Assembly: GCF_026210795.1 (NCBI RefSeq)
Contig: NC_089438.1
Span: 2,811,501 to 2,875,500 of the forward strand
Direction of reading: 5' to 3'
DNA: 64,000 bases
Origin: Rhizophagus irregularis
Taxonomy: Eukaryota; Glomeromycota; Glomeromycetes; Glomerales; Glomeraceae
The notes under the pieces were generated by a model. It worked only from the letters and a program-made list of their open reading frames with translations. It was not told where the DNA came from and did not search any database. The translations under genes were made by a program, and so were the position numbers. Of the stretch, positions 1 to 64,000 are shown piece by piece; positions within the stretch are counted from its first letter, which is position 1; each line of letters opens with the position of its first letter.

Positions 1-3000
1 CTATAATTTAAACTGACTATATTATATATTAAATAATTTAGCTCGTAAGTTAATAGATTATCTTATAATTGAATTACTTATTTTTGTTATATTACATATA
101 ACTAAATAATTCATTTAATGATTAATAATACTATAGTTAGTAAGTTACTAGCTATTTATTTTTACTGTCATATATAAAATCCAAATAACCAATTCTTTAA
201 ATAATTATATAATAATTAATGTTGCTACAGATGGTGGGTTATTTAATTTTATTATATTTATATGATATTTATAATATTTCATATTAATAATACATTCCTT
301 ATTTGAATAATTAGATTGTAAGTTATATATTTAATTTTAAATATACATTGTAATATTCATATCCAACTAATTTTTCATCTAAAATTATGAATAATCAATA
401 ATGATATAGGGTGTAAGTTATTGTATCTTTTTTATATTTCTATTTATTTATACATTTTAAATTTAATTAACTGTAGTTCTTTATTTATGTATAGTTAATA
501 ATAATACAGTAGTTTGTAAGTTATGATTTATATAATAATGTAATAATTTATTTCATATAATTTAATTAACTAAATTTTTATTTATAAAAATTATTTGGTA
601 ATTTACTTTAGCTGGTAGGATATTTATTAATAATATCATTATATTTACATATATATATATATATATTGCTAAATTCTTCATTTAAAAATTTGTTTAATAA
701 TATAGGAGGTAAGTTATTTGTTTAATTATTCTTTTATTTATGTATATTCATATATAATATAAACTAACTAGGTTTTTATTTAAAATTATTTTAGATTGTA
801 ATTATTATTTGTTTAATTTTATTATTTTAGTAATTTAGATTTACTTTAATTTAAAATAATATGATTTTTTATTTAAAAATTATTTGATGACTTATTTAGT
901 TTGTAAGTTATAAATTATTTATTTAATTTATTTTTAATATATAAACTAATTTAAGTTTTATTTACAGACTGTAAGTCATAAGTTATATGTTATATTAGAA
1001 TAGTTACTACATAGAGTATACTAATATATTTAAATTTTTTATTTTGACAATTTACTTTAGTCAGTAAGTTATAAGTTATTTATTCATATATTAACATTTT
1101 AATATGAATTTAAATTAACCAAAACTTTATTTAAAAATTATTTTTAGATCGTAAGTTCTAAATAAGTTCAGTTATTTAATTAATTTTGTTGCAATTCTAT
1201 ATTAACATATAATTAATTTTTTCATTTAAAATTTATTTGTCAATTTATTTTAGTTGGTAAGTACAAGTTATTATTTTATATAAAATTAATCACATTTATA
1301 TTTATAAAATTTTTTAATTTATTATTATATATGTATTTAATTGCTTTAACTAAACTGATTAAACTTTTATTTAAATATTATTTAGATCGTAAGTTATATA
1401 ATTTTATTAATTAATTTTATTAAAATATGATTTAACTAAATTTTTTTTTATAAAACATTTATAGATGGTATGCTATACGAGCTATAAATTTTCATTTTAT
1501 ATTTAAAATATTTATGTACAATTATCTAAACTAATTAAATTTTTTATTTAAAATTGTTTGATAATTAGTCAGTAAGTAAATTTATATTATATATTAATTT
1601 ATTATATTTAATTTAAATGGCTAAATTTTTTTATTTAAACTATTTCAGATCGTAAGCTATTTACTTAATTTCAGTTTATTTTATATTATATATTTAATTA
1701 ATTAAATTTTATTTAAAAAATAATCAATACTAATAGAACGTAAGTTATAATTATCTATTAATTCTATTGTGTTTGCATAATACTTATATATAAATTAAAT
1801 TATCTAAATTCTTGATTTAAAAATTATTTAGATCGTAAGTTATATAATTTATTATATCTTACTATATTTACATATAATTTTAAATAACTTAAATATTTAA
1901 TTTCAAATTTTATTTTTATAATAGAAAGTAAGTCATAAAATTATTTATTTAATCTTATTATACTTATTATTAATATACTTATGTGATATTTAAATTAACT
2001 AATATTTTAAAATTTAATGATAATACAGGAAGTAAGTCATAAATTATTTATTTAATTTATTATATACTTATATGATATTCATATATAATTTCAACAATTT
2101 TTTTTTTTAAAAAAAATTGGTTAATAACTAATAATAGGAAGTAAGTTATAATTAATTATAATTACATATTATATTTATATATAATTTGAATTAACAATTT
2201 TTTTTGGATACTTAATTTACTATAGTTGGTAATTATAAATTATTTATTAAGTTTTATTATATTTACATAATGTTTATATATAATTAACTAATTCAATTTT
2301 ATTTAAAAAATTATTAATGATTTTCAGTTGGTATGTTATATATTATTTATTTATTTTATTATATATATACTAGTATATACTAAGTTGATTAAATTTGTTT
2401 AAAATTTTTTAGATTGTAAGTCATAAATTAGTATCTATTTGTTATATTATATTTATATAATATTAATGTTTGGTTTAAACTAATTAAATTTTTTATTTAT
2501 AATTGTGCTAGATTGTAAGTTATTCATTTAAATTTTTATAAATTATATTATTTAAGCTAATCAAATTCTTTATTAAAATTTTAGATTGTAAGTTATAAAT
2601 AATTATTACTTCTATTTTATAATAATCATAAATAAGTTAAACTAATTCGATTTTTTATTTTAGATAGTAAGTTAATTTAATTATTATATTATTTTATTTA
2701 TGCAATTTATACTAATTATTGAATGTTTATTTAATAACTATTTTAGATAGTAAGCTAAGTTATTTATTTAATTTATTATATTTATATACTAATTTATATA
2801 ATTTAAGCTAAATACATTTTATTAAAATATTGTTTGACAATATACAGTAGAAGGTAAATAATTGATAATATTTACATATAATTTAAACTAACTAAGTTTT
2901 TTATTAAATAATTGTTCGGTTTCTTATTTTAGAACGTAAGTTATAAGCTATTTATTAATTTGTTATTGATATTTATATAATGTTACATATAATTTGAACT

Positions 3001-3837
3001 AACTAAATTGGTTATTTAAAATTATTTGATAATCTATTTAGAACGTAAGTTTTAAATTATTTATTTAATTCTATTAATATATATTTATGTAATATTACAT
3101 AGTTTAAACTAATTAAATTCTTTATTTGATAATTTATTTAGAACGTAAGTTTTAAGTTACTTATTATTATATATTATAATATTTAGGCCATTTAAAACTA
3201 ATAATTAGTTTAATATCCTTTCTTGATGAAATAATTTAAATAATTTAAACAAATATGATAATTAAATTTTGGAAATTTTTGGTAAAATTGGAAATCTTTA
3301 GTACTACTAAATTTTAGAAAGAGAAGGTTGCTTTGAATATATTGGGTATATATGTTATGTTTTAATTTACTCTAAAGTTGAAGGGAAGGATGTTAAACTA
3401 AAAATTAATTTGGAATGGCTTTACATATAATTTAAACTAACCAAGTTCTTTATTTAAATAATTGTTTTGTGACTTATTTTAGAATGTATGTTATAAGTTA
3501 TTTAATTCTATTACTTTGTATAGTATTTTAAGTATTTTACTAATCAAATTTTTTATTTAATAATGTAGCATGTAAGTTATTATTTATATCTATTGTTATA
3601 TATTTATATAATAGTTATAGTTATATTAACTGAATTTATTATATTTAAAAAAATATTACATTAGTTGGTAAGTCATTAATTATAAATTAATTTATATACA
3701 AATTTATACAAAAACTAAGTTTATTTTTTTAAAAAATTATATTTTAATTTCATCAGAGTAAGTAATAATAATATTTTTTTTTAATTTTAAATTTTAATAT
3801 ATATTTTAATATAAATTAATATAAATTAAATTTATAG
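1..3837 (+). other. Array of 3-nt microexons separated by related introns
   Basis: Thirty-seven triplets each sit exactly between an AG acceptor and a GT donor; starts are 42, 137, 231, 315, 410, 513, 612, 706, 795, 900, 968, 1061, 1148, 1254, 1386, 1465, 1569, 1649, 1737, 1832, 1925, 2029, 2138, 2226, 2328, 2413, 2512, 2585, 2664, 2747, 2851, 2933, 3042, 3142, 3483, 3569, 3665. A 1-nt exon (A) lies at 3757. 28 of the 38 donors are GTAAGT. Introns are 65-129 nt except 3145-3482 (338 nt), and most carry a CTAAC/CTAAT-like branch site before a T-rich AG. AG and GTAAGT are conserved while the triplet varies. Read in phase 1 the triplets give an open frame with no stop that enters the kinase exon at 3838 correctly. 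Triplets 513 and 2851 follow CAGTAG double acceptors and could be 6 nt, also in frame. Splicing itself is inferred. The array probably starts left of the window. Confidence 0.75.
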
Positions 3838-5163
3838 ATTTGGAAAAAGTGGAAATGCAATTATAGATGATTTTATTTTTGAAAAGAGGTTAAAATGGAT
3901 TCCTTATAATAAATTTAAAAATGTTGAATATCTTGATAAAGGAGGATTTGGTACTGTATACAAAGCTATTTGGTCAAATAATAATGGAGATAGAGAAGTA
4001 ATTTTAAAATGTCATAATGATTTAAATGATAATAGTTTAAATGAATTTTTAAATGAAGTATGATAGTATATTATTTATTTTTTTTTAATTTAAATTATAA
4101 TTTATACTCATATTATTATTATTTTTTTTTATAGTGGAAATATCATGAAAGTTGCTTAAATTCATCTGAAATCATTAATTTTTATGGATTTACAAAAGAT
4201 CCAGATACATTAAGATATATGGTAGCAATGGATTGTGCAAACATGGGTAATTTAAGAGCAAATTTAACAAAATTAGTCGAAAATAATTGGAAACAAAAAT
4301 TACATATGTTGCATGATATTATTGCTGGGCTTAATGAGATACATAATCAAAATCTTATTCATTGTGACTTTCATGATGGCAATATTTTATTACATAATGA
4401 TGAGAATGGAGATAAAGTTTATATTAGTGATTTAGGACTATGTCGACCTGTAAAATCGTTTTTGAAAAAGCATAATATTTATGGTGTTATGACATTTATG
4501 GCTCCTGAAGTTTTAAAAGGCAACCCGTATACTCCAGCTAGTGATATATATAGTTTTTCTATGATTATGTGGGAATTTACGTCTGGGATATCACCATATA
4601 ATAATAGAGGACATGATATGGATTTTTGTTTAAGTATTTGTAACGGTGAACGTCCTGAAATTATTAAAAATTCTCCACAATGTTACGTAGATTTAATGAA
4701 AAAGTGTTGGAATGAAGTTCCATTAAACAGACCATCTTCTGAAGAAGTTTTAGATATTATTGAAAAATGGATTTTTCTCCCTTATGGAAAGAAAATCGAA
4801 GATATTAATGAAGAGTTAAAATGTAATGTTTTGGAATTTATAAATGCACCAATTGGACATAACAAACTTGCTACTAAATCTCATCCTAAAGCAAGTTATA
4901 CAAGTCTCTTATCTAATTTTACTAATAAAGAATTGAATAAAATTCCTGAAAGTGAAGATTCACAAGCGTATCATTCAAATTTGACTAAATTATTAGGTAT
5001 ATACTAAAATATAAAAATTAATCTTGTAAATTATTTATGCGAAATTAATTAATTTATTTATTATTATTTAGATGTAAATAATAGTGCAAAGTTGAATGAA
5101 ATTCTTGAATCTGAAATGAGTATGAATAATTGTAATTTGAATGATTATTTTTATATGGATTAA
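42..5163 (+). CDS. TKL-like protein kinase with a microexon-encoded N-terminus (5' partial)
   Basis: After the microexon array the exons are 3838-4057, 4135-4996 and 5072-5163 (TAA), with introns of 77 and 75 bp; the visible coding length is 427 residues. The array supplies about 37 residues ending in QQQSFE, which line up with NFEN/NFKN before the WTSGN block of the paralogues. Then follow the KWIPYN linker and the glycine loop GGFGTVYKA. The VILK lysine precedes the catalytic loop HCDFHDGN, and the metal motif is DLG. The APE segment is MAPEVL, and GISPYNN is in the C-lobe. HRD is HCD and DFG is DLG, as in several active members of this family. A Ser/Asn-rich tail follows. It is likely a cytosolic Ser/Thr-type signalling kinase; the substrate is unknown. 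The true start is off-window. Gene A is convergent with it, 0.95 kb away. Confidence 0.85.
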
Positions 5164-6111
5164 TTTTGTTACATATTTTTATACAGATGAAATTTATTTG
5201 TATTTATATAAAACTTTTTAAAGTTTTATTATAGCTCTTCAATTGATATTTGATTATTATTGTTGTTTTTTTAATCATATTATGTAGAATTATTTAAACA
5301 CCTAGGTTATAGTAATAATATGTTTTGCAGGTTTCTTAGCACTGACATAACAACTATTGAATATATACATTTTCTTTCATTATATTTAGAATTATTTAAA
5401 CACTAAGACTAGAGTAGTAAAATGTTTACAAATTTCTTAGTTTATAATTTAAATAGTTCTTTCTTTTTAGTTATTGAATAAACATTATTATTGGGTTTTA
5501 TTTAAAATATATTGATAACTTGTTAAAATACTTTTTTTTTAATTATGGAAAGCACGAATTATTATATCTTAAGATTGGATAAAAAATTTTTAATAAGTAA
5601 AATATCGAAAGAGTAAAAAATAAAAAAAAAAATTGAAATACATTATTAGTAACAAAAATTTGTATATTTTTTTATCATGAATATTTACAGAATGTGTTTG
5701 GATCTTGATAAATACTTTAAAGCGGTTTATAATGTATAGTAAATTTAACAGGAAAGGACCTTTAGAAATTGTATTCATAATCAGCTTAAATATATAATCC
5801 AGAAGTTACAGTATATAAATAAATGAAAATAAAAAGAATTGGACTAAATAAAATAAAATCAATTTTTAAACTTCAGATTCCATGGTAAAAATTTTATTTT
5901 CATAAATTTGTAAGATATATATAAACATTATATCTAAAGATACATCATTTATAAGGACTATATAAATATAAAAATTTTGGCCATAAATTCGTCTGAAAAA
6001 GTGAAAATGTATTTAATAGTAAGAATATGATAGTATATACTGTACAAATTAAATAGAAGTTAGGAACTTACCGAGTAAAATGGTCCATCTATAGTTATTT
6101 AATCAACTATG
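5164..6111. other. Convergent intergenic region
   Basis: This AT-rich spacer lies between the 3' end of the + strand kinase and the 3' end of the - strand tandem kinase gene. I see only short shadow frames and no gene. A short block near 5281-5340, around ATTATTTAAACACC and ATATGTTTTGC, recurs loosely at 5389-5440. Confidence 0.5.
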
Positions 6112-9100
6112 TCATCCAGGAACTAAAAAAACAAATTATTTATTTTATATCTTAAATAATAAAGTTATTGTTAATAAACTTACTGTCTAAATCATGATTA
6201 ATATCATCTTCCACAAATTCAATTATATAAACAATTTATAAATAATTAGAAATTATAAATAAAAAAAAAATTTTAAATTTAAAATAAAAATATATGTATT
6301 GATCGATTACCTATTGTACCATTATTGCTCGTTTCCGTACTAGTCACTTTTGTAGAATTTTCATTATTAAAAAAAGAAATTATTACTTATATGATTAATT
6401 GGTTATAAATAATTTACCTTGTGCATCAGTATCATTGACATTATTATCTTGAATGCCTAATAATTAATTTATCGTAAATAAAAAATAAAGTTTAAACAAA
6501 TTTATTTGTCACGTTATTAATTTTTTTTTTTTTTAGTAAAATTTATTAGTATTGCAAGGTAAACATTCTTACCTTGCACTTCATCATCATCACATTTGAT
6601 ATCTTGAAAGTCTTGAATACCCCTCATTCTTCCTAATTTAACTAATTTACTAAAAACTTGACTAATTGATGGTCTTTTATTTGGTTCAGGATCCCAACAT
6701 GATTTATATAATTTCAAGTATTCGTCAGGTGTATCAGGTACTGGTTCCTCCCTATGCCCACCTATTAAATCATGTCTTAAAAGATCTCCACCAATATTTC
6801 TATTGGCAAAAGGAGATTTACCACTAGATATTTCCCACATAAGAACGCCTAAACTATAAATATCAGACTTTTCATTGTATTCATAAGAATAATTCGCTAA
6901 TCGTTTAGGATCAATATATGGAAGTGATCCAAATACACCTGAATAACTATATGTTTGAGTTTCCATACTTTTTGCAATACCAAAATCAATAATTTTAGCT
7001 TCTCCTTGATGTACTACTATATTTCCAGAGTGTAAATCTCGATGAAGAATTTTTTCTCCCTGAAGAAATTTTATTCCTTCAGTAATCTGGTAAGCCAACT
7101 TGATTTTATCATTCCAAGTTAATTCCGAAAAATGATTATTAAGATACTGATGTAAATTTCCACCATCAGCACACTCCATTATGAGCAAATATTCTTTTGT
7201 TTTTTCATCTATAAATGAAATTAAAATGAACCTTCATTTATTACACTTGTAATAATGTTAATATATAATGTTGGTAAATAATTTAAGCTTACCTAAACTT
7301 ATACCTAGAATACGTATTATTCTTTGACAAAAATTCAGTCGTCCATGCATTTTTAATTCATGAATAAAAGCTTCAGTCGGCTTATTATTAATTGATTCAT
7401 TATTTTTTAATCTTTTACAAATAACATAATTATCTGTTTTTTTCCATATTGCTTTTGAAATAATGCCAAAATTACCTCCATCAATATATCTTATATCTGA
7501 TAATTCATCAATATTAATAAATTTAACTAATTTATGTTTTTTAATTAAATTAAACAACTCTAATCCTGAATTTTTATTCATTGCTTCTAATTTATTAAAA
7601 ATTTGATTAATTGTTGGTCTTGCATTTGGCTCAGAATGCCAACATGATTCATATAAATTAAAGTATTCTTTAGGAATATTAGGGATTCGGGTTTCTCTAT
7701 AACCATTAATTATTTGATTTTTTGAAATATTTTCAGCTTCAGGAGGATAACCACTAGATAATTCCCACATAAGAACTCCTAAACTATATATATCCGATTT
7801 CTTATCAAGTTCATAAGAATAGTTTTCTAGAAATTTAGGATCAACATATGAAATCATTTCATCATCATTAAAATAATCAGTTTCTACACTTTTTACAATA
7901 TCAAGCATAATTTTAGCTTCTTTTTTGTGTATTACTATATTTTTAGGATGCAAATTTTGATGAATAATATCTGCATCATGAAGAAACTTTATTCCTTCAG
8001 TAATTTGATATGCTAACTTTATTTTATCATCCCAAGTTAATTCCGAAAAATGGTCTTTAAGATACTGGCGTAAATTTCCTCCATTAGCATATTGCATAAT
8101 CATTAAAAATTCATTTACATTTATATCTGCAAATAAAATAGTAAAAAATGAATATTCATTATATAAACATAAATAAAAATAATATTTATTATTATATGAG
8201 CTTACCTAAACTTATGCCAAATATACGTACAATCCTTGAACAGAAACTGAATTTTCTATATATCTTTAATTTGTGGATGAAAGCTTCATTTAGTTGGTCA
8301 CATTTATATTTTTTACAAATAACTGGAAAGGAAGAGTCTTTTTTTTCCCAAGTAATGTTTCCGTTAACATTTGATAATTCATTTATATTAATAATTAAGA
8401 TTGCTAAATAATTATTTCTAATGGAATCGATCAATTCTTCAGGCTTCAAATTTGTTTTTATTTGAGTATATAACATTTTTCCTAATTTACTAAAAACTTG
8501 ATTAATAGATGGTCTTTCGCTTGGTTCAGGATCCCAACATGATTTATATAAATCTGAGTATTCATTAGGGGTATTAGGAATTGATTTTTCTCTATAACCA
8601 CTTATTATTAATTGAATTTCTAAAGATTTCTCAGTCTCACTATAAATAAAGGGAGGTCTACCACTAGATATTTCCCAAATAAGAACTCCTAAACTATAAA
8701 TATCTGATTTCTTATCATATTCATAAGACCGATCATCTAAAATTTTGGGATCAATATATGGAATCATTTCATTCAAATAATCAGATTCTGTACTTTTTGC
8801 AATATCAAGTATAATCTTAATTTCTTTTCTATGTATTAATATATTTTTAGAATGTAAATTTTGATGAAGAACATCTTCATCATGGAGATATTTAATACCT
8901 TCAGTGATTTGATAAGCAAATTTTAATTTATCATTCCAAGTTAATTTTAAAAAATGATTTTTAAGATACTTGCGTAAGTTTCCACCATCAGCATATTGCA
9001 TAATGAGTAAGTATTCTTTAGTATTTTCATCTGTAAATAAATAATAAATGAAAGTTTGTTACAAAGCAATAAAATTACTTAAGTAGGTAAAGCTTACCTA

Positions 9101-10668
9101 AACTTATGCCTAATACACATAAGATTCTTAAACAAGAATATAATTTTTTATGCATCTTTAATTCATAAAAGAAGGTTCTATCCAGTTGGGTACTTTTAAA
9201 TCTTTTGCAAGCAACTATAATATCTGTTTTTTTTATTTTCAAAATAGCTTTTGAAATCTTGCAAAATTGGTCATTATCAATAGGAGGAATTATTTTTAAT
9301 TCATTGATATTTCTAATATTAACCAAATCATTTTTTTTAATATATTTGATCATTTCTAATGGTTCTAAATTGCTGTTTTCTGCTTCTTTAGTAATCATTT
9401 CTAATGATTCTAAATTGCTATTTTTTGCTTTTTGAGTAATCATTTCTTGGAAATTAGATTTAGAATAATCCTTATCAGCAGCAATAAATTCTAAACATAT
9501 TAAATTTAATGGGGTTGGGTATTTGTTGTGATAAATTGATGACCATAAGTTCAATAAAGAATAGTATACTTCATGAATATTAGGACGTAAATCTGGTTCA
9601 GTATTCCAACATTTTTCTACTAAGTTTTTAAAACTTTTTGGAATATTATCTGGAATAAGTGGTCTTAATCCAAAGCAAATATCAAAAGTTAGACAATGGT
9701 TAAAATGATTAAAATGGGATGCAGAATAATAAGGTGGAATTTTTCCTGTTCCAATAGCATGCATAATCATTCCAAATGAATAAATATCACTAGCCTTTGT
9801 ATAAGGTTGATCAACTAAAATTTCTGGTGCCTTATAAGGATACCATCCACCTTTTTCATTTGTATTTAATAAAGTCAGAGCTTTGCATTCCAAAAATGTT
9901 TCTATTGCACAAAATTTATCATCAAATACTAGTATACTGGATGGATTCTTATAATATTTATGAACATATCCAGCATTGTGCAATGCTTTTAAATCTTCGG
10001 AAAGATAAAGTAGTAAATGCAATTTCATCTTCCAGTTTAAATTATTGAAGTTATGGGAAATATAATCTGTCAATGATGAAGTGTTTTTATGAAATTGTTT
10101 TACAATAAAATAATCATTACTGACAGGATCTTTGGAGATTCCATAAAATTGAACCAATAAAGTATATTCTTGAGTATGGCAATCCAAATATATTTTAAGC
10201 TATATAATTATAATAATTATAATAAATACTATTTCTAACAAACAATTAAAATAAATTAGTATCAATTTACCTCATTTAAAATTTCATTAATTTGTGCAAT
10301 ATCATCATCATTCTTATTTAATTTGATAATAACTTTAGTTTCAATTCTTTCATATTTTTCGTTTTGTTGGTTCCATATTCTTGGTCCATCTTTCCAAATA
10401 GCTGAATATACTGTATTTGTTTTACTTTCTGACTTTATATCTAAGATATTTTCAAGTTTATAAAAAGGAATCCATTCCAAAAAAGTTTGAGATCTTGTAG
10501 AATTTAATTGTGCACCTTGAAGAAATGTATCAATTTTTTCATCTTTACTAGTCCAATTTTCAAAATTTTCTTTGCATTGTTTTTGTTCACATGGTTGACA
10601 CCATTGATAATGGCTTCTTGGCTGTTTACATTCTATGCATATTCCATATAAACCTTTTTTCAATTTTT
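6112..10668 (-). CDS. Tandem kinase protein A: three pseudokinase domains plus one canonical kinase
   Basis: Nine exons: 10668-10271, 10199-9098, 9030-8206, 8126-7293, 7208-6573, 6456-6418, 6346-6311, 6207-6184 and 6122-6112 (TGA), about 1,300 residues. The N-terminus has a Cys cluster (CIEC...WCQPC) like a zinc ribbon, then WTSKDEKID and LEWIPF. Domain 1 has HKY for HRD and no DFG. Domains 2 and 3 have HQN for HRD and LDI for DFG. Domain 4 (in exon 7208-6573) keeps the GGNFG loop, HRDLHSGN, DFG and CW..P..RP. Each domain is cut by a phase-1 intron at GISLG, so one exon of about 0.83 kb carries a C-lobe plus the next N-lobe. The tail comes from four tiny exons. The first coding exon is not found; the 5' end is an acceptor. 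It looks like a regulated kinase in which pseudokinase repeats act as scaffold or inhibitor (inference). Confidence 0.85.
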
Positions 10669-10736
10669 CTAGAAATAAATAAATTTTAATTGTATTTACA
10701 TGATTAGAATTTGTAGATTAAAAAAATTAAATAACT

Positions 10737-12255
10737 TTAAAAAAAATAATATGCATGTTCAATTATTTTATATTCACTTAGTTCTGTAATCACTTTGTAG
10801 ACATTTATTATTAAAGAAATTATTATTTATAGATTTTATTTAATTAGTATTAAAAAAGAAATTCATACCTTGTACACTGACATTATTATTATTATCATCT
10901 TGAATATCTTGAATACATATTATATTAATATTTATTTTAGTACAAATTACTCTTTTAATTATATTTTTTTTATTACTTCAATTATTACCTGCATTGTTTA
11001 TATTCACTTCTGTAGTCACTTTTGTAGAAATTTATTATTAAAATAAAAGTTACTTACTACTTATAAATTTTATTTCAATTATTAACAAAAAAAAAATTCA
11101 TACCTTGCGTACCAACATTATTAAATTCATTATCATCTTGAATACCTTGAACGTACATTGTTAATATATATTTTAGCACAAATTGCTCTTTCAATTATAT
11201 TATTTATTATTATATTATTACCTTGCATATTATCATCATCACATTCGATATTTTGAAAGTCTTGAATACCTCTCATTCTTCCTAATTTAACTAATCTATT
11301 GTAAACTTGAATAATTGATGGTCTTGTATTTGGTTCAGGATCCCAACACGATTTATATAATATCAAGTATTCATTAGGTGTATCAGGTACTGATTCTTCT
11401 CTACGTCCAGCTAATAAACCTGATCTTAAAAGACTTTCATTTATGTCATTAATAAAAGGAGGTCTACCGCTAGATAGTTCCCACATAAGAACTCCTAAAC
11501 TATAAATATCAGACCTATCATTATATTCATAAAAAGAATCCTTTAATCGTTTAGGATCAATATATGCAATCATTCCAATTACGTCTGAATGTAGATTCGT
11601 TTGAGATTCAGTACTTTTTGCAATACCAAGACTAATAATTTTAGCATCTCCATGGAGTATCACAATATTTTTAGAATGTAAATCTTGATGAAGAATATTT
11701 TCTCCATGAAGAAATTTTATTCCTTCAGTAATCTGATAAGCCAATTTGATTTTATCATTCCAAGTTAATTCCGAAAAATGATTCTTAAGATATTGCCGTA
11801 AATTTCCACCATCAGCATACTCTGTTATGAGTAAATATTCTTTTGTTTCTTTATCTATAAATGAAATTAAAATGAATCTTCATTCATTACACTTTGAATA
11901 ATGTCAATATATAATGTTGATATATAATTTAAGCTTACCTAAACTTATACCTAGAATACGTATTATTCTTTGACAAAAATTCAGTCGTCCATGCATTTTT
12001 AATTCATGGATAAAAGCTTCAGCCGGCTTATTACTAATTGATTTATCATTTTTTAATCTTTTACAAATAACATAATTATTTGTTGTTTTCCACATAGCTT
12101 TTGAAATAATGCCAAAATGACCTTCATCTATAGGTCTTATATCTGATAATTCACTTTCATCAATCAATTTAACTAATTTGTACTTTATAATAAAATCAAT
12201 CAATTCCGATTCTGAATTTTCATTCATTTCTTCTGATTTATTAAAAGTCTTGAAA
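10737..12255 (-). pseudogene. Truncated kinase gene B (last domain and tail only)
   Basis: The N-lobe lies in about 12255-11939 (GHFGIISKA, VICKRL) and the C-lobe exon in 11854-11222; both match gene A domain 4. The catalytic loop is HQDLHSKN and the metal motif is SLG, so catalysis is doubtful. Homology starts abruptly near 12255, inside what would be the end of the preceding C-lobe (FNKSEEMNEN), so the 5' part of the gene is missing. The open frame continues to 12302 in unrelated sequence. The tail is a run of short phase-1 exons alternating IQDDN..Q and V(T/I)TE types (about 11147-11107, 11020-10990, 10915-10870, 10795-), with a possible stop at 10737. It lies only ~70 bp upstream of gene A exon 1, in the same direction. 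Confidence 0.65.
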
Positions 12256-12990
12256 TACTTCCACTGACCACTTGACCAAAATTTTGCTAAAGGAAAAGTC
12301 AAGAAAAAACGGCTGATACTCTCGGCAAAATATTTAAAAAAAGAATTAAAAATTGAGTCGTATTACACACAAAAAAGGTTTAGTGATGTCTTTTATAATA
12401 AACAAATTCTTTTTTAGTAAATTTTTTCGAAGTATTGGAAGTCTACCGGTACGAACGTTTAAGGAAAAATAGATAAAGTTTTTAGAAAGCCTGCAAAGCT
12501 TTAAATTTTTTGAAACTATAAATAGAAACACAATTGAATATGGAACAGTAGAGCTTTTATTAAAGTGTAATGCAGAAATAGCTTATAAGATATATCAAAA
12601 GATATAAAGATCTTAGGGAATAAAATTTTGACCTTCGCAACTGGCTTTGTGAAAGAACAAAGAACTCCCGTCAATATTTCAAAAAAGGAAACGGAGCTCG
12701 GAGAAAATAGGGGAATAACTAATGAAGTAGGATCAGTACAGAAAGATTTAAATTTAGTAAGATCTGAACTTAAAAAGGTTAGAAGAAAATGGGCGTTCAA
12801 TTGGTATTACAAAAAGAACGATGATCGACTGATTAGGAAGATTGTAGAAGTTTCCATTGTTCCATTGAAGATCAATCCAATACAAAAATTTATGCAGATG
12901 TACGTGACATCTAGAACTCGGCCCGTACGGTATTTCAGACTTTGGAGAAATTATTCCGCCATCTTAATAGCGTAAACTCTAATTCTTTTT
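12256..12990 (+). pseudogene. Unrecognised coding fragment, duplicated at 42.6 kb
   Basis: A charged reading frame from about 12480 to 12975 contains VELLLKCNAEIAYKIYQK near 12547-12603, then KKETELGENRGITNEVGS and a Lys/Arg-rich segment. It holds breaks around 12605-12615. About the same sequence recurs at 42620-42960, in both places between a truncated kinase tail and a decayed + strand kinase copy. I do not recognise the family; helical charged character is all that can be said. Around 12905-12975 the sequence turns into the upstream region of the + strand kinase family (GGAGAAATTATTCCG, also at 46119). Confidence 0.4.
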
Positions 12991-12999
12991 TAAAAAAAA

Positions 13000-13795
13000 A
13001 CAATTTACTAAAAATTATTGTGGTAGTTGTATGATTGGAAGGATGAAATCCTGATATTGATAAGCCTATAAAGATACAATTTATGAATAGGTACTATTTG
13101 ATAGATTTGAATGGTACACTATAATTTATTTTGCAACATGATTATTCATCATATTATGTAATAATGAAAGTTAAAGATTGGATTCTAAACCTAAGTTGCC
13201 TTGAAATTAAATGAATCACATTATATATCGGCTGAATATTTAAAGGAGGTTGTAAGAATGTTTTAATGTAACATGCTGATTAAAATACATTGAAACTTTT
13301 ATAAATTAGAAAGAGTAGGTATTATCTATTTTTAGATATTTATGGAATGAAAAAAAGATCCGGATAATAAGGTATTTATGATCGACATGATAATTGCAGA
13401 TAAAATGACTTAAAGATATTCTTTAGAAGAATTAAATTAAAACATTATCAAAAGATTTCACAATGGAAATATTTTACGAAATATATGCAACTTATTTTCC
13501 GGATTTTGGATTATCTGTAATAGAGAATCCTATAATTTTCTTCTGATATTAATAATATTTGTACAATTATGGCCTATTATCATCTTTTCATAAAAGAAAA
13601 TATGCCATTATCTAAGCATTAGAAATATATAACGGACTTAAACAAATTTGGTCATAAATGTATGAATGGTTGGAAATAAGTTAAGGCTACTGTATTTTTA
13701 AAGAAGTTGACAAAGAGGTACCAAACATTTAAACTTCATATGAAAGAATCTCGCTGATGCTATTATCGCTGGTTATAAATAGCATATTGTTTTCT
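13000..13795 (+). pseudogene. Decayed copy of the 46.2-kb kinase gene
   Basis: The sequence follows the intact gene at 46196-47563 in order. It has the TTGGATTCTAAACCTAAG and TCAGCTGAATATTTAAA-like blocks before the intron and 'FYGM.KDP' just after it. Further on come HN/DFGLS-like remains near 13500 and the 'DKEVPN' tail near 13710. Many stops and indels break every frame. It is a host-gene pseudogene, older than the one-frameshift copy in gene C. Confidence 0.7.
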
Positions 13796-15701
13796 CTTTT
13801 TAAAATTAGTTTTTTTAATTTTTTCAAACCAAAAAATAAATGTTTTTTTATAATAAAATTTTCTTAACCTAAGATTTTTTTATTTCTAATAAGGCTTATT
13901 AAATATTTAATAATTTCAAATTTTTACAAATATATTTATTCGTTTATTTTAATTATTTTATATATTCATATCGTGTATATATATAAAGATTCTTGTAATT
14001 TGGATATATTAAAAACCTAAAATTGATCGCAAATGAATGGTGTCCGTATTTGAATAAAACTTGGTGCAAACTTTAGGTAACTAAAGTATATAATGTGTAT
14101 TTTTACTTTTACAGGTTTACTTTTTGTATGATATTAAATTTAAAATGTCGTCAAAGACTTTTTACATACAGGAATTGTGGTACGTAAAATTTTTGTGGTA
14201 CTGTAAAGACATAATGTGATGTTTTCACTAACGTTACTGATAAGTAAACCAAAAAACTGGTAAATCTAATTGATATGTCTAAGTTTTGCCATATATTCAA
14301 GGAAACAGAATAAGCTAAAAATCATAATATTTATTATTGAAAAAAAGAGTTTATGTACACAATAGTGCCATTAAGTAGTAAACTTCAAATTAAATAACAA
14401 AACTGGTAGTAGTTAGTAATTACAAATTATTGGATCTTGATTAATTTTTCTATTACAAATTTTCTTTTACTTATCTATTAACAATTTATATATTGTTATT
14501 CCACTCTTTTGTTATGAAAAATGATACGAATAACAAATAGATTACAAATAATTTAACGAGTATTAAAATAAAATAAATTTATGTATTTTCAGTACCAGAA
14601 AATTCCAAGTCAATTAATAGTGAATATATTAAGCCCATAAAAATACTTTGAATCGACATTGTAGAATATAATAACTGTTATGAAGATGGATTAACGATCT
14701 TGTTAAATTACTAAACACAAATATTCAACTAGTATATAGTATAGGCGTATATAAAAATCTATCTATTGTGTAAAGACGCTACTAATCTAAAATATTTTTT
14801 TTTAATTTTTTTTTTAATTTTTTTCGGCAATTACACTAGACAAGTAACATATATTTACATCATTAACATTACAAAACAATATAGAATAGTGTGAAACATT
14901 CTACATTTAACAGTATTTACAGGTAGTGACTTCGGTCAAAAGAACTTAATTTTATATTTTGTTTAGTGTGTAGTTTGTTTTTTCTTTCCTTAGCCTTTTA
15001 CTCTCATGCGTAGTGGGCGGAACGTGTTCAGACATGTCCCTCTACAGGTTTATTTTTTGACACCAGGGTGGTGCTGTCAGATTTGGCAGTTTGGTTCACG
15101 ATTTAGTTTAAAATTACTTTAGTCTTACGAACAGTTTGTCTCTGTAATTTGTATCGTGACTTTGTTCACATGGAAATTATAACATACTGTAGTATGATTC
15201 ATGGTGTAATTTGAAATTTCTTTGTCTATTTCCTTTATTTTATGCACTTATATATAAATAAATATCCTTTCTCTTTATTGACAACTTACATAAGTTTAAC
15301 AAAAGTAGTATACTGTAATGCTTAGGATATTTCATAATCTGTCATGATAATATGAATTATGTAAATATATAAGTATTTAATTTATTTTTTTTCTTCAGGA
15401 TTAGAAAGTAAATATGAAAAAATTTTATTTATAGTTATGATAATAAGCCATAGAAAGTGGAATAATTGATGATGCATAACAACAAAAAACTCATTTCAAA
15501 AACTGTATTAATTTTATTGTTCAAAAAAACTAAAAAAGTTTTACACATACTTTATATCAGTGTTGAAACAAAATATAATGAAATTCATATTTAACATGAT
15601 TTTATAATGAATATTTATAAAAATAAATAAAATACATTTTTTATAATAAGCAGAAAATAAGTAAAATAAGTTGATAATTTTTGTAGTAAAATTAATTCTG
15701 A
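13796..15701. other. Intergenic region
   Basis: AT-rich and without a supportable gene. A somewhat GC-richer patch at 14990-15080 (around GTGGGCGGAACGTG) does not belong to an open frame I can extend. Confidence 0.5.
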
Positions 15702-17334
15702 TCATTTTTCATCATCTAACCTATTGATATTTTAAAATTTCAATGTTTCTTATTAATAGAAAGTTGAAAATAAGAAGATTTAAGTGAATATTACTTACTC
15801 TGTAAAATCAATTGCAAGTCCTTCAGTATAAGGATTAAGTAACCGAGATGTATAAATAGCTTGTGGATGTGTTTGAGTAATTTTGGATTTATCTTCATTT
15901 GACCTGTTATTAAATTTTATCTCTCCAATTTTATCAAATTCTTTTATTTGAGAATAAATTTCACTATTTTGACTATTTTTATCATCATGAATATATTTAC
16001 TAAATTCAACATTCCAAATCTCATTATTACATTTTTCTAAAATCTGATACAATTCATTAGCAGTTGGTCTATTTTCTATTTTGGTATCCCAACATTTAGA
16101 AATTAGGTCTGCAAGTAATTTTGGTACATCTTTAGAAATTGTTGGTCTAAGTCCTTTATATATTTTAATAGCTAAGGATTCATTATGAGAAATATCATTA
16201 AAAGGAATTTCTTCAGAAAGAAATTCATTCATTATTATTCCAAATGAGTAAATATCTGCTGCTTTAGTATATTGATATCCATGTAAAACTTCTGGTGCCG
16301 TATATGGTAATACTCCATAAATACCTTCTTCTTTAACTGATTGCTTTATTGCTGGTTGACACATTCCTAAATCACTTATAAATGAACCTCTATAAGATAT
16401 TAATATATTACCTGAATGAAAATCTTTATGGATTAATCCAGCATTATGAATATCTAAAAGCCCCCTTGCAATTTGCATAAACATATCAATTCTTAATTTA
16501 CAATCTATATAATTCTTAGAACTATTTATATAATTCCTCCAATTTCCTTCGCTGCAGTAATGTAATACCATTATATAATCTTTAGTATTTGGGTCTAAAG
16601 TTATTCCGTAACATTGAACAATATTATAAGTATAAATCTGAAGATGAACTTTAACCTAATTGATAAAATAAATTTTGTTAATGAATAAATGCAAGTATAG
16701 ATTAAATAAATTAAATTACCACATTTAAAATAGTTGAACAAATATCAGAAGAATCAATCAAACGTTTCAATACATATTTATCATTTACTTTTCTATACCA
16801 TTGTTGATTTCCAATATCCCAATACTCAATATGTCCTTCAGGCCATTCAGCTGAGTAAATCTTACTAAAACCACCTTTGGCAACATAAGTGATATTTTGA
16901 AATCTTTCATAAGGTATCCACTCAAAATATTTATAATAATGTGTAGCATTAAGTTGCGATTGTTGTATAAACTCATCAATATTTTTATTTCCACTAGTCC
17001 AATTTTTAAAGTTATCCTTAAATCTTTTAGCATTACAAGGTTGACACCAATATTCTCCTGTGCCAGGTTCATTACATTCTCCACATATTCCATATACTTG
17101 TTTTCTTTTTTCTAAATCTTCCAGATAAACTACTCTTTCATCTGCATCATCTGATTCAGTAGTTGAATTAATAGTAGAAATTGTGACATGGAGCTGATAA
17201 TATCAAAAAAAAAAAAAAATTATTATTTAACTATAAAAATCAAATATACTCTAATTATTAATAATGTGAATTGATATTACCTGATATTCATCGAAAATAA
17301 CTCTCTTCCATAAATTCTTCTGCTTTTTTTCCAT
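15702..17334 (-). CDS. TKL-like protein kinase, single domain
   Basis: Four exons fit in frame: 17334-17281 (ATG, MEKKQKNLWK), 17193-16720, 16655-15799 and 15720-15702 (TGA), giving about 467 residues. It has the Cys cluster CGEC...WCQPC, NFKNWTSGNKNIDEFI and FEWIPY. The glycine loop is GGFSKIYSAEW and the catalytic loop is HKDFHSGN. DLG replaces DFG, and the activation segment holds TAPEVL. Lys of the N-lobe is in YVLKRL. The family's usual tail (IYTSRLL...DFTEL) closes the protein. All key catalytic positions are present or have family-typical replacements, so it is likely active. It is the best intact local reference for the N-terminal part of the microexon gene. Confidence 0.88.
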
Positions 17335-18384
17335 ACTAAATTAATTTGGATTATATAAGTATTATTTTAATTTTGGCTATATATGCGAATAATTTAATCA
17401 AATAAAAAATCCCAGAATTATAAGGAAAATTCAAATAAAAATACACAAATTTTAGTTAAACAAAAATTTGTAGTTAAGCAAAGTAAACGTAGTTCTTTTT
17501 AACTTTCTTTTTTTCAGGATTTAGATAGGCTTTTTTTATCTTTGTTTAGTAAGTTTAGTTTTGTAGTCACCACAGGATGTAGTATCTTTATTGTATAGAT
17601 GTATTTGTCTTCTTACGCATAAGACGTTGAGTTAATATATTATTGTCCCGATGATTACAATAAAGAGAGAAAATTTTTTCTTTCATCAGTATTCTTAAAA
17701 AATATATATATATATTTTTTTCCCTAAAATAAATATAAAAATATAAATAGATTTGTACAACCATTGTACTAAGTTTAAACTATGCAGAAAAAAAAATATT
17801 GTACAAGACCAAATATAGATAAATATCATCACAAAAAAAAAAATTAATATTGTTCTAAGTAATCTAACTTGTAATGGTTACTTTAATAAGATAGTGCATC
17901 CTTATTGTTACACTTAAGTTTGCTACAAAATCAATATACTTTACAAATAATATTTCTCAATTTAACGATTATAGAATTGGTTCAAATACACTATACTGAT
18001 ACTTTTTTTCTTCTTTATATTCTAAATTGCAAAGACAAAAACCAATAATGAGTACAAGTAACACACTCATAATTGAAAATACTGAGGCTGCTCGTCTAAA
18101 ACCGACGTTCTACAAGAATCATAAAAAATGCTGTGTAACCCATTTATTGCAAATGTATACGCAGTACTGTGACAACACAAGCTGTCTCAATAATAATTAT
18201 ATTCTTGGTAAAATAACATATGATAACAGATGTTAAGACAAAAACTACGCTCATTTATATTAATAAATAAATGTTTACGTAAATTAAAGTGAGTGAAATG
18301 ATTTTATTTTGGAAAGTATTAATATGTGATAACATATATTCTCTAAGAGAATTAAAAGTTTATTTTGTCTATTTTTAAATATCG
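17335..18384. other. Intergenic region upstream of the 17.3-kb kinase
   Basis: Contains homopolymer and TA runs. A 69-codon frame at 18027-18236 (+) has no recognisable domain, and I do not call it a gene. A T-rich tract at 17510-17560 lies about 180 bp from the kinase start and may belong to its promoter. Confidence 0.4.
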
Positions 18385-18390
18385 TGGTTA

Positions 18391-18569
18391 CTATACATGC
18401 CACCCAAATTATTTTGGGCTGCCATAATTATAAGTAAAATCCCAAATTCAATTATGGCATCCCAAATTATTTTGGCACTTTACATAGTAAATTATATATA
18501 AACTAAATGAATTATGGCATCCCAAATTATAATTATGGCATTCCAAAATAATTTGGGCAGCATGTATAG
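18391..18569. mobile_element. MITE with terminal inverted repeats
   Basis: The ends are inverted copies of CTATACATGC followed by a CCCAAATTATTTTGG block. The 179-bp element is flanked by TGGTTA on both sides (18385-18390 and 18570-18575), a likely 6-bp target duplication. The inside repeats AATTATGGCATCCCAAATTA. No coding capacity; superfamily uncertain. Confidence 0.7.
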
Positions 18570-18718
18570 TGGTTACATATTTATATTAAATACAAATGCA
18601 TGTATTACATACAGTATATATTATTGGAGAAATCCAAACAAAAGAAAATATATCAAAAAAAAAATTGAAGGAAAACTCACACCATCAAAATAAAGATAAA
18701 TAATAAAAAACATACATA

Positions 18719-20305
18719 CAGTCCCCTCTCGATATAACGAACCCTAGGTTCCAGCTGATCAGGGCTTCGTTATAAGCAACTTCGTTAACACTATAACGAA
18801 TTATTCGGTATTGTATAATGAATTCTTCGGTATAGGAATATCGGTTATACAGATCATGTGACTTGTTGATCTGATTACCGATAATTTAACATTTTTTTAA
18901 ATCTTTTTTTTATAGGGGTGCTTTCTAAACTTCAAAATAGATGCCTAGAATGAGAAGTAAGTGGGAACTGGGGTTTTTTATATTAATTTCGTTTAAAAAC
19001 ATTTACTAATGTTCTTTTTTTTTTTTTTTATTGTAGGAAACTTCCTGGACTTCGAAATGGACGCCTGAGACGAGAAGTAAGTGGGGAACTCAATTTTTTT
19101 TATTTAAGAACATTTACTAGTGTTCTTTTTTTATTTTTTTATTATAGGGAACTTCCTGGACTTCGAAATGGACGCTTGAGACAAGAAGTAAGTGGGGAAC
19201 TCAATTTTTTTTATTAATTTCGTTTAAGAACATTTACTAATGTTCTTTTTTATTTTTTTTATTGTAGGGACTTCGAAATGGACGCTTGAGACAAGAAGTA
19301 AGTGGGGAACTCAATTTTTTTTATTAATTTCGTTTAAGAACATTTACTAATATTCTTTTTTATTTTTTTTATTGTAGGGACTTCGAAATGGACGCTTGGG
19401 ACAAGAAGTAAGTGGGACAACTCAATTTTTTCTTTTAATTTCGTTTAAGAACATTTACTAATGTTCTTTTTTATTTTTTTTTATTGTAGGGACTTCGAAA
19501 TGGACGCTTGAGACAAGAAGTAAGTGGGACAACTCAATTTTTTCTTTTAATTTCGTTTAAGAACATTTACTAATATTCTTTTTTATTTTTTTTATTGTAG
19601 AAACTTCGAAATGAACGCTTGAGATAAGAAGTAAGTGGGACAACTCAATTTTTTCTTTTAATTTCGTTTAAGAACATTTACTAATGTTCTTTTTTTATTT
19701 TTTTATTATAAGGAATGCTTCCTGAAGTGTTCTATATAAAAATGTTTATTATAATTCCTTTTTTTTGTAGGAATGCTGTTTAACAATAACTGACTATATA
19801 ATAAATAAATTATTAATGATATATTAATTTAACTAGGAGTGTCCTTACCCCTGTGATAAATATAAATTAATAACAATTCACATCGAATCCTAATACAACC
19901 GAATTAATGTAAATTAATGTAATTCTGCCTAAATATTAAATAAAATAGCCAGAATTATTAATCCTGATACGATCCTGATACAATCCTGATCCATAATTTA
20001 AATATAAAACACAGGGTGATATTTAATGTCATAATGCATCAATATTTATTAATAATTACATTTAATTATAAAGAAATTCTTCGTTATAACTGAAAAAAAT
20101 TCGTTATAAAAAAAATCCGTTATATCGAGAGGCATTTTTATATAAGAAATTCATACACTTTACTTCGTACTATGTTATATGGTAAATAAATAGTAAACTT
20201 CGTTATATCAAGGTTTTTTTCATATTTAAAATCAGTACCACACTGTATGATCCGTTATATCGTGTTATTCGCTATATCGAGGTTTGCTGTAGAGAGGGGT
20301 AACTG
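18719..20305. mobile_element. Non-autonomous pogo/Tigger-like DNA transposon
   Basis: The ends read CAGTCCCCTCTC at the left and its approximate inverse GAGAGGGGTAACTG at the right. A TA duplication flanks it (18717-18718, 20306-20307), as in pogo/Tigger elements. Subterminal regions repeat ATAACGAA-type palindromes (18740-18850 and 20070-20285). There is no transposase. The centre holds a tandem array of intron-plus-mini-exon units (separate entry). Fragments of the same subterminal sequence occur at 35.4-36.45 kb. Confidence 0.65.
18916..19630 (+). repeat. Tandem intron-exon repeat inside the pogo-like element
   Basis: Seven units, each an exon-like block followed by GTAAGTGGG, a TTTACTAAT branch-like site, a T-rich run and TAG. 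Exon-like blocks: 18916-18956, 19037-19076, 19148-19187, 19268-19297, 19378-19407, 19490-19519, 19601-19630 (41, 40, 40, then four of 30 nt). The spacers are 71-82 bp. The 30-nt blocks read GLRNGRLRQE or close to it, in a frame kept from unit to unit. The last unit is followed by a degenerate one near 19710. Splicing is inferred from the signals only. Confidence 0.6.
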
Positions 20306-21182
20306 TATATAAATAAATTAATACAATTTAAAATAAATAATTTTTTTTATTCTAGAAACTCTTCTTTATAAATTAGATATTAACAAAGTTTTTCTTCCAA
20401 AAGAGGAGATACGGGATGCTTAGTTGATCATTTATGTGTTTCCATTAATCTAATAATATTTTTTTTTTTCCATCAGCATTCAAATAATCATTAATATCAG
20501 GGTTATTTCAATGTTTATATGGGACTTATTACAGTAGTAGTAGTCAGTAATCGGTAAGACAAAAAGGAGTGTCGAGTAAGTATAGTATGATGTGAAATCG
20601 ATATTTGAGTGAGTATGATTTAACTATACTCAAACGAAAAAAGTATTATATTTATATTTTTTTTATTTATATTAAATTATACTCAACTGCCATATTAAGT
20701 GAATTTTTATTAATCTAAATAATTAAAAAAAAATTTATCTGACGTACGTTTGGATTTGAAATATAATTAAAACCCGTGACACCGCCTGATCTATTTATGG
20801 TCAAAAACTTTCTGTGTGCATTCCAATCAACTAATCCAATTTCAGTTAATTTTCCCCTTTTCTTTCAGTTTTGTTTTCTTATTCTTTTTCCCGTTTAGGT
20901 TTAATTTTTTTTCCCAAACTGAAAAATTATTTTTGTTAAAACCGTTAGGCCGTAGTATTTTTTTTAAAAAAAAATCAATATAACATGTAGGAAATTGACC
21001 GACGTTAGTAGAAAGATGATTAAGATTTTTTTCAGTTAATTGAACGCTGGATAAATAGTTTTGATTTTCAAATTCATAAAAATCAAATATTTTTACAATC
21101 TTTTATAATTAATTAATTAATTGAAGAAATTGTTGATTTAATAATAGATTATTATAACACAAATCCATATCTCAAATTCTCT
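20306..21182. other. Intergenic region
   Basis: No gene seen. A T/C-rich segment at 20850-20960 and AT-rich sequence precede the retroposon insertion at 21196. Confidence 0.4.
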
Positions 21183-21803
21183 AAATAAGGTCGGGCAACA
21201 AAAATGAAACTTTTGGAAGAAGCTAAAGCAGCACATGCAGCAAAAGTGGAGAACAAAAGTATTAAACCAGTAACTCCTGTTGAGATGCACGAATACGAAA
21301 CTGTAAACGCTTCTTGCGTGAAGAGACTGACAGAGAAAGAAACAGTGGCGGAAAAGTATAGAAGAACAGGTGTGATACCAAATCCTTTCACGGTCTCATC
21401 TTCTGATAAAGAAGAAATAAAAGAAGGCGGAAGAGGAAGAAAGTGATGAAGAAGGTTGGACAGTAAGTATCAACAAAAAATGAGGAGGTAAACCTGGTAG
21501 CTATAGTAAAGGTGGAGGAGGTAGACGTAGACACATTAACAAGTAGTTTCATTACATTACCAAACAATTTAACTGTAGTTGAGTAGTATTTTGAGGTGAT
21601 CGTACATGTGGAGACCGAGCGGTAGGCCAAAGCGCCCGGTATGGAGAGATTGTTAGCGCTTGTTGGTGCTTGCAGTCATCAATTTCAATGTGTTTCTTTT
21701 TGTTTAATTTTTGTAATTTGTTATCCTATTGCACTTTACATAATAAAGAAATGCGCTTACGCGAGTTGTAAAAAAAAAAATAATAAAAATAAATAAGGCC
21801 GGG
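21183..21803 (+). mobile_element. 5'-truncated LINE-type retroposon with target duplication
   Basis: AAATAAGGTCGGG at 21183-21195 recurs with one change at 21791-21803, flanking an insertion that ends in AATAAA-like signal and a poly(A) tract (21771-21790). It codes for the C-terminal part of an ORF1-like protein (VTPVEMHEYETVNASCVKRL from about 21270, acidic stretch, then Gly/Arg-rich end) with a frameshift near 21425. The 3' region shares the CCGAGCGGTAGGCC and CGCCCGGTATGGAGAG blocks with the copy at 33.1-35.3 kb. Confidence 0.7.
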
Positions 21804-22272
21804 AAAAAAAATTTTTTAGATACTCATAACATAAAATTTTAAAAATGACATGGCCGGCCGGCATTTTTTTTATATATGTTACGTACATTGGCCAAAAACT
21901 TAAAATTACGTGATAAAAATTTTAAAAAAAAAATTCCATTTTTCGAAAAATTGACCCGGCCGGGTCACGAGAATCTAAATTTTTTTTTTTTGTCTGGCCT
22001 AATCGCCAGATTTTTGAATAAAGATTTTAATTCAAATAGTTTAATTAAATTAATAATTTAGCAAGTAAAATGAGTATCAAAAGAATAATAATAAATGAAA
22101 TGAACAGATTCTAATAAATTTAAATGTTCAAATATCTTTCCTAAATTGGTTATAAGTTTAAGATTGACGTAATATAGAATAAAATAATAAGAAATAATTA
22201 TAAAATTTATAATTAATTAATAAAAATATTTGTAGTATTTCCATAATATTAAAGTTTTTTCGAAAATACTTT
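21804..22272. other. AT-rich spacer with GGCCGG palindromes
   Basis: Contains GGCCGGCCGG near 21852 and CCCGGCCGGG near 21955 in an otherwise AT-rich sequence. No gene. It may be remains of an older element into which the retroposon went. Confidence 0.3.
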
Positions 22273-22565
22273 CCTATAAAAAAAGAAAATTCGGAATTTG
22301 TCCTGAAAAGTATGGAAAATGTCCGGAAATTTTTCATGCGTCCGGAAAACATTTGGAAACGGCCATGTTTGGGAACATTTTCTGGACACTCGATTCTGGA
22401 CAAATTCTGGACAAATTCTGGAGTGTCAAGAAAATGTCTGGAATTTGTGCGTCCGGAAAGTGTTCCAAAACGTGACCGTTTCCAAATGTTTTCCGGACGC
22501 ACAGAAAATTTCTGGACATTTTCCATACTTTTCAGGACAAATTCTGAATTTTCTTTTTTTATAGG
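22273..22565. mobile_element. Foldback/MITE of 293 bp, nearly a complete hairpin
   Basis: The left arm from CCTATAAAAAAAGAAAATTC and the right arm ending in TTTTTTTATAGG are inverted copies over most of the element, including GTCCGGAAAACATTTGGAAA. Because the arms mirror each other, short frames appear on both strands with the same peptides; they are shadows. No clear target duplication. Confidence 0.65.
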
Positions 22566-22871
22566 GCTTCTAAAAAATTAATCAATTTTTATTGATAATT
22601 ATTTTTTCATGATTCCTTAATTAATCCAAATTTCATTCTACACTCAAACGTCAAATCATTAATATATATAAATAACTACATTATTGTAAATATAATTGAT
22701 ATCATTCTAATATTATAAATATAATTTAATACATGTTATTTATTGTTCTTTGTCAACTAATTAATACCTATATTAAATTCCTAATTATAAACAAAAAACT
22801 ACTGCAACCATCTTTAATTTACTTAGTATTACATTATAATACTAAATTTTTCTATTTAAACAAACTCATTG

Positions 22872-22907
22872 GTCCCAGTGCGAAGCAACGGGTGACTGCT
22901 CAGTAGT
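22872..22907 (+). mobile_element. Possible decayed Helitron 3' end
   Basis: CCCAGTGCGAAGCAACGGG forms a short imperfect hairpin followed by TGACTGCTCAGTAGT. This resembles the known Helitron terminus (a CCCGTGCGAAGCACGGG hairpin then CTAGT) with single-base changes. No Rep/helicase gene or 5' TC end is identified. Confidence 0.35.
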
Positions 22908-23882
22908 TAATACTAATTCTTAATTAGCCAATTTCAACTAACTATCCATTTCACAATTATTTTTGTTTCACGTTCCCTTAAAGCAAGTTCACGTTCTTTT
23001 AATGCTAAAAGTTAAATCTTTTTCCCGATATTCAAGCTCTTTAAGCTTTAAAGCCCACTTATTTTTATAGCCAAGTGATTGTGAAGAAGTTAATAAAGAA
23101 GAAAGTTTGTTCTAACATTTTATTATTATTATCTTTGATTACTATAAATATTCACATAACAATACCTCAATAAGATCCTTTTCATAAATGACGTCTTCTC
23201 TATAAGCAAAATCAATATCCATAGTTATAGTATATTTTTCGCGTGAAACAATGAGCAAGATAATAATAATATTTTTCGTGTAAGAGTTTAATAAATTATC
23301 ATACAATAATTATTTACTATACATACGCAGCAGTAGTATTTTACAAATCATATTGTTGAGTAGATTATTTCATGAGACATACTATACTTGCCGATGTCAT
23401 GATTGATCGATGAGTTACATCAGAATTTCTTCAGCAATTATCTGTTATGATTTTAGATGTTTAATGTGTACTGAAATCTTATAAATTACTCGAAGTATCA
23501 TTATCATTAATACTAGTATTCGTAATTTCGTATTTGTTCTCGCACTTATTTTTATAATGCTGCTATTTTTATGTTTACAATTACTAACATTACTAAAAAT
23601 AGTACTATCTAATCAATCTGGAAATAGGAACAATCATGTTTTGGTGTAAAAATGATGGATGTATTGAATTACTCTCTTGAGTCTCTTCAGCACTTGAATA
23701 TTCTCCAATAGTAGACGTTAAAATCTATAACTAGATTAGATCTTGGTAAAGATCTCCTTGAATTTAATTTTTATACGCTTCATTATGATTTGTTTCAATA
23801 CTAGGTTTAATTTATTAAGTATTATTTAACATTGAATTTATTTCAGCATCATTCAGCCTAGAATTAAAATGATCCATATTAT
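22908..23882. other. Intergenic region
   Basis: AT-rich sequence with no supportable frame, next to the 3' exon of the unrecognised - strand gene. Confidence 0.4.
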
Positions 23883-24746
23883 TCATACTTGTGATGTCAA
23901 CGCGGGTGTAGTTGTGGTTGTGTTTATGTGAGAAGTAGTTGTTATCGTGTCACCACCACCTCCTATTAAAGATTCATCATCACGTAAGGAATCATCCATC
24001 CCTCTTATATCATCTTTTCTTGCTGCACTCGTTAATGCAAATTTACTAATTATTGTCCAATTTCGGTTTATTACTATAAAAAAAAATAATTATTATTCTT
24101 GTTGCGGGAGGGTTAAATAGTAAAGAAAGAAGCGATATATAACTTGTATATGAAAGAAATTGAACAAAATTTGTAATATTGGGTATTACAAAATTCCATA
24201 CGATTCGTATGTAATATTCGTATTATAATTGAATAATGTATGATAGGTGAAAATATCCATATGTGAATGACACTATTAAAATTACTAATGAAGAAATTGC
24301 AAACATTACTAGAAAGAAAGAAGTAAAGAAATTTTGAGAAAAAAACAATTTTTTAGGTGACACTTAAATCAACGTGGTACTTACATAAATTGCAGCACGT
24401 CTTAAGAGTAGAAACGGCCCATTGTATATCAGAAGTATTAACAATTTCTTTACGTTTTAATTCTTTAATACGATCCCATATAACAATAAATAATAATTAT
24501 ACCAATTATAAATCCAACTTATTAAAAAGATCATTACCCGTATTGCCCAAATTAAACTATGTATCCTACGAATTGAGTTCGCTTTATCTAAATCATTAAT
24601 ATCCACTGTCATCCATGCGAATGGGAACAATATTGATATTGGCGATATTAACAATTCAAATCTATTATATCTACTATATATATTTGGTGGACTTCTATTG
24701 TTATTTGTAAATTTATTCTTTGATTCTTTTGTTGGAATTGTATAAA
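23883..24746 (-). CDS. Unrecognised multi-exon gene, possibly a membrane protein (3' part)
   Basis: Three exons look real. 24746-24538 holds VYTIPTKES and the hydrophobic stretch FELLISPISILFPFAWMTVD. A middle exon ends at 24385 and contains EIVNTSDIQWAVSTLKTCC. 24073-23883 holds FALTSAARKDDIRGMDDSL, a Gly run, a Thr-rich tail and TGA. The phases of the last two agree. The junction between the first two is unresolved: the sequence also reads through as VMIFLISWIYNWYNYYLLLY in the other frame, so either an unusual acceptor or a frameshift is present. More exons may lie up to about 25390 (RLFKIKPQEVIHPSTIIYLM near 25140-25200). Function unknown. Confidence 0.45.
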
Positions 24747-26914
24747 CTGATAAAAAAATTGAGAAGAGATTAAAAACGGGAAAAAATTTTTTTTTTCTTT
24801 TTAATTTAATTTAAATTTAATAAAGACTTACTTATGCTAATGGATCTTTAACGTTAACGCTGAATAATTCTAATCCAATGACTAACTCTCTTGACCAACT
24901 TTGATCGATTAAACAAAAAAAAAATATTTCATTAGTTAATCACATTTTTTTTTCTGTTTTAAAAAATGTTGAGTTAATTTCACTCGTTTTCTGCCATAGT
25001 ATAATTTGGGTCTAACAATCGTACGATTATTATATGGATCGCACGAAATATAAAATTAAGAAAATGATTAGTACTACGCCTTGTGAATTACGACACTACG
25101 ACACTTTCCAATATTTTTTTTTTTCACTTACATTAGATATATTATTGTAGAAGGATGAATAACTTCTTGAGGTTTGATCTTAAATAACCTCTTCGTCTTG
25201 CTTGAAGATAACCAAGTGGATTGAATTAATATATAATTTCTCTAATATAAAAATCCTATCCTTATCATTATAATTATTATACGATATGGTACTAATAACC
25301 AAAGAAATGTTCCTAATAAATTTCTTCTTTACATCCACTAAAATTGCAAATACAACTTGTTATTACATTTTCCTCGATAATAATTATTCATTAATATGAT
25401 GATGACAATGTATTATTAAACTTGTGTTTTTAAGATGTCGGAAAGTTTGCACATTAAAGAATGTCCATTTTCTAAAGGACCATCTCTGTTCAAAAAATTT
25501 TTTTTAGGAGAATAATTATCTTTATTAGTAAATCAAATAATTTGAATTCAGAAAATTCGACTTTTGAAATAAATAAATAATAAAAAAAGTTAGATAACTT
25601 AACTACCTTTATTATGTTTAACGTAAAGTGTGGTGACTTTGTAACCACTTTGTAAACATTAATAAATGGATGAATTGATCTTGTTCTTTGAATTATTATG
25701 ATAATTACAAAATCAAACTGATAAGCGTCGGTTAATCGTAAAAGTGAGAAGAAAAATATTTTATTTATTTATTTATTTATTTTATGTGAAGCCGGAAAGA
25801 CTATTTAAGAGAACATAGAATCTAAAAGACCTTGCCCAACCTTTAGTCCATCATCCACCCAAAGATCTGGACGGACCCATACTTCTTGTTATATAGACTG
25901 ATCCTGAATTACTACCAATAGAGGAACAGGTACCCCACCGGAAAAAAATAAAATCAATTAAATGACAAGCACTAATCCGTATTTTTCTTTCAACCCATAA
26001 GGTTGCCAAGTGAGAAGAAAAATACATGAAGATCACTTGTTATCGCTTATACATATGGAATGTCATGTGATTTATTGTAGCATAAAAAATTCATTTTTAG
26101 TTTAAACACTAACTTTTTTAGGAAAGGTTAGGTTTATTCGAAAGGTTATATTTTGAATACATAATTTTTTTATACATTCTAATTTAAATAAAAAAAATGT
26201 AAAAAAAAATATGATTTTTAATACATAACCCTTTATTTGATTTTCACTTGCGATATACTGCCGACTTTCAAATCTTTTCCGATTTTATAATTAAACCTTT
26301 TTGCTTTTCTTAATCTCGTAAATATTGATCAATCCTTTGATCGCTTTAAGAAAAGATTTAACTAGTCATATAAACATTAATATTGAGCCTAAATTTATAT
26401 CGCTGTCTAATAAATGAACGTAATATCAGCATATATTACTAATGAAATATGAATATTAAAATCAATATCAATTATATTTAAGAAAAACTATTAATTCGTA
26501 TTTAACTTGTATTTAATTTAATATTTGTAAATTATAATAAATTATAAATTGTCTTATGAGTTTAGCTTTGATCACTTTCATTTGATTTTTATAAGGTTCT
26601 TTAAACAAAATGATCAGAAAATCGCAATCGCATATGCGCTAATCTATACCCTAACCCTAAATTTTTGAGATAACCCCAAATTTTGTAAACCAATCATAAT
26701 GATAGTCAAATCACCTGACATTATGGTAACACCAATGACACAAAATTTTTTATATATTGTTTCGATTTTTCTCTTATAGCAGTAAAGAAATATGATATTG
26801 AGACTCGTACTGAATTTTAATTACCGTACTTATCACATTTTTGTAGATCCGTTGTACAATTTTTTATATCATGTTAATTTTTTTTAACGCGTCAAAAAAA
26901 CTGTTACTTTCTAA
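24747..26914. other. Possible 5' exons, then intergenic region
   Basis: 24.75-25.4 kb may hold upstream exons of the preceding gene: coding-like stretches near 24985-25090 and 25140-25210 followed by GTAAGTG. From 25.4 to 26.9 kb I see no gene. A short frame at 25851-26036 (-) has no recognisable content. Two CCCTAA copies at 26651-26663 are too few to be a telomere repeat. Confidence 0.35.
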
Positions 26915-29184
26915 ATGTCAAATTCTAATCAGCAAAGACCTTATGAAGAAGAAAATTACCCTATTTCACCTGAAATAATATACTATGGTGACCGAAAATT
27001 TGTTTATATTGTCATTCAAGAAGGTATCTACCCACCGGCTGTGAATTATACTGAAGCGCCTAATTATTTTCCTATACCTGATAATTATACTATTAAAACT
27101 ACCTGGGGTCGGGCTAATAACAGCCGTACTATTCAATGTTCTATTTACTATGTAGAAGAAAAACCTCATTACTTAATTTGTTTTGGAGATAATTTACAAT
27201 ATCAAGTTTTTTCAGCTCAATCACCATTTGATGCTTCTGTTGAACTACACAAAGTAAGTTATTATATGTTTATTATTTAGAAAATTTTAAAAAAAATCAT
27301 AAAAGAAGGTATTCTAATATATATATACTTTATTAGATTATAACACCGGATAGGAGAACTGCTGTTTCTGGAGTTCATCTTTTTGGACTTCAATTAAAAT
27401 GCATTAATAGAAATCGCAAAGGTAGACCACGTGAATTGAAACTTCATAAAGAATCAAGCAAAACTACACAAATTAAACGTGCAAAAGGTCTTGCAAAAAA
27501 AGAACAGGTGCACTTTGAAAATACAATTAAAGATTTTTACAATCCCAAAGATCGTGTAGTTTTAAAGGCTATAGATTTTACTGTAGAAAATAAAGAATAC
27601 CATGTAACATTTGGTGATGAGAATTATGTTAAAAAAAAACAAAAATTGCAATCAATTGCATATGTACAAGACGTAGAAAATATACCTCGTGATGCATATC
27701 GTCATCTTGCAGCTGTAGAATCAATATTACCACGAGAATATGCTATTTCTCAAACCCGTCAAGAGATTAATGCATATATGGAAGAATTAATACCCATTAA
27801 TTTCATTGATTTAAATTCTACCATTATGCAAGAAGGATTTTCGGAAGAACCTGATATAACTGATCCATTAATTATTGAACAAGTTATTAATGCAACTGGA
27901 AAAGGTGCTTACCGAAGTGTTAAAAAAATTCTTGAGTGTATAATACCATCATATGTTGAAAAGGGAATATTAGATCCTGCAATACCAACTATTCATCTTC
28001 GAATATCTGGTGATGGGCGGAACGTAGGATGAAAGGTGAAGCATGTGATGATTACCATAGCACTATTGGATGATTCAATAAACATTTGTAAGCCCAATTA
28101 CCATTATACAACTATCTTATTTCCGGGAAGTGAAAATTATCCAACTCTAAAAGTTGCAGCAAATGCTCTTACTCAGGAATTGCAAGAACTGAGTAATGTA
28201 GGAATAGTTATCAATAATACTCTTTGAAATTTTGAGTTTTTTTTTAGCTCAGATTGGAAATTTCTCGCTACCTGTTTAGGTTTTAATGCTGCAAATTCCA
28301 ATAATTTTTGCCCATGGTGTGAAATAACAAAAAATCAACGTGGAAATGGGCAAAATGACTGGACAATTAGTAAATTAATGAGTAGTTTAAATGAAAATCC
28401 AACAGCATACCCTGGTCATAAATTACCTCCACTTTTCAATATGATTTCACTTAAAAATCATGTTCCAGATAAACTTCATATAATGTTACGTATTACTGAC
28501 CGTTTATGGGAGTTAGCTTTACAAGAAATCAAAAATGAGGGATTATTTAATGACATAACTTGGAATATTATAATTAAGGAGATGGAAAATTTAAAAATCA
28601 GGTTTGAGTTTTGGAATATTCATGGTACTAATAATTGGAATTACACTTCCTTAATGGGTGATGATAAGCTTTGTGTTCTTCGAAACTTTAATTTGACAAA
28701 ACTTTTTGATCCAGAACGAGCCGCATTAATTAAAAGTTTGTGGGATGGATTTGCTGAATTATATGATCTTTTAGGAGAAAAAACAACAGATCCACAATAT
28801 TTTCGTTTAAAAGCAAAAGTATGGTGTGAATTATTTTTGAAAAAAACGGTAATAGATTCCAAAACTAATACTATTTTAGAACAAGGACTTTATCGATCAT
28901 CAGATATAACCCCTTATATACATGTTTTAGTATCACATGTTTGGGAATTTATGCTTATCCATAAAAGGTGGGGATTAAATGCATTTTCGTGTAGTGCTGT
29001 TGAAAAAAAGAATCACGATCATGTCTGTTATTTTTTTAAGAAAACTCTCAAGAATGGCGGAAAATTTCAAAATAAAACATCAGCAATTTGTGAAATTTTG
29101 GAACATGAAAACCGACTTTTATTTTATACTCAAAATAACATCTCTCTTTCCTATCCAAAACCTCAATATATTCACATTTTATAA
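26915..29184 (+). pseudogene. Transposase-like protein gene with two in-frame stops
   Basis: Exon 26915-27253 (MSNSNQQRPYEEEN) is joined by a GTAAGT...TTAG intron to 27337-29184, about 730 codons. Conserved-looking blocks are HLRISGDGRNVG, SSDWKFLATCLGF followed by FCPWCEI, and PDKLHIMLRITDRLWEL, and the order of acidic residues recalls RNase H-fold (DDE/D) transposases. TGA codons occur at 28030-28032, directly after GDGRNVG and explicable as CGA to TGA, and near 28225. The frame is otherwise open, so the copy is young but broken. The superfamily is not established. A zinc-finger gene runs toward it from the right with only ~100 bp between them; the two may belong to one element. Confidence 0.55.
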
Positions 29185-29286
29185 TTTCTTTTAATACATT
29201 TTATATACATTGAAAAAATTGTCTCTAATTAAAAGAAAAAATTCTAAACATATGTATATAATTTTTTTTTCTATTACAATAAAATT

Positions 29287-29931
29287 TTAGATTTGTCTCA
29301 CCCAAAAATGTATGTATATAAATCCTGCTTCACAATAATTCTCTTTTGCATCTTTTTCACCTTTAATTTTCCATTCAATAATAACTTCTCCAGGATTATA
29401 TCTAGATTTGCGTCTATGAGTGGCTATACTTTCAGTAGCACAACGAGTTGCAATAGCCAGTGGATTATTTTTCAAATGCTCAGGTGGATCATTAAATAAA
29501 ACAACATAAGTTTGTTGTTCTTCATCATAAAATTTTCGACCCCACAATGGATTATTCAAGATTTCACTTAATATTTGATATCCAGCAGATCCTCGGAAAA
29601 TACACTTGTAGACATTTTTATTGCTATGATGATGGATATACCCTTTGAAAATATCAAAAAACTGATGTTCAGTACATGCAAGCGACACTAATTGACGACC
29701 TCCCTTTTTAAATCCATGTGGAAGTTTGCGGTGAATTAAATAAACCAGAATACTTTTGAATTTTTCATTATTTGTTTCTGGTAATTTATCCAAATCACTA
29801 TGTGAAATATTATATCTTTTCACAATACTCAAATGCCGTGAAAGTCCACCTTGTTTCTTATATCTTTTTTGACAAGTAGGACAGATAAATTCTGATGCAG
29901 AAGTAGTAAAAGACGTTGTAAGTGTTGACAT
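29287..29931 (-). CDS. C2H2-like zinc finger protein, probably element-associated
   Basis: 215 codons from the ATG at 29931 (MSTLTTSFTTSASEFICPTC); an acceptor-like CAG lies at ~29950, so a 5' non-coding exon is possible. Residues 16-40 form a finger, CPTCQKRYKKQGGLSRH, with the second His less certain. The rest is a compact mixed alpha/beta-like sequence ending in Trp/Tyr-rich IYIHFWVRQI. It converges with the transposase-like pseudogene; such fingers commonly serve DNA binding in transposons (inference). Alternatively it is an independent host gene. Confidence 0.55.
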   Translation of the reverse strand: MSTLTTSFTTSASEFICPTCQKRYKKQGGLSRHLSIVKRYNISHSDLDKLPETNNEKFKSILVYLIHRKLPHGFKKGGRQLVSLACTEHQFFDIFKGYIHHHSNKNVYKCIFRGSAGYQILSEILNNPLWGRKFYDEEQQTYVVLFNDPPEHLKNNPLAIATRCATESIATHRRKSRYNPGEVIIEWKIKGEKDAKENYCEAGFIYIHFWVRQI

Positions 29932-30500
29932 ATTAGTAATTGAATCTGAAAAAAATATAAAATATTTTAATAAAAATAAAAAATAGTTTTGCAAAAACTA
30001 ATTTTATTTACAACTAATAACTGGTAACATTCGAAATTGCGAGATGCCAATTGCCTTCTACTGGTCTTCCACTACTCAAACTCATCGGTTTTAGACTGCG
30101 CTCATCGGTTAGACGCGTTTTTTAATATGTTATTTTTTTTTTAAGGGTGCGTTCGCTAAATTTGATCATGAGAATTTTTTTTTTTACTAATTGTAGCTGT
30201 GTAACGTTGATCAAAATTACTATATAAAATTAGGCCCAATTTTGATAGTTAGCCGATATGGTTAATCTAATCCTAAAATTTTTTAATGGTTTACGTTCAT
30301 GAAACTAAAAAATAATGTATTTAAATAATATTGGCAAGTTTCACTTATTCTTTATTATAAAATAAACTCTATACTTATAGTTTTACCTTCAAAACCATAC
30401 TTTAATTACTTTATCATACCAAAAGTCCAAAACTACAATACTGTATAAGCTCACACAAGAATCACACTTTAATTAGCTTAATCAAAGTTGTTGTTCAGGG
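29932..30500. other. Intergenic region
   Basis: No gene seen. CTCATCGGTT occurs twice close together (about 30081 and 30098) near the start side of the zinc-finger gene; it could be a terminal feature of the element but no matching far end was found. Confidence 0.35.
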
Positions 30501-30501
30501 A

Positions 30502-31720
30502 ATGGGACGTATTATAAGCGAGGATTTAAGGTGGAGGGTAGTGTATTTATTTTGTGACGACTATAATTTATAAGAAATTTCACAACTGCTAAAATTTTTA
30601 TTCCAACAGTACGCTATATATATATATAAATATGAATTCTTAAATGTTATCAAATGTAGGTGCGTAACAAATCCATTTTTGCAACAAGTAGAAGGGAGAA
30701 AAATTTTTAGTGGATCTGATATGAGGGTTGGTTATTATAAATAACTTTATAACAAATTTTTACAAGATATTATTTTGGATGAAATTGTTGGAGAGATGAT
30801 TAATAAACTGGAAAAAAATTTTCTATACCCGATTTATGGAGATTAGAGATCTTTAAAATATTGTGGAATAGCAAGAAAGAAGGTTAAGTATATATTGTAT
30901 TTTTCGTATATTTTAACTATTATAAAATTGTTAAAATTATTAATCAATCCATTATTATTTTAAAAATCTTGTTGGAAACGCTGTAAAAGAAAGAATTGCT
31001 AAGAGCTGATTATATTTTTACTGATGGTACAGAATATCAAGCAGAACAATTGATTTTTTTGGATGAAACTTCTAAAGATGAAAGATCTTTATCACGGACT
31101 TATGGATATTCATTTAAAAATCAGAGAATATCTCAAAAGATTGTTTTTTTGAGAGGCGTTAGGTATACTATTTTACCTGCGTTTACATTAGATGGATTCA
31201 TTGCATGTGAAATTATGAAAGGTCGTTGTCCTAAAGAGAGATTTTGTTCTTTTGTTTTATCTCAAATTGTAAGTATTTTTTTTATTTTTCGCGATCGTAT
31301 AACTTTGCGATCACGTTTGTGATCACGTTTCGTTTGTGCAAATGTATAGTTTTTCTGATGATTTAATTTCTTAATTTCTAATTATTTTTAATTTTATAGT
31401 CACCTTTTATAAATCCTTGCCCTGGAAAGAACAGTGTATTGGTGATGGGTAACGCTAAAATACACCATGATGAATAATTGATCAATGTAATTAAAAGTGT
31501 TGGTTGTAGGGTATTATTTTTTTCCCGTACTTTCTTGATTTCAATCCAATAAAATTAGCATTTTCTACAGTAAAAAGTTGGATTAAAAGAAATAAGGATT
31601 TTATGGAAACTTGTCCTGATCCTGAATTTTCTATTATAGCAGCATTTTCATAGATAACGCCTATGATGGCGAATCTTATTTTGAAAAATCAATTTACTTT
31701 AATTAAAACTATATAGAAAA
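30502..31720 (+). mobile_element. Decayed Tc1/mariner-type transposase gene
   Basis: The start MGRIISEDLRWRVVYLF resembles the helix-turn-helix start of fungal Tc1-like transposases. The catalytic region begins in 30996-31268 (LIFLDETSKDERSLSR, first Asp; LRGVRYTILPAFTLDGF). It continues after an apparent intron at about 31269-31399 with NPCPGKNSVLVMGNAKIHHD, where the second Asp is replaced by Gly. The DFNPI.LAFSTVKSWIK region follows near 31530-31580. Many stops and shifts. Terminal repeats were not found. Confidence 0.7.
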
Positions 31721-32164
31721 GATTTTAAAAATCATTATAGGCGAAAATTTTTATTAGATACCTAATTTATTTGTAAAGAGCAGAATATACATAATAAAAA
31801 GATCATTGATTTGAAAAAAAATATTTATTATATCTTTGTTAGAAAAAAATTAGTTAGAAGAGCAAAAACAAAGTATGTTGTGGTACAGATGCTCAAGGTG
31901 GGGATGAAATGTTTTTATTACTTTTTATCGTTTTATTACCAATATGGTGGGTTGCTAAATTATGTTCCTAAATTAAATTTTGTAATTATTATTGTTTATA
32001 AGTTTTAATATTAAATATATACTACACAAACAAGAAAAATAAATATAAATTTAAATGTTATAAATAAAAACTTACTATTGATGCGGCCCAGGTAAATATT
32101 GTGGTGTTAAGGTAAATGACGTGATCCGATAACGTAACAGTCGTAACACGCCCTATCATATTCG
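31721..32164. other. Intergenic region
   Basis: AT-rich; a 65-codon hydrophobic frame (31811-32008, +) has no support as a gene. Confidence 0.35.
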
Positions 32165-32935
32165 TTACAATAATTTTATTGAGTTAACGACATTATTTGT
32201 CGCTATTTTAGTTCTTTCATCAGAAAGATTCATTTCTTTTGAAATAGTATTTGATCTTTCCTTTTTCTTTCTTGATGATTGTGCAGTATCGGTAGTAGCA
32301 TCAGTAGTATTAGTTATGTCACCATTTTCCTGAATAAAGTAATTATAAGCATAAATTATTATTATGTATTAATATTATATCATATACCTTCATGTATAAA
32401 TTTTATCATTTTCATTTTCATTAGACCTAATTATAGCGTCTCCTTATTATGTGAATTGAATTTTGATATTCCAATAAAAAACTTCCCAGTCCTTTTCATC
32501 TAATAGTTGAGTACCTAAACTCTTATCATTTACCTGATAATATAATCATTATATTCGATCCATTGATCTAGTTGTTGCTTGATATATTCATTTAATTCTT
32601 TTAAAAATGTCTAAGAATTGTTTTATCCCGTTTTGCAGGACTGTTTTTAGCTTTTGATTTAAAAGAAATTTCTGATAATTCATCATCCTCCCCGGAATTT
32701 TCATCTTCCTCACTAGTTTCTGATCTATACGTTTCATCAGTTCATCAGTAAATTCTCCTTCTCAATGTTCCTCATTTTCACTAAACCTTCTTTAAAATCA
32801 ACGTGTGTTGTTATTTCCTCTCCAATCTGCAACTGCAGTTATGTTCTCTATTGTTAATTCATTATCTTTTGCTTTCTTTTAATATCCTTTTCTTTTCATC
32901 AAGTACAGCAGATTTTTTTTTAACCTTGCCATAAG
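32165..32935 (-). pseudogene. Broken gene fragment of unknown function
   Basis: The 3' piece reads ENGDITNTTDATTDTAQSS, then KKKERSNTISKEMNLSDERT and a stop at 32165. Further 5' are SLGTQLLDEKDWEVFYW near 32500 and a Ser/Asp-rich stretch SGEDDELSEISFKSKAKN near 32660-32710. A Lys-rich start MARL lies near 32930. Frames do not connect cleanly and include extra stops. Acidic and Lys/Ser-rich content is typical of a nuclear or DNA-binding accessory protein, but I do not recognise the family. Confidence 0.4.
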
Positions 32936-33105
32936 TTTATAGCACATAACGTATAACGATAAGGAATAATCAAATTTTGATAAAAAGTCCAAAATTATTA
33001 TTTGCATTATTTATTTCATTAATTTGTGAGTTATAAATTTACTTGCTAGTTCGTTATTTTTGTTAAAAGGTGGTTTTTTGATTAATACATAATTACATTT
33101 TTTAT

Positions 33106-35354
33106 TAGATTAGTTTTTTTTTTTTTTTTTCACTCGCGTAAATGTGAAACCTCTTTATTAAATTCGTAAAAAGCGCACCATTTACAAAATCAACCTGAAG
33201 AATCACATTGAAGTAACCAGTGCAAGCACTGATTCAACCTCTCCATACCGGGCGCTTCGGCCTACCGCTCGGTCAACCCACGATCCCCTTAAAGTACCAC
33301 ACAACTACAAGAAAAACTATCTATCTATAAATTATATTTACCTATTTACACTATACAATGTCTATATTAAGTGAAACTACTTCTTTTTAACTAATCTACG
33401 TCTACCTCCTCTACCTTGTCCGCGACTACCTGGTTTTCCTCCTCTTTTGTTATTCGATTCTGTACTTACCACCATTTGATCTTCTTCATCTTCATCACTA
33501 TCACTTTCTATTCCCTCTTCCTCCATTACACGGTCACCTTGTTTCTTTCTTAAGCATTTCCGTTGTTCTGCAGCTTCTTTTGCTTCTTTTAACACCTTCT
33601 TGTAAGTATCTATCATCCCATCTAGTCACTTTATATATTCTGGAGTAAAAATCTTTTCTTTCTTTTTTTCACCTAGCCTCTTGCTACATGTTTCATTTAT
33701 TGATTTATACTCGTGTAATTCTATTGGTGATACCTGTTTAATATTTTTGGTGGATTTTGTTTCTTGCTCTTTGTTTTGAGCTTCGTCCACTTTCTTTTGT
33801 AGCGTATCACGTTCCACCCTTGCTTCCTCCATCTTCTTCTTTCTTTCTTTTAAATCCGTAACTAGCACGGCATATCCATTTCTACATCGGTCAATCCATT
33901 TTTCGTCATCTTTTTCATCCTGTGACAACTCTTTATTTATTTCTGCTCTTAAATCCAATACTATGTCTACAACTTTCTCTGGCGAGGCGTAATCTTTTAT
34001 TGATGTTGACGTGATATTTTGTGGAACTTCATCTAATAAATTTTTCCTATATTTATTTACTACGTCAACCACCTCATCTGTACTAACGTTATCTATAATT
34101 GTCGACGTGGCCATAGCTTGTTCTTTTGTTGCAGGCATTGCTTTTCCATTATTTCTTGGCGTAGTGCTGACCAAATCTCTACTTGAGACCCTTTTTGAGA
34201 TCTCTGCCGATTGATTGCCCAAACCCTTACCATGAATAATCCAAGTATCGTCTGTTCCTTTGTCTAATGCCATAGCTGCGTCCAACTGATCTTTGTCTTT
34301 AAAGTATGCAAGAAATACTAAATTTTTTCCAAAACGCGCCATTTTGCCGTACTTAAAAGAGTAATTTTTTCTAGCTACATCTTGATAATAACTCGAACGA
34401 ATTATTTTGTATGCCTTCCACTTACATTTTTCTTTTATAGATTTAACTGTACTTTGTCCTGGAAACCAACGAACTTGCATCGCGGTTTGTCTCTTTTCAC
34501 TATTTCCAATTAAGAGTTATACCTTCCATGTTTCTCTAACAGACTCACTTTCATATTCCTCAAATAAGTTGATTTCAGCTCTCACCGATTGGTATTTGTA
34601 GTGCTTTTTAATCCTTATTCTATGGACATTACCTATATTTTTAATGGCTGAAACCACTTCATTTTCACTATACCGCGCTGGTATATCGTAAAACATTATG
34701 TCACGTGATGTTGCACATACGCCCCTTGAATTTTTTACGATCGGCTGTTGATCAACCGGTTCAGGTAGTGCAATTTCCTTAACTTTTTCTTTACCACGTT
34801 CTTTCTTTTTTGCAACTTTTCTTTGTTCATTCTGAATTTTGATAGGTTCTTTAAACTTACTATCATTTACTTTTTTTGGTACTTCTTCATGTGGCTGATT
34901 TTTTTGCTGCGCCTGGCGCAGCCATGAACGAAGCCTAGTATTTTGTTTTCCTATCTGTTTAACGTCATTATCATATTCTCTATATGCATATCTTAAGCAA
35001 CCTCTTAAGAGTAGTTTCACTATCTCTCCCTTTATCCCCGTAGTTTCACTTATATCTGCTATTACTTTATGTGTTCGCAGCGTTCTGAAAAAAATTTTAT
35101 CAAGCTCGCCTTGCAAATTTTCTGACGACCTTGTTTCTGCATTTTTGAAATTTTTATTCACCAAAGTGCTGACTTCCCTTAGTATTTTTGAGTCGAACTC
35201 GTCCTGGTGTAGGTATGACTCCATTTCCTTGACTTTTTTAAAAGTATTTTTATTAGAAAACAAAGTATTTTTTAAATTTTTTCTTCCTGTGAATTTTTGG
35301 TCTGAATGATCGTCCAGAAGAGTTTTCTAATAATTACCTAGATTAGTTTTTTTT
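33106..35354 (-). mobile_element. LINE-type retroposon with a single ORF1-like gene, flanked by a 16-bp target duplication
   Basis: TAGATTAGTTTTTTTT lies at 33106-33121 and again at 35339-35354. On the - strand the insert ends with AATAAA (33157-33162) and a poly(A), as expected for target-primed reverse transcription. The only coding region is the ORF1-like gene (separate entry); there is no reverse transcriptase or endonuclease. It is therefore probably a non-autonomous LINE derivative moved in trans. Two 5'-truncated relatives lie at 21.2 and 35.6 kb. Confidence 0.75.
33377..35263 (-). pseudogene. ORF1-like nucleic-acid-binding protein of the LINE-type retroposon
   Basis: One frame of 629 codons from MFSNKNTFKKVKEMESY, with in-frame stops at 34517-34519 and 33626-33628. 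It has a helical N-third with a Lys/Glu-rich linker, then an RRM-like segment (RDIMFYDIPARYSENEVVSA, residues about 175-240). A coiled-coil-like charged region follows at about 470-520. SPIELHEYKSINETC comes next, then an acidic run (ESDSDEDEEDQ) and a Gly/Arg-rich end (RGGKPGSRGQGRGGRRR). RRM plus coiled coil plus basic tail fits an ORF1p-type RNA-binding protein; this is by resemblance only. Confidence 0.6.
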
Positions 35355-35399
35355 GACAACTAAGGAATTTTTGATATACTGTAAAAACAAGTGCTTAAT

Positions 35400-36450
35400 T
35401 ACACGTGATTTAACGTGATTTACAATCGGTAGGCGACCATAAGACCTGCGGTTCAGTTGTTATTTTACAAATCATGGATCACGTGCCCATAAAAATGTCA
35501 GGTTCAAAAATTTATTTTGTCTCAGGTCTTATGAAAACAGCAGTAATACGTTAATGCTATAACTGATAACGAATTATTCGTTATAGCGGAATTTTTTTTT
35601 TTTTGACAACTCGCGTAAACGCATTTCTTTATTATGTAAGTGCGATTAAGAACAAATTACAGATTAAACGAAAGAAATACATTGAAATTGATGGCGTCAA
35701 GTACCAAAATCTCTTGCTTAGTCCCCACACGTCTAACTTAAAATACTTCTCAACTACAATGAAACTACTTGTTAATGTGTTTACGTCTACCTCCTCTACC
35801 TTTTCCATAACTTCCAGGTTTACCTCCTCTTTTTTTGTTGATACTTACTGTCCACTCTTCTTCGTCACTCTCTTCTTCTTCCGCTTTACTTCTGTCACCT
35901 TGTTTACCTATAACCCGCTTTTTACCTTCTTTTATATCTTCTTTGAGACCGCGAAAGGATTAGGAATTTCTTCGGTCTTTTTATATTTTTGATCTACTTT
36001 TTCCCCAGGTGTCAGTCTCTTCGAGCAAGAAGCGTTTCAGTATTGTATTCGTGCACATAGCGGAAAAATTTGGTATAATGCAGTAAAATAGAAGTAATCA
36101 ATACATTTGTAGAACATCATGCTCATGAAACTTCAAAACATAATCATCCATCTTTTGGTAAAACAAATTAAAAGTGGTAAAATTACTTATTTGAGAAAAC
36201 TTCATAAAACTAAGATCAAACTGCCCTTTATATTAAAAGTTGTCTTGCAAAAATCTGTTATATTAAAAAAAGATTCGTTATAAAAGGGTCACTTACATAA
36301 ATGAATTTATAAGTTATAAGTTTTTCTTCGTTCATGTTATACTGCATTTTATTAGTAAAATTCAGTATAACAAATTTATTTTCATATAAATAAATGCATG
36401 CCACATTAAAGATTCACTATATCGTGAAATTCGTTATAAGTGTTTTTGAT
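35400..36450. mobile_element. Remnant of pogo-like element carrying a nested retroposon
   Basis: TAACGAATTATTCGTTATAG at 35567-35588 and TTCGTTATAA-type repeats at 36265-36440 match the subterminal sequence of the 18719-20305 element. Clear outer ends were not found. A retroposon copy is inserted inside it. Confidence 0.45.
35583..36065 (-). mobile_element. 5'-truncated LINE-type retroposon, nested
   Basis: ATAGCGGAA occurs at 35583-35591 and 36057-36065 as a target duplication around an insert with a T-run at 35592-35604 (poly(A) on the - strand) and AATAAAG signal. Its coding remains (INKKRGGKPGSYGKGRGGRR near 35780-35860) match the 21.2-kb copy closely. It interrupts the pogo-like remnant and so is younger than it. 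Confidence 0.7.
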
Positions 36451-36774
36451 CTTGCAGATCATCAAATGTTTTGGATAACCAAACTGGTACAATTGGATAT
36501 TATTTTTTTTATTTTTTATTTCAACGTATATAATAGAACCACAAGCAATTTCCAGAGACTGTGAGCCAAACTGCCAAGAAATGACAGTGTTCACCTTGGT
36601 TATCGAAATGAATGAACCATGATGATCCTCCCTGAGGGAAGGACCACCTGAACCAAGAAAAAGAAAAAAAAATAACGCACTGGGACCAGGAATATGAGAA
36701 AAAAGAGGGGAAAATAAAAAAAGCGAAAGCTGAAAAAAAATCCGAGACAACATCTGCCATGGGTCCTATTTTAC
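36451..36774. other. Spacer, no supported gene
   Basis: Overlapping frames on the - strand at 36406-36760 are low-complexity Phe/Ser translations and look like shadows. No family recognised. Confidence 0.3.
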
Positions 36775-37090
36775 TTGACGGTCTATTTCACCAGAAGTTT
36801 CAGGATTTGTGTTAGCAAGGAACACGTGTCATCAGTCCTTTGTTGAGGTTTGGATTTATTGCGCGAACGTGTCAAAGACTTTGGTTGTGTACCCGTGGTC
36901 TTCCCCTTGCTTGACGTCGAGTTTTGCTTTTTGTCCTTATTGGACTTTTTAGATTGTTTGGTCAGAGTGTGCGATTTCCAATGGTGCTCGGCTTTTATAA
37001 ATTATTAAGGTCTTCCTGCGAACTAAAGTAAACTATCGTGTATCTTTTGTCCTTGTCCATCAAAGATATGATGAACTTACACTTCAGAGA
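36775..37090 (-). pseudogene. Lys/Ser-rich coding fragment, probably retroposon-derived
   Basis: A - strand reading gives FIISLMDKDKRYTIVYFSSQ near 37050-37080, then one stop. A Lys/Ser/Thr-rich run (TKQSKKSNKDKKQNSTSSKG) and LLTQILKLLVK before a stop at about 36776 follow. Base composition is clearly richer in GC than the neighbours. It resembles the end of a retroposon ORF1, but the evidence is only compositional. Confidence 0.35.
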
Positions 37091-37352
37091 ATTCCTATAA
37101 TCCGGAATTAATATACATTTTTGTCATATGACCTTTGTATGTATTATTTTTATCATGTGACTTTGATACTATTTCTTTAGTATTTCTTTATTAGCAAATA
37201 GGCCAGAAACTTTATTTCATATTAAATTTATTCAGTATTATCAATTGACTTTGTAGCAATAATCAATTGTAATTACATCCCTAATTGTAATTTATCTAAA
37301 AAATTATAGATTTTCATTTCTTTTTTTTCCTACAATCAAAAATTAAAACAAT

Positions 37353-37484
37353 ATGACTTGTGTATATGTTTGTAAATTTACAAATTTCAGAGCGGTTAAT
37401 AAATATATGATTCGTTTAAACGTTCCAACTGACAATTCTCTACTATTAATAGAATCAATTTATTTAAGTTTGCATGAGATCAAA
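37353..37484 (+). CDS. Possible isolated exon, unknown
   Basis: 44 codons from ATG end at a GTAAGT donor, with a protein-like sequence (LNVPTDNSLLLIESIYLSLH). No partner exon was found downstream before the 3' end of gene C. It could be the start of a dead gene or of an unrecognised one. Confidence 0.2.
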
Positions 37485-37785
37485 GTAAGTAGCGAGGTTA
37501 ATCTCATCAAATAATCAGATGCTTCTGTTTTTTACTTTATTTTCATTCAATCTGATTTTAAATCAAATTTTATTTTCATAAATTTGTAAGTAAATATATA
37601 TAAACATCGAATCTAAAGTTTACATTTATAAAGATTATTATGCTGATCACCCAAAAAAGTTAAAATATATTATTTTTAATAGTAATCTACTATATATACT
37701 GTATTTAATTAATGACTTTACTGAATAAAAATTATGAACTTACAGAGTATAATGATCAAATCTATAGTTATTTTAATCATTTGAA

Positions 37786-40700
37786 TCAAATAGTGCCATT
37801 GGGAACTAAAAAAAAACAAAGTGAATTATTTATTCTATATATTTTAAAATAATAAAGTTATTGTGAATAAACTTACCGTCTAGATCATAATTATCATCTT
37901 TTATAAATTTAATTATGCAAATAATTTATTAGAAATTATAAAAAAAAATTCAAAACAAAGAGTAATATGATCGATTACCTGCTTCACCATTAATATTTGC
38001 TGCTGTAGTTATTTTTGTAGAAATTTATTATTAAAAAAAGGAAATTACTACTTATTATAATTTTAATTATTTTAAAATAATAATTTTTACCTTGTGCATC
38101 AGTATTGTTGTCATTATCTTGAATGCCTAATAATTAATTTATCATACAATAAATAAATTATTTATAAAATAAAATTTAAAAAATTATTTATCGCGTTAAT
38201 AATTAATGTCTTTTTAGTAAAAATTATTATTGCAAGTTAAACGTTCTTACTTTGCATATCATCATCATCACATTTGATATCTTGAAAGTCTTGAATACTC
38301 ATCTCTCTTCCTAATTTAACTAATTTACTAAAAACTTGATTAATTGATGGTCTTTTGTTTGGTTCAGGTTCCCAACATGATTTATATAATTTCAAGTATT
38401 TGTCAGGTGTATCAGGTACTGGTTCTTCCCTATGTCCATTTATTAAATCATACTTTAAAAGATTTTCACTAATATTTCCGTCAGCAAAAGGAGGTTTACC
38501 ACTAGATATTTCCCACATAAGAACGCCTAAACTATAAATATCAGACTTTTCATTGTATTCATATAAATAATTCTCTAATCGTTTAGGATCAACATACGCA
38601 ATTACTCCAAATACACCCGAATGAATATTTGTTTGAGTTTCCATACTTTTTGCAATACCAAGATCAATAATTTTAGCTTCTCCTTGGTGTACTACTATAT
38701 TTCCAGAGTGTAAATCACGATGAAGAATCTTTTCTCCCTGAAGAAATTTTATTCCTTCAGTAATCTGATAAGCCAACTTGATTCTATCATCCCAAGTTAA
38801 TTCTGGATGATCCTTAAGATACATCCGTAAATTTCCACCATCAGCATACTCTGTTATGAGTAAATTCTCTTTTGTTTCTTCATCTATAAATAAAATATAA
38901 AATTTAATTTATTACAATTCGAATAATATTGATAATTTGATATGAGCTTACCTAAACTTATACCTAAAATACGTATTATTCTTTGACAAAAATTCAGTCG
39001 TCCATGCATTTTTAATTCATGAATAAAAGCTTCAGTTGGCTTATTACTAATTGATTCATTATTTTTTAATCTTTTACAAATAACATAATTATTTGTTTTT
39101 TTCCATTTGGCTTTTGATATAATGCCAAAATGACCTCCATCAATATTTTTCATATCTGATAATTCACTTTTATCAATAACTTTAACTAATTTATTTTTTA
39201 TAATAAAATCAAACATCTCTAACCCTGAATTTTTATTCATTACTTCTAATTTATTAAAAATTTGATTAATTGTTGGTCTTGCATTTGGCTCAGAATGCCA
39301 ACATGATTCGTATAAATTAAAGTATTCTTTAGGGGTATTAGGAATTCGGGTTTCTCTATAATCATTAATTATTTGATTTTTTGAAATATTTTCAGCTTCA
39401 GGAGGATGACCACTAGATAATTCCCACATAAGAACTCCTAAACTATATATATCCGATTTCTTATCAAGTTCATAAGAATAGTTTTCTAGAAATTTAGGAT
39501 CAATATATGAAATCATTTCATAATTATTCAAATAATCAGTTTCTATACTTTTTACAATATCAAGCATAATTTTAGCTTCTTTTTTGTGTATTACTATATT
39601 TTTAGGGTGCAAATTTTGATGAATAATATCTGCATCATGAAGAAATTTTATTCCTTCAGAATTTGATATGCTAACTTCATTTTATCATCCCAAGTTAATT
39701 TTGAAAAATGATCCTTGAGATACTGGCGTAAATTTCCACCATTAGCATGTTGCATAATCAGTAAAAATTTATTAGCATTTATATCTGCAAATAAAATAAT
39801 AATAAATGAATATTCATTATATAAATATAAACAACAATAATATTTACGATTACAGTATATGAGCTTACCTAAACTTATACCAAATATACGTACAATTCTT
39901 GAACAGAAATTGAATTTTCTATACATCTTTAATTTGTGAATGAAAGCTTCATTTAATTGGACACATTTATATTTTTTACAAATTACTGGAAAGGAACAGT
40001 CTTTTTTTTTCCAAGTAGCATTTTCATCAATATTTGATAATTCATCTATATTAACAACTATAGCTAAATAATTATTTCTAATGGAATTGATCAATTCTTC
40101 TGGCTTCAAATTTGTTTTTATTTGAGTGTATAACACTTTTCCTAATTTACTAAAAACTTTATTAATAGATGGTCTTTCACTTGGTTCAGGATTCCAACAT
40201 GATTTATATAAGTCCGAGTATTCATTAGGGGTATTAGGAATTAATTCTTCTCTATGACCACTTATTATTAATTGAATTTCTAAAGATTTCTCTGTCTCAC
40301 TATAAATAAAGGGAGGTCTACCACTAGATAATTCCCACATAAGAACTCCTAAACTATAAATATCTGATTTCTTATCATATTCATAAGACCGATCATCTAA
40401 AATTTTGGGATCAATATATGGAATCATTTCATTCAAATAATCAGATTCTGTACTTTTTGCAATATCAAGTATAATCTTGACTTCTTTTCTATGTATTAAT
40501 ATATTTTTAGAATGTAAATTTTGATGAAGAACATCTTCATCATGAAGATATTTAATACCTTCAGTAATTTGATATGCAAATTTTAATTTATCATCCCAAG
40601 TTAATTCTAAAAAATGACCTTTAAGATACTGGAGTAAATTTCTACCATCAGCATATTGCATAACGAGCAAGTATTCTTTAGTATTTTCATCTGCAAATAA

Positions 40701-42299
40701 ATAACAAATGAGAATTTGTTAAAAGCAATAAAAATACTTGAGCTAAAAAAACTTACCTAAACTTATGCCTAATACACGTAGAATTCTTAAGCAAAAATAT
40801 AATTTTTTATGTTGCATTTTTAATTCATGAAGGAAGGTTTTATCTAATAAGGTACTTTTAAATCTTTTACAAGCAACTATAATATCTGTTTTTTCTGTTT
40901 TCAAAGTAGCTTTTGAAATCTTGCAAAAATGGTCATTATTAATAGGAGTCATCATTGTTAATTTATCAATACTAAAAACTTTAACTAAACTATTTTCTTC
41001 AATATATTTGATCATTTCTGATGTTTCTAAATCACTACTTACTGCTCTTTTAGTAATTATTTCTTGAGTATTGGAGTCAGAATAATCTTTATTGTTGTCC
41101 GCAGCAGAAAAATCTAAACACATCAAATTTAATGAAGTTGAGTATTTGTTGTGATAAATTGACGTCCATAAATTCAATAAAGTATTGTGTACTTCATGAA
41201 TATTAGGACGTAAATCTGGTTCAGTATTCCAACATCTTTCTACTAAGTTTTTGAAACTTTTTGGGATATTATCCGGAATATGTGGTCTTAATCCAAAACA
41301 AATATCATAACTCATATCTCGACTAAAATGATTAAAACGTGATGGGAAGTAATAAGGAGGAATTTTTCCAGTTCCAATAGCATGCATGATCATTCCAAAT
41401 GAATAAATATCACATGCTTTTGTATAAGGTTGTCGAACCAAAATTTCTGTTGCCTTATAAGAATACCATCCATCCATCTCATCTGTATATAAAGGTAGAG
41501 CTTTACATTCCAAAAATGTTTCTATTGCACAATAGCTCTCATTAACTACTAATATGCTAGATGGATGCTTATAATATCTATGAACATATCCAGCATTGTG
41601 TAATGCTTTTAAATCTTCGGAAAGGTAAAGTAGTAAATGCAATTTCATCTCCCAGTTTAAATTATTGAAGTTATGAGAAATGTAATCTGTTAATGATGAA
41701 GCATTTTTATGAAATTGTTTTACAATAAAGTAATCATTGCTGACAGGGTGTTTAGAGATTCCGTAAAATTGAATTAATAGAGCACTTTCTTGTGTATGGC
41801 AATCCAAATATATTTTAAGCTATATAATTATAATAATAGTTAAAACAAATTATTTTTTTAACAGATGAAATTCCAATTAAAACAAATTACTATTAAATCA
41901 CCTCATTTAAAATTTCATTAATTTGGACATCATCATTTTTATCCTTATTTAATTTGATAATAACTTCAGTTTTAATTCTTTCATATATTTCGTTTTGTTG
42001 GTTCCATATTCTTGGTCCATCTTTCCAAATAGCCGAATAAATTGTACTTGTCTTATTTTCTGACTTTATATCTAAGATATTTTCAAGTTTATCAAAAGGA
42101 ATCCATTCTAAAAAAGTTTGAGGTCTTGTAGAATTATATTGTGCATCTCGAAGAAATGCATCAATTTTTTTATCTCTGCTAGTCCAATTTTTAATTTTTT
42201 TCTCACACTGTTTTCGTTCACATGGTTGACACCATTGATAATGGCTTCTTGGCTGTTTACATTCTATACATGTTCCGTATAAACCTTTTTTCAATTTTC
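37786..42299 (-). pseudogene. Tandem kinase gene C, close copy of gene A with one frameshift
   Basis: Exons correspond one to one with gene A: 42299-41902, 41819-40757, 40690-39869, 39784-38952, 38883-38251, 38126-38091, 38002-37979, 37897-37877 and 37805-37786 (TGA). Domains 1-3 are pseudokinases (HRY, then HQN/LDI twice). Domain 4 has GGHFG, HRDLHSGN and DLG. Exon 39784-38952 is 833 nt where gene A has 834. A single T is missing near 39659, shifting the frame in the third C-lobe (YQI|TEG). Unless this is a sequence error, the product stops before the only canonical kinase domain. The tail begins with a Ser codon at the splice in place of Gly. Confidence 0.8.
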
Positions 42300-42419
42300 C
42301 TAAAAATGAATAAATTTTAATCGTATTTGCAAATGATTAAAATTTATAGATTAAAAAATTAAATAGCTTTAAAAAAAATAATATGCATTGTTCAATTATT
42401 TTATATTAGTTATTCACAT

Positions 42420-42620
42420 CGTTCTGTAGTCACTTTTGTATTACCTGCATCGTTTATATTCACTTCTGCAGTCACTTTTGTAGAAATTTATTATTAAAAT
42501 AAAGTTACTTACTATTTTTATAAATTTCATTTCAGTTATTAACAAAAAAAAAATTCCCACCTTTTGTACCAACATTATTATCATTATCATCTTGAATACC
42601 TTGAATGTGCATGAATATGA
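42420..42620 (-). pseudogene. Orphan kinase tail exons
   Basis: Two short exon-like blocks with acceptor and donor match the tail of gene B: GIQDDNDNNVGTK at about 42600-42562 and VTAEVNINDA at about 42478-42446, with a third VTTE-type block near 42435. No kinase exon is attached; to the right the sequence changes at ~42620 into the unrecognised fragment also seen at 12.5 kb. Confidence 0.5.
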
Positions 42621-42960
42621 AAACAGTAGAGCTTTTATTAAAGTGTAATGCAGAAATAGCTTATAAGATGTATCGAAAGGATATAGAGACACCTTCGCAA
42701 CTGGCTTTGTGAGACGTAGCAAAAGAACAAAAAAAAGGAAACGGAACTCAGAAAAATAGGGGAATAACTAATGAAGTAGGATCAGTACGGAAAGATTTAA
42801 ATTTAGTAAGATCTGAACTTAAAAAGGTTAAATCTACTGTATAAAAAAAGGGGCGTTCAAGTGGTATTACAAAAAGAACGATGATCGAGCTGATCAGGAA
42901 GATTGTAGTAGAAGTTCCAATAAATTCCATTGAAGATCAAAAATTTACGCAGAAGATACA
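42620..42960 (+). pseudogene. Second copy of the unrecognised 12.5-kb fragment
   Basis: Matches 12540-12900 over most of its length (VELLLKCNAEIAYK; GSVRKDLNLVRSELKKV) with small deletions and insertions. It is flanked in the same order as the first copy, consistent with one segmental duplication. Confidence 0.5.
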
Positions 42961-43555
42961 CGTGACACTGGGTGTACCATCAACTAATTAAATCATAACA
43001 TATGTAAGCATATAAACGTTTATTTATATTAGAGATTTTTTTGAAATGATTTAATTTATGCCGGTTATGAAATGAATACTGGGTATTTTAGATTCATCAG
43101 TTCAGATTTTTTAACTTTATTTTCTGAAATTAATAAATTACATCTCAGAAAGTAATTTATCTGCGCACACTTTGAAATAGAAGCCATTAAAATTTTAAAA
43201 ATTTTAAAATTCGATAAACCATGCATTATTAGTCTTAGTGCAATTAGACAAATACGAGAACCCAAAGAATAACGTAATACCTCGCTTTTTTGAAAAATAC
43301 TAAGAAAAACATTTTTTTTCTTATCGAGAAGTATCTAAAAAAGCTAAAAGGTTTGAATTATTTATTTATTTATTTTTTTTTGAAAAGGGAGGTATCATGT
43401 GAAAAAAACAACTAATTGGAGCGTCTCACAGAATTGGAATGAAAACAATAACAGTGATTACAATAAATTATAATGATCGTCAAAAAAATTTCTAATAATA
43501 AACTTTTATATGATACGTTACATAAGTTTTGATTTAATTAATTGTTGGTACACTC
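42961..43555. other. Sequence inserted relative to the 12.9-kb copy
   Basis: At 12.9 kb the ACGTGACA block runs straight into the kinase upstream region. Here ACGTGACACTGGGTGTACCA at 42960 and GTACACTCAACGTGACACCT at 43547 bracket about 590 bp not present there. No coding sequence or clear terminal repeat, apart from GGTGTACC/GGTACACT near the edges. Confidence 0.4.
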
Positions 43556-43559
43556 AACG

Positions 43560-44190
43560 TGACACCTAGCGCTCGGCCCGTACAGTATTTCGAAATTATT
43601 CCGCCATCCTAATAGCGTGAATTCTGTAATTTTTTTTAAAAAAACTATTTACTAAAAATTATTGTCGACCTTAGTTGTATGATGGAAGGATGAAATTCTG
43701 ATATTAATAATCCTATAAAGATACAATTTATACAAGATATTGATGACATATTTATTGAACAAGTGTCATTTAGTAGATTTGAGTGGTACACTAGAGTTTA
43801 TTCTGCCATCATATTATGTAATAGTTAAAATTGAAAAATTGGACTCCTCTAAACCTAAGAAATTTGCCTTGAAAAGATTAAATATATCAGCTGAGTATTT
43901 GAAGGAGGTACAGTATGTATTGTAAAAATGTTTTAACGTAACATGCTTTAATTATTATGTAACATTTAGGTTAGAATACATTATATGTGTTAGATATGAC
44001 AAAGGATCCTGGAAATAAGAAACTTATAATTAAAATGTATTCTTTCAAGTGGTTTAACAATGTTCTTGGATAGGTAACATTTCTTTATGTAATTCATCAA
44101 TAAATCTTATAAATTTACATAAATTAGACATTGGAAATATCTTACAAAATAATTATACAATTTATGTTCCGATGCTATATTAATAGAGTA
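43560..44190 (+). pseudogene. Second decayed copy of the 46.2-kb kinase gene
   Basis: Preserves the upstream GAAATTATTCCG motif, KKFALKRL, ISAEYLKE before a splice-like site, a 'MTKDPGNK' remnant near 44000, and HKLDIGNI near 44120. The frame is broken repeatedly and the C-lobe is mostly lost. The N-lobe keeps the ALK lysine that the intact gene has changed to Arg. Confidence 0.65.
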
Positions 44191-46195
44191 ATTACGTTTA
44201 GTAATTTAATAAAATCTTTAATTCATGTATCCTTGTGAAGAGAAATTGTAAAATATTATCGTTATATTTTATAATGTTAATTTTAAAGTTTTTTTATGGG
44301 CTTAATAGATTCATTATTAATTGACAGAAATTTCTGGTAATGAAAATAAATTTATTTAATGTTTAGCTTCAGTTTATTTGTAAAGCTAAGAGTGGTGCAT
44401 AAATAAAATTACTTGCTCATGTTAACGGCTTAACGCTTCATAAAAACTAATCTATTTTTCAAATAAATAGACGAAAATACATTTAGTAGTACTAGTAGTG
44501 TATATACTAACATTCAGGGAATACACAATGTTATATTTGAATAACATTACAGCATACCTTTTTATTTAAACTATTTAGAATATCATAATGAATTTCAAAA
44601 AAAAATTGAATTTATGTTCAAGAAGGCATAATGCATATATAATGCATAAACAATTATTATTTAAATGTTGTGTGGCATGATGAGCTTTACTAATATTGTT
44701 TACCCATTATAACAAAACTCTCTCTCCTTCTTTCTTATTCCTTTTTTTTCACATTAAAATAATGTTTTAAAATTCATTAAATAATAAAAAAAATAAAAAT
44801 TTTTGAAAGGCTTAAGTATATAATACTTTTATGAAGCTGTAAATGATTTTATTTACGTTAAACGCGTTTTTTTTTATTTATTTTTTAGAATTTATATTAT
44901 TAATTTGAAATGATAGACTTGAATGGACTAAGTAGGGTTATTTAACAGGTATGGAAGTATTTATTCATTGGATATTGCTTATGTCTTTCTGATTAAAATT
45001 AATTGTTTTACATTTATTTTTAATTTTATAGTGTAATTTTGACACTTAGTTAAATGAAGTAGGTCTAGGAAGCTTAAATAATGCTATTCAGCGGGTATAG
45101 AACTACTTAAATATTAATTTTATCAAAATATCTTGAATATTTGCAAAAATATTAATATTTTTGTATGGAATTACAGTACTATTCGCGGGTGGGTATTTTC
45201 ACTTTATAGCGTAATTTTTTAGTACTTTTGTTAAACAAATAAATAAACACTTTTTAAAGACAATAATGTTTTAAAAATATTTGATTGTAAAAAATTCAAA
45301 TTACTCCATAAATACTCAAGCTAGCTTGATAAAAATTAATACATAGACAGTTCTACGCATACTTAATTTGTTTTATTTATTAAATTTAGTAAAGTGTGAG
45401 AGAATGAGAGAGTTATTTTTAGATGTTTTACTGTAAAAGCAATAAAAGAATTTTATTTTATATAATATTTTAAGAAAAATATATCTTTTTTTCTTTTCTT
45501 TTTTTCTTTTTTTGTGGTTTTTTTTCTAAGATAAATATTACACGTGAAACTAATTGAGCCAATTTAAATTTTAAACGCCATTAAAATCACGTGGAGTGGA
45601 AAATGATTGGGTAAATTGTTTAACCGATCTTCCCCAGTATCGCCAGAAAATTTTTTCACCCCCACGTGACCCTAAATAATTTGTCACTCGTGTCACATCC
45701 CTCCACTTTCTCATTTTTTATAAGTATTCTGGGGACTTAGATTTTTTTCGGTGTCTAAAATCCTATTCGTCACACGTTATTCGACACATGGATAATTTCT
45801 TAATTCCAGCCAAATCTCATAATGCCGGCCAAAGTCACGTGGGGGTGAAAAAATTTTCTGGCGATACTGGGGTAGATGTTTAACCGTCGCATATCACGTG
45901 ATTGCATTGTTCATATTTTCTCTCTTTTGAGTGGTCCAAAATTTATTTGTCCCCAATTATTTGTCACTGCTGTACCACCAACCTGACACACAAAAATTCT
46001 TTGTAAACCAAATTTGGAAATGAAAAGCTTGATTGACCATTTTGTTGAACCATGCCATGCAGGAAGCTTTGTGTTACGATACACACGAACACTTGATCAC
46101 ATGATCCTATACTAATCGGAGAAATTATTCCGTATGGGTTATTAATAATTTCATTTATATTTTATTTATTTATTTTATTTTTTTTTAAAAAAAAA
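44191..46195. other. Long upstream region of the 46.2-kb kinase
   Basis: No gene. Contains an inverted repeat (separate entry), several CACGTG sites (45589-45900) and T-rich runs just before the ATG. Confidence 0.4.
45618..45884. repeat. 51-53 bp inverted repeat with CACGTG cores
   Basis: The arms 45618-45670 and 45834-45884 are inverted copies differing at few positions, around a 163-bp spacer. They include CCCCAGTATCGCCAGAAAAT and CACCCCCACGTGAC. It could be a small foldback element or a duplicated regulatory block; CACGTG is a general bHLH site. No target duplication is evident. Confidence 0.55.
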
Positions 46196-47563
46196 ATGGA
46201 TACAGTAACTAAATTTAATAACTTAGCAGTAAATGACAATCAAAATAATTGTTCATATTGTAATAAATCATTTACCGAAAATTTATGGTGCAAAGAATGC
46301 GATCCTCGTCGTATAATGAAAGGATGGACTAGCGGAAATGATGATATCGATAAGTTTATAAAAGATACAATTTATAATGCAAGACAAAATATTGACGATA
46401 TTTTCCTCGAATGGATACCATATAATAGGTTTATAGACATAAGACAAATTGGTGAAGGTGGTTTTGCAGAGATTTATTCTGCGATATGGGTAGATAGTAA
46501 CTCATCATATTATAAAGATAATGAAGGTTGGAAAAAATTGGATTCTAAACCTAAGAAAGTTGCTTTGAGAAAATTAAAAAGATCACAGAATATTTCAGCT
46601 GAATATTTAAATGAGGTATATATCATATTATATTTATACGTTTTGTTTTAATATTGACATGCTTAAATTTTTATTATAAAATAGATTAAAATACTTTGGA
46701 ACTTATATAAATTTGGAAGAAGTCAGCATATGCATTTCTTAGATTTTTATGGGATGACTAAGGATCCAGAAACCGAAGAATATATTATGATTATAAAATT
46801 TGCAAATAAAGGAAATTTGAGGAGTATTCTTTCGAATAACTTTAAAAATCTTCTTTGGAATGATAAAATATCTTTATTATGTGATTTACTAGAAAACATC
46901 AAAAATTTACATAAATTAGGAATTTTTCATAAAGATCTTCACAGTGGAAATATCCTACAAGATAATTTTGCAACTTACGTTACTGATTTTGGACTTTCTG
47001 GTCCAGCAAATGAACAAAAATCAAATGATAAAATATGTGGAGTATTGCCATATATCGCCCCAGAAATTTTATACGGAGGACCTTACACTCTTTCTTCTGA
47101 TATTTATAGTATTGGTGTAATTATGGCTGAATTATCATCTGGAAAACCACCTTTTCATAAAAGAGAACATGATCAGTCTTTGGCATTACAAATATGCACC
47201 GGACTCAGGCCGGACTTTGGGAAAGGAACTCCAGTAATTTATAAAGAGTTATCTCTTATATGCATGTATTCAAATCCAAATCAGAGACCAACAGCTGAAG
47301 AATTATATTCTATAATAAGCTTTTGGCATAAATCTATGAATGGTTATTATTATAAAGGTTATCAAGAAAAAGAAGAATATGGTTATAAAAGAAAAGAAAT
47401 TGAATTTATATTTAAAGAGGCCGACAAAGAGATACCAAACATTTTAACTTCATACGAAAAAGAGCTTGATGCTATATATACAAGTAGATTACTTACATTT
47501 GATCTAACAAGTGCTCTTAATTCATCTATAATTACGTCATATCTTGATGAAGAGGATAATTAA
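46196..47563 (+). CDS. TKL-like protein kinase, single domain
   Basis: Two exons, 46196-46615 and 46685-47563, joined in phase 0 over a 69-bp intron, giving 432 residues. It has the N-terminal Cys pairs CSYC...WCKEC, then GWTSGNDDIDKFI and LEWIPY. The glycine loop is GEGGFAEIYSA and the catalytic loop is HKDLHSGN. DFG is intact (VTDFGLS), and IAPEIL and the usual C-lobe RP motif follow. The tail LDAIYTSRLLTFDL is family-typical. The position of the invariant lysine reads VALRKL, with Arg where relatives have Lys; the next residue is Lys. The upstream GGAGAAATTATTCCG is shared with both decayed copies, so it probably belongs to the promoter. Confidence 0.88.
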
Positions 47564-48171
47564 GGTATTTATTATATTCCACACTATAAATTTTAAATAA
47601 TTTTAATAATAATTACTAACTAGTGTTTATGGATTGCGGTTTGAATGCCTAGATTTACAATTATTCGACTTGGAGGTTTCTGATGAAAATTATATAGATA
47701 GCTAAACATTTCAATACTTCAAATATTTTAAATTTTGTTTTTATTAGTTATTTGTTTGTATTTTTTTTACAATTTAAAAGGTATCAATCGTAGGGTCCAC
47801 ATTTAAATACGATTGTTTACATACCTTTTTCGAACAGATAAATAAATCAGATTCAGATATGTGAGTACAAACGTTTATGTAATTGCATTTGTAATAGTCT
47901 TAAAAAAATAAATAAATTATAAACCTTACAATATTATTAAGTACCAACGCTAAGATCTGAGTTATTGCGATATGTAAATATTTAAGCAAAAAACCAACAC
48001 TATTGAAATTAACTTGCTAAATCACTAACATCTACATACAATAAACTCTTTTTCATAATCAATAGAAAATTTGATCTTATTACTGCATTTTGTTATTTTT
48101 CAATAATGAAAACAATTTTGGAATGTATTGTTATCGAATGATTATTGTATACAAAAGTTAATTTTAACTTA
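47564..48171. other. Intergenic region after the kinase
   Basis: No gene. A short tail-like reading (about 47625-47705) resembles the 3' exon of related kinases but follows an in-frame stop. Confidence 0.35.
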
Positions 48172-48176
48172 TACTG

Positions 48177-48411
48177 TAGGACCCAGAAATATATATATAG
48201 GGGTCAGGTGATGAAAAAAATTTTTTACTATGAGCTGTACGCATTTTTTCAGGGCCGGAATTATGATAATGTCAGTCAGTTACTATAATAGGAAATAAAT
48301 TCTGACTGGCATTATCAAAATTTATCTAAAAAAGGAAAGATTTTCATGATTTTTTTAGTTCAAAATACGCAAACTCAAACCTGACCCTTTTATATATATT
48401 TCTGGGTCCTA
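48177..48411. mobile_element. MITE with TAGGACCCAGAAATATATAT ends
   Basis: Terminal inverted repeats TAGGACCCAGAAATATATAT and GGGTCAGG pair with the right end. TACTG flanks both sides (48172-48176 and 48412-48416). It is 235 bp with no coding sequence. A decayed relative lies at about 49835-49970, recognisable by the GCTGTACGCAT and TTATCTAAAAAAGGAAAGAT blocks. Confidence 0.7.
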
Positions 48412-48416
48412 TACTG

Positions 48417-50549
48417 TCATACGAGACAATAAAAGTTAAAACCATTGTAGCTACGCCGACTTAACCAAAACCAAATGTTAAACTTGTTTTAACATTTATG
48501 ATTTTAATTTCAGATAGTTGCTACAATTGTCAAAAGCTGTAAAAAAGTTCACATTTAAAGTTAGTTAGTATTTATCTGATGATATACGGCTCTAAACCTT
48601 TATTGGAAGTATGACTTCTTTTATGGTTTGCTTTTTAACACATTCTTCGTATGATGCATTAATAAGGCGATACATATTGTAAAATTTTCGATTTTCATAT
48701 CTTAGCTGAGTCAAAAAATATCAAAGATAGTGATGATTAGTCTTTACTAACTTACCATCAATAATATCGTAAGAACTATTGCTTTTGTTTTTTTATCCTT
48801 GTAAAAAATTTTATCTGCTATTTCTGTAAAAACTCCGTAAAAATGAGCCTTTCACGGTTCCATTTACGGAAAATGTAAATAATTCGATAAATTCCGTGAT
48901 ATAAGGTTATTAATTCCGGGAAGATAAGCTTTTATGGAAAAAAGATGGAATATAAAAACGGATCGGCTTTTTTTACAGGGTACTTACTGTATATTATATT
49001 TTATGCACTTATATGTCTCAGAGAAAAAATATTAAAAATTTCTTTTACAAAAAAGTCCTTTTTTGGTTTATAATAAAAAATTTTGTTCCTAAAAAGTAAA
49101 AATTTGAATGGGCGGATCAAATCAAAACAAACCTTTGACATGAAACTAAAAAATTATCTCATGTCGCTTACCAACTTTCCTTTCTTTGGTAATTTGATTA
49201 CCTATCGCTACTATGAATAAGTTAATCTACTTCATTCGGAAATGCAGCTAATTGTACCACTATGGTATTTTACTTCTATTGTTTTGAAGAAGAATAATTT
49301 TCACATTGTAATAATTATTAATATTTAGTGAACTTGTTGTTAGGTCTATTTTGAAGTTTGAACACTCATAAAAAATTTAATAATGTGCTTTAACACTATG
49401 TTAGTTCATACGATATCATATTAAAATGATTTATAATACTAATAAACTTGATATTCAATATAGTATATAATTCCCTCTTCCAATATCAATAAATTTGGCA
49501 CAGTTTTCCTACGTTGTCATTAAATTTACTACAATTAACCAATGGGCTAACCTTACATCGAATAAAATTAAATAAACCATTTACAGATAAATATATGATA
49601 AACTAAATTCTGCATTACCTTATTTATCTATCTGATGTAAACTTTCAATAAACTATTGCTTAAACGTGTGTATATAATAAATTACTATGCAACAATATAT
49701 TTTTTTTAGATAAACGAAGAGTAAAGAAATGTGATACTAAATTTATTAAACCTTTTTATCAAATTATCAAATGGACTCGAATTCTATAATAATTTTTTTA
49801 AAAAAATTCTTGCGTATCCTTAAAAACACATGATAAGCGGAATATATATCAGGTTAGCTGTACGCATGTTTTTCAGGACAGTCAATTACTAAAATAGGTA
49901 ATATATTTTGCCTGGCATTATCTAAAATTATCTAAAAAAGGAAAGATCTACACGATTTTTTTTTTGGTACTCCCTACTTTTTTTTTGTTGTCTTGGATAA
50001 TCACAATTGGATTGCAAGGATAAACACGCGAATAAGGAATTCGTGATCAACAACAATTAATTCCGAGATGGCAAGTTTGATTTCATTAATCTGTAAATAA
50101 ATAACCTATTCCCTTTAATAGTGTTAAAAATGTTGATTTTTTGATGCAAATATTTGAAGTTTTCAGAATGTAAAGCCTAAATGAAAGTTCAAAGTTCGTG
50201 ACAAAAGGACAACTTATAAAAGACTTTGTTTAAGTGAATTAAACAAATAAATAATTCTTTTACTAATTAAAAACATCAGGTTCCAATGCAAGTTGTAATT
50301 TTTTAATAAAAGTCGTTTCCCATTGAATGAATACAAATATTTAAATATGATATGAATTTATTTCTGTAAACTTGTAAAATATATAAATAAACTGAAACTT
50401 AAAGTTTACATTTGTAAGCCCAATTTTAAATATAAATACTTAACACAAATATTTTAGAAAAATAAAAACATTTCCGTATCATTCTATATTTTAAATGTAA
50501 ACAAAAACCTGTTACGTAAAAATCATCCAATAAATAGTATTTCGCCACT
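48417..50549. other. Intergenic region with a decayed MITE copy
   Basis: Apart from the MITE relative at 49835-49970 I see no gene, RNA or repeat that I can support. Confidence 0.4.
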
Positions 50550-51833
50550 TTAATCAACTAAAAATATAAGAATTATTTAGTTAATGTCTTAAAACAATAA
50601 GTTATTAAAATTAACTTACTGTCTAAATCATAATTATCATCTTCTATAAATTTAATTATATAATTAATTAGCAATTGTAAATAAATAGTTAAACAATATT
50701 TAAACAAAAAGTAAATGTATTGTTCAATTACCTGCTGCATCATAAATGCTCTCTTCCGTATTCACTTTTGTAGAAATTCATTATTAAGTAAAAATAAAAT
50801 TACTATTTACAAAATTTGATTATTATTAGTAAAGAAAATTCATACCTTGTGTATCAAGATCATTATCATTGTCATTTTGAATATCTTTAATACATAATGA
50901 TAATATTATTTTTAGTATACGGTAATTATAATCACACTTGCAAATTATTATTTTTTTCATTGATATGTTCTTACCTTGCATACCATCATCGTCACATTTG
51001 ATATCTTGAAAGTCTTGAATACCTCTCATTCTTCCTAGTTTAACTAATTTATTGAAAACTTGACTAATTGATGGTCTTGCATCTGGATCAGAATCCCAGC
51101 ATAAAATATATAATTTCAAGTATTCATCGGGTGTATCAGATTCTGGTTTCTCCCTATGGCCACATACTAAGCGATATTTTAAAACACTCTCACTTTCACC
51201 GAAAAAGGGAGGTTTACCACTAGATAATTCCCACATAAGAACTCCTAAACTATAAATATCAGACTTATAATTATATTTATATGTATGATCTTCTAAAATT
51301 TTAGGATCAATATATGGAAGTGACCCAAATACACCTGAATGAATATTTGTATGAGTTTCAGTACTTTTTGCTATACCAAGATCAATGATTTTAGCTTCTC
51401 CTTGATGTACTACTATATTTCCAGAGTGTAAATCTCGATGAAGAATTTTTTCACCCTGAAGAAATTTTATTCCTTCAGTAATCTGATAAGCCAATTTGAT
51501 TTTATCATTCCAAGTTAATGTCGAAAAATTATTTTCAAGATATTTACGTAAATTCCCACTATCGGCATATTGTATTATAAGTGAATATTCTTTTGTACTT
51601 TCATCTGTAATAAAAGATGAAGATGAATATTAATTATCATGATAAGTAATAATATTTCTAAATTATATTAGCTTACCTAAACTTATACCTAATATACGTA
51701 TTATTCTTTGACAAAAATCCAATCTTCTATGCATTTCTAATTCATGACGAAGTGCTTCAATTGGTTTATTACAAATTGATTCATTATTCACTAATTTTTT
51801 ACAAATAACCTTTGTATCTTTCCACGTAGCTTT
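50550..51833 (-). pseudogene. Tandem kinase gene D, 3' part (canonical kinase and tail)
   Basis: Continues gene D beyond the inserted element: the rest of the split exon 51833-51677 (ATWKDTKVICKKL to GISLG), C-lobe exon 51604-50975 with HRDLHSGN and DLG, then tail exons 50884-50846, 50764-50732 and 50640-50620 and the end at 50557-50550 (TAA). All joins are phase 1. This C-lobe is the only one in gene D with an intact HRD motif. Its N-lobe is cut by the element just before the lysine-bearing strand. Confidence 0.75.
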
Positions 51834-51960
51834 CACCCCATTCGCCTGATCGGCAAAGGATATAACCTTATCCATCGCGTCTCAAATGCATAGGTTATAT
51901 CCTCTACGGAAACCACGGTTTTTATTGGCCAATATTAAGCAGAGATCATGTGACCTTATA

Positions 51961-53720
51961 AGCGCGGACATTTTTGTCCTCATAATTTGAGGACATTTCT
52001 GTCCTTGTAACTTGAGGACAATTTTATCCTCGTAATTAAGGCCATTGTTGTCCTTGTAAATTGAGTATATTTTGTCCTTGCAACTTTGAGGACATTTTTG
52101 TCCTCGCAACTATGAGGACATGATTTTTGTCCAACTATAAGGACACTTTTGTCCTCATATTTAAGAACATTTCTGTCCTTGTAACTTGAGGACAATTTTG
52201 CCCTTGCAATTGAGGATATTTTGTCCTTATAATTAAGGATATTTTTGTTCTTGTAATTGAGAACATTTTTGTCCTTGTAATTGAGGACATTTCTTTTTTT
52301 GTCCTTGTAATTAAGGACATTGTTATCCTCATAATTTGAGGACATTTCTGTTCTTGTAATTTGAGGACAATTTTGTCCTTGTAATTGAAGGCATTTTTGT
52401 CCTTAATTGAGGACATTTCCGTCTTCGTAATTTGAGGATATTTCTGTTCTTGTAATTTGAGGACATTTTTGTACTTGCAATTGAGGACATTGTTATCCTC
52501 ATAATTTGAGGACATTTTTGTCCTTGCAATTGAGGACATTTTTGTCCTTGCAATTTTGTCCTTATAATTTGAGGACATTTTTGTCCTTGTAATTAAGGAC
52601 ATTGTTATCCTCATAATTTGAGGACATTTCTGTTCTTGTAATTTGAGGACAATTTTGTCCTTGTAATTGAAGACATTTTTATCCTTAATTGAGGACATTT
52701 CTGTCCTTGTAATTGAGGACATTTCTGTTCTTATAATTTGAGGACATTTTTGTCCTTGCAATTGAGGACATTTTTGTCCTCATAATTTGAGGACATTTTT
52801 GTCCTTGTAATTAAGGACATTATTATCCTCATAATTTGAGGACATTTTTGTCCTCATAATTGAGAACAATTTTGTTCTTGTAATTGAGAACATTTCTGTG
52901 TAATTTGAGAACATTTTTGTCCTTGTAATTAAGAACAATTTTGTTCTTGTAATTGAGGATATTATTTTCTCATTGTTATCCTTGTAAATTTGAAGACATT
53001 GCTATTTTTGTAATTTGAAGACATTTTCTGTTCTTGTAATTTGATGACTTTTTGTTTTTATAATTAAGGACAATTTTGTCCTTATAATTGAAGACATTTT
53101 TGTATTTAATTGAGAACATTTCTGTTTTTGTAATTAAGGGACATTGTCATTTTCATAATTTGAGAACATTTCTGTTCTTGTAATTGTAGACATTTTTCCT
53201 TGTAATTGAGGACATTTTTGTTCTTGTAATTTAGGATATTTTTGTCCTCATAATTTTGAGGACATTGTTATCCTCATAATTTGAGGATATTTTTATTCTC
53301 ATAATTTTAAGGACATTTTGTTCTCAAAATCTTTACATTTTTGTCCTTATAAATTTGAGGATATTGTTACTCTCACAATTTGAGAATATTTTTGTTCTCA
53401 TAATTTAAGGACATTTTTGTTTTTGTAATTTTGTTTACATAATTTGAAGACTCATAATTTAAGGACATTTTTGTCCTCATAATTTGAGAATATTGTTATT
53501 CTTGTAATTTTGAGGAAAACAATTTTATCTTCATAATTTTGAGAATATTTTTTTTCTCATAATTTTGAGGATATTTTATCCTTATTTTAGTCTTTGTAAT
53601 TTTGAGAACATTGTCATTCTCATAACTTGAGGTTATCTTTGTTCTTATATGTTCTCATAACTTGAAGGCATTTTTACCTTGTAACTTGAAGACATTTTTC
53701 CACTTAAATATTTGAGATTA
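51961..53720. repeat. Left subterminal array of GAGGACATTTTTGTCCTC palindromes
   Basis: Some fifty to seventy degenerate copies of GAGGACAT-TTTTGTCCT units separated by TAATT-type spacers. They are most regular near the TIR and decay toward the core. Apparent long frames with 'MSSITRTKMSS'-like repeats are translations of the repeat, not genes. Confidence 0.8.
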
Positions 53721-56700
53721 GTTTTATCTATATGTTCTATCTAAATTAGGCAACAGTTTTTATCCACTAACTCATTGTATGTCTAATGGATACTTTTACT
53801 AAGTTATTTTAACATTACATAATACATATTGTATTGAAAAATAAAAATTTATAAAAAATAAAAATAATTTTTAAAATTAATAAATTGATATATTCCATTA
53901 ATTATTACATTTTGCTAATTTAATATAATTTTTTTTTAATATAGTATGTATTGCATTATTTTAATTAATATATTGGACTAGCTATTGGACTGCTAGATCA
54001 AAAGTTATTCACAAAATATGTTTTATTAGGATCAATTAGGGTCACATCAATCGATTCATATAGAATAATAAATTCTATCCAGAATTATATTAACTACAAC
54101 TCTACAAGTGTCTAAAAATGGAAAATATATAACATTACAGTACTATGGTTTTAATGCCCTAAGTTCATTCCCTTCTTCCTTAGAAAATGATTTAATTTCT
54201 GGCCATTTTCTTGCAATATTTTAATTAATATATTATATATTATTAGAAGTTACTTTAACATTGCACTATATATATTGTATTAAAATAAAAATTTATAAAA
54301 TAAAATAATTTATATATATATATATATATATATTAGAAGTTACTTTAACATTACCCTATATATATTATATTAAAAATAAATTTATAAAATAAAATAATTT
54401 ATATATATATTACATATTATTAGAAGTTACTTTAACATTACACTATATATATTGTATTAAAAATAAAAATTTATAAAATAAAATAATTTATATATATATT
54501 ACATATTATTGGAAGTTACTTTAACATTACACTATATTATATTAAAAATAAAAATTTATAAAATAAAATAATTTATATATGTTACAGATTATTAAAAGTT
54601 ACTTTAACATTATATAATATTGATATATATTGCATTAAAAATTTACAAAAATAAATAATTTATACTTAAAGAAAGCAATATATTTTATTTACAAAAAATT
54701 TATATGAAACTAAAATCAATAATTTTATTAATCATTATTATATTTCGTTAATTTTAATATAATTTTTTTTAATATTTTAATTAAGGATTTATTTTTTATT
54801 GCATCTGTATTATGCTGCACTCCTATAATATATTAAATATAAAAGTCAAAAATGACATTCTAAATCCTTTTTAATATATTAAGAAAACTTGTAGAGCAGT
54901 CAAAAATATACATAATATAAGATTTCTTATAAAATATAGTAATTGCATAAAGTCTCATGATAGGATTTTTAAAAAATAGAAAATTTTAATAAGTGTCAGT
55001 AATCAAAATGATCAATATAATTAATATATAAAAATTACCAAAAAAAGAAGATGCGATATATCGCAAGTGCAAAAAAAACATATTTCTTTATTAATGCAAT
55101 ATATATTATTAGAAGTTACTTTAATATTATATTGTATAAATTGTAAAAATAAAGACTTATGAAAATAATTTTAATTAATATATATTACATATTATTAGAA
55201 ATTAATTTAATATTATATAATATATATTGCATTAAAAATTTATAAAAATACAAATAATTTTTAAATCAATAATTTTATTTTTAATAAATTATACTCAAAG
55301 AAAGCAATATTTTTTATTTAAAGAAAATTTACATGAAACTAAAATCAATAATTTTATTAATTATTATATTTTTCTAAATGTAATATATATATTTTTTAAT
55401 ATTTTAATTAATATATTATATATTATTAGAAGTTACTTTAACATTACATATAAATATTATATTAAAAAAATAAAAATTTATAAAAATAAAAAAGACAAAT
55501 TTAATTATAATACCATACTATATATCTTATTTGTAATATTTTAAAATGGCATATTAGTTATTATTTATCAATTCATATCATATGATATTACACAAATCCC
55601 AAAAAAATTATTATACAAGATTATACAATTTTTCAAAAAAAGTAAATTTTTTTGCAAATTATTTAATAAAAAAATGCTTTTTATTAAATAAATCAAAAAT
55701 AATATCTAAAACCAGTTTTGTCATCTTTAATAAATTTGCAAAAAAAGACAAAAATATATTATTTCATTATTTTTTATATTATATATTAATATATTACGAA
55801 CTTTTTTTTTGTCATTTTATTTTAGAGAATATTATAAATAAAATATGTAACAAAATATTATATATATATTTATTTAAATAAAAATAATTTTTAATTTTTT
55901 TTTAATTTATTTGTAAGTTGTCAGGATCCAAAATGGAAAATCTTAATGAAATCATGTGATTGAAATGATCAACATAATTAATATATAAAAATTACCAAAA
56001 AAATGAAAATGCAACATTTTGCAGATATAAAAAAAAATATTTTTTTCTTAATCAATATAATTTTTATAAAAATACAAATTATTTTTATTATATTTTGCTA
56101 AATTTAATATAATTTTTTTTTTAATATTTTAATTAATATTACATATTGTTAGAAGTTACTTTAACATTACATAGTATATATGATTAATATATATTACATT
56201 AAAAATTTATATAAATCAAATAATTTTTAAAATTAATTCTTATATTTTATTAATTTTAATATAATTTTTTTTAATATTTTAATTAATGTTAGAAGTTATT
56301 TTAACATTACATTATATATATTATATTAAAAATTTATAAAAAAATACAAATAATTTTTTTAAAATCAATAAATGATTTATATAAAAATATGTTAATATAA
56401 AAACATATACAAATAATTATAAATTATTGTATTTTATTAATTATTACATTTTATGAAAATAACTACATTTAATCAGAAGGGAAATTTCTCTTCCTAATAT
56501 TTATTAGAGTAGGGATTAGAGTTAGGTTAGGTTAGATAAAAATGCTTGTCGAAAATAAAAAGGTTATTGCCAAAATAGTAGAAATAATTTTAATATTTTG
56601 ATATAATGAAATAACAAAATTATTCTAGTTATTAAAATTGATCAAAATGTAAAAATAATTTTAACAATTTTGATATGACAAAATTCACTAATTTTGACAA

Positions 56701-58930
56701 GCAACTTTAGGGTTAGATTAAAATTAGATTAGAAGTTAGGTTTATTTATTACAATATATCACACCCTATAGTAGAACCCAAACAATATATATATAGGTCA
56801 GATAAAAAATTTAAAATTTACTAAGGTCAATAAGCAAATATTTTTTGTCTGCTAAGCAAACTTTTATCTAACCCATAAATTTTTTATACTACTTAGCAAC
56901 TTATTATATGACACATATATATATATATATATAATTTTTTTTATAAAATATGTACAGTATATAAAAAAAAACTAAAAAAAACAAAAATTTTTGAAATAAT
57001 GCATGGATAAAGCTATTATTATTTTTTTGTAATATTACAACTAATAAATGTTTCTTATAAATATTTTCATATATCTGTTCTGTGACTTCAGAGCGTAATT
57101 TAGGCACTTCAGTCAAAGGACACATCCGAAACCTTCTTAAGTAAAGTTGTTCAGCAGGTTTGAATCTACCTATATATAAATTTTTATCATGATTAAATAG
57201 ATATTTATGGATTTATTCATGTTTTGTAATGCTACCAATACGCGGAATTTTTATTTTTAAAATTTACTGTAAAATTTATTAAAAAAAATATTTATAAAAA
57301 ATTTTTTAATAAGTAAAAATGAAATAACTTTTATTGATTATTACAAAAATTATAGTGTAAAATTATAAAAAAACAGAAAAACACTTATTTTACCCTTTCT
57401 TTTAAATTTATATTTTTTCTGTGTTACACAGACGCGTATATGTTTTTATATTTTTAATGTTATGCAGACGCGTATTTGTTTGTCAAAAACACGTTACACG
57501 ATCACATCTAAAAATGGTTCCTGTATCACATATACAATTAACTTATTCTTTGTGTTAAAAATAGTAAATTTCTTTTACACAAACATGTTTATAAATTAAT
57601 AAAGCACGTTACTATTTTTTTTTAAAAAAAAACATGTTTATAAATTTGTTTACATATTTTATTAGATTTTTTTAATGTAAAAAAATGTAAATGTATATTT
57701 ATATATATTAAAAAAAATCTATCCTGCTATATCTAACTATTAATAATTTAATACTTTGCTACACATAATTATATCTGACTATTTTAAAATTATGTTATCA
57801 AATAAGCAATAATAAATCTCTTTTAGGAAAAAATTTTTATATTTTAGCTAAACAAACTTAAACCTACATTTATATATGTCCTTATTTTTGCTAATTAATT
57901 TAGGAATAAAAAATTTTTTTATTATTAAAAATCTTATTTGTCACTTAGTTCTAATTCATTACAGAAGGAATTTCCCCTTTGGTTAAAATTAGAAATTTTA
58001 TATTTTATTATTTTAATAAATAAATAATTAATATTATATTATAGAAGTTATTTTGATATTACATATATATATATTATATTAAAAATTTATAAGGAAATAT
58101 TATAATTATTAAAAATAAATGATTTTAAAATTAATTGTTAATAAATTATTATATTTATTAATTATTAAATTTAATTGTAACTTAGTTGTATGTGTATTGT
58201 ATTAGCTTAACTCTTTAAAATCTTAATAAGGAATTATTTGTGCTGCAGCAAAAAAAAAAAAAAAAATTTAATTGTAATAACCTATTATATATTTTTATTT
58301 ATAATAATCTAATTTGGTATATTTTTATTGGCCAGCTTGCATTATGTAATATTACACAAATCTAAAAATGGAAAATTTATTACATAAGATTATACAAATT
58401 TCTAAAAAGGAAATTTCTTTGCATGTTTTTATTAAATAAGTCAAAAATAGTATTTAAAATTATCTGTCATTTTCAAAGTAGGTAAGATTACATTCATAAC
58501 ATTATTTTTTAAAATCATACATTGTATTATAAACTTTTTTTTTTGTCAAAATTTTTTAAGAGTATTACAAATAAAATAAATAATAGGATGTTATACAGTA
58601 TGTATATTATAAATAGTAAAATATAATTATTAATAAAAAAATGATTTATTAATTTTAAATTTATTTGTATGTTTTATTTTTTATTAATTTTTAGTACAAT
58701 ATATATATATGTAATATTAAAGTAACTTCTAATAATATTAATTAAAATATTAAGTAAAAATTAGCAAAATATAGTAAATAATAAAATATATTAATTATTA
58801 ATTTTAAAATTATCAGTATATTTTTTTATATATATAATATATGTAATGTTAAAGTAATTTCTAATACTATAGTATATAATATATTAATTAAAATATAAAA
58901 AAAATTATATTATATAATAATTAACAAAAT
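53721..58930. repeat. AT-rich core with repeated TTAGAAGTTACTTTAACATT blocks
   Basis: TTAGAAGTTACTTTAACATT recurs about every 80-150 bp at 54240-54610 and again near 55100, 55430, 56150 and 56290. It appears inverted at about 58710-58740 and 58845-58870, so the core partly mirrors itself like the outer arrays. No frame of note; 55582-55881 (+) is a Lys/Phe/Asn-rich open stretch in low-complexity sequence. Confidence 0.6.
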
Positions 58931-60270
58931 ATACAAATTATGAGGACAAGAATGTCCTCAAAGTTACAAGAACAAAAATATGAGAACAAAAATGTTCTCA
59001 AAATTATGAGGATAACAATGTCCTCAAAATTATAAGGACAAAAATATCCTTAAATTTACAAGGACAACAGTCCTCAAAATTATAAGGACAAAAATATCCT
59101 TAAATTTACAAGGACAACAGTCCTCAAAATTATGAGGACAAAAATGTCCTCAAGTTATAAGAACAAAAATGTCCTTAAACTACAAGAACAAAGTGTCATC
59201 AAGTTACAAGAATAGAAATGTCCTCAAATCATGAAGACAAAAATTTATGAGGACAAAAATGTCCTTAAAATTACAAGGACAAAAAATTAACAATATTTAC
59301 AGTTACAAGAACAAAAACGTCCTCATAATTGTGAGGACAAAAATGTCCTCAAAGTTGCAAGGTTAATAATATCTTCAAATTTATAAGGACAAAAATGTTA
59401 AGAAACAAGATTTTGAGGACAAAAATATCTTCAAATTTACAAGAATAAAATGTTCTCAAAGTCACAAGGACAAAAATATGAGGACAAAAATGTTCTCAAA
59501 ATAATGAGGACAAAATGTCCTCAAATTTATGAGGATGAAAATATCAAGATTTTGAGGACAAAAATGTCCTCAAAATGAGGACAAAATATCCTTAAATTTA
59601 CAAGAACAACAATGTCCTCAAAATTATGAGGACAAAATGTCATCAAGTTCCAAGAACAGGAATGTTCTCAAATTACAAGAACAATAATGTCCTCAAATTA
59701 TGAGGACAAAAATGTCCTTAAATTACATGGACAAAAAATTAATAATGTCTCATAGTTGTGACTTGTGAGGACAAAAATCATGTCCTTATAGTTGTAAGGA
59801 CAAAAATGTCCTCAAAGTTGCGAGGACAAAAATTATGTCCTCATAGTTGCAAGGACAAATATCATATCCTCATAGTTGCGAGAATAAAAATCATGTCCTT
59901 ATAGTTGCAAGAACAAATATCATGTCCTCAAAGTTGTGAGGACAATTATTATGTCCTCATAGTTGCGAGGACAATTACCATGTCCTCATAGTTGCGAGGA
60001 CAAAAATCATGTCCTCATAGTTGCGAGGACAAAAATCATGTCCTCATAGTTGCGAGGACAAAAATCATGTCCTCATAGTTGCGAGGACAAAAATCATGTC
60101 CTCATAGTTGCGAGGACAAAAATCATGTCCTCATAGTTGCGAGGACAAAAATCATGTCCTCATAGTTGCGAGGACAAAAATCATGTCCTCATAGTTGTGA
60201 GGACAAAATCATTTCCTCAAAATTGTGAGGACAAAAATGTCCTCAAAATATTGAGGGCAAAAATGTCCGC
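58931..60270. repeat. Right subterminal array, inverted relative to the left
   Basis: Repeats of GAGGACAAAAATGTCCTC with AAATTAT-type spacers. Next to the right TIR (about 59995-60200) the unit becomes a 29-bp repeat containing GAGGACAAAAATCATGTCC, in about seven nearly perfect tandem copies. This indicates recent homogenisation. Confidence 0.8.
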
Positions 60271-60400
60271 GTTGATAAGGTCACATGATCACTGCTTAAT
60301 ATTGGCCAATAAAAACCGTGGTTTCCATAGAGGATATAACCTATGCATTTGAGACACGATGGATAAGGTTATATCCTTTGCCGATCAGGCTAATGGGGTG

Positions 60401-63400
60401 GTAGCTTTTGAAATAATGCCAAAATGACCTCCGTCGATCTTTTCCATATCTAATAACTCATTTCTATTAATAATCCTAGTGTGTTTTTTTATTAAATTAA
60501 TAAACTGTGATGCTGAATTTTTATTCATTTCAACTAACTTATTAAATACTAGACTAATTGATGGTCTTTTATCTGGTTCATTATTCCAACATGATTCACA
60601 TAAATCCAAGTATTCAACAGGAATTGGAGTCTCTCTACAACCATCTATATTATGACTTTTTGAAATATTTTCAGTTTTAGGAGGATAACCACTAGTTATT
60701 TCCCACATAAGAACGCCTAAACTATAAATATCTGACTTCTTATCATATTCGTAAGAATAATTTTCTAGAAGTTTTGGATCAATATATGAAATCATTCCAT
60801 AATCACTAGAGTAACCAGATTCCGTAATTTTTACGAAATCAAGCACAATTTTAGCTTCATTTTTATGTATTACAATATTGTTAGGGTTTAAATTTTGATG
60901 TAGAATGTCTTCATTATGAAGATATTTTATTCCTTCGGTAATTTGATACGATAATTTTATTTTATCATCCCAACTTAATTCTAAAAAATGACTCTTGAGA
61001 TACTGGCGCAAATTTCCATCTTCAGCATGCTGCATGATGAGTAAACATTCCTCTGCACTTTCATCTGCAAATGAAATAATAAATGGGTATTCATTATAGG
61101 GGTATGTATTGTATAAATATAAATAATGGTAATATGAACTTACCTAAACTTATTCCTAATATTTGTACAAATCTTGAATAAAAATTCAATTTTCTATGCA
61201 TCTTTAATTCATGAATGAAAGCCTCATTTAATTGATCAAATTTATATTTTTTATAAATAACCGCCTGTTTTTTCCAAGTAGTGTTTCCATTAATGTCTGA
61301 AAGTTCACCTATATTAATAATTCTTCTAACTAAAAAATTATTTTTAATCAAATTAATTATTTCTGACATTTTCAAATTTGTATTGGTTTGAGTATACATT
61401 TTTCCTAATTTGCTGAAAACTTGATTAATAGATGGTCTTTCATTTGGTTCAGGATCCCAACATGATTCATATAGATCCAAGTATGCATTAGGAGTTTTAG
61501 GAATTGACTTTTCTCTATGCCCATTTATTAGATCGATTACTAAATGATTTTCAGCTTCATTATAAATGAAAGGAGGATAACCACTAGTTAATTCCCACAT
61601 AAGAACTCCCAAACTATAGATATCAGACTTTTTATCATATTCATAAGATTGATTTTCTAAAAGTTTGGGATCAACGTATGGAATCATTTCATCAGAAACG
61701 CTCAAATAATCAGTTTCTATACTTTTCATAATATAAAGGATGATTTTAGCTTCATTACTATGTATTACTATATTTCTAGAATGCAAACTTTGATGACAAA
61801 TATCTTCATCATGAAGATATTTTATACCTTCAGTTATTTGATAAGAAAATTTCAATTTATCATTCCAAGTTAATTTTGAAAAATGATCTTTAAGATACCA
61901 GCGTAAATTTCCACTATCAGCAAATTGCATAACGAGTAAATACTCTTCGGTATTTTTATCTGTAGTAAATAGTAAATGAACATTTGTTATCATAAAGCAA
62001 TAAAAATGCTAAATTTGACAAAACCTACCTAAACTTATGCCTAATACACGTAAGATTCTTAAGCATAAATATAGTCTTTTGCGCTTATTTAGTTCATGAA
62101 AAAAGGGTCTATCTAATTGATTACATTTAATTCTTCTACAAACAACTATCATATTTGTTTCTTTTGTTTTCAAAGTGGCTTTTGAAATCTTGCAAAATTT
62201 GTCATTATTAATAGGAGTCATCATTGTTAATTCATCAATATTAAAAACTTTAACTAAACTAGATTCTCTAATATATTTGATCATTTCTAACGGTTCTAAA
62301 TTGTTATTTTCTGGTTTTTGAGTAATTATTTCTTGAGAATTAGATTTTGAATAATCTTCATTATTATCTGCAACAAGAAATTCTATACATTTCGAATTTA
62401 ATGAAGTTAAGTGGTTATTATGATAAATTGATGACCACAAGTTCAATAAAACATTGTACACTTCATGGATATTAGGACGTAAGCATGGTTCAGTATTCCA
62501 ACATCTTTCCATTAAGTCTTTGAAACTTTTTGGAATATTATGTGGAGTATGTGGTCTTAGTCCCAAACAAATATCAAGATTTAAAGACTGACTAATGCAC
62601 AATGGACGATGAGGAATAATTCCGGTTCCAATAGTATGCATTATCATCCCAAATGAATAAATATCACTAGATTTTGTATAGGGACTTTGAAGCAAGTATT
62701 CTGGTGCCATATAATGATACCATCCAACTATTTCTTCTGTATTTGATGAGACTTTACAACATTTTGAGAATGTTCCTATGGCACAAAAATTATCATCAAA
62801 TACTAATACGCTAGATGGGTGTAAATATCTATGAACATATCCAGCGTCATGTAATACTTTTAAATCCTCAGCAAGACAAAGAAGTAAATGTAATTTCATC
62901 TCCCAGTATAAACTATCAAAATTAAGCGGAATGTAATTTAATAGTGAACCATTTTGAGGGAACTGTTTTACAGCAAAATAATCATTACTGTCAGGTTGTT
63001 TAGAGATCCCATAGAATTGAAATAAAAAACCACATTCTTGAGCGTGACAATCTAAATATATTTTGAGCTATACCAAAAAAAAGAAAATACATGCAAAGTT
63101 AAGATATATTACGCATCGGAATAATGAAAGAATTAGCACTCAAATCATTGTGCGATTACTTAATAAATATTTATATAATTAAATTAGATTATTAATCTTA
63201 CCTCGTTTAGAATTTCGTTGATTTGATCAATATCATTGCTATCTTTATATAATTTGATGATAACTTGAATTCCAGATCTCTTATATTGTTCGTTTTGCTG
63301 GTCCCATTTTCTTGGTCCATCTTTCCAAAAAGCTGAATATACCGTACTTCTTGATGTTGTACATAAAATACTTATATTTTCAAGTTTGCCAAAAGGAATC

Positions 63401-63790
63401 CATTCTAGGAAAGTTTGAGGTTTTATAGAATTCAATTGTGTTTCTTGAAGAAATTCATCAATTTCCTTATTTCCGCTAGTCCATTTTGTGAGATTTTCTT
63501 CAATTTGTTTTCGTTCACACGGTTGACACCATTGATAATGACTTCTTGGCTGTTTACATTTCATGCATATTCCATATATTGGTTTCACTTCTTTCAATCC
63601 TTCTAAATTTTTTTTTTAAAAAAAGTTAAATCGGATTACGTACATTAATAAGCACTTGAATTATTTTCGAAAAATAAAGTGCAATACCTTCGCTCTCTTC
63701 CAATAAAGTTTGTGATTCTTCAACAACAACTTTGTTGTTCAAAATTTGGTTATTGAAATTCTGTGAATCGTTATTTTTATTCAGCTCCAT
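60401..63790 (-). pseudogene. Tandem kinase gene D, 5' part (three pseudokinase domains)
   Basis: Probable first exon 63790-63689 (MELNKNNDSQ), though its junction phase with the next exon is not settled. Then 63602-63202 (Cys cluster CMKC...WCQPC, WTSGNKEID, LEWIPF), 63067-62029, 61959-61144 and 61064-60401. Domain 1 has HRY and no DFG. Domain 2 has HQSLHSRN, and domain 3 has HQNLNPNN with a DFV-like site. The last exon stops being homologous at FGIISKA, exactly at the element border. Exon halves 61064-60401 and 51825-51677 sum to 813 nt, a multiple of three, matching the gene A and C exon plan. Confidence 0.78.
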
Positions 63791-64000
63791 TATTCGTATT
63801 ATTCGAACTACTAAGTGCCGTTAAGGTAATGCGAGATATGCACAAAATTGTAGATCATTTAAAAACTTTGTTATAATTTATAACTTGTAAAAATTTGTAC
63901 AACCAATTCATGTCCCACTTAAAACTTGATTCATTTGTTATTGTTACACACGGAGTTTTTAGCGTTTGATATTATGTATATTCGACGATCAATCAACGAA
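63791..64000. promoter_or_regulatory. Upstream region of gene D
   Basis: 210 bp before the putative ATG, AT-rich, with no clear TATA box or known site. Listed only to mark the likely promoter position. Confidence 0.25.

Follow-up and report, generated by a model that had tools for sequence, protein, structure and literature searches.

Consecutive single-codon exons predicted to encode a variable N-terminal segment in a Rhizophagus irregularis protein kinase gene

Codon-sized exons are already known from fungi: the NACHT-ANK (nank) NLR genes of the truffle Tuber melanosporum contain arrays of 3-bp mini-exons, reportedly dozens of them (Iotti et al. 2012, as cited in PMC10197012, PMC4986451, PMC9815663 and PMC3689799), which provides a precedent for the long run of three-nucleotide exons of which the initial annotation of the present locus knew no example. 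The arrays that we describe here in R. irregularis are of this known kind, and what is new is the phylum and the protein families in which they occur. As those sources describe the truffle genes, the two systems share dozens of 3-bp exons, membership in an expanded, diversifying fungal family and a reading frame that is kept whatever is included; however, the truffle arrays belong to ascomycete NLR genes, are associated with a C-terminal recognition domain and are described as alternatively spliced, whereas the Rhizophagus arrays are found in Glomeromycota, in protein kinases and an AIG1 GTPase, correspond to an N-terminal segment, have a closing one-nucleotide exon and show over 100 strict array ends, and our sequence test favors their full, ordered inclusion. 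Among the matches listed, neither the kinase gene studied here, whose domain is the PF07714/PF00069 kinase, nor the AIG1 GTPase gene had a match to NACHT or ankyrin, the domains of the nank family. Many tiny symmetric exons also occur in the fast-evolving Schistosoma micro-exon genes and aphid bicycle genes, but those exons are larger, and long series of single codons are not known among them. PMC11333574 mentions bicycle effectors. Single-nucleotide exons are described in the plant genes APC11 and VPS55 (PMC4674806, PMC8831610), where, as in Rhizophagus, the exon is needed for the frame and, in VPS55, is followed by a strong donor; according to these sources they are isolated exons of conserved genes, whereas the Rhizophagus one-nucleotide exon closes a three-nucleotide array, in a strict pattern seen 109 times. 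Finally, fungal NLRs are described as having highly conserved repeats with hypervariable positions (PMC9815663, PMC4986451), and a homogenized frame with hypervariable codons, consistent with unequal exchange plus selection, is likewise found here; in the NLRs, as far as these accounts go, the conserved frame is protein, whereas in Rhizophagus it is an intron, the splicing of which would leave a single codon of every repeat.

The window, i.e., the whole stretch of DNA analyzed (64,000 nucleotides), comes from R. irregularis, an arbuscular mycorrhizal fungus. A pattern scan recovered all 37 AG-NNN-GT units that the initial annotation had reported on the plus strand (42-3667), each at the claimed spacing and mostly with GTAAGT donors. 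With the position of the first base in brackets, the triplets are CTC (42), TTA (137), ATG (231), ATT (315), GGT (410), TTT (513), CTG (612), GAG (706), ATT (795), TTT (900), ACT (968), TCA (1061), ATC (1148), TTG (1254), ATC (1386), ATG (1465), TCA (1569), ATC (1649), AAC (1737), ATC (1832), AAA (1925), GAA (2029), GAA (2138), TTG (2226), TTG (2328), ATT (2413), ATT (2512), ATT (2585), ATA (2664), ATA (2747), AAG (2851), AAC (2933), AAC (3042), AAC (3142), AAT (3483), CAT (3569) and TTG (3665). Read in phase 1, where a codon takes its first base from the end of the triplet before it, each triplet completes one codon with two bases and opens the following one with its third, so that all codons of the segment are split by an intron; the translation of the chain is ALNDWFSGDFYF...QQQSFE. 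The 36 introns separating the triplets (45-3664) measure 65-129 nt, except for one of 338 nt (3145-3482), which accounts for the single 341-bp step in an array whose unit steps are otherwise 68-132 bp. The donor is exactly GTAAGT in 28/38 cases, including the one after the one-nucleotide exon. The motif AG-NNN-GTAAG occurs 29 times in positions 1-3838 vs. a mean of 0.08 and a maximum of 2 in 300 dinucleotide shuffles, and when gap lengths of 0-39 nt were compared, the 3-nt gap alone was enriched (29, every other being at most 3). The edge of the window is very probably where the array starts; the first triplet, CTC (42-44), also opens five of the seven sister arrays that were retrieved in full, and the strict CTC-then-TTR start was found 53 times genome-wide and 0 times in the control.

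Judging from the sequence, positions 1-5163 of the window are in all likelihood the main part of one R. irregularis protein kinase gene, the N-terminal variable segment of which (residues about 108-145 of 535) would be assembled from the 37 consecutive three-nucleotide exons and a single one-nucleotide exon. The initial annotation had suggested inspecting the region to the left of the window; there, exon 1 (MGQRLSKYRKKKRIRKDK; L031:9519-9573) and exon 2 with its Glu-rich repeats (L031:9653-9919) were found, the latter ending in phase 1. Window position 1 directly follows L031 position 9999, and window positions 1-41 are the final stretch of the intron that separates exon 2 from the triplets. 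The array is followed by the one-nucleotide exon A at 3757 (AG-A-GTAAGT), which restores the kinase frame, by the first large kinase exon (3838-4057; FGKSGNAIIDDFIFEKRLKW...), by the exon with the catalytic core (4135-4996; PF07714, E 1.4e-42, and PF00069, E 1.4e-37, on the joined protein) and by the last coding exon up to the stop codon TAA (5072-5163), all on the plus strand. Joined, exons 1 and 2, the triplets, the one-nucleotide exon and the kinase exons form one open frame of 535 aa starting at ATG, and the earlier claim that the phase-1 reading is stop-free and enters the kinase frame at 3838 via position 3757 holds. In a sister gene, c1_4543, the frame is likewise open, through 56 triplets; in both genes exon 2 leaves phase 1 and the kinase exon requires exactly the one-nucleotide exon. 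The window gene contains a protein kinase domain and the SGN...LKWIPY...GGFGT signature of the R. irregularis kinase-like expansion; a search for relatives gave 153 proteins at E <= 0.01, and the names seen among the 120 listed are those of Rhizophagus kinases.

The coding status of the triplets can be assessed without RNA, by the codons formed at their junctions. The test set comprised 18 loci with 441 triplets and 393 neighboring triplet pairs; since the unit chains were anchored on the AG-A-GTAAG end, the one-nucleotide exon of these 18 loci does not count as independent evidence. The phase-1 junction codons included 0 stops in 393, vs. a mean of 18.5 and a minimum of 9 in 2,000 shuffles of triplet order. 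Triplets ending in T were never followed by AA, AG or GA (0/108), as compared with 72/285 for other triplets (Fisher, p = 5e-12), and this avoidance was absent from the controls, in which each unit was paired with the next but one (14/88 vs. 56/270, p = 0.20) or the order was reversed (18/96 vs. 56/297, p = 0.56). It persisted without the window locus (p = 2e-10) and with exact GTAAGT donors only (p = 1e-8). These results, together with the finding that only phase 1 matches the codon-position composition (log-likelihood of +87 bits vs. -215 bits for phase 0 and -192 bits for the remaining phase), lend strong, if indirect, support to the codon-by-codon reading of the initial annotation, as does P0030, a GenBank model of a sister locus that already joins 30 of the triplets there in order, albeit in another phase. 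They also bear on the view that the region is an AT-rich satellite or minisatellite with chance splice-like motifs, spliced out whole or untranscribed, with meaningless triplets. Such a repeat would explain why the units are tandem and alike, with parts called by TRF, and why P0123, the public model of c1_4543, apparently part of the annotation of PMC10234402, which used long reads, begins inside the kinase exon. However, a satellite cannot steer a T-ending unit away from AA, AG or GA in a unit 95 nt later, nor would it yield junctions free of stops in the true order alone; moreover, AG, GT and the introns are conserved while the triplets vary, and skipping the whole region including the one-nucleotide exon breaks the frame. 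We consider this explanation extremely unlikely, and a functionless satellite was rejected because the junction order test and its controls place both unit order and triplet content under coding constraint.

Equally improbable, in our view, is that the triplets are exons read in phase 0, reaching the kinase through an apparent five-nucleotide exon AGTAA in place of the one-nucleotide exon, as in those GenBank models that include triplets. In P0030, P0045, P0046, P0047, P0054 and R. diaphanus P0003 this reading gives stretches, hydrophobic or rich in glycine, that end in SK ahead of FGKSxN, and it, too, is free of stops (0/441 triplets). Phase 0 lacks more than stops, since TAN triplets are entirely absent and TGN occurs once (TGG). 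On the other hand, phase 0 does not predict the avoidance of junction stops, has the worst codon-position composition, disagrees with the phase-1 end of exon 2 in both kinase genes joined in full, and uses for AGTAA a donor that sits inside GTAAGT and is less consensus-like; it was rejected on the junctions and the codon composition. If splicing follows the sequence, at least some public models of the kinase family lack the N-terminal part or are in the wrong phase. Among the public proteins printed, the phase-1 triplet sequence of the window gene was not seen when region 90-240 was searched; P0006, P0014, P0030 and P0064 cover 98-100% of that region and contain exon-2-like Glu-rich stretches, without the window triplets. 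The triplet sequence of c1_4543 was not found in public proteins either, the six matches each extending over 27% of the region.

Another question is whether all triplets are joined. Massive alternative skipping would create combinatorial isoforms, as has been proposed for the Tuber nank genes. All units being 3 nt long, any skip keeps the frame, and the frame stays open even when all 37 are skipped and the one-nucleotide exon is kept. Furthermore, 30 residues of GenBank model P0030 match, exactly and in order, triplets from the 35 at its locus (at most 16 under order shuffles), so that the model omits 5 or more of these units. Gene models such as P0030 are not transcripts, however, and stop avoidance is limited to neighbors: units two apart would create stops 14 times in 358, which is not significantly below expectation (p = 0.20). 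Hence, optional triplets appear rather unlikely to us, and the restriction of stop avoidance to neighbors suggests that the functional form includes every triplet. Such ordered joining would probably proceed by intron definition, the spliceosome excising the introns in succession with the help of strong GTAAGT donors because a three-nucleotide exon can neither carry exonic signals nor hold two complexes at once. Within the array spans, AG lies exactly 3 nt upstream of GTAAGT in 369/391 cases, a CTRAY branch-point-like motif is located 10-70 nt before the acceptor in 241/345 array introns of all loci, and retention would introduce an in-frame stop for 403/410 array introns. Some units, chiefly in c2_15, have weak donors, and several arrays show gaps at which a unit was possibly missed or lost.

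The pattern recurs across the genome, with 4,220 strict unit pairs vs. 116 for a reversed-pattern control and 109 array ends (TTG plus the one-nucleotide exon) vs. 0. Other family-1 arrays fetched whole from C1/C2 contain 28-64 units in six of seven cases and 18 in the seventh, and are thus codon-sized exon arrays, with dozens of consecutive three-nucleotide exons between GT-AG introns. An unrelated AIG1 GTPase gene harbors a 70-triplet array with different introns in an open frame of 1007 aa. The triplets are hypervariable between near-identical introns: where introns were 94-97% identical, the triplet was shared in only 21% of 42 unit pairs. Near-identical introns lie at many sites, with an average identity in unit pairs of up to 99% between loci and 100% inside one locus. 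Adjacent units carry the same triplet hardly more often than expected (53/423 vs. 43), and single-unit tandem duplication was rejected on this count as the main source of triplets. This near-chance frequency and the low share of common triplets at near-identical introns would both fit an introner-like origin, i.e., insertion of near-identical introns between the codons of a contiguous gene, as opposed to unit duplication followed by diversification. As described in PMC9860276, introners likewise place many near-identical introns at many sites; in Rhizophagus, by contrast, the introns stand in tandem, 3 nt apart, and no contiguous ancestor was found in G000. There, tblastn, which has low power for such short queries, found no contiguous homolog of the window triplet segment and, for that of the second gene, one match at E 0.1 with a stop and nothing convincing. 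Placing introns at 3-nt intervals, always in one phase, would also demand extreme targeting, and c1_4543 contains a near-identical series of units (28 and 30-32 vs. 42 and 46-48) with identical triplets. An introner-like origin is therefore, in our opinion, unlikely.

The segment may evolve through interchangeable introns that undergo unequal exchange or conversion, combined with diversifying selection on the codons; the sister kinases would thereby come to differ in their N-terminal segments, the ends of which are more conserved. The segments often show [DN]W[FYW] near the start and FE at the end. Possibly, they serve the recognition of partners or non-self, which would be important for an organism with many nuclei and partners. 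We tentatively speculate on a genome-wide shuffling of single-codon exons, in which more than 100 loci (kinase genes in nearly all those examined of that family) and at least one unrelated GTPase gene might keep the codons of a hypervariable N-terminal segment in separate cassettes, each made of a three-nucleotide exon plus an interchangeable intron; recombination between introns could then add, remove or swap codons without ever breaking the frame, giving a multinucleate symbiotic fungus a repertoire of recognition segments on its signaling kinases. This would be a concrete DNA mechanism for frame-safe protein diversification, one amino acid at a time. If the genes are spliced as their sequence says, 37 to 70 three-nucleotide exons in a row, plus a one-nucleotide exon in the kinases, are joined in a non-ascomycete fungus, and the limits of intron definition and exon size would become directly testable. 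A minor point concerns the end of the segment, which the initial annotation had aligned with NFEN or NFKN just before WTSGN in paralogs within the window: NFEN is absent, while NFKN is present, as a short motif match, at 17001 on the minus strand (RFKDNFKN-WTSGN), and WTSGN is also found in DPRRIMKG-WTSGN (46325, plus strand) and QIEENLTK-WTSGN (63483, minus strand).

The 37 AG-NNN-GT units that the initial annotation had read as three-nucleotide exons were found where it had placed them (42-3667), and the motif AG-NNN-GTAAG was seen 29 times against 0.08 expected from dinucleotide shuffles, with no enrichment of any exon length other than 3 nt in the same comparison. The array very probably starts at the left edge of the window. 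The adjoining region to the left (stretch L031), for which inspection had been suggested, holds two upstream exons that both end in phase 1 (the phase of the array, in which the first codon base is the last base of the preceding triplet): exon 1 at L031:9519-9573 (MGQRLSKYRKKKRIRKDK) and exon 2, of 267 nt with Glu-rich repeats. A single open frame of 535 aa runs from these two exons through the 37 triplets, the 1-nt exon A (3757) and three kinase exons (3838-4057, 4135-4996 and 5072-5163), and the claimed passage via triplets and 1-nt exon into the kinase frame stays open; the predicted product carries a protein-kinase domain (PF07714, E 1.4e-42; PF00069, E 1.4e-37). Without the triplets the frame is kept as long as A is present, and is broken when both are removed. 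One array intron, of 338 nt (3145-3482), contains an insert-like stretch, unlike the remaining array introns. Several array kinases begin with MGQ... (L031:9519-9573 and exon 1 of loci L058, c1_1860 and c1_2286), which we take to resemble a putative N-myristoylation signal; c1_4543 and c2_15 begin with MAQ.

Such arrays recur throughout the R. irregularis assembly (146.7 Mb, 32 contigs), in which each pattern was compared with the same pattern read backward as control: 2,907 matches vs 22 for a two-step strict unit pattern, 4,220 vs 116 for a one-step pattern, 109 vs 0 for a strict array end (TTG unit, then 1-nt exon) and 53 vs 0 for a strict array start (CTC, then TTR). Eight further loci, all the others among the two-step matches listed (which extend only into contig C2), were taken, and the window's intron family was present in seven and absent in one; the ten best kinase matches were added, with L058 taken in place of the shorter stretch L048. 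Splice signals, and not reading frame, were the sole basis for choosing units, and each chain ends at an AG-A-GTAAG site. The resulting set of arrays with the window's intron type comprises 18 loci and 441 triplets, nine loci being 3-kb pieces that cover no more than about 1.5 kb of the array end. In six of the eight arrays fetched whole (window included), CTC is the first triplet, and in six [DN]W[FYW] stands among the first decoded residues (exceptions: c1_2430 and c1_4543); the last triplet before the 1-nt exon is TTG at 15 of the 18 loci, TTA at two and another at one. The whole arrays have 18 to 64 units, and their middles differ strongly. Joined likewise via 56 triplets, c1_4543 (L041/L042) gives an open frame of 926 aa, with a long coiled-coil-like region following the kinase; its array contains a block duplication (units 28 and 30-32 near-identical to 42 and 46-48). 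For c1_2286, on the minus strand of L039, the exon that follows the 1-nt one appears broken, and this gene may therefore be a pseudogene.

Coding is supported by the order of the triplets. If they are joined and read in phase 1, a stop arises at the junction wherever a T-ending triplet precedes one beginning with AA, AG or GA, so that such pairs should be avoided. Among 393 neighbouring pairs (those >140 nt apart excluded), such beginnings follow T-ending triplets in 0/108 cases and other triplets in 72/285 (p = 5e-12). The result holds for distinct pair types only (0/48 vs 45/150, p = 5e-7), without the window (0/97 vs 63/261, p = 2e-10) and for exact GTAAGT donors (0/72 vs 54/207, p = 1e-8); the same triplets show no avoidance in reversed order (18/96, p = 0.56) or between units two apart (14/88, p = 0.20), and 2,000 order shuffles gave 18.5 junction stops on average, never below 9. 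Compared by base composition with 1,020 codons from kinase exons, the triplets fit in phase 1 alone (+87 bits; other phases -215 and -192). The array introns have a median length of 92 nt, spread evenly modulo 3, and we see no evident non-coding cause for a rule acting across them. Since order shuffles of the window by itself yield a mean of only 3 junction stops, the window alone is weak evidence for coding, and the strength lies in the sister loci.

The triplets vary far more than their surroundings, the transition being abrupt at AG| and |GT. Where the two introns flanking a unit pair are on average 94-97% identical (42 pairs), the triplet is the same in 21%, positions 1, 2 and 3 differing in 45, 48 and 67%; above 97% (17 pairs), it is the same in 76%. 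The third triplet base, i.e., the first codon base, is A, C, G or T equally often (2.00 bits), the window having 25% G+C. Introns inserted between codons would fit this contrast; we favour homogenised introns combined with diversifying codons. Donors are near-perfect GTAAGT (387/459 at the 18 loci), and intron retention would lead to a translation stop in 403 of 410 cases. Introns of 65-129 nt would be removed singly by intron definition, the strong donor presumably compensating for the absent exon, and full inclusion of triplets would be the form under selection, because stop avoidance is limited to neighbouring units. The variable segment before the kinase would then be distinct in each sister gene and, given the hypervariable triplets and the parallel with the truffle NACHT-ANK genes, our guess is that it might serve recognition.

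The initial annotation knew of no long run of 3-nt exons. Four papers (PMC10197012, PMC4986451, PMC9815663, PMC3689799, citing Iotti et al. 2012) supply such a precedent, attributing dozens or tens of codon-sized exons, reportedly alternatively spliced, to the NACHT-ANK genes of Tuber melanosporum, and two others describe single 1-nt exons proven in plants (PMC4674806, PMC8831610). No report was found for Rhizophagus or other arbuscular mycorrhizal fungi, subscription literature being thinly covered. Hence, codon-sized exon arrays are already known as a kind; what looks new is the phylum, the protein families, the scale, the 1-nt exon that closes the array, the proof of phase from sequence and the contrast between introns and codons. 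Chaining of 3-nt exons is also present in one existing gene model, GenBank protein P0030, which matches locus L058: the 30 residues linking its exon 2 to the kinase all recur, exactly and in order, among the 35 triplets found at L058 when these are read in phase 0 (16 at most in order shuffles). Phase 0, in which the triplet itself is the codon, was rejected on the junction-stop and codon-composition tests. Similar stretches occur, as proteins only, in P0045, P0046, P0047 and P0054 (R. irregularis) and P0003 and P0052 (R. diaphanus), which share no 7-residue word with the arrays analysed. Two points count against the triplet-exon reading: public model P0123 (OCT59_000931) begins c1_4543 within its kinase exon, and no mention of such exons came up in the consulted sections of the paper on a long-read-informed annotation of R. 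irregularis (PMC10234402).

A second case, unrelated to the kinase arrays, lies at C1:1722000-1738000 (L035/L036), where 70 triplets in phase 2 are separated by introns of a different family, with acceptor AATTACCAG and a GTAAGT or GTGAGT donor (one triplet has acceptor CAA, not AG). A 71st candidate (TTA) was discarded for a neighbouring 26-nt exon, picked by eye as frame-keeping; triplets, 26-nt exon and long exon give a frame of 1007 aa, whose N-terminus is proline-rich and which contains a coiled-coil-like stretch as well as a domain of AIG1 GTPases (PF04548, E 2.2e-17). The order test is weak here (0 stops vs 1.6 expected, p = 0.04), and both public relatives found have a different N-terminus. 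As read, the start codon itself is divided between triplets 1 and 2.

The window also holds the same theme with larger exons: at 18974-19714, an exon-like unit of 30 nt (GGACTTCGAAATGGACGCTTGAGACAAGAA, with the open reading GLRNGRLRQE) is present in about six near-identical tandem copies of period 111, each followed by an intron-like stretch GTAAGT...TTGTAG. Large minisatellites with a 24-29-bp unit (GGACATTTTTGTCC...) lie in opposite orientations at 51966-53585 and 58973-60238.
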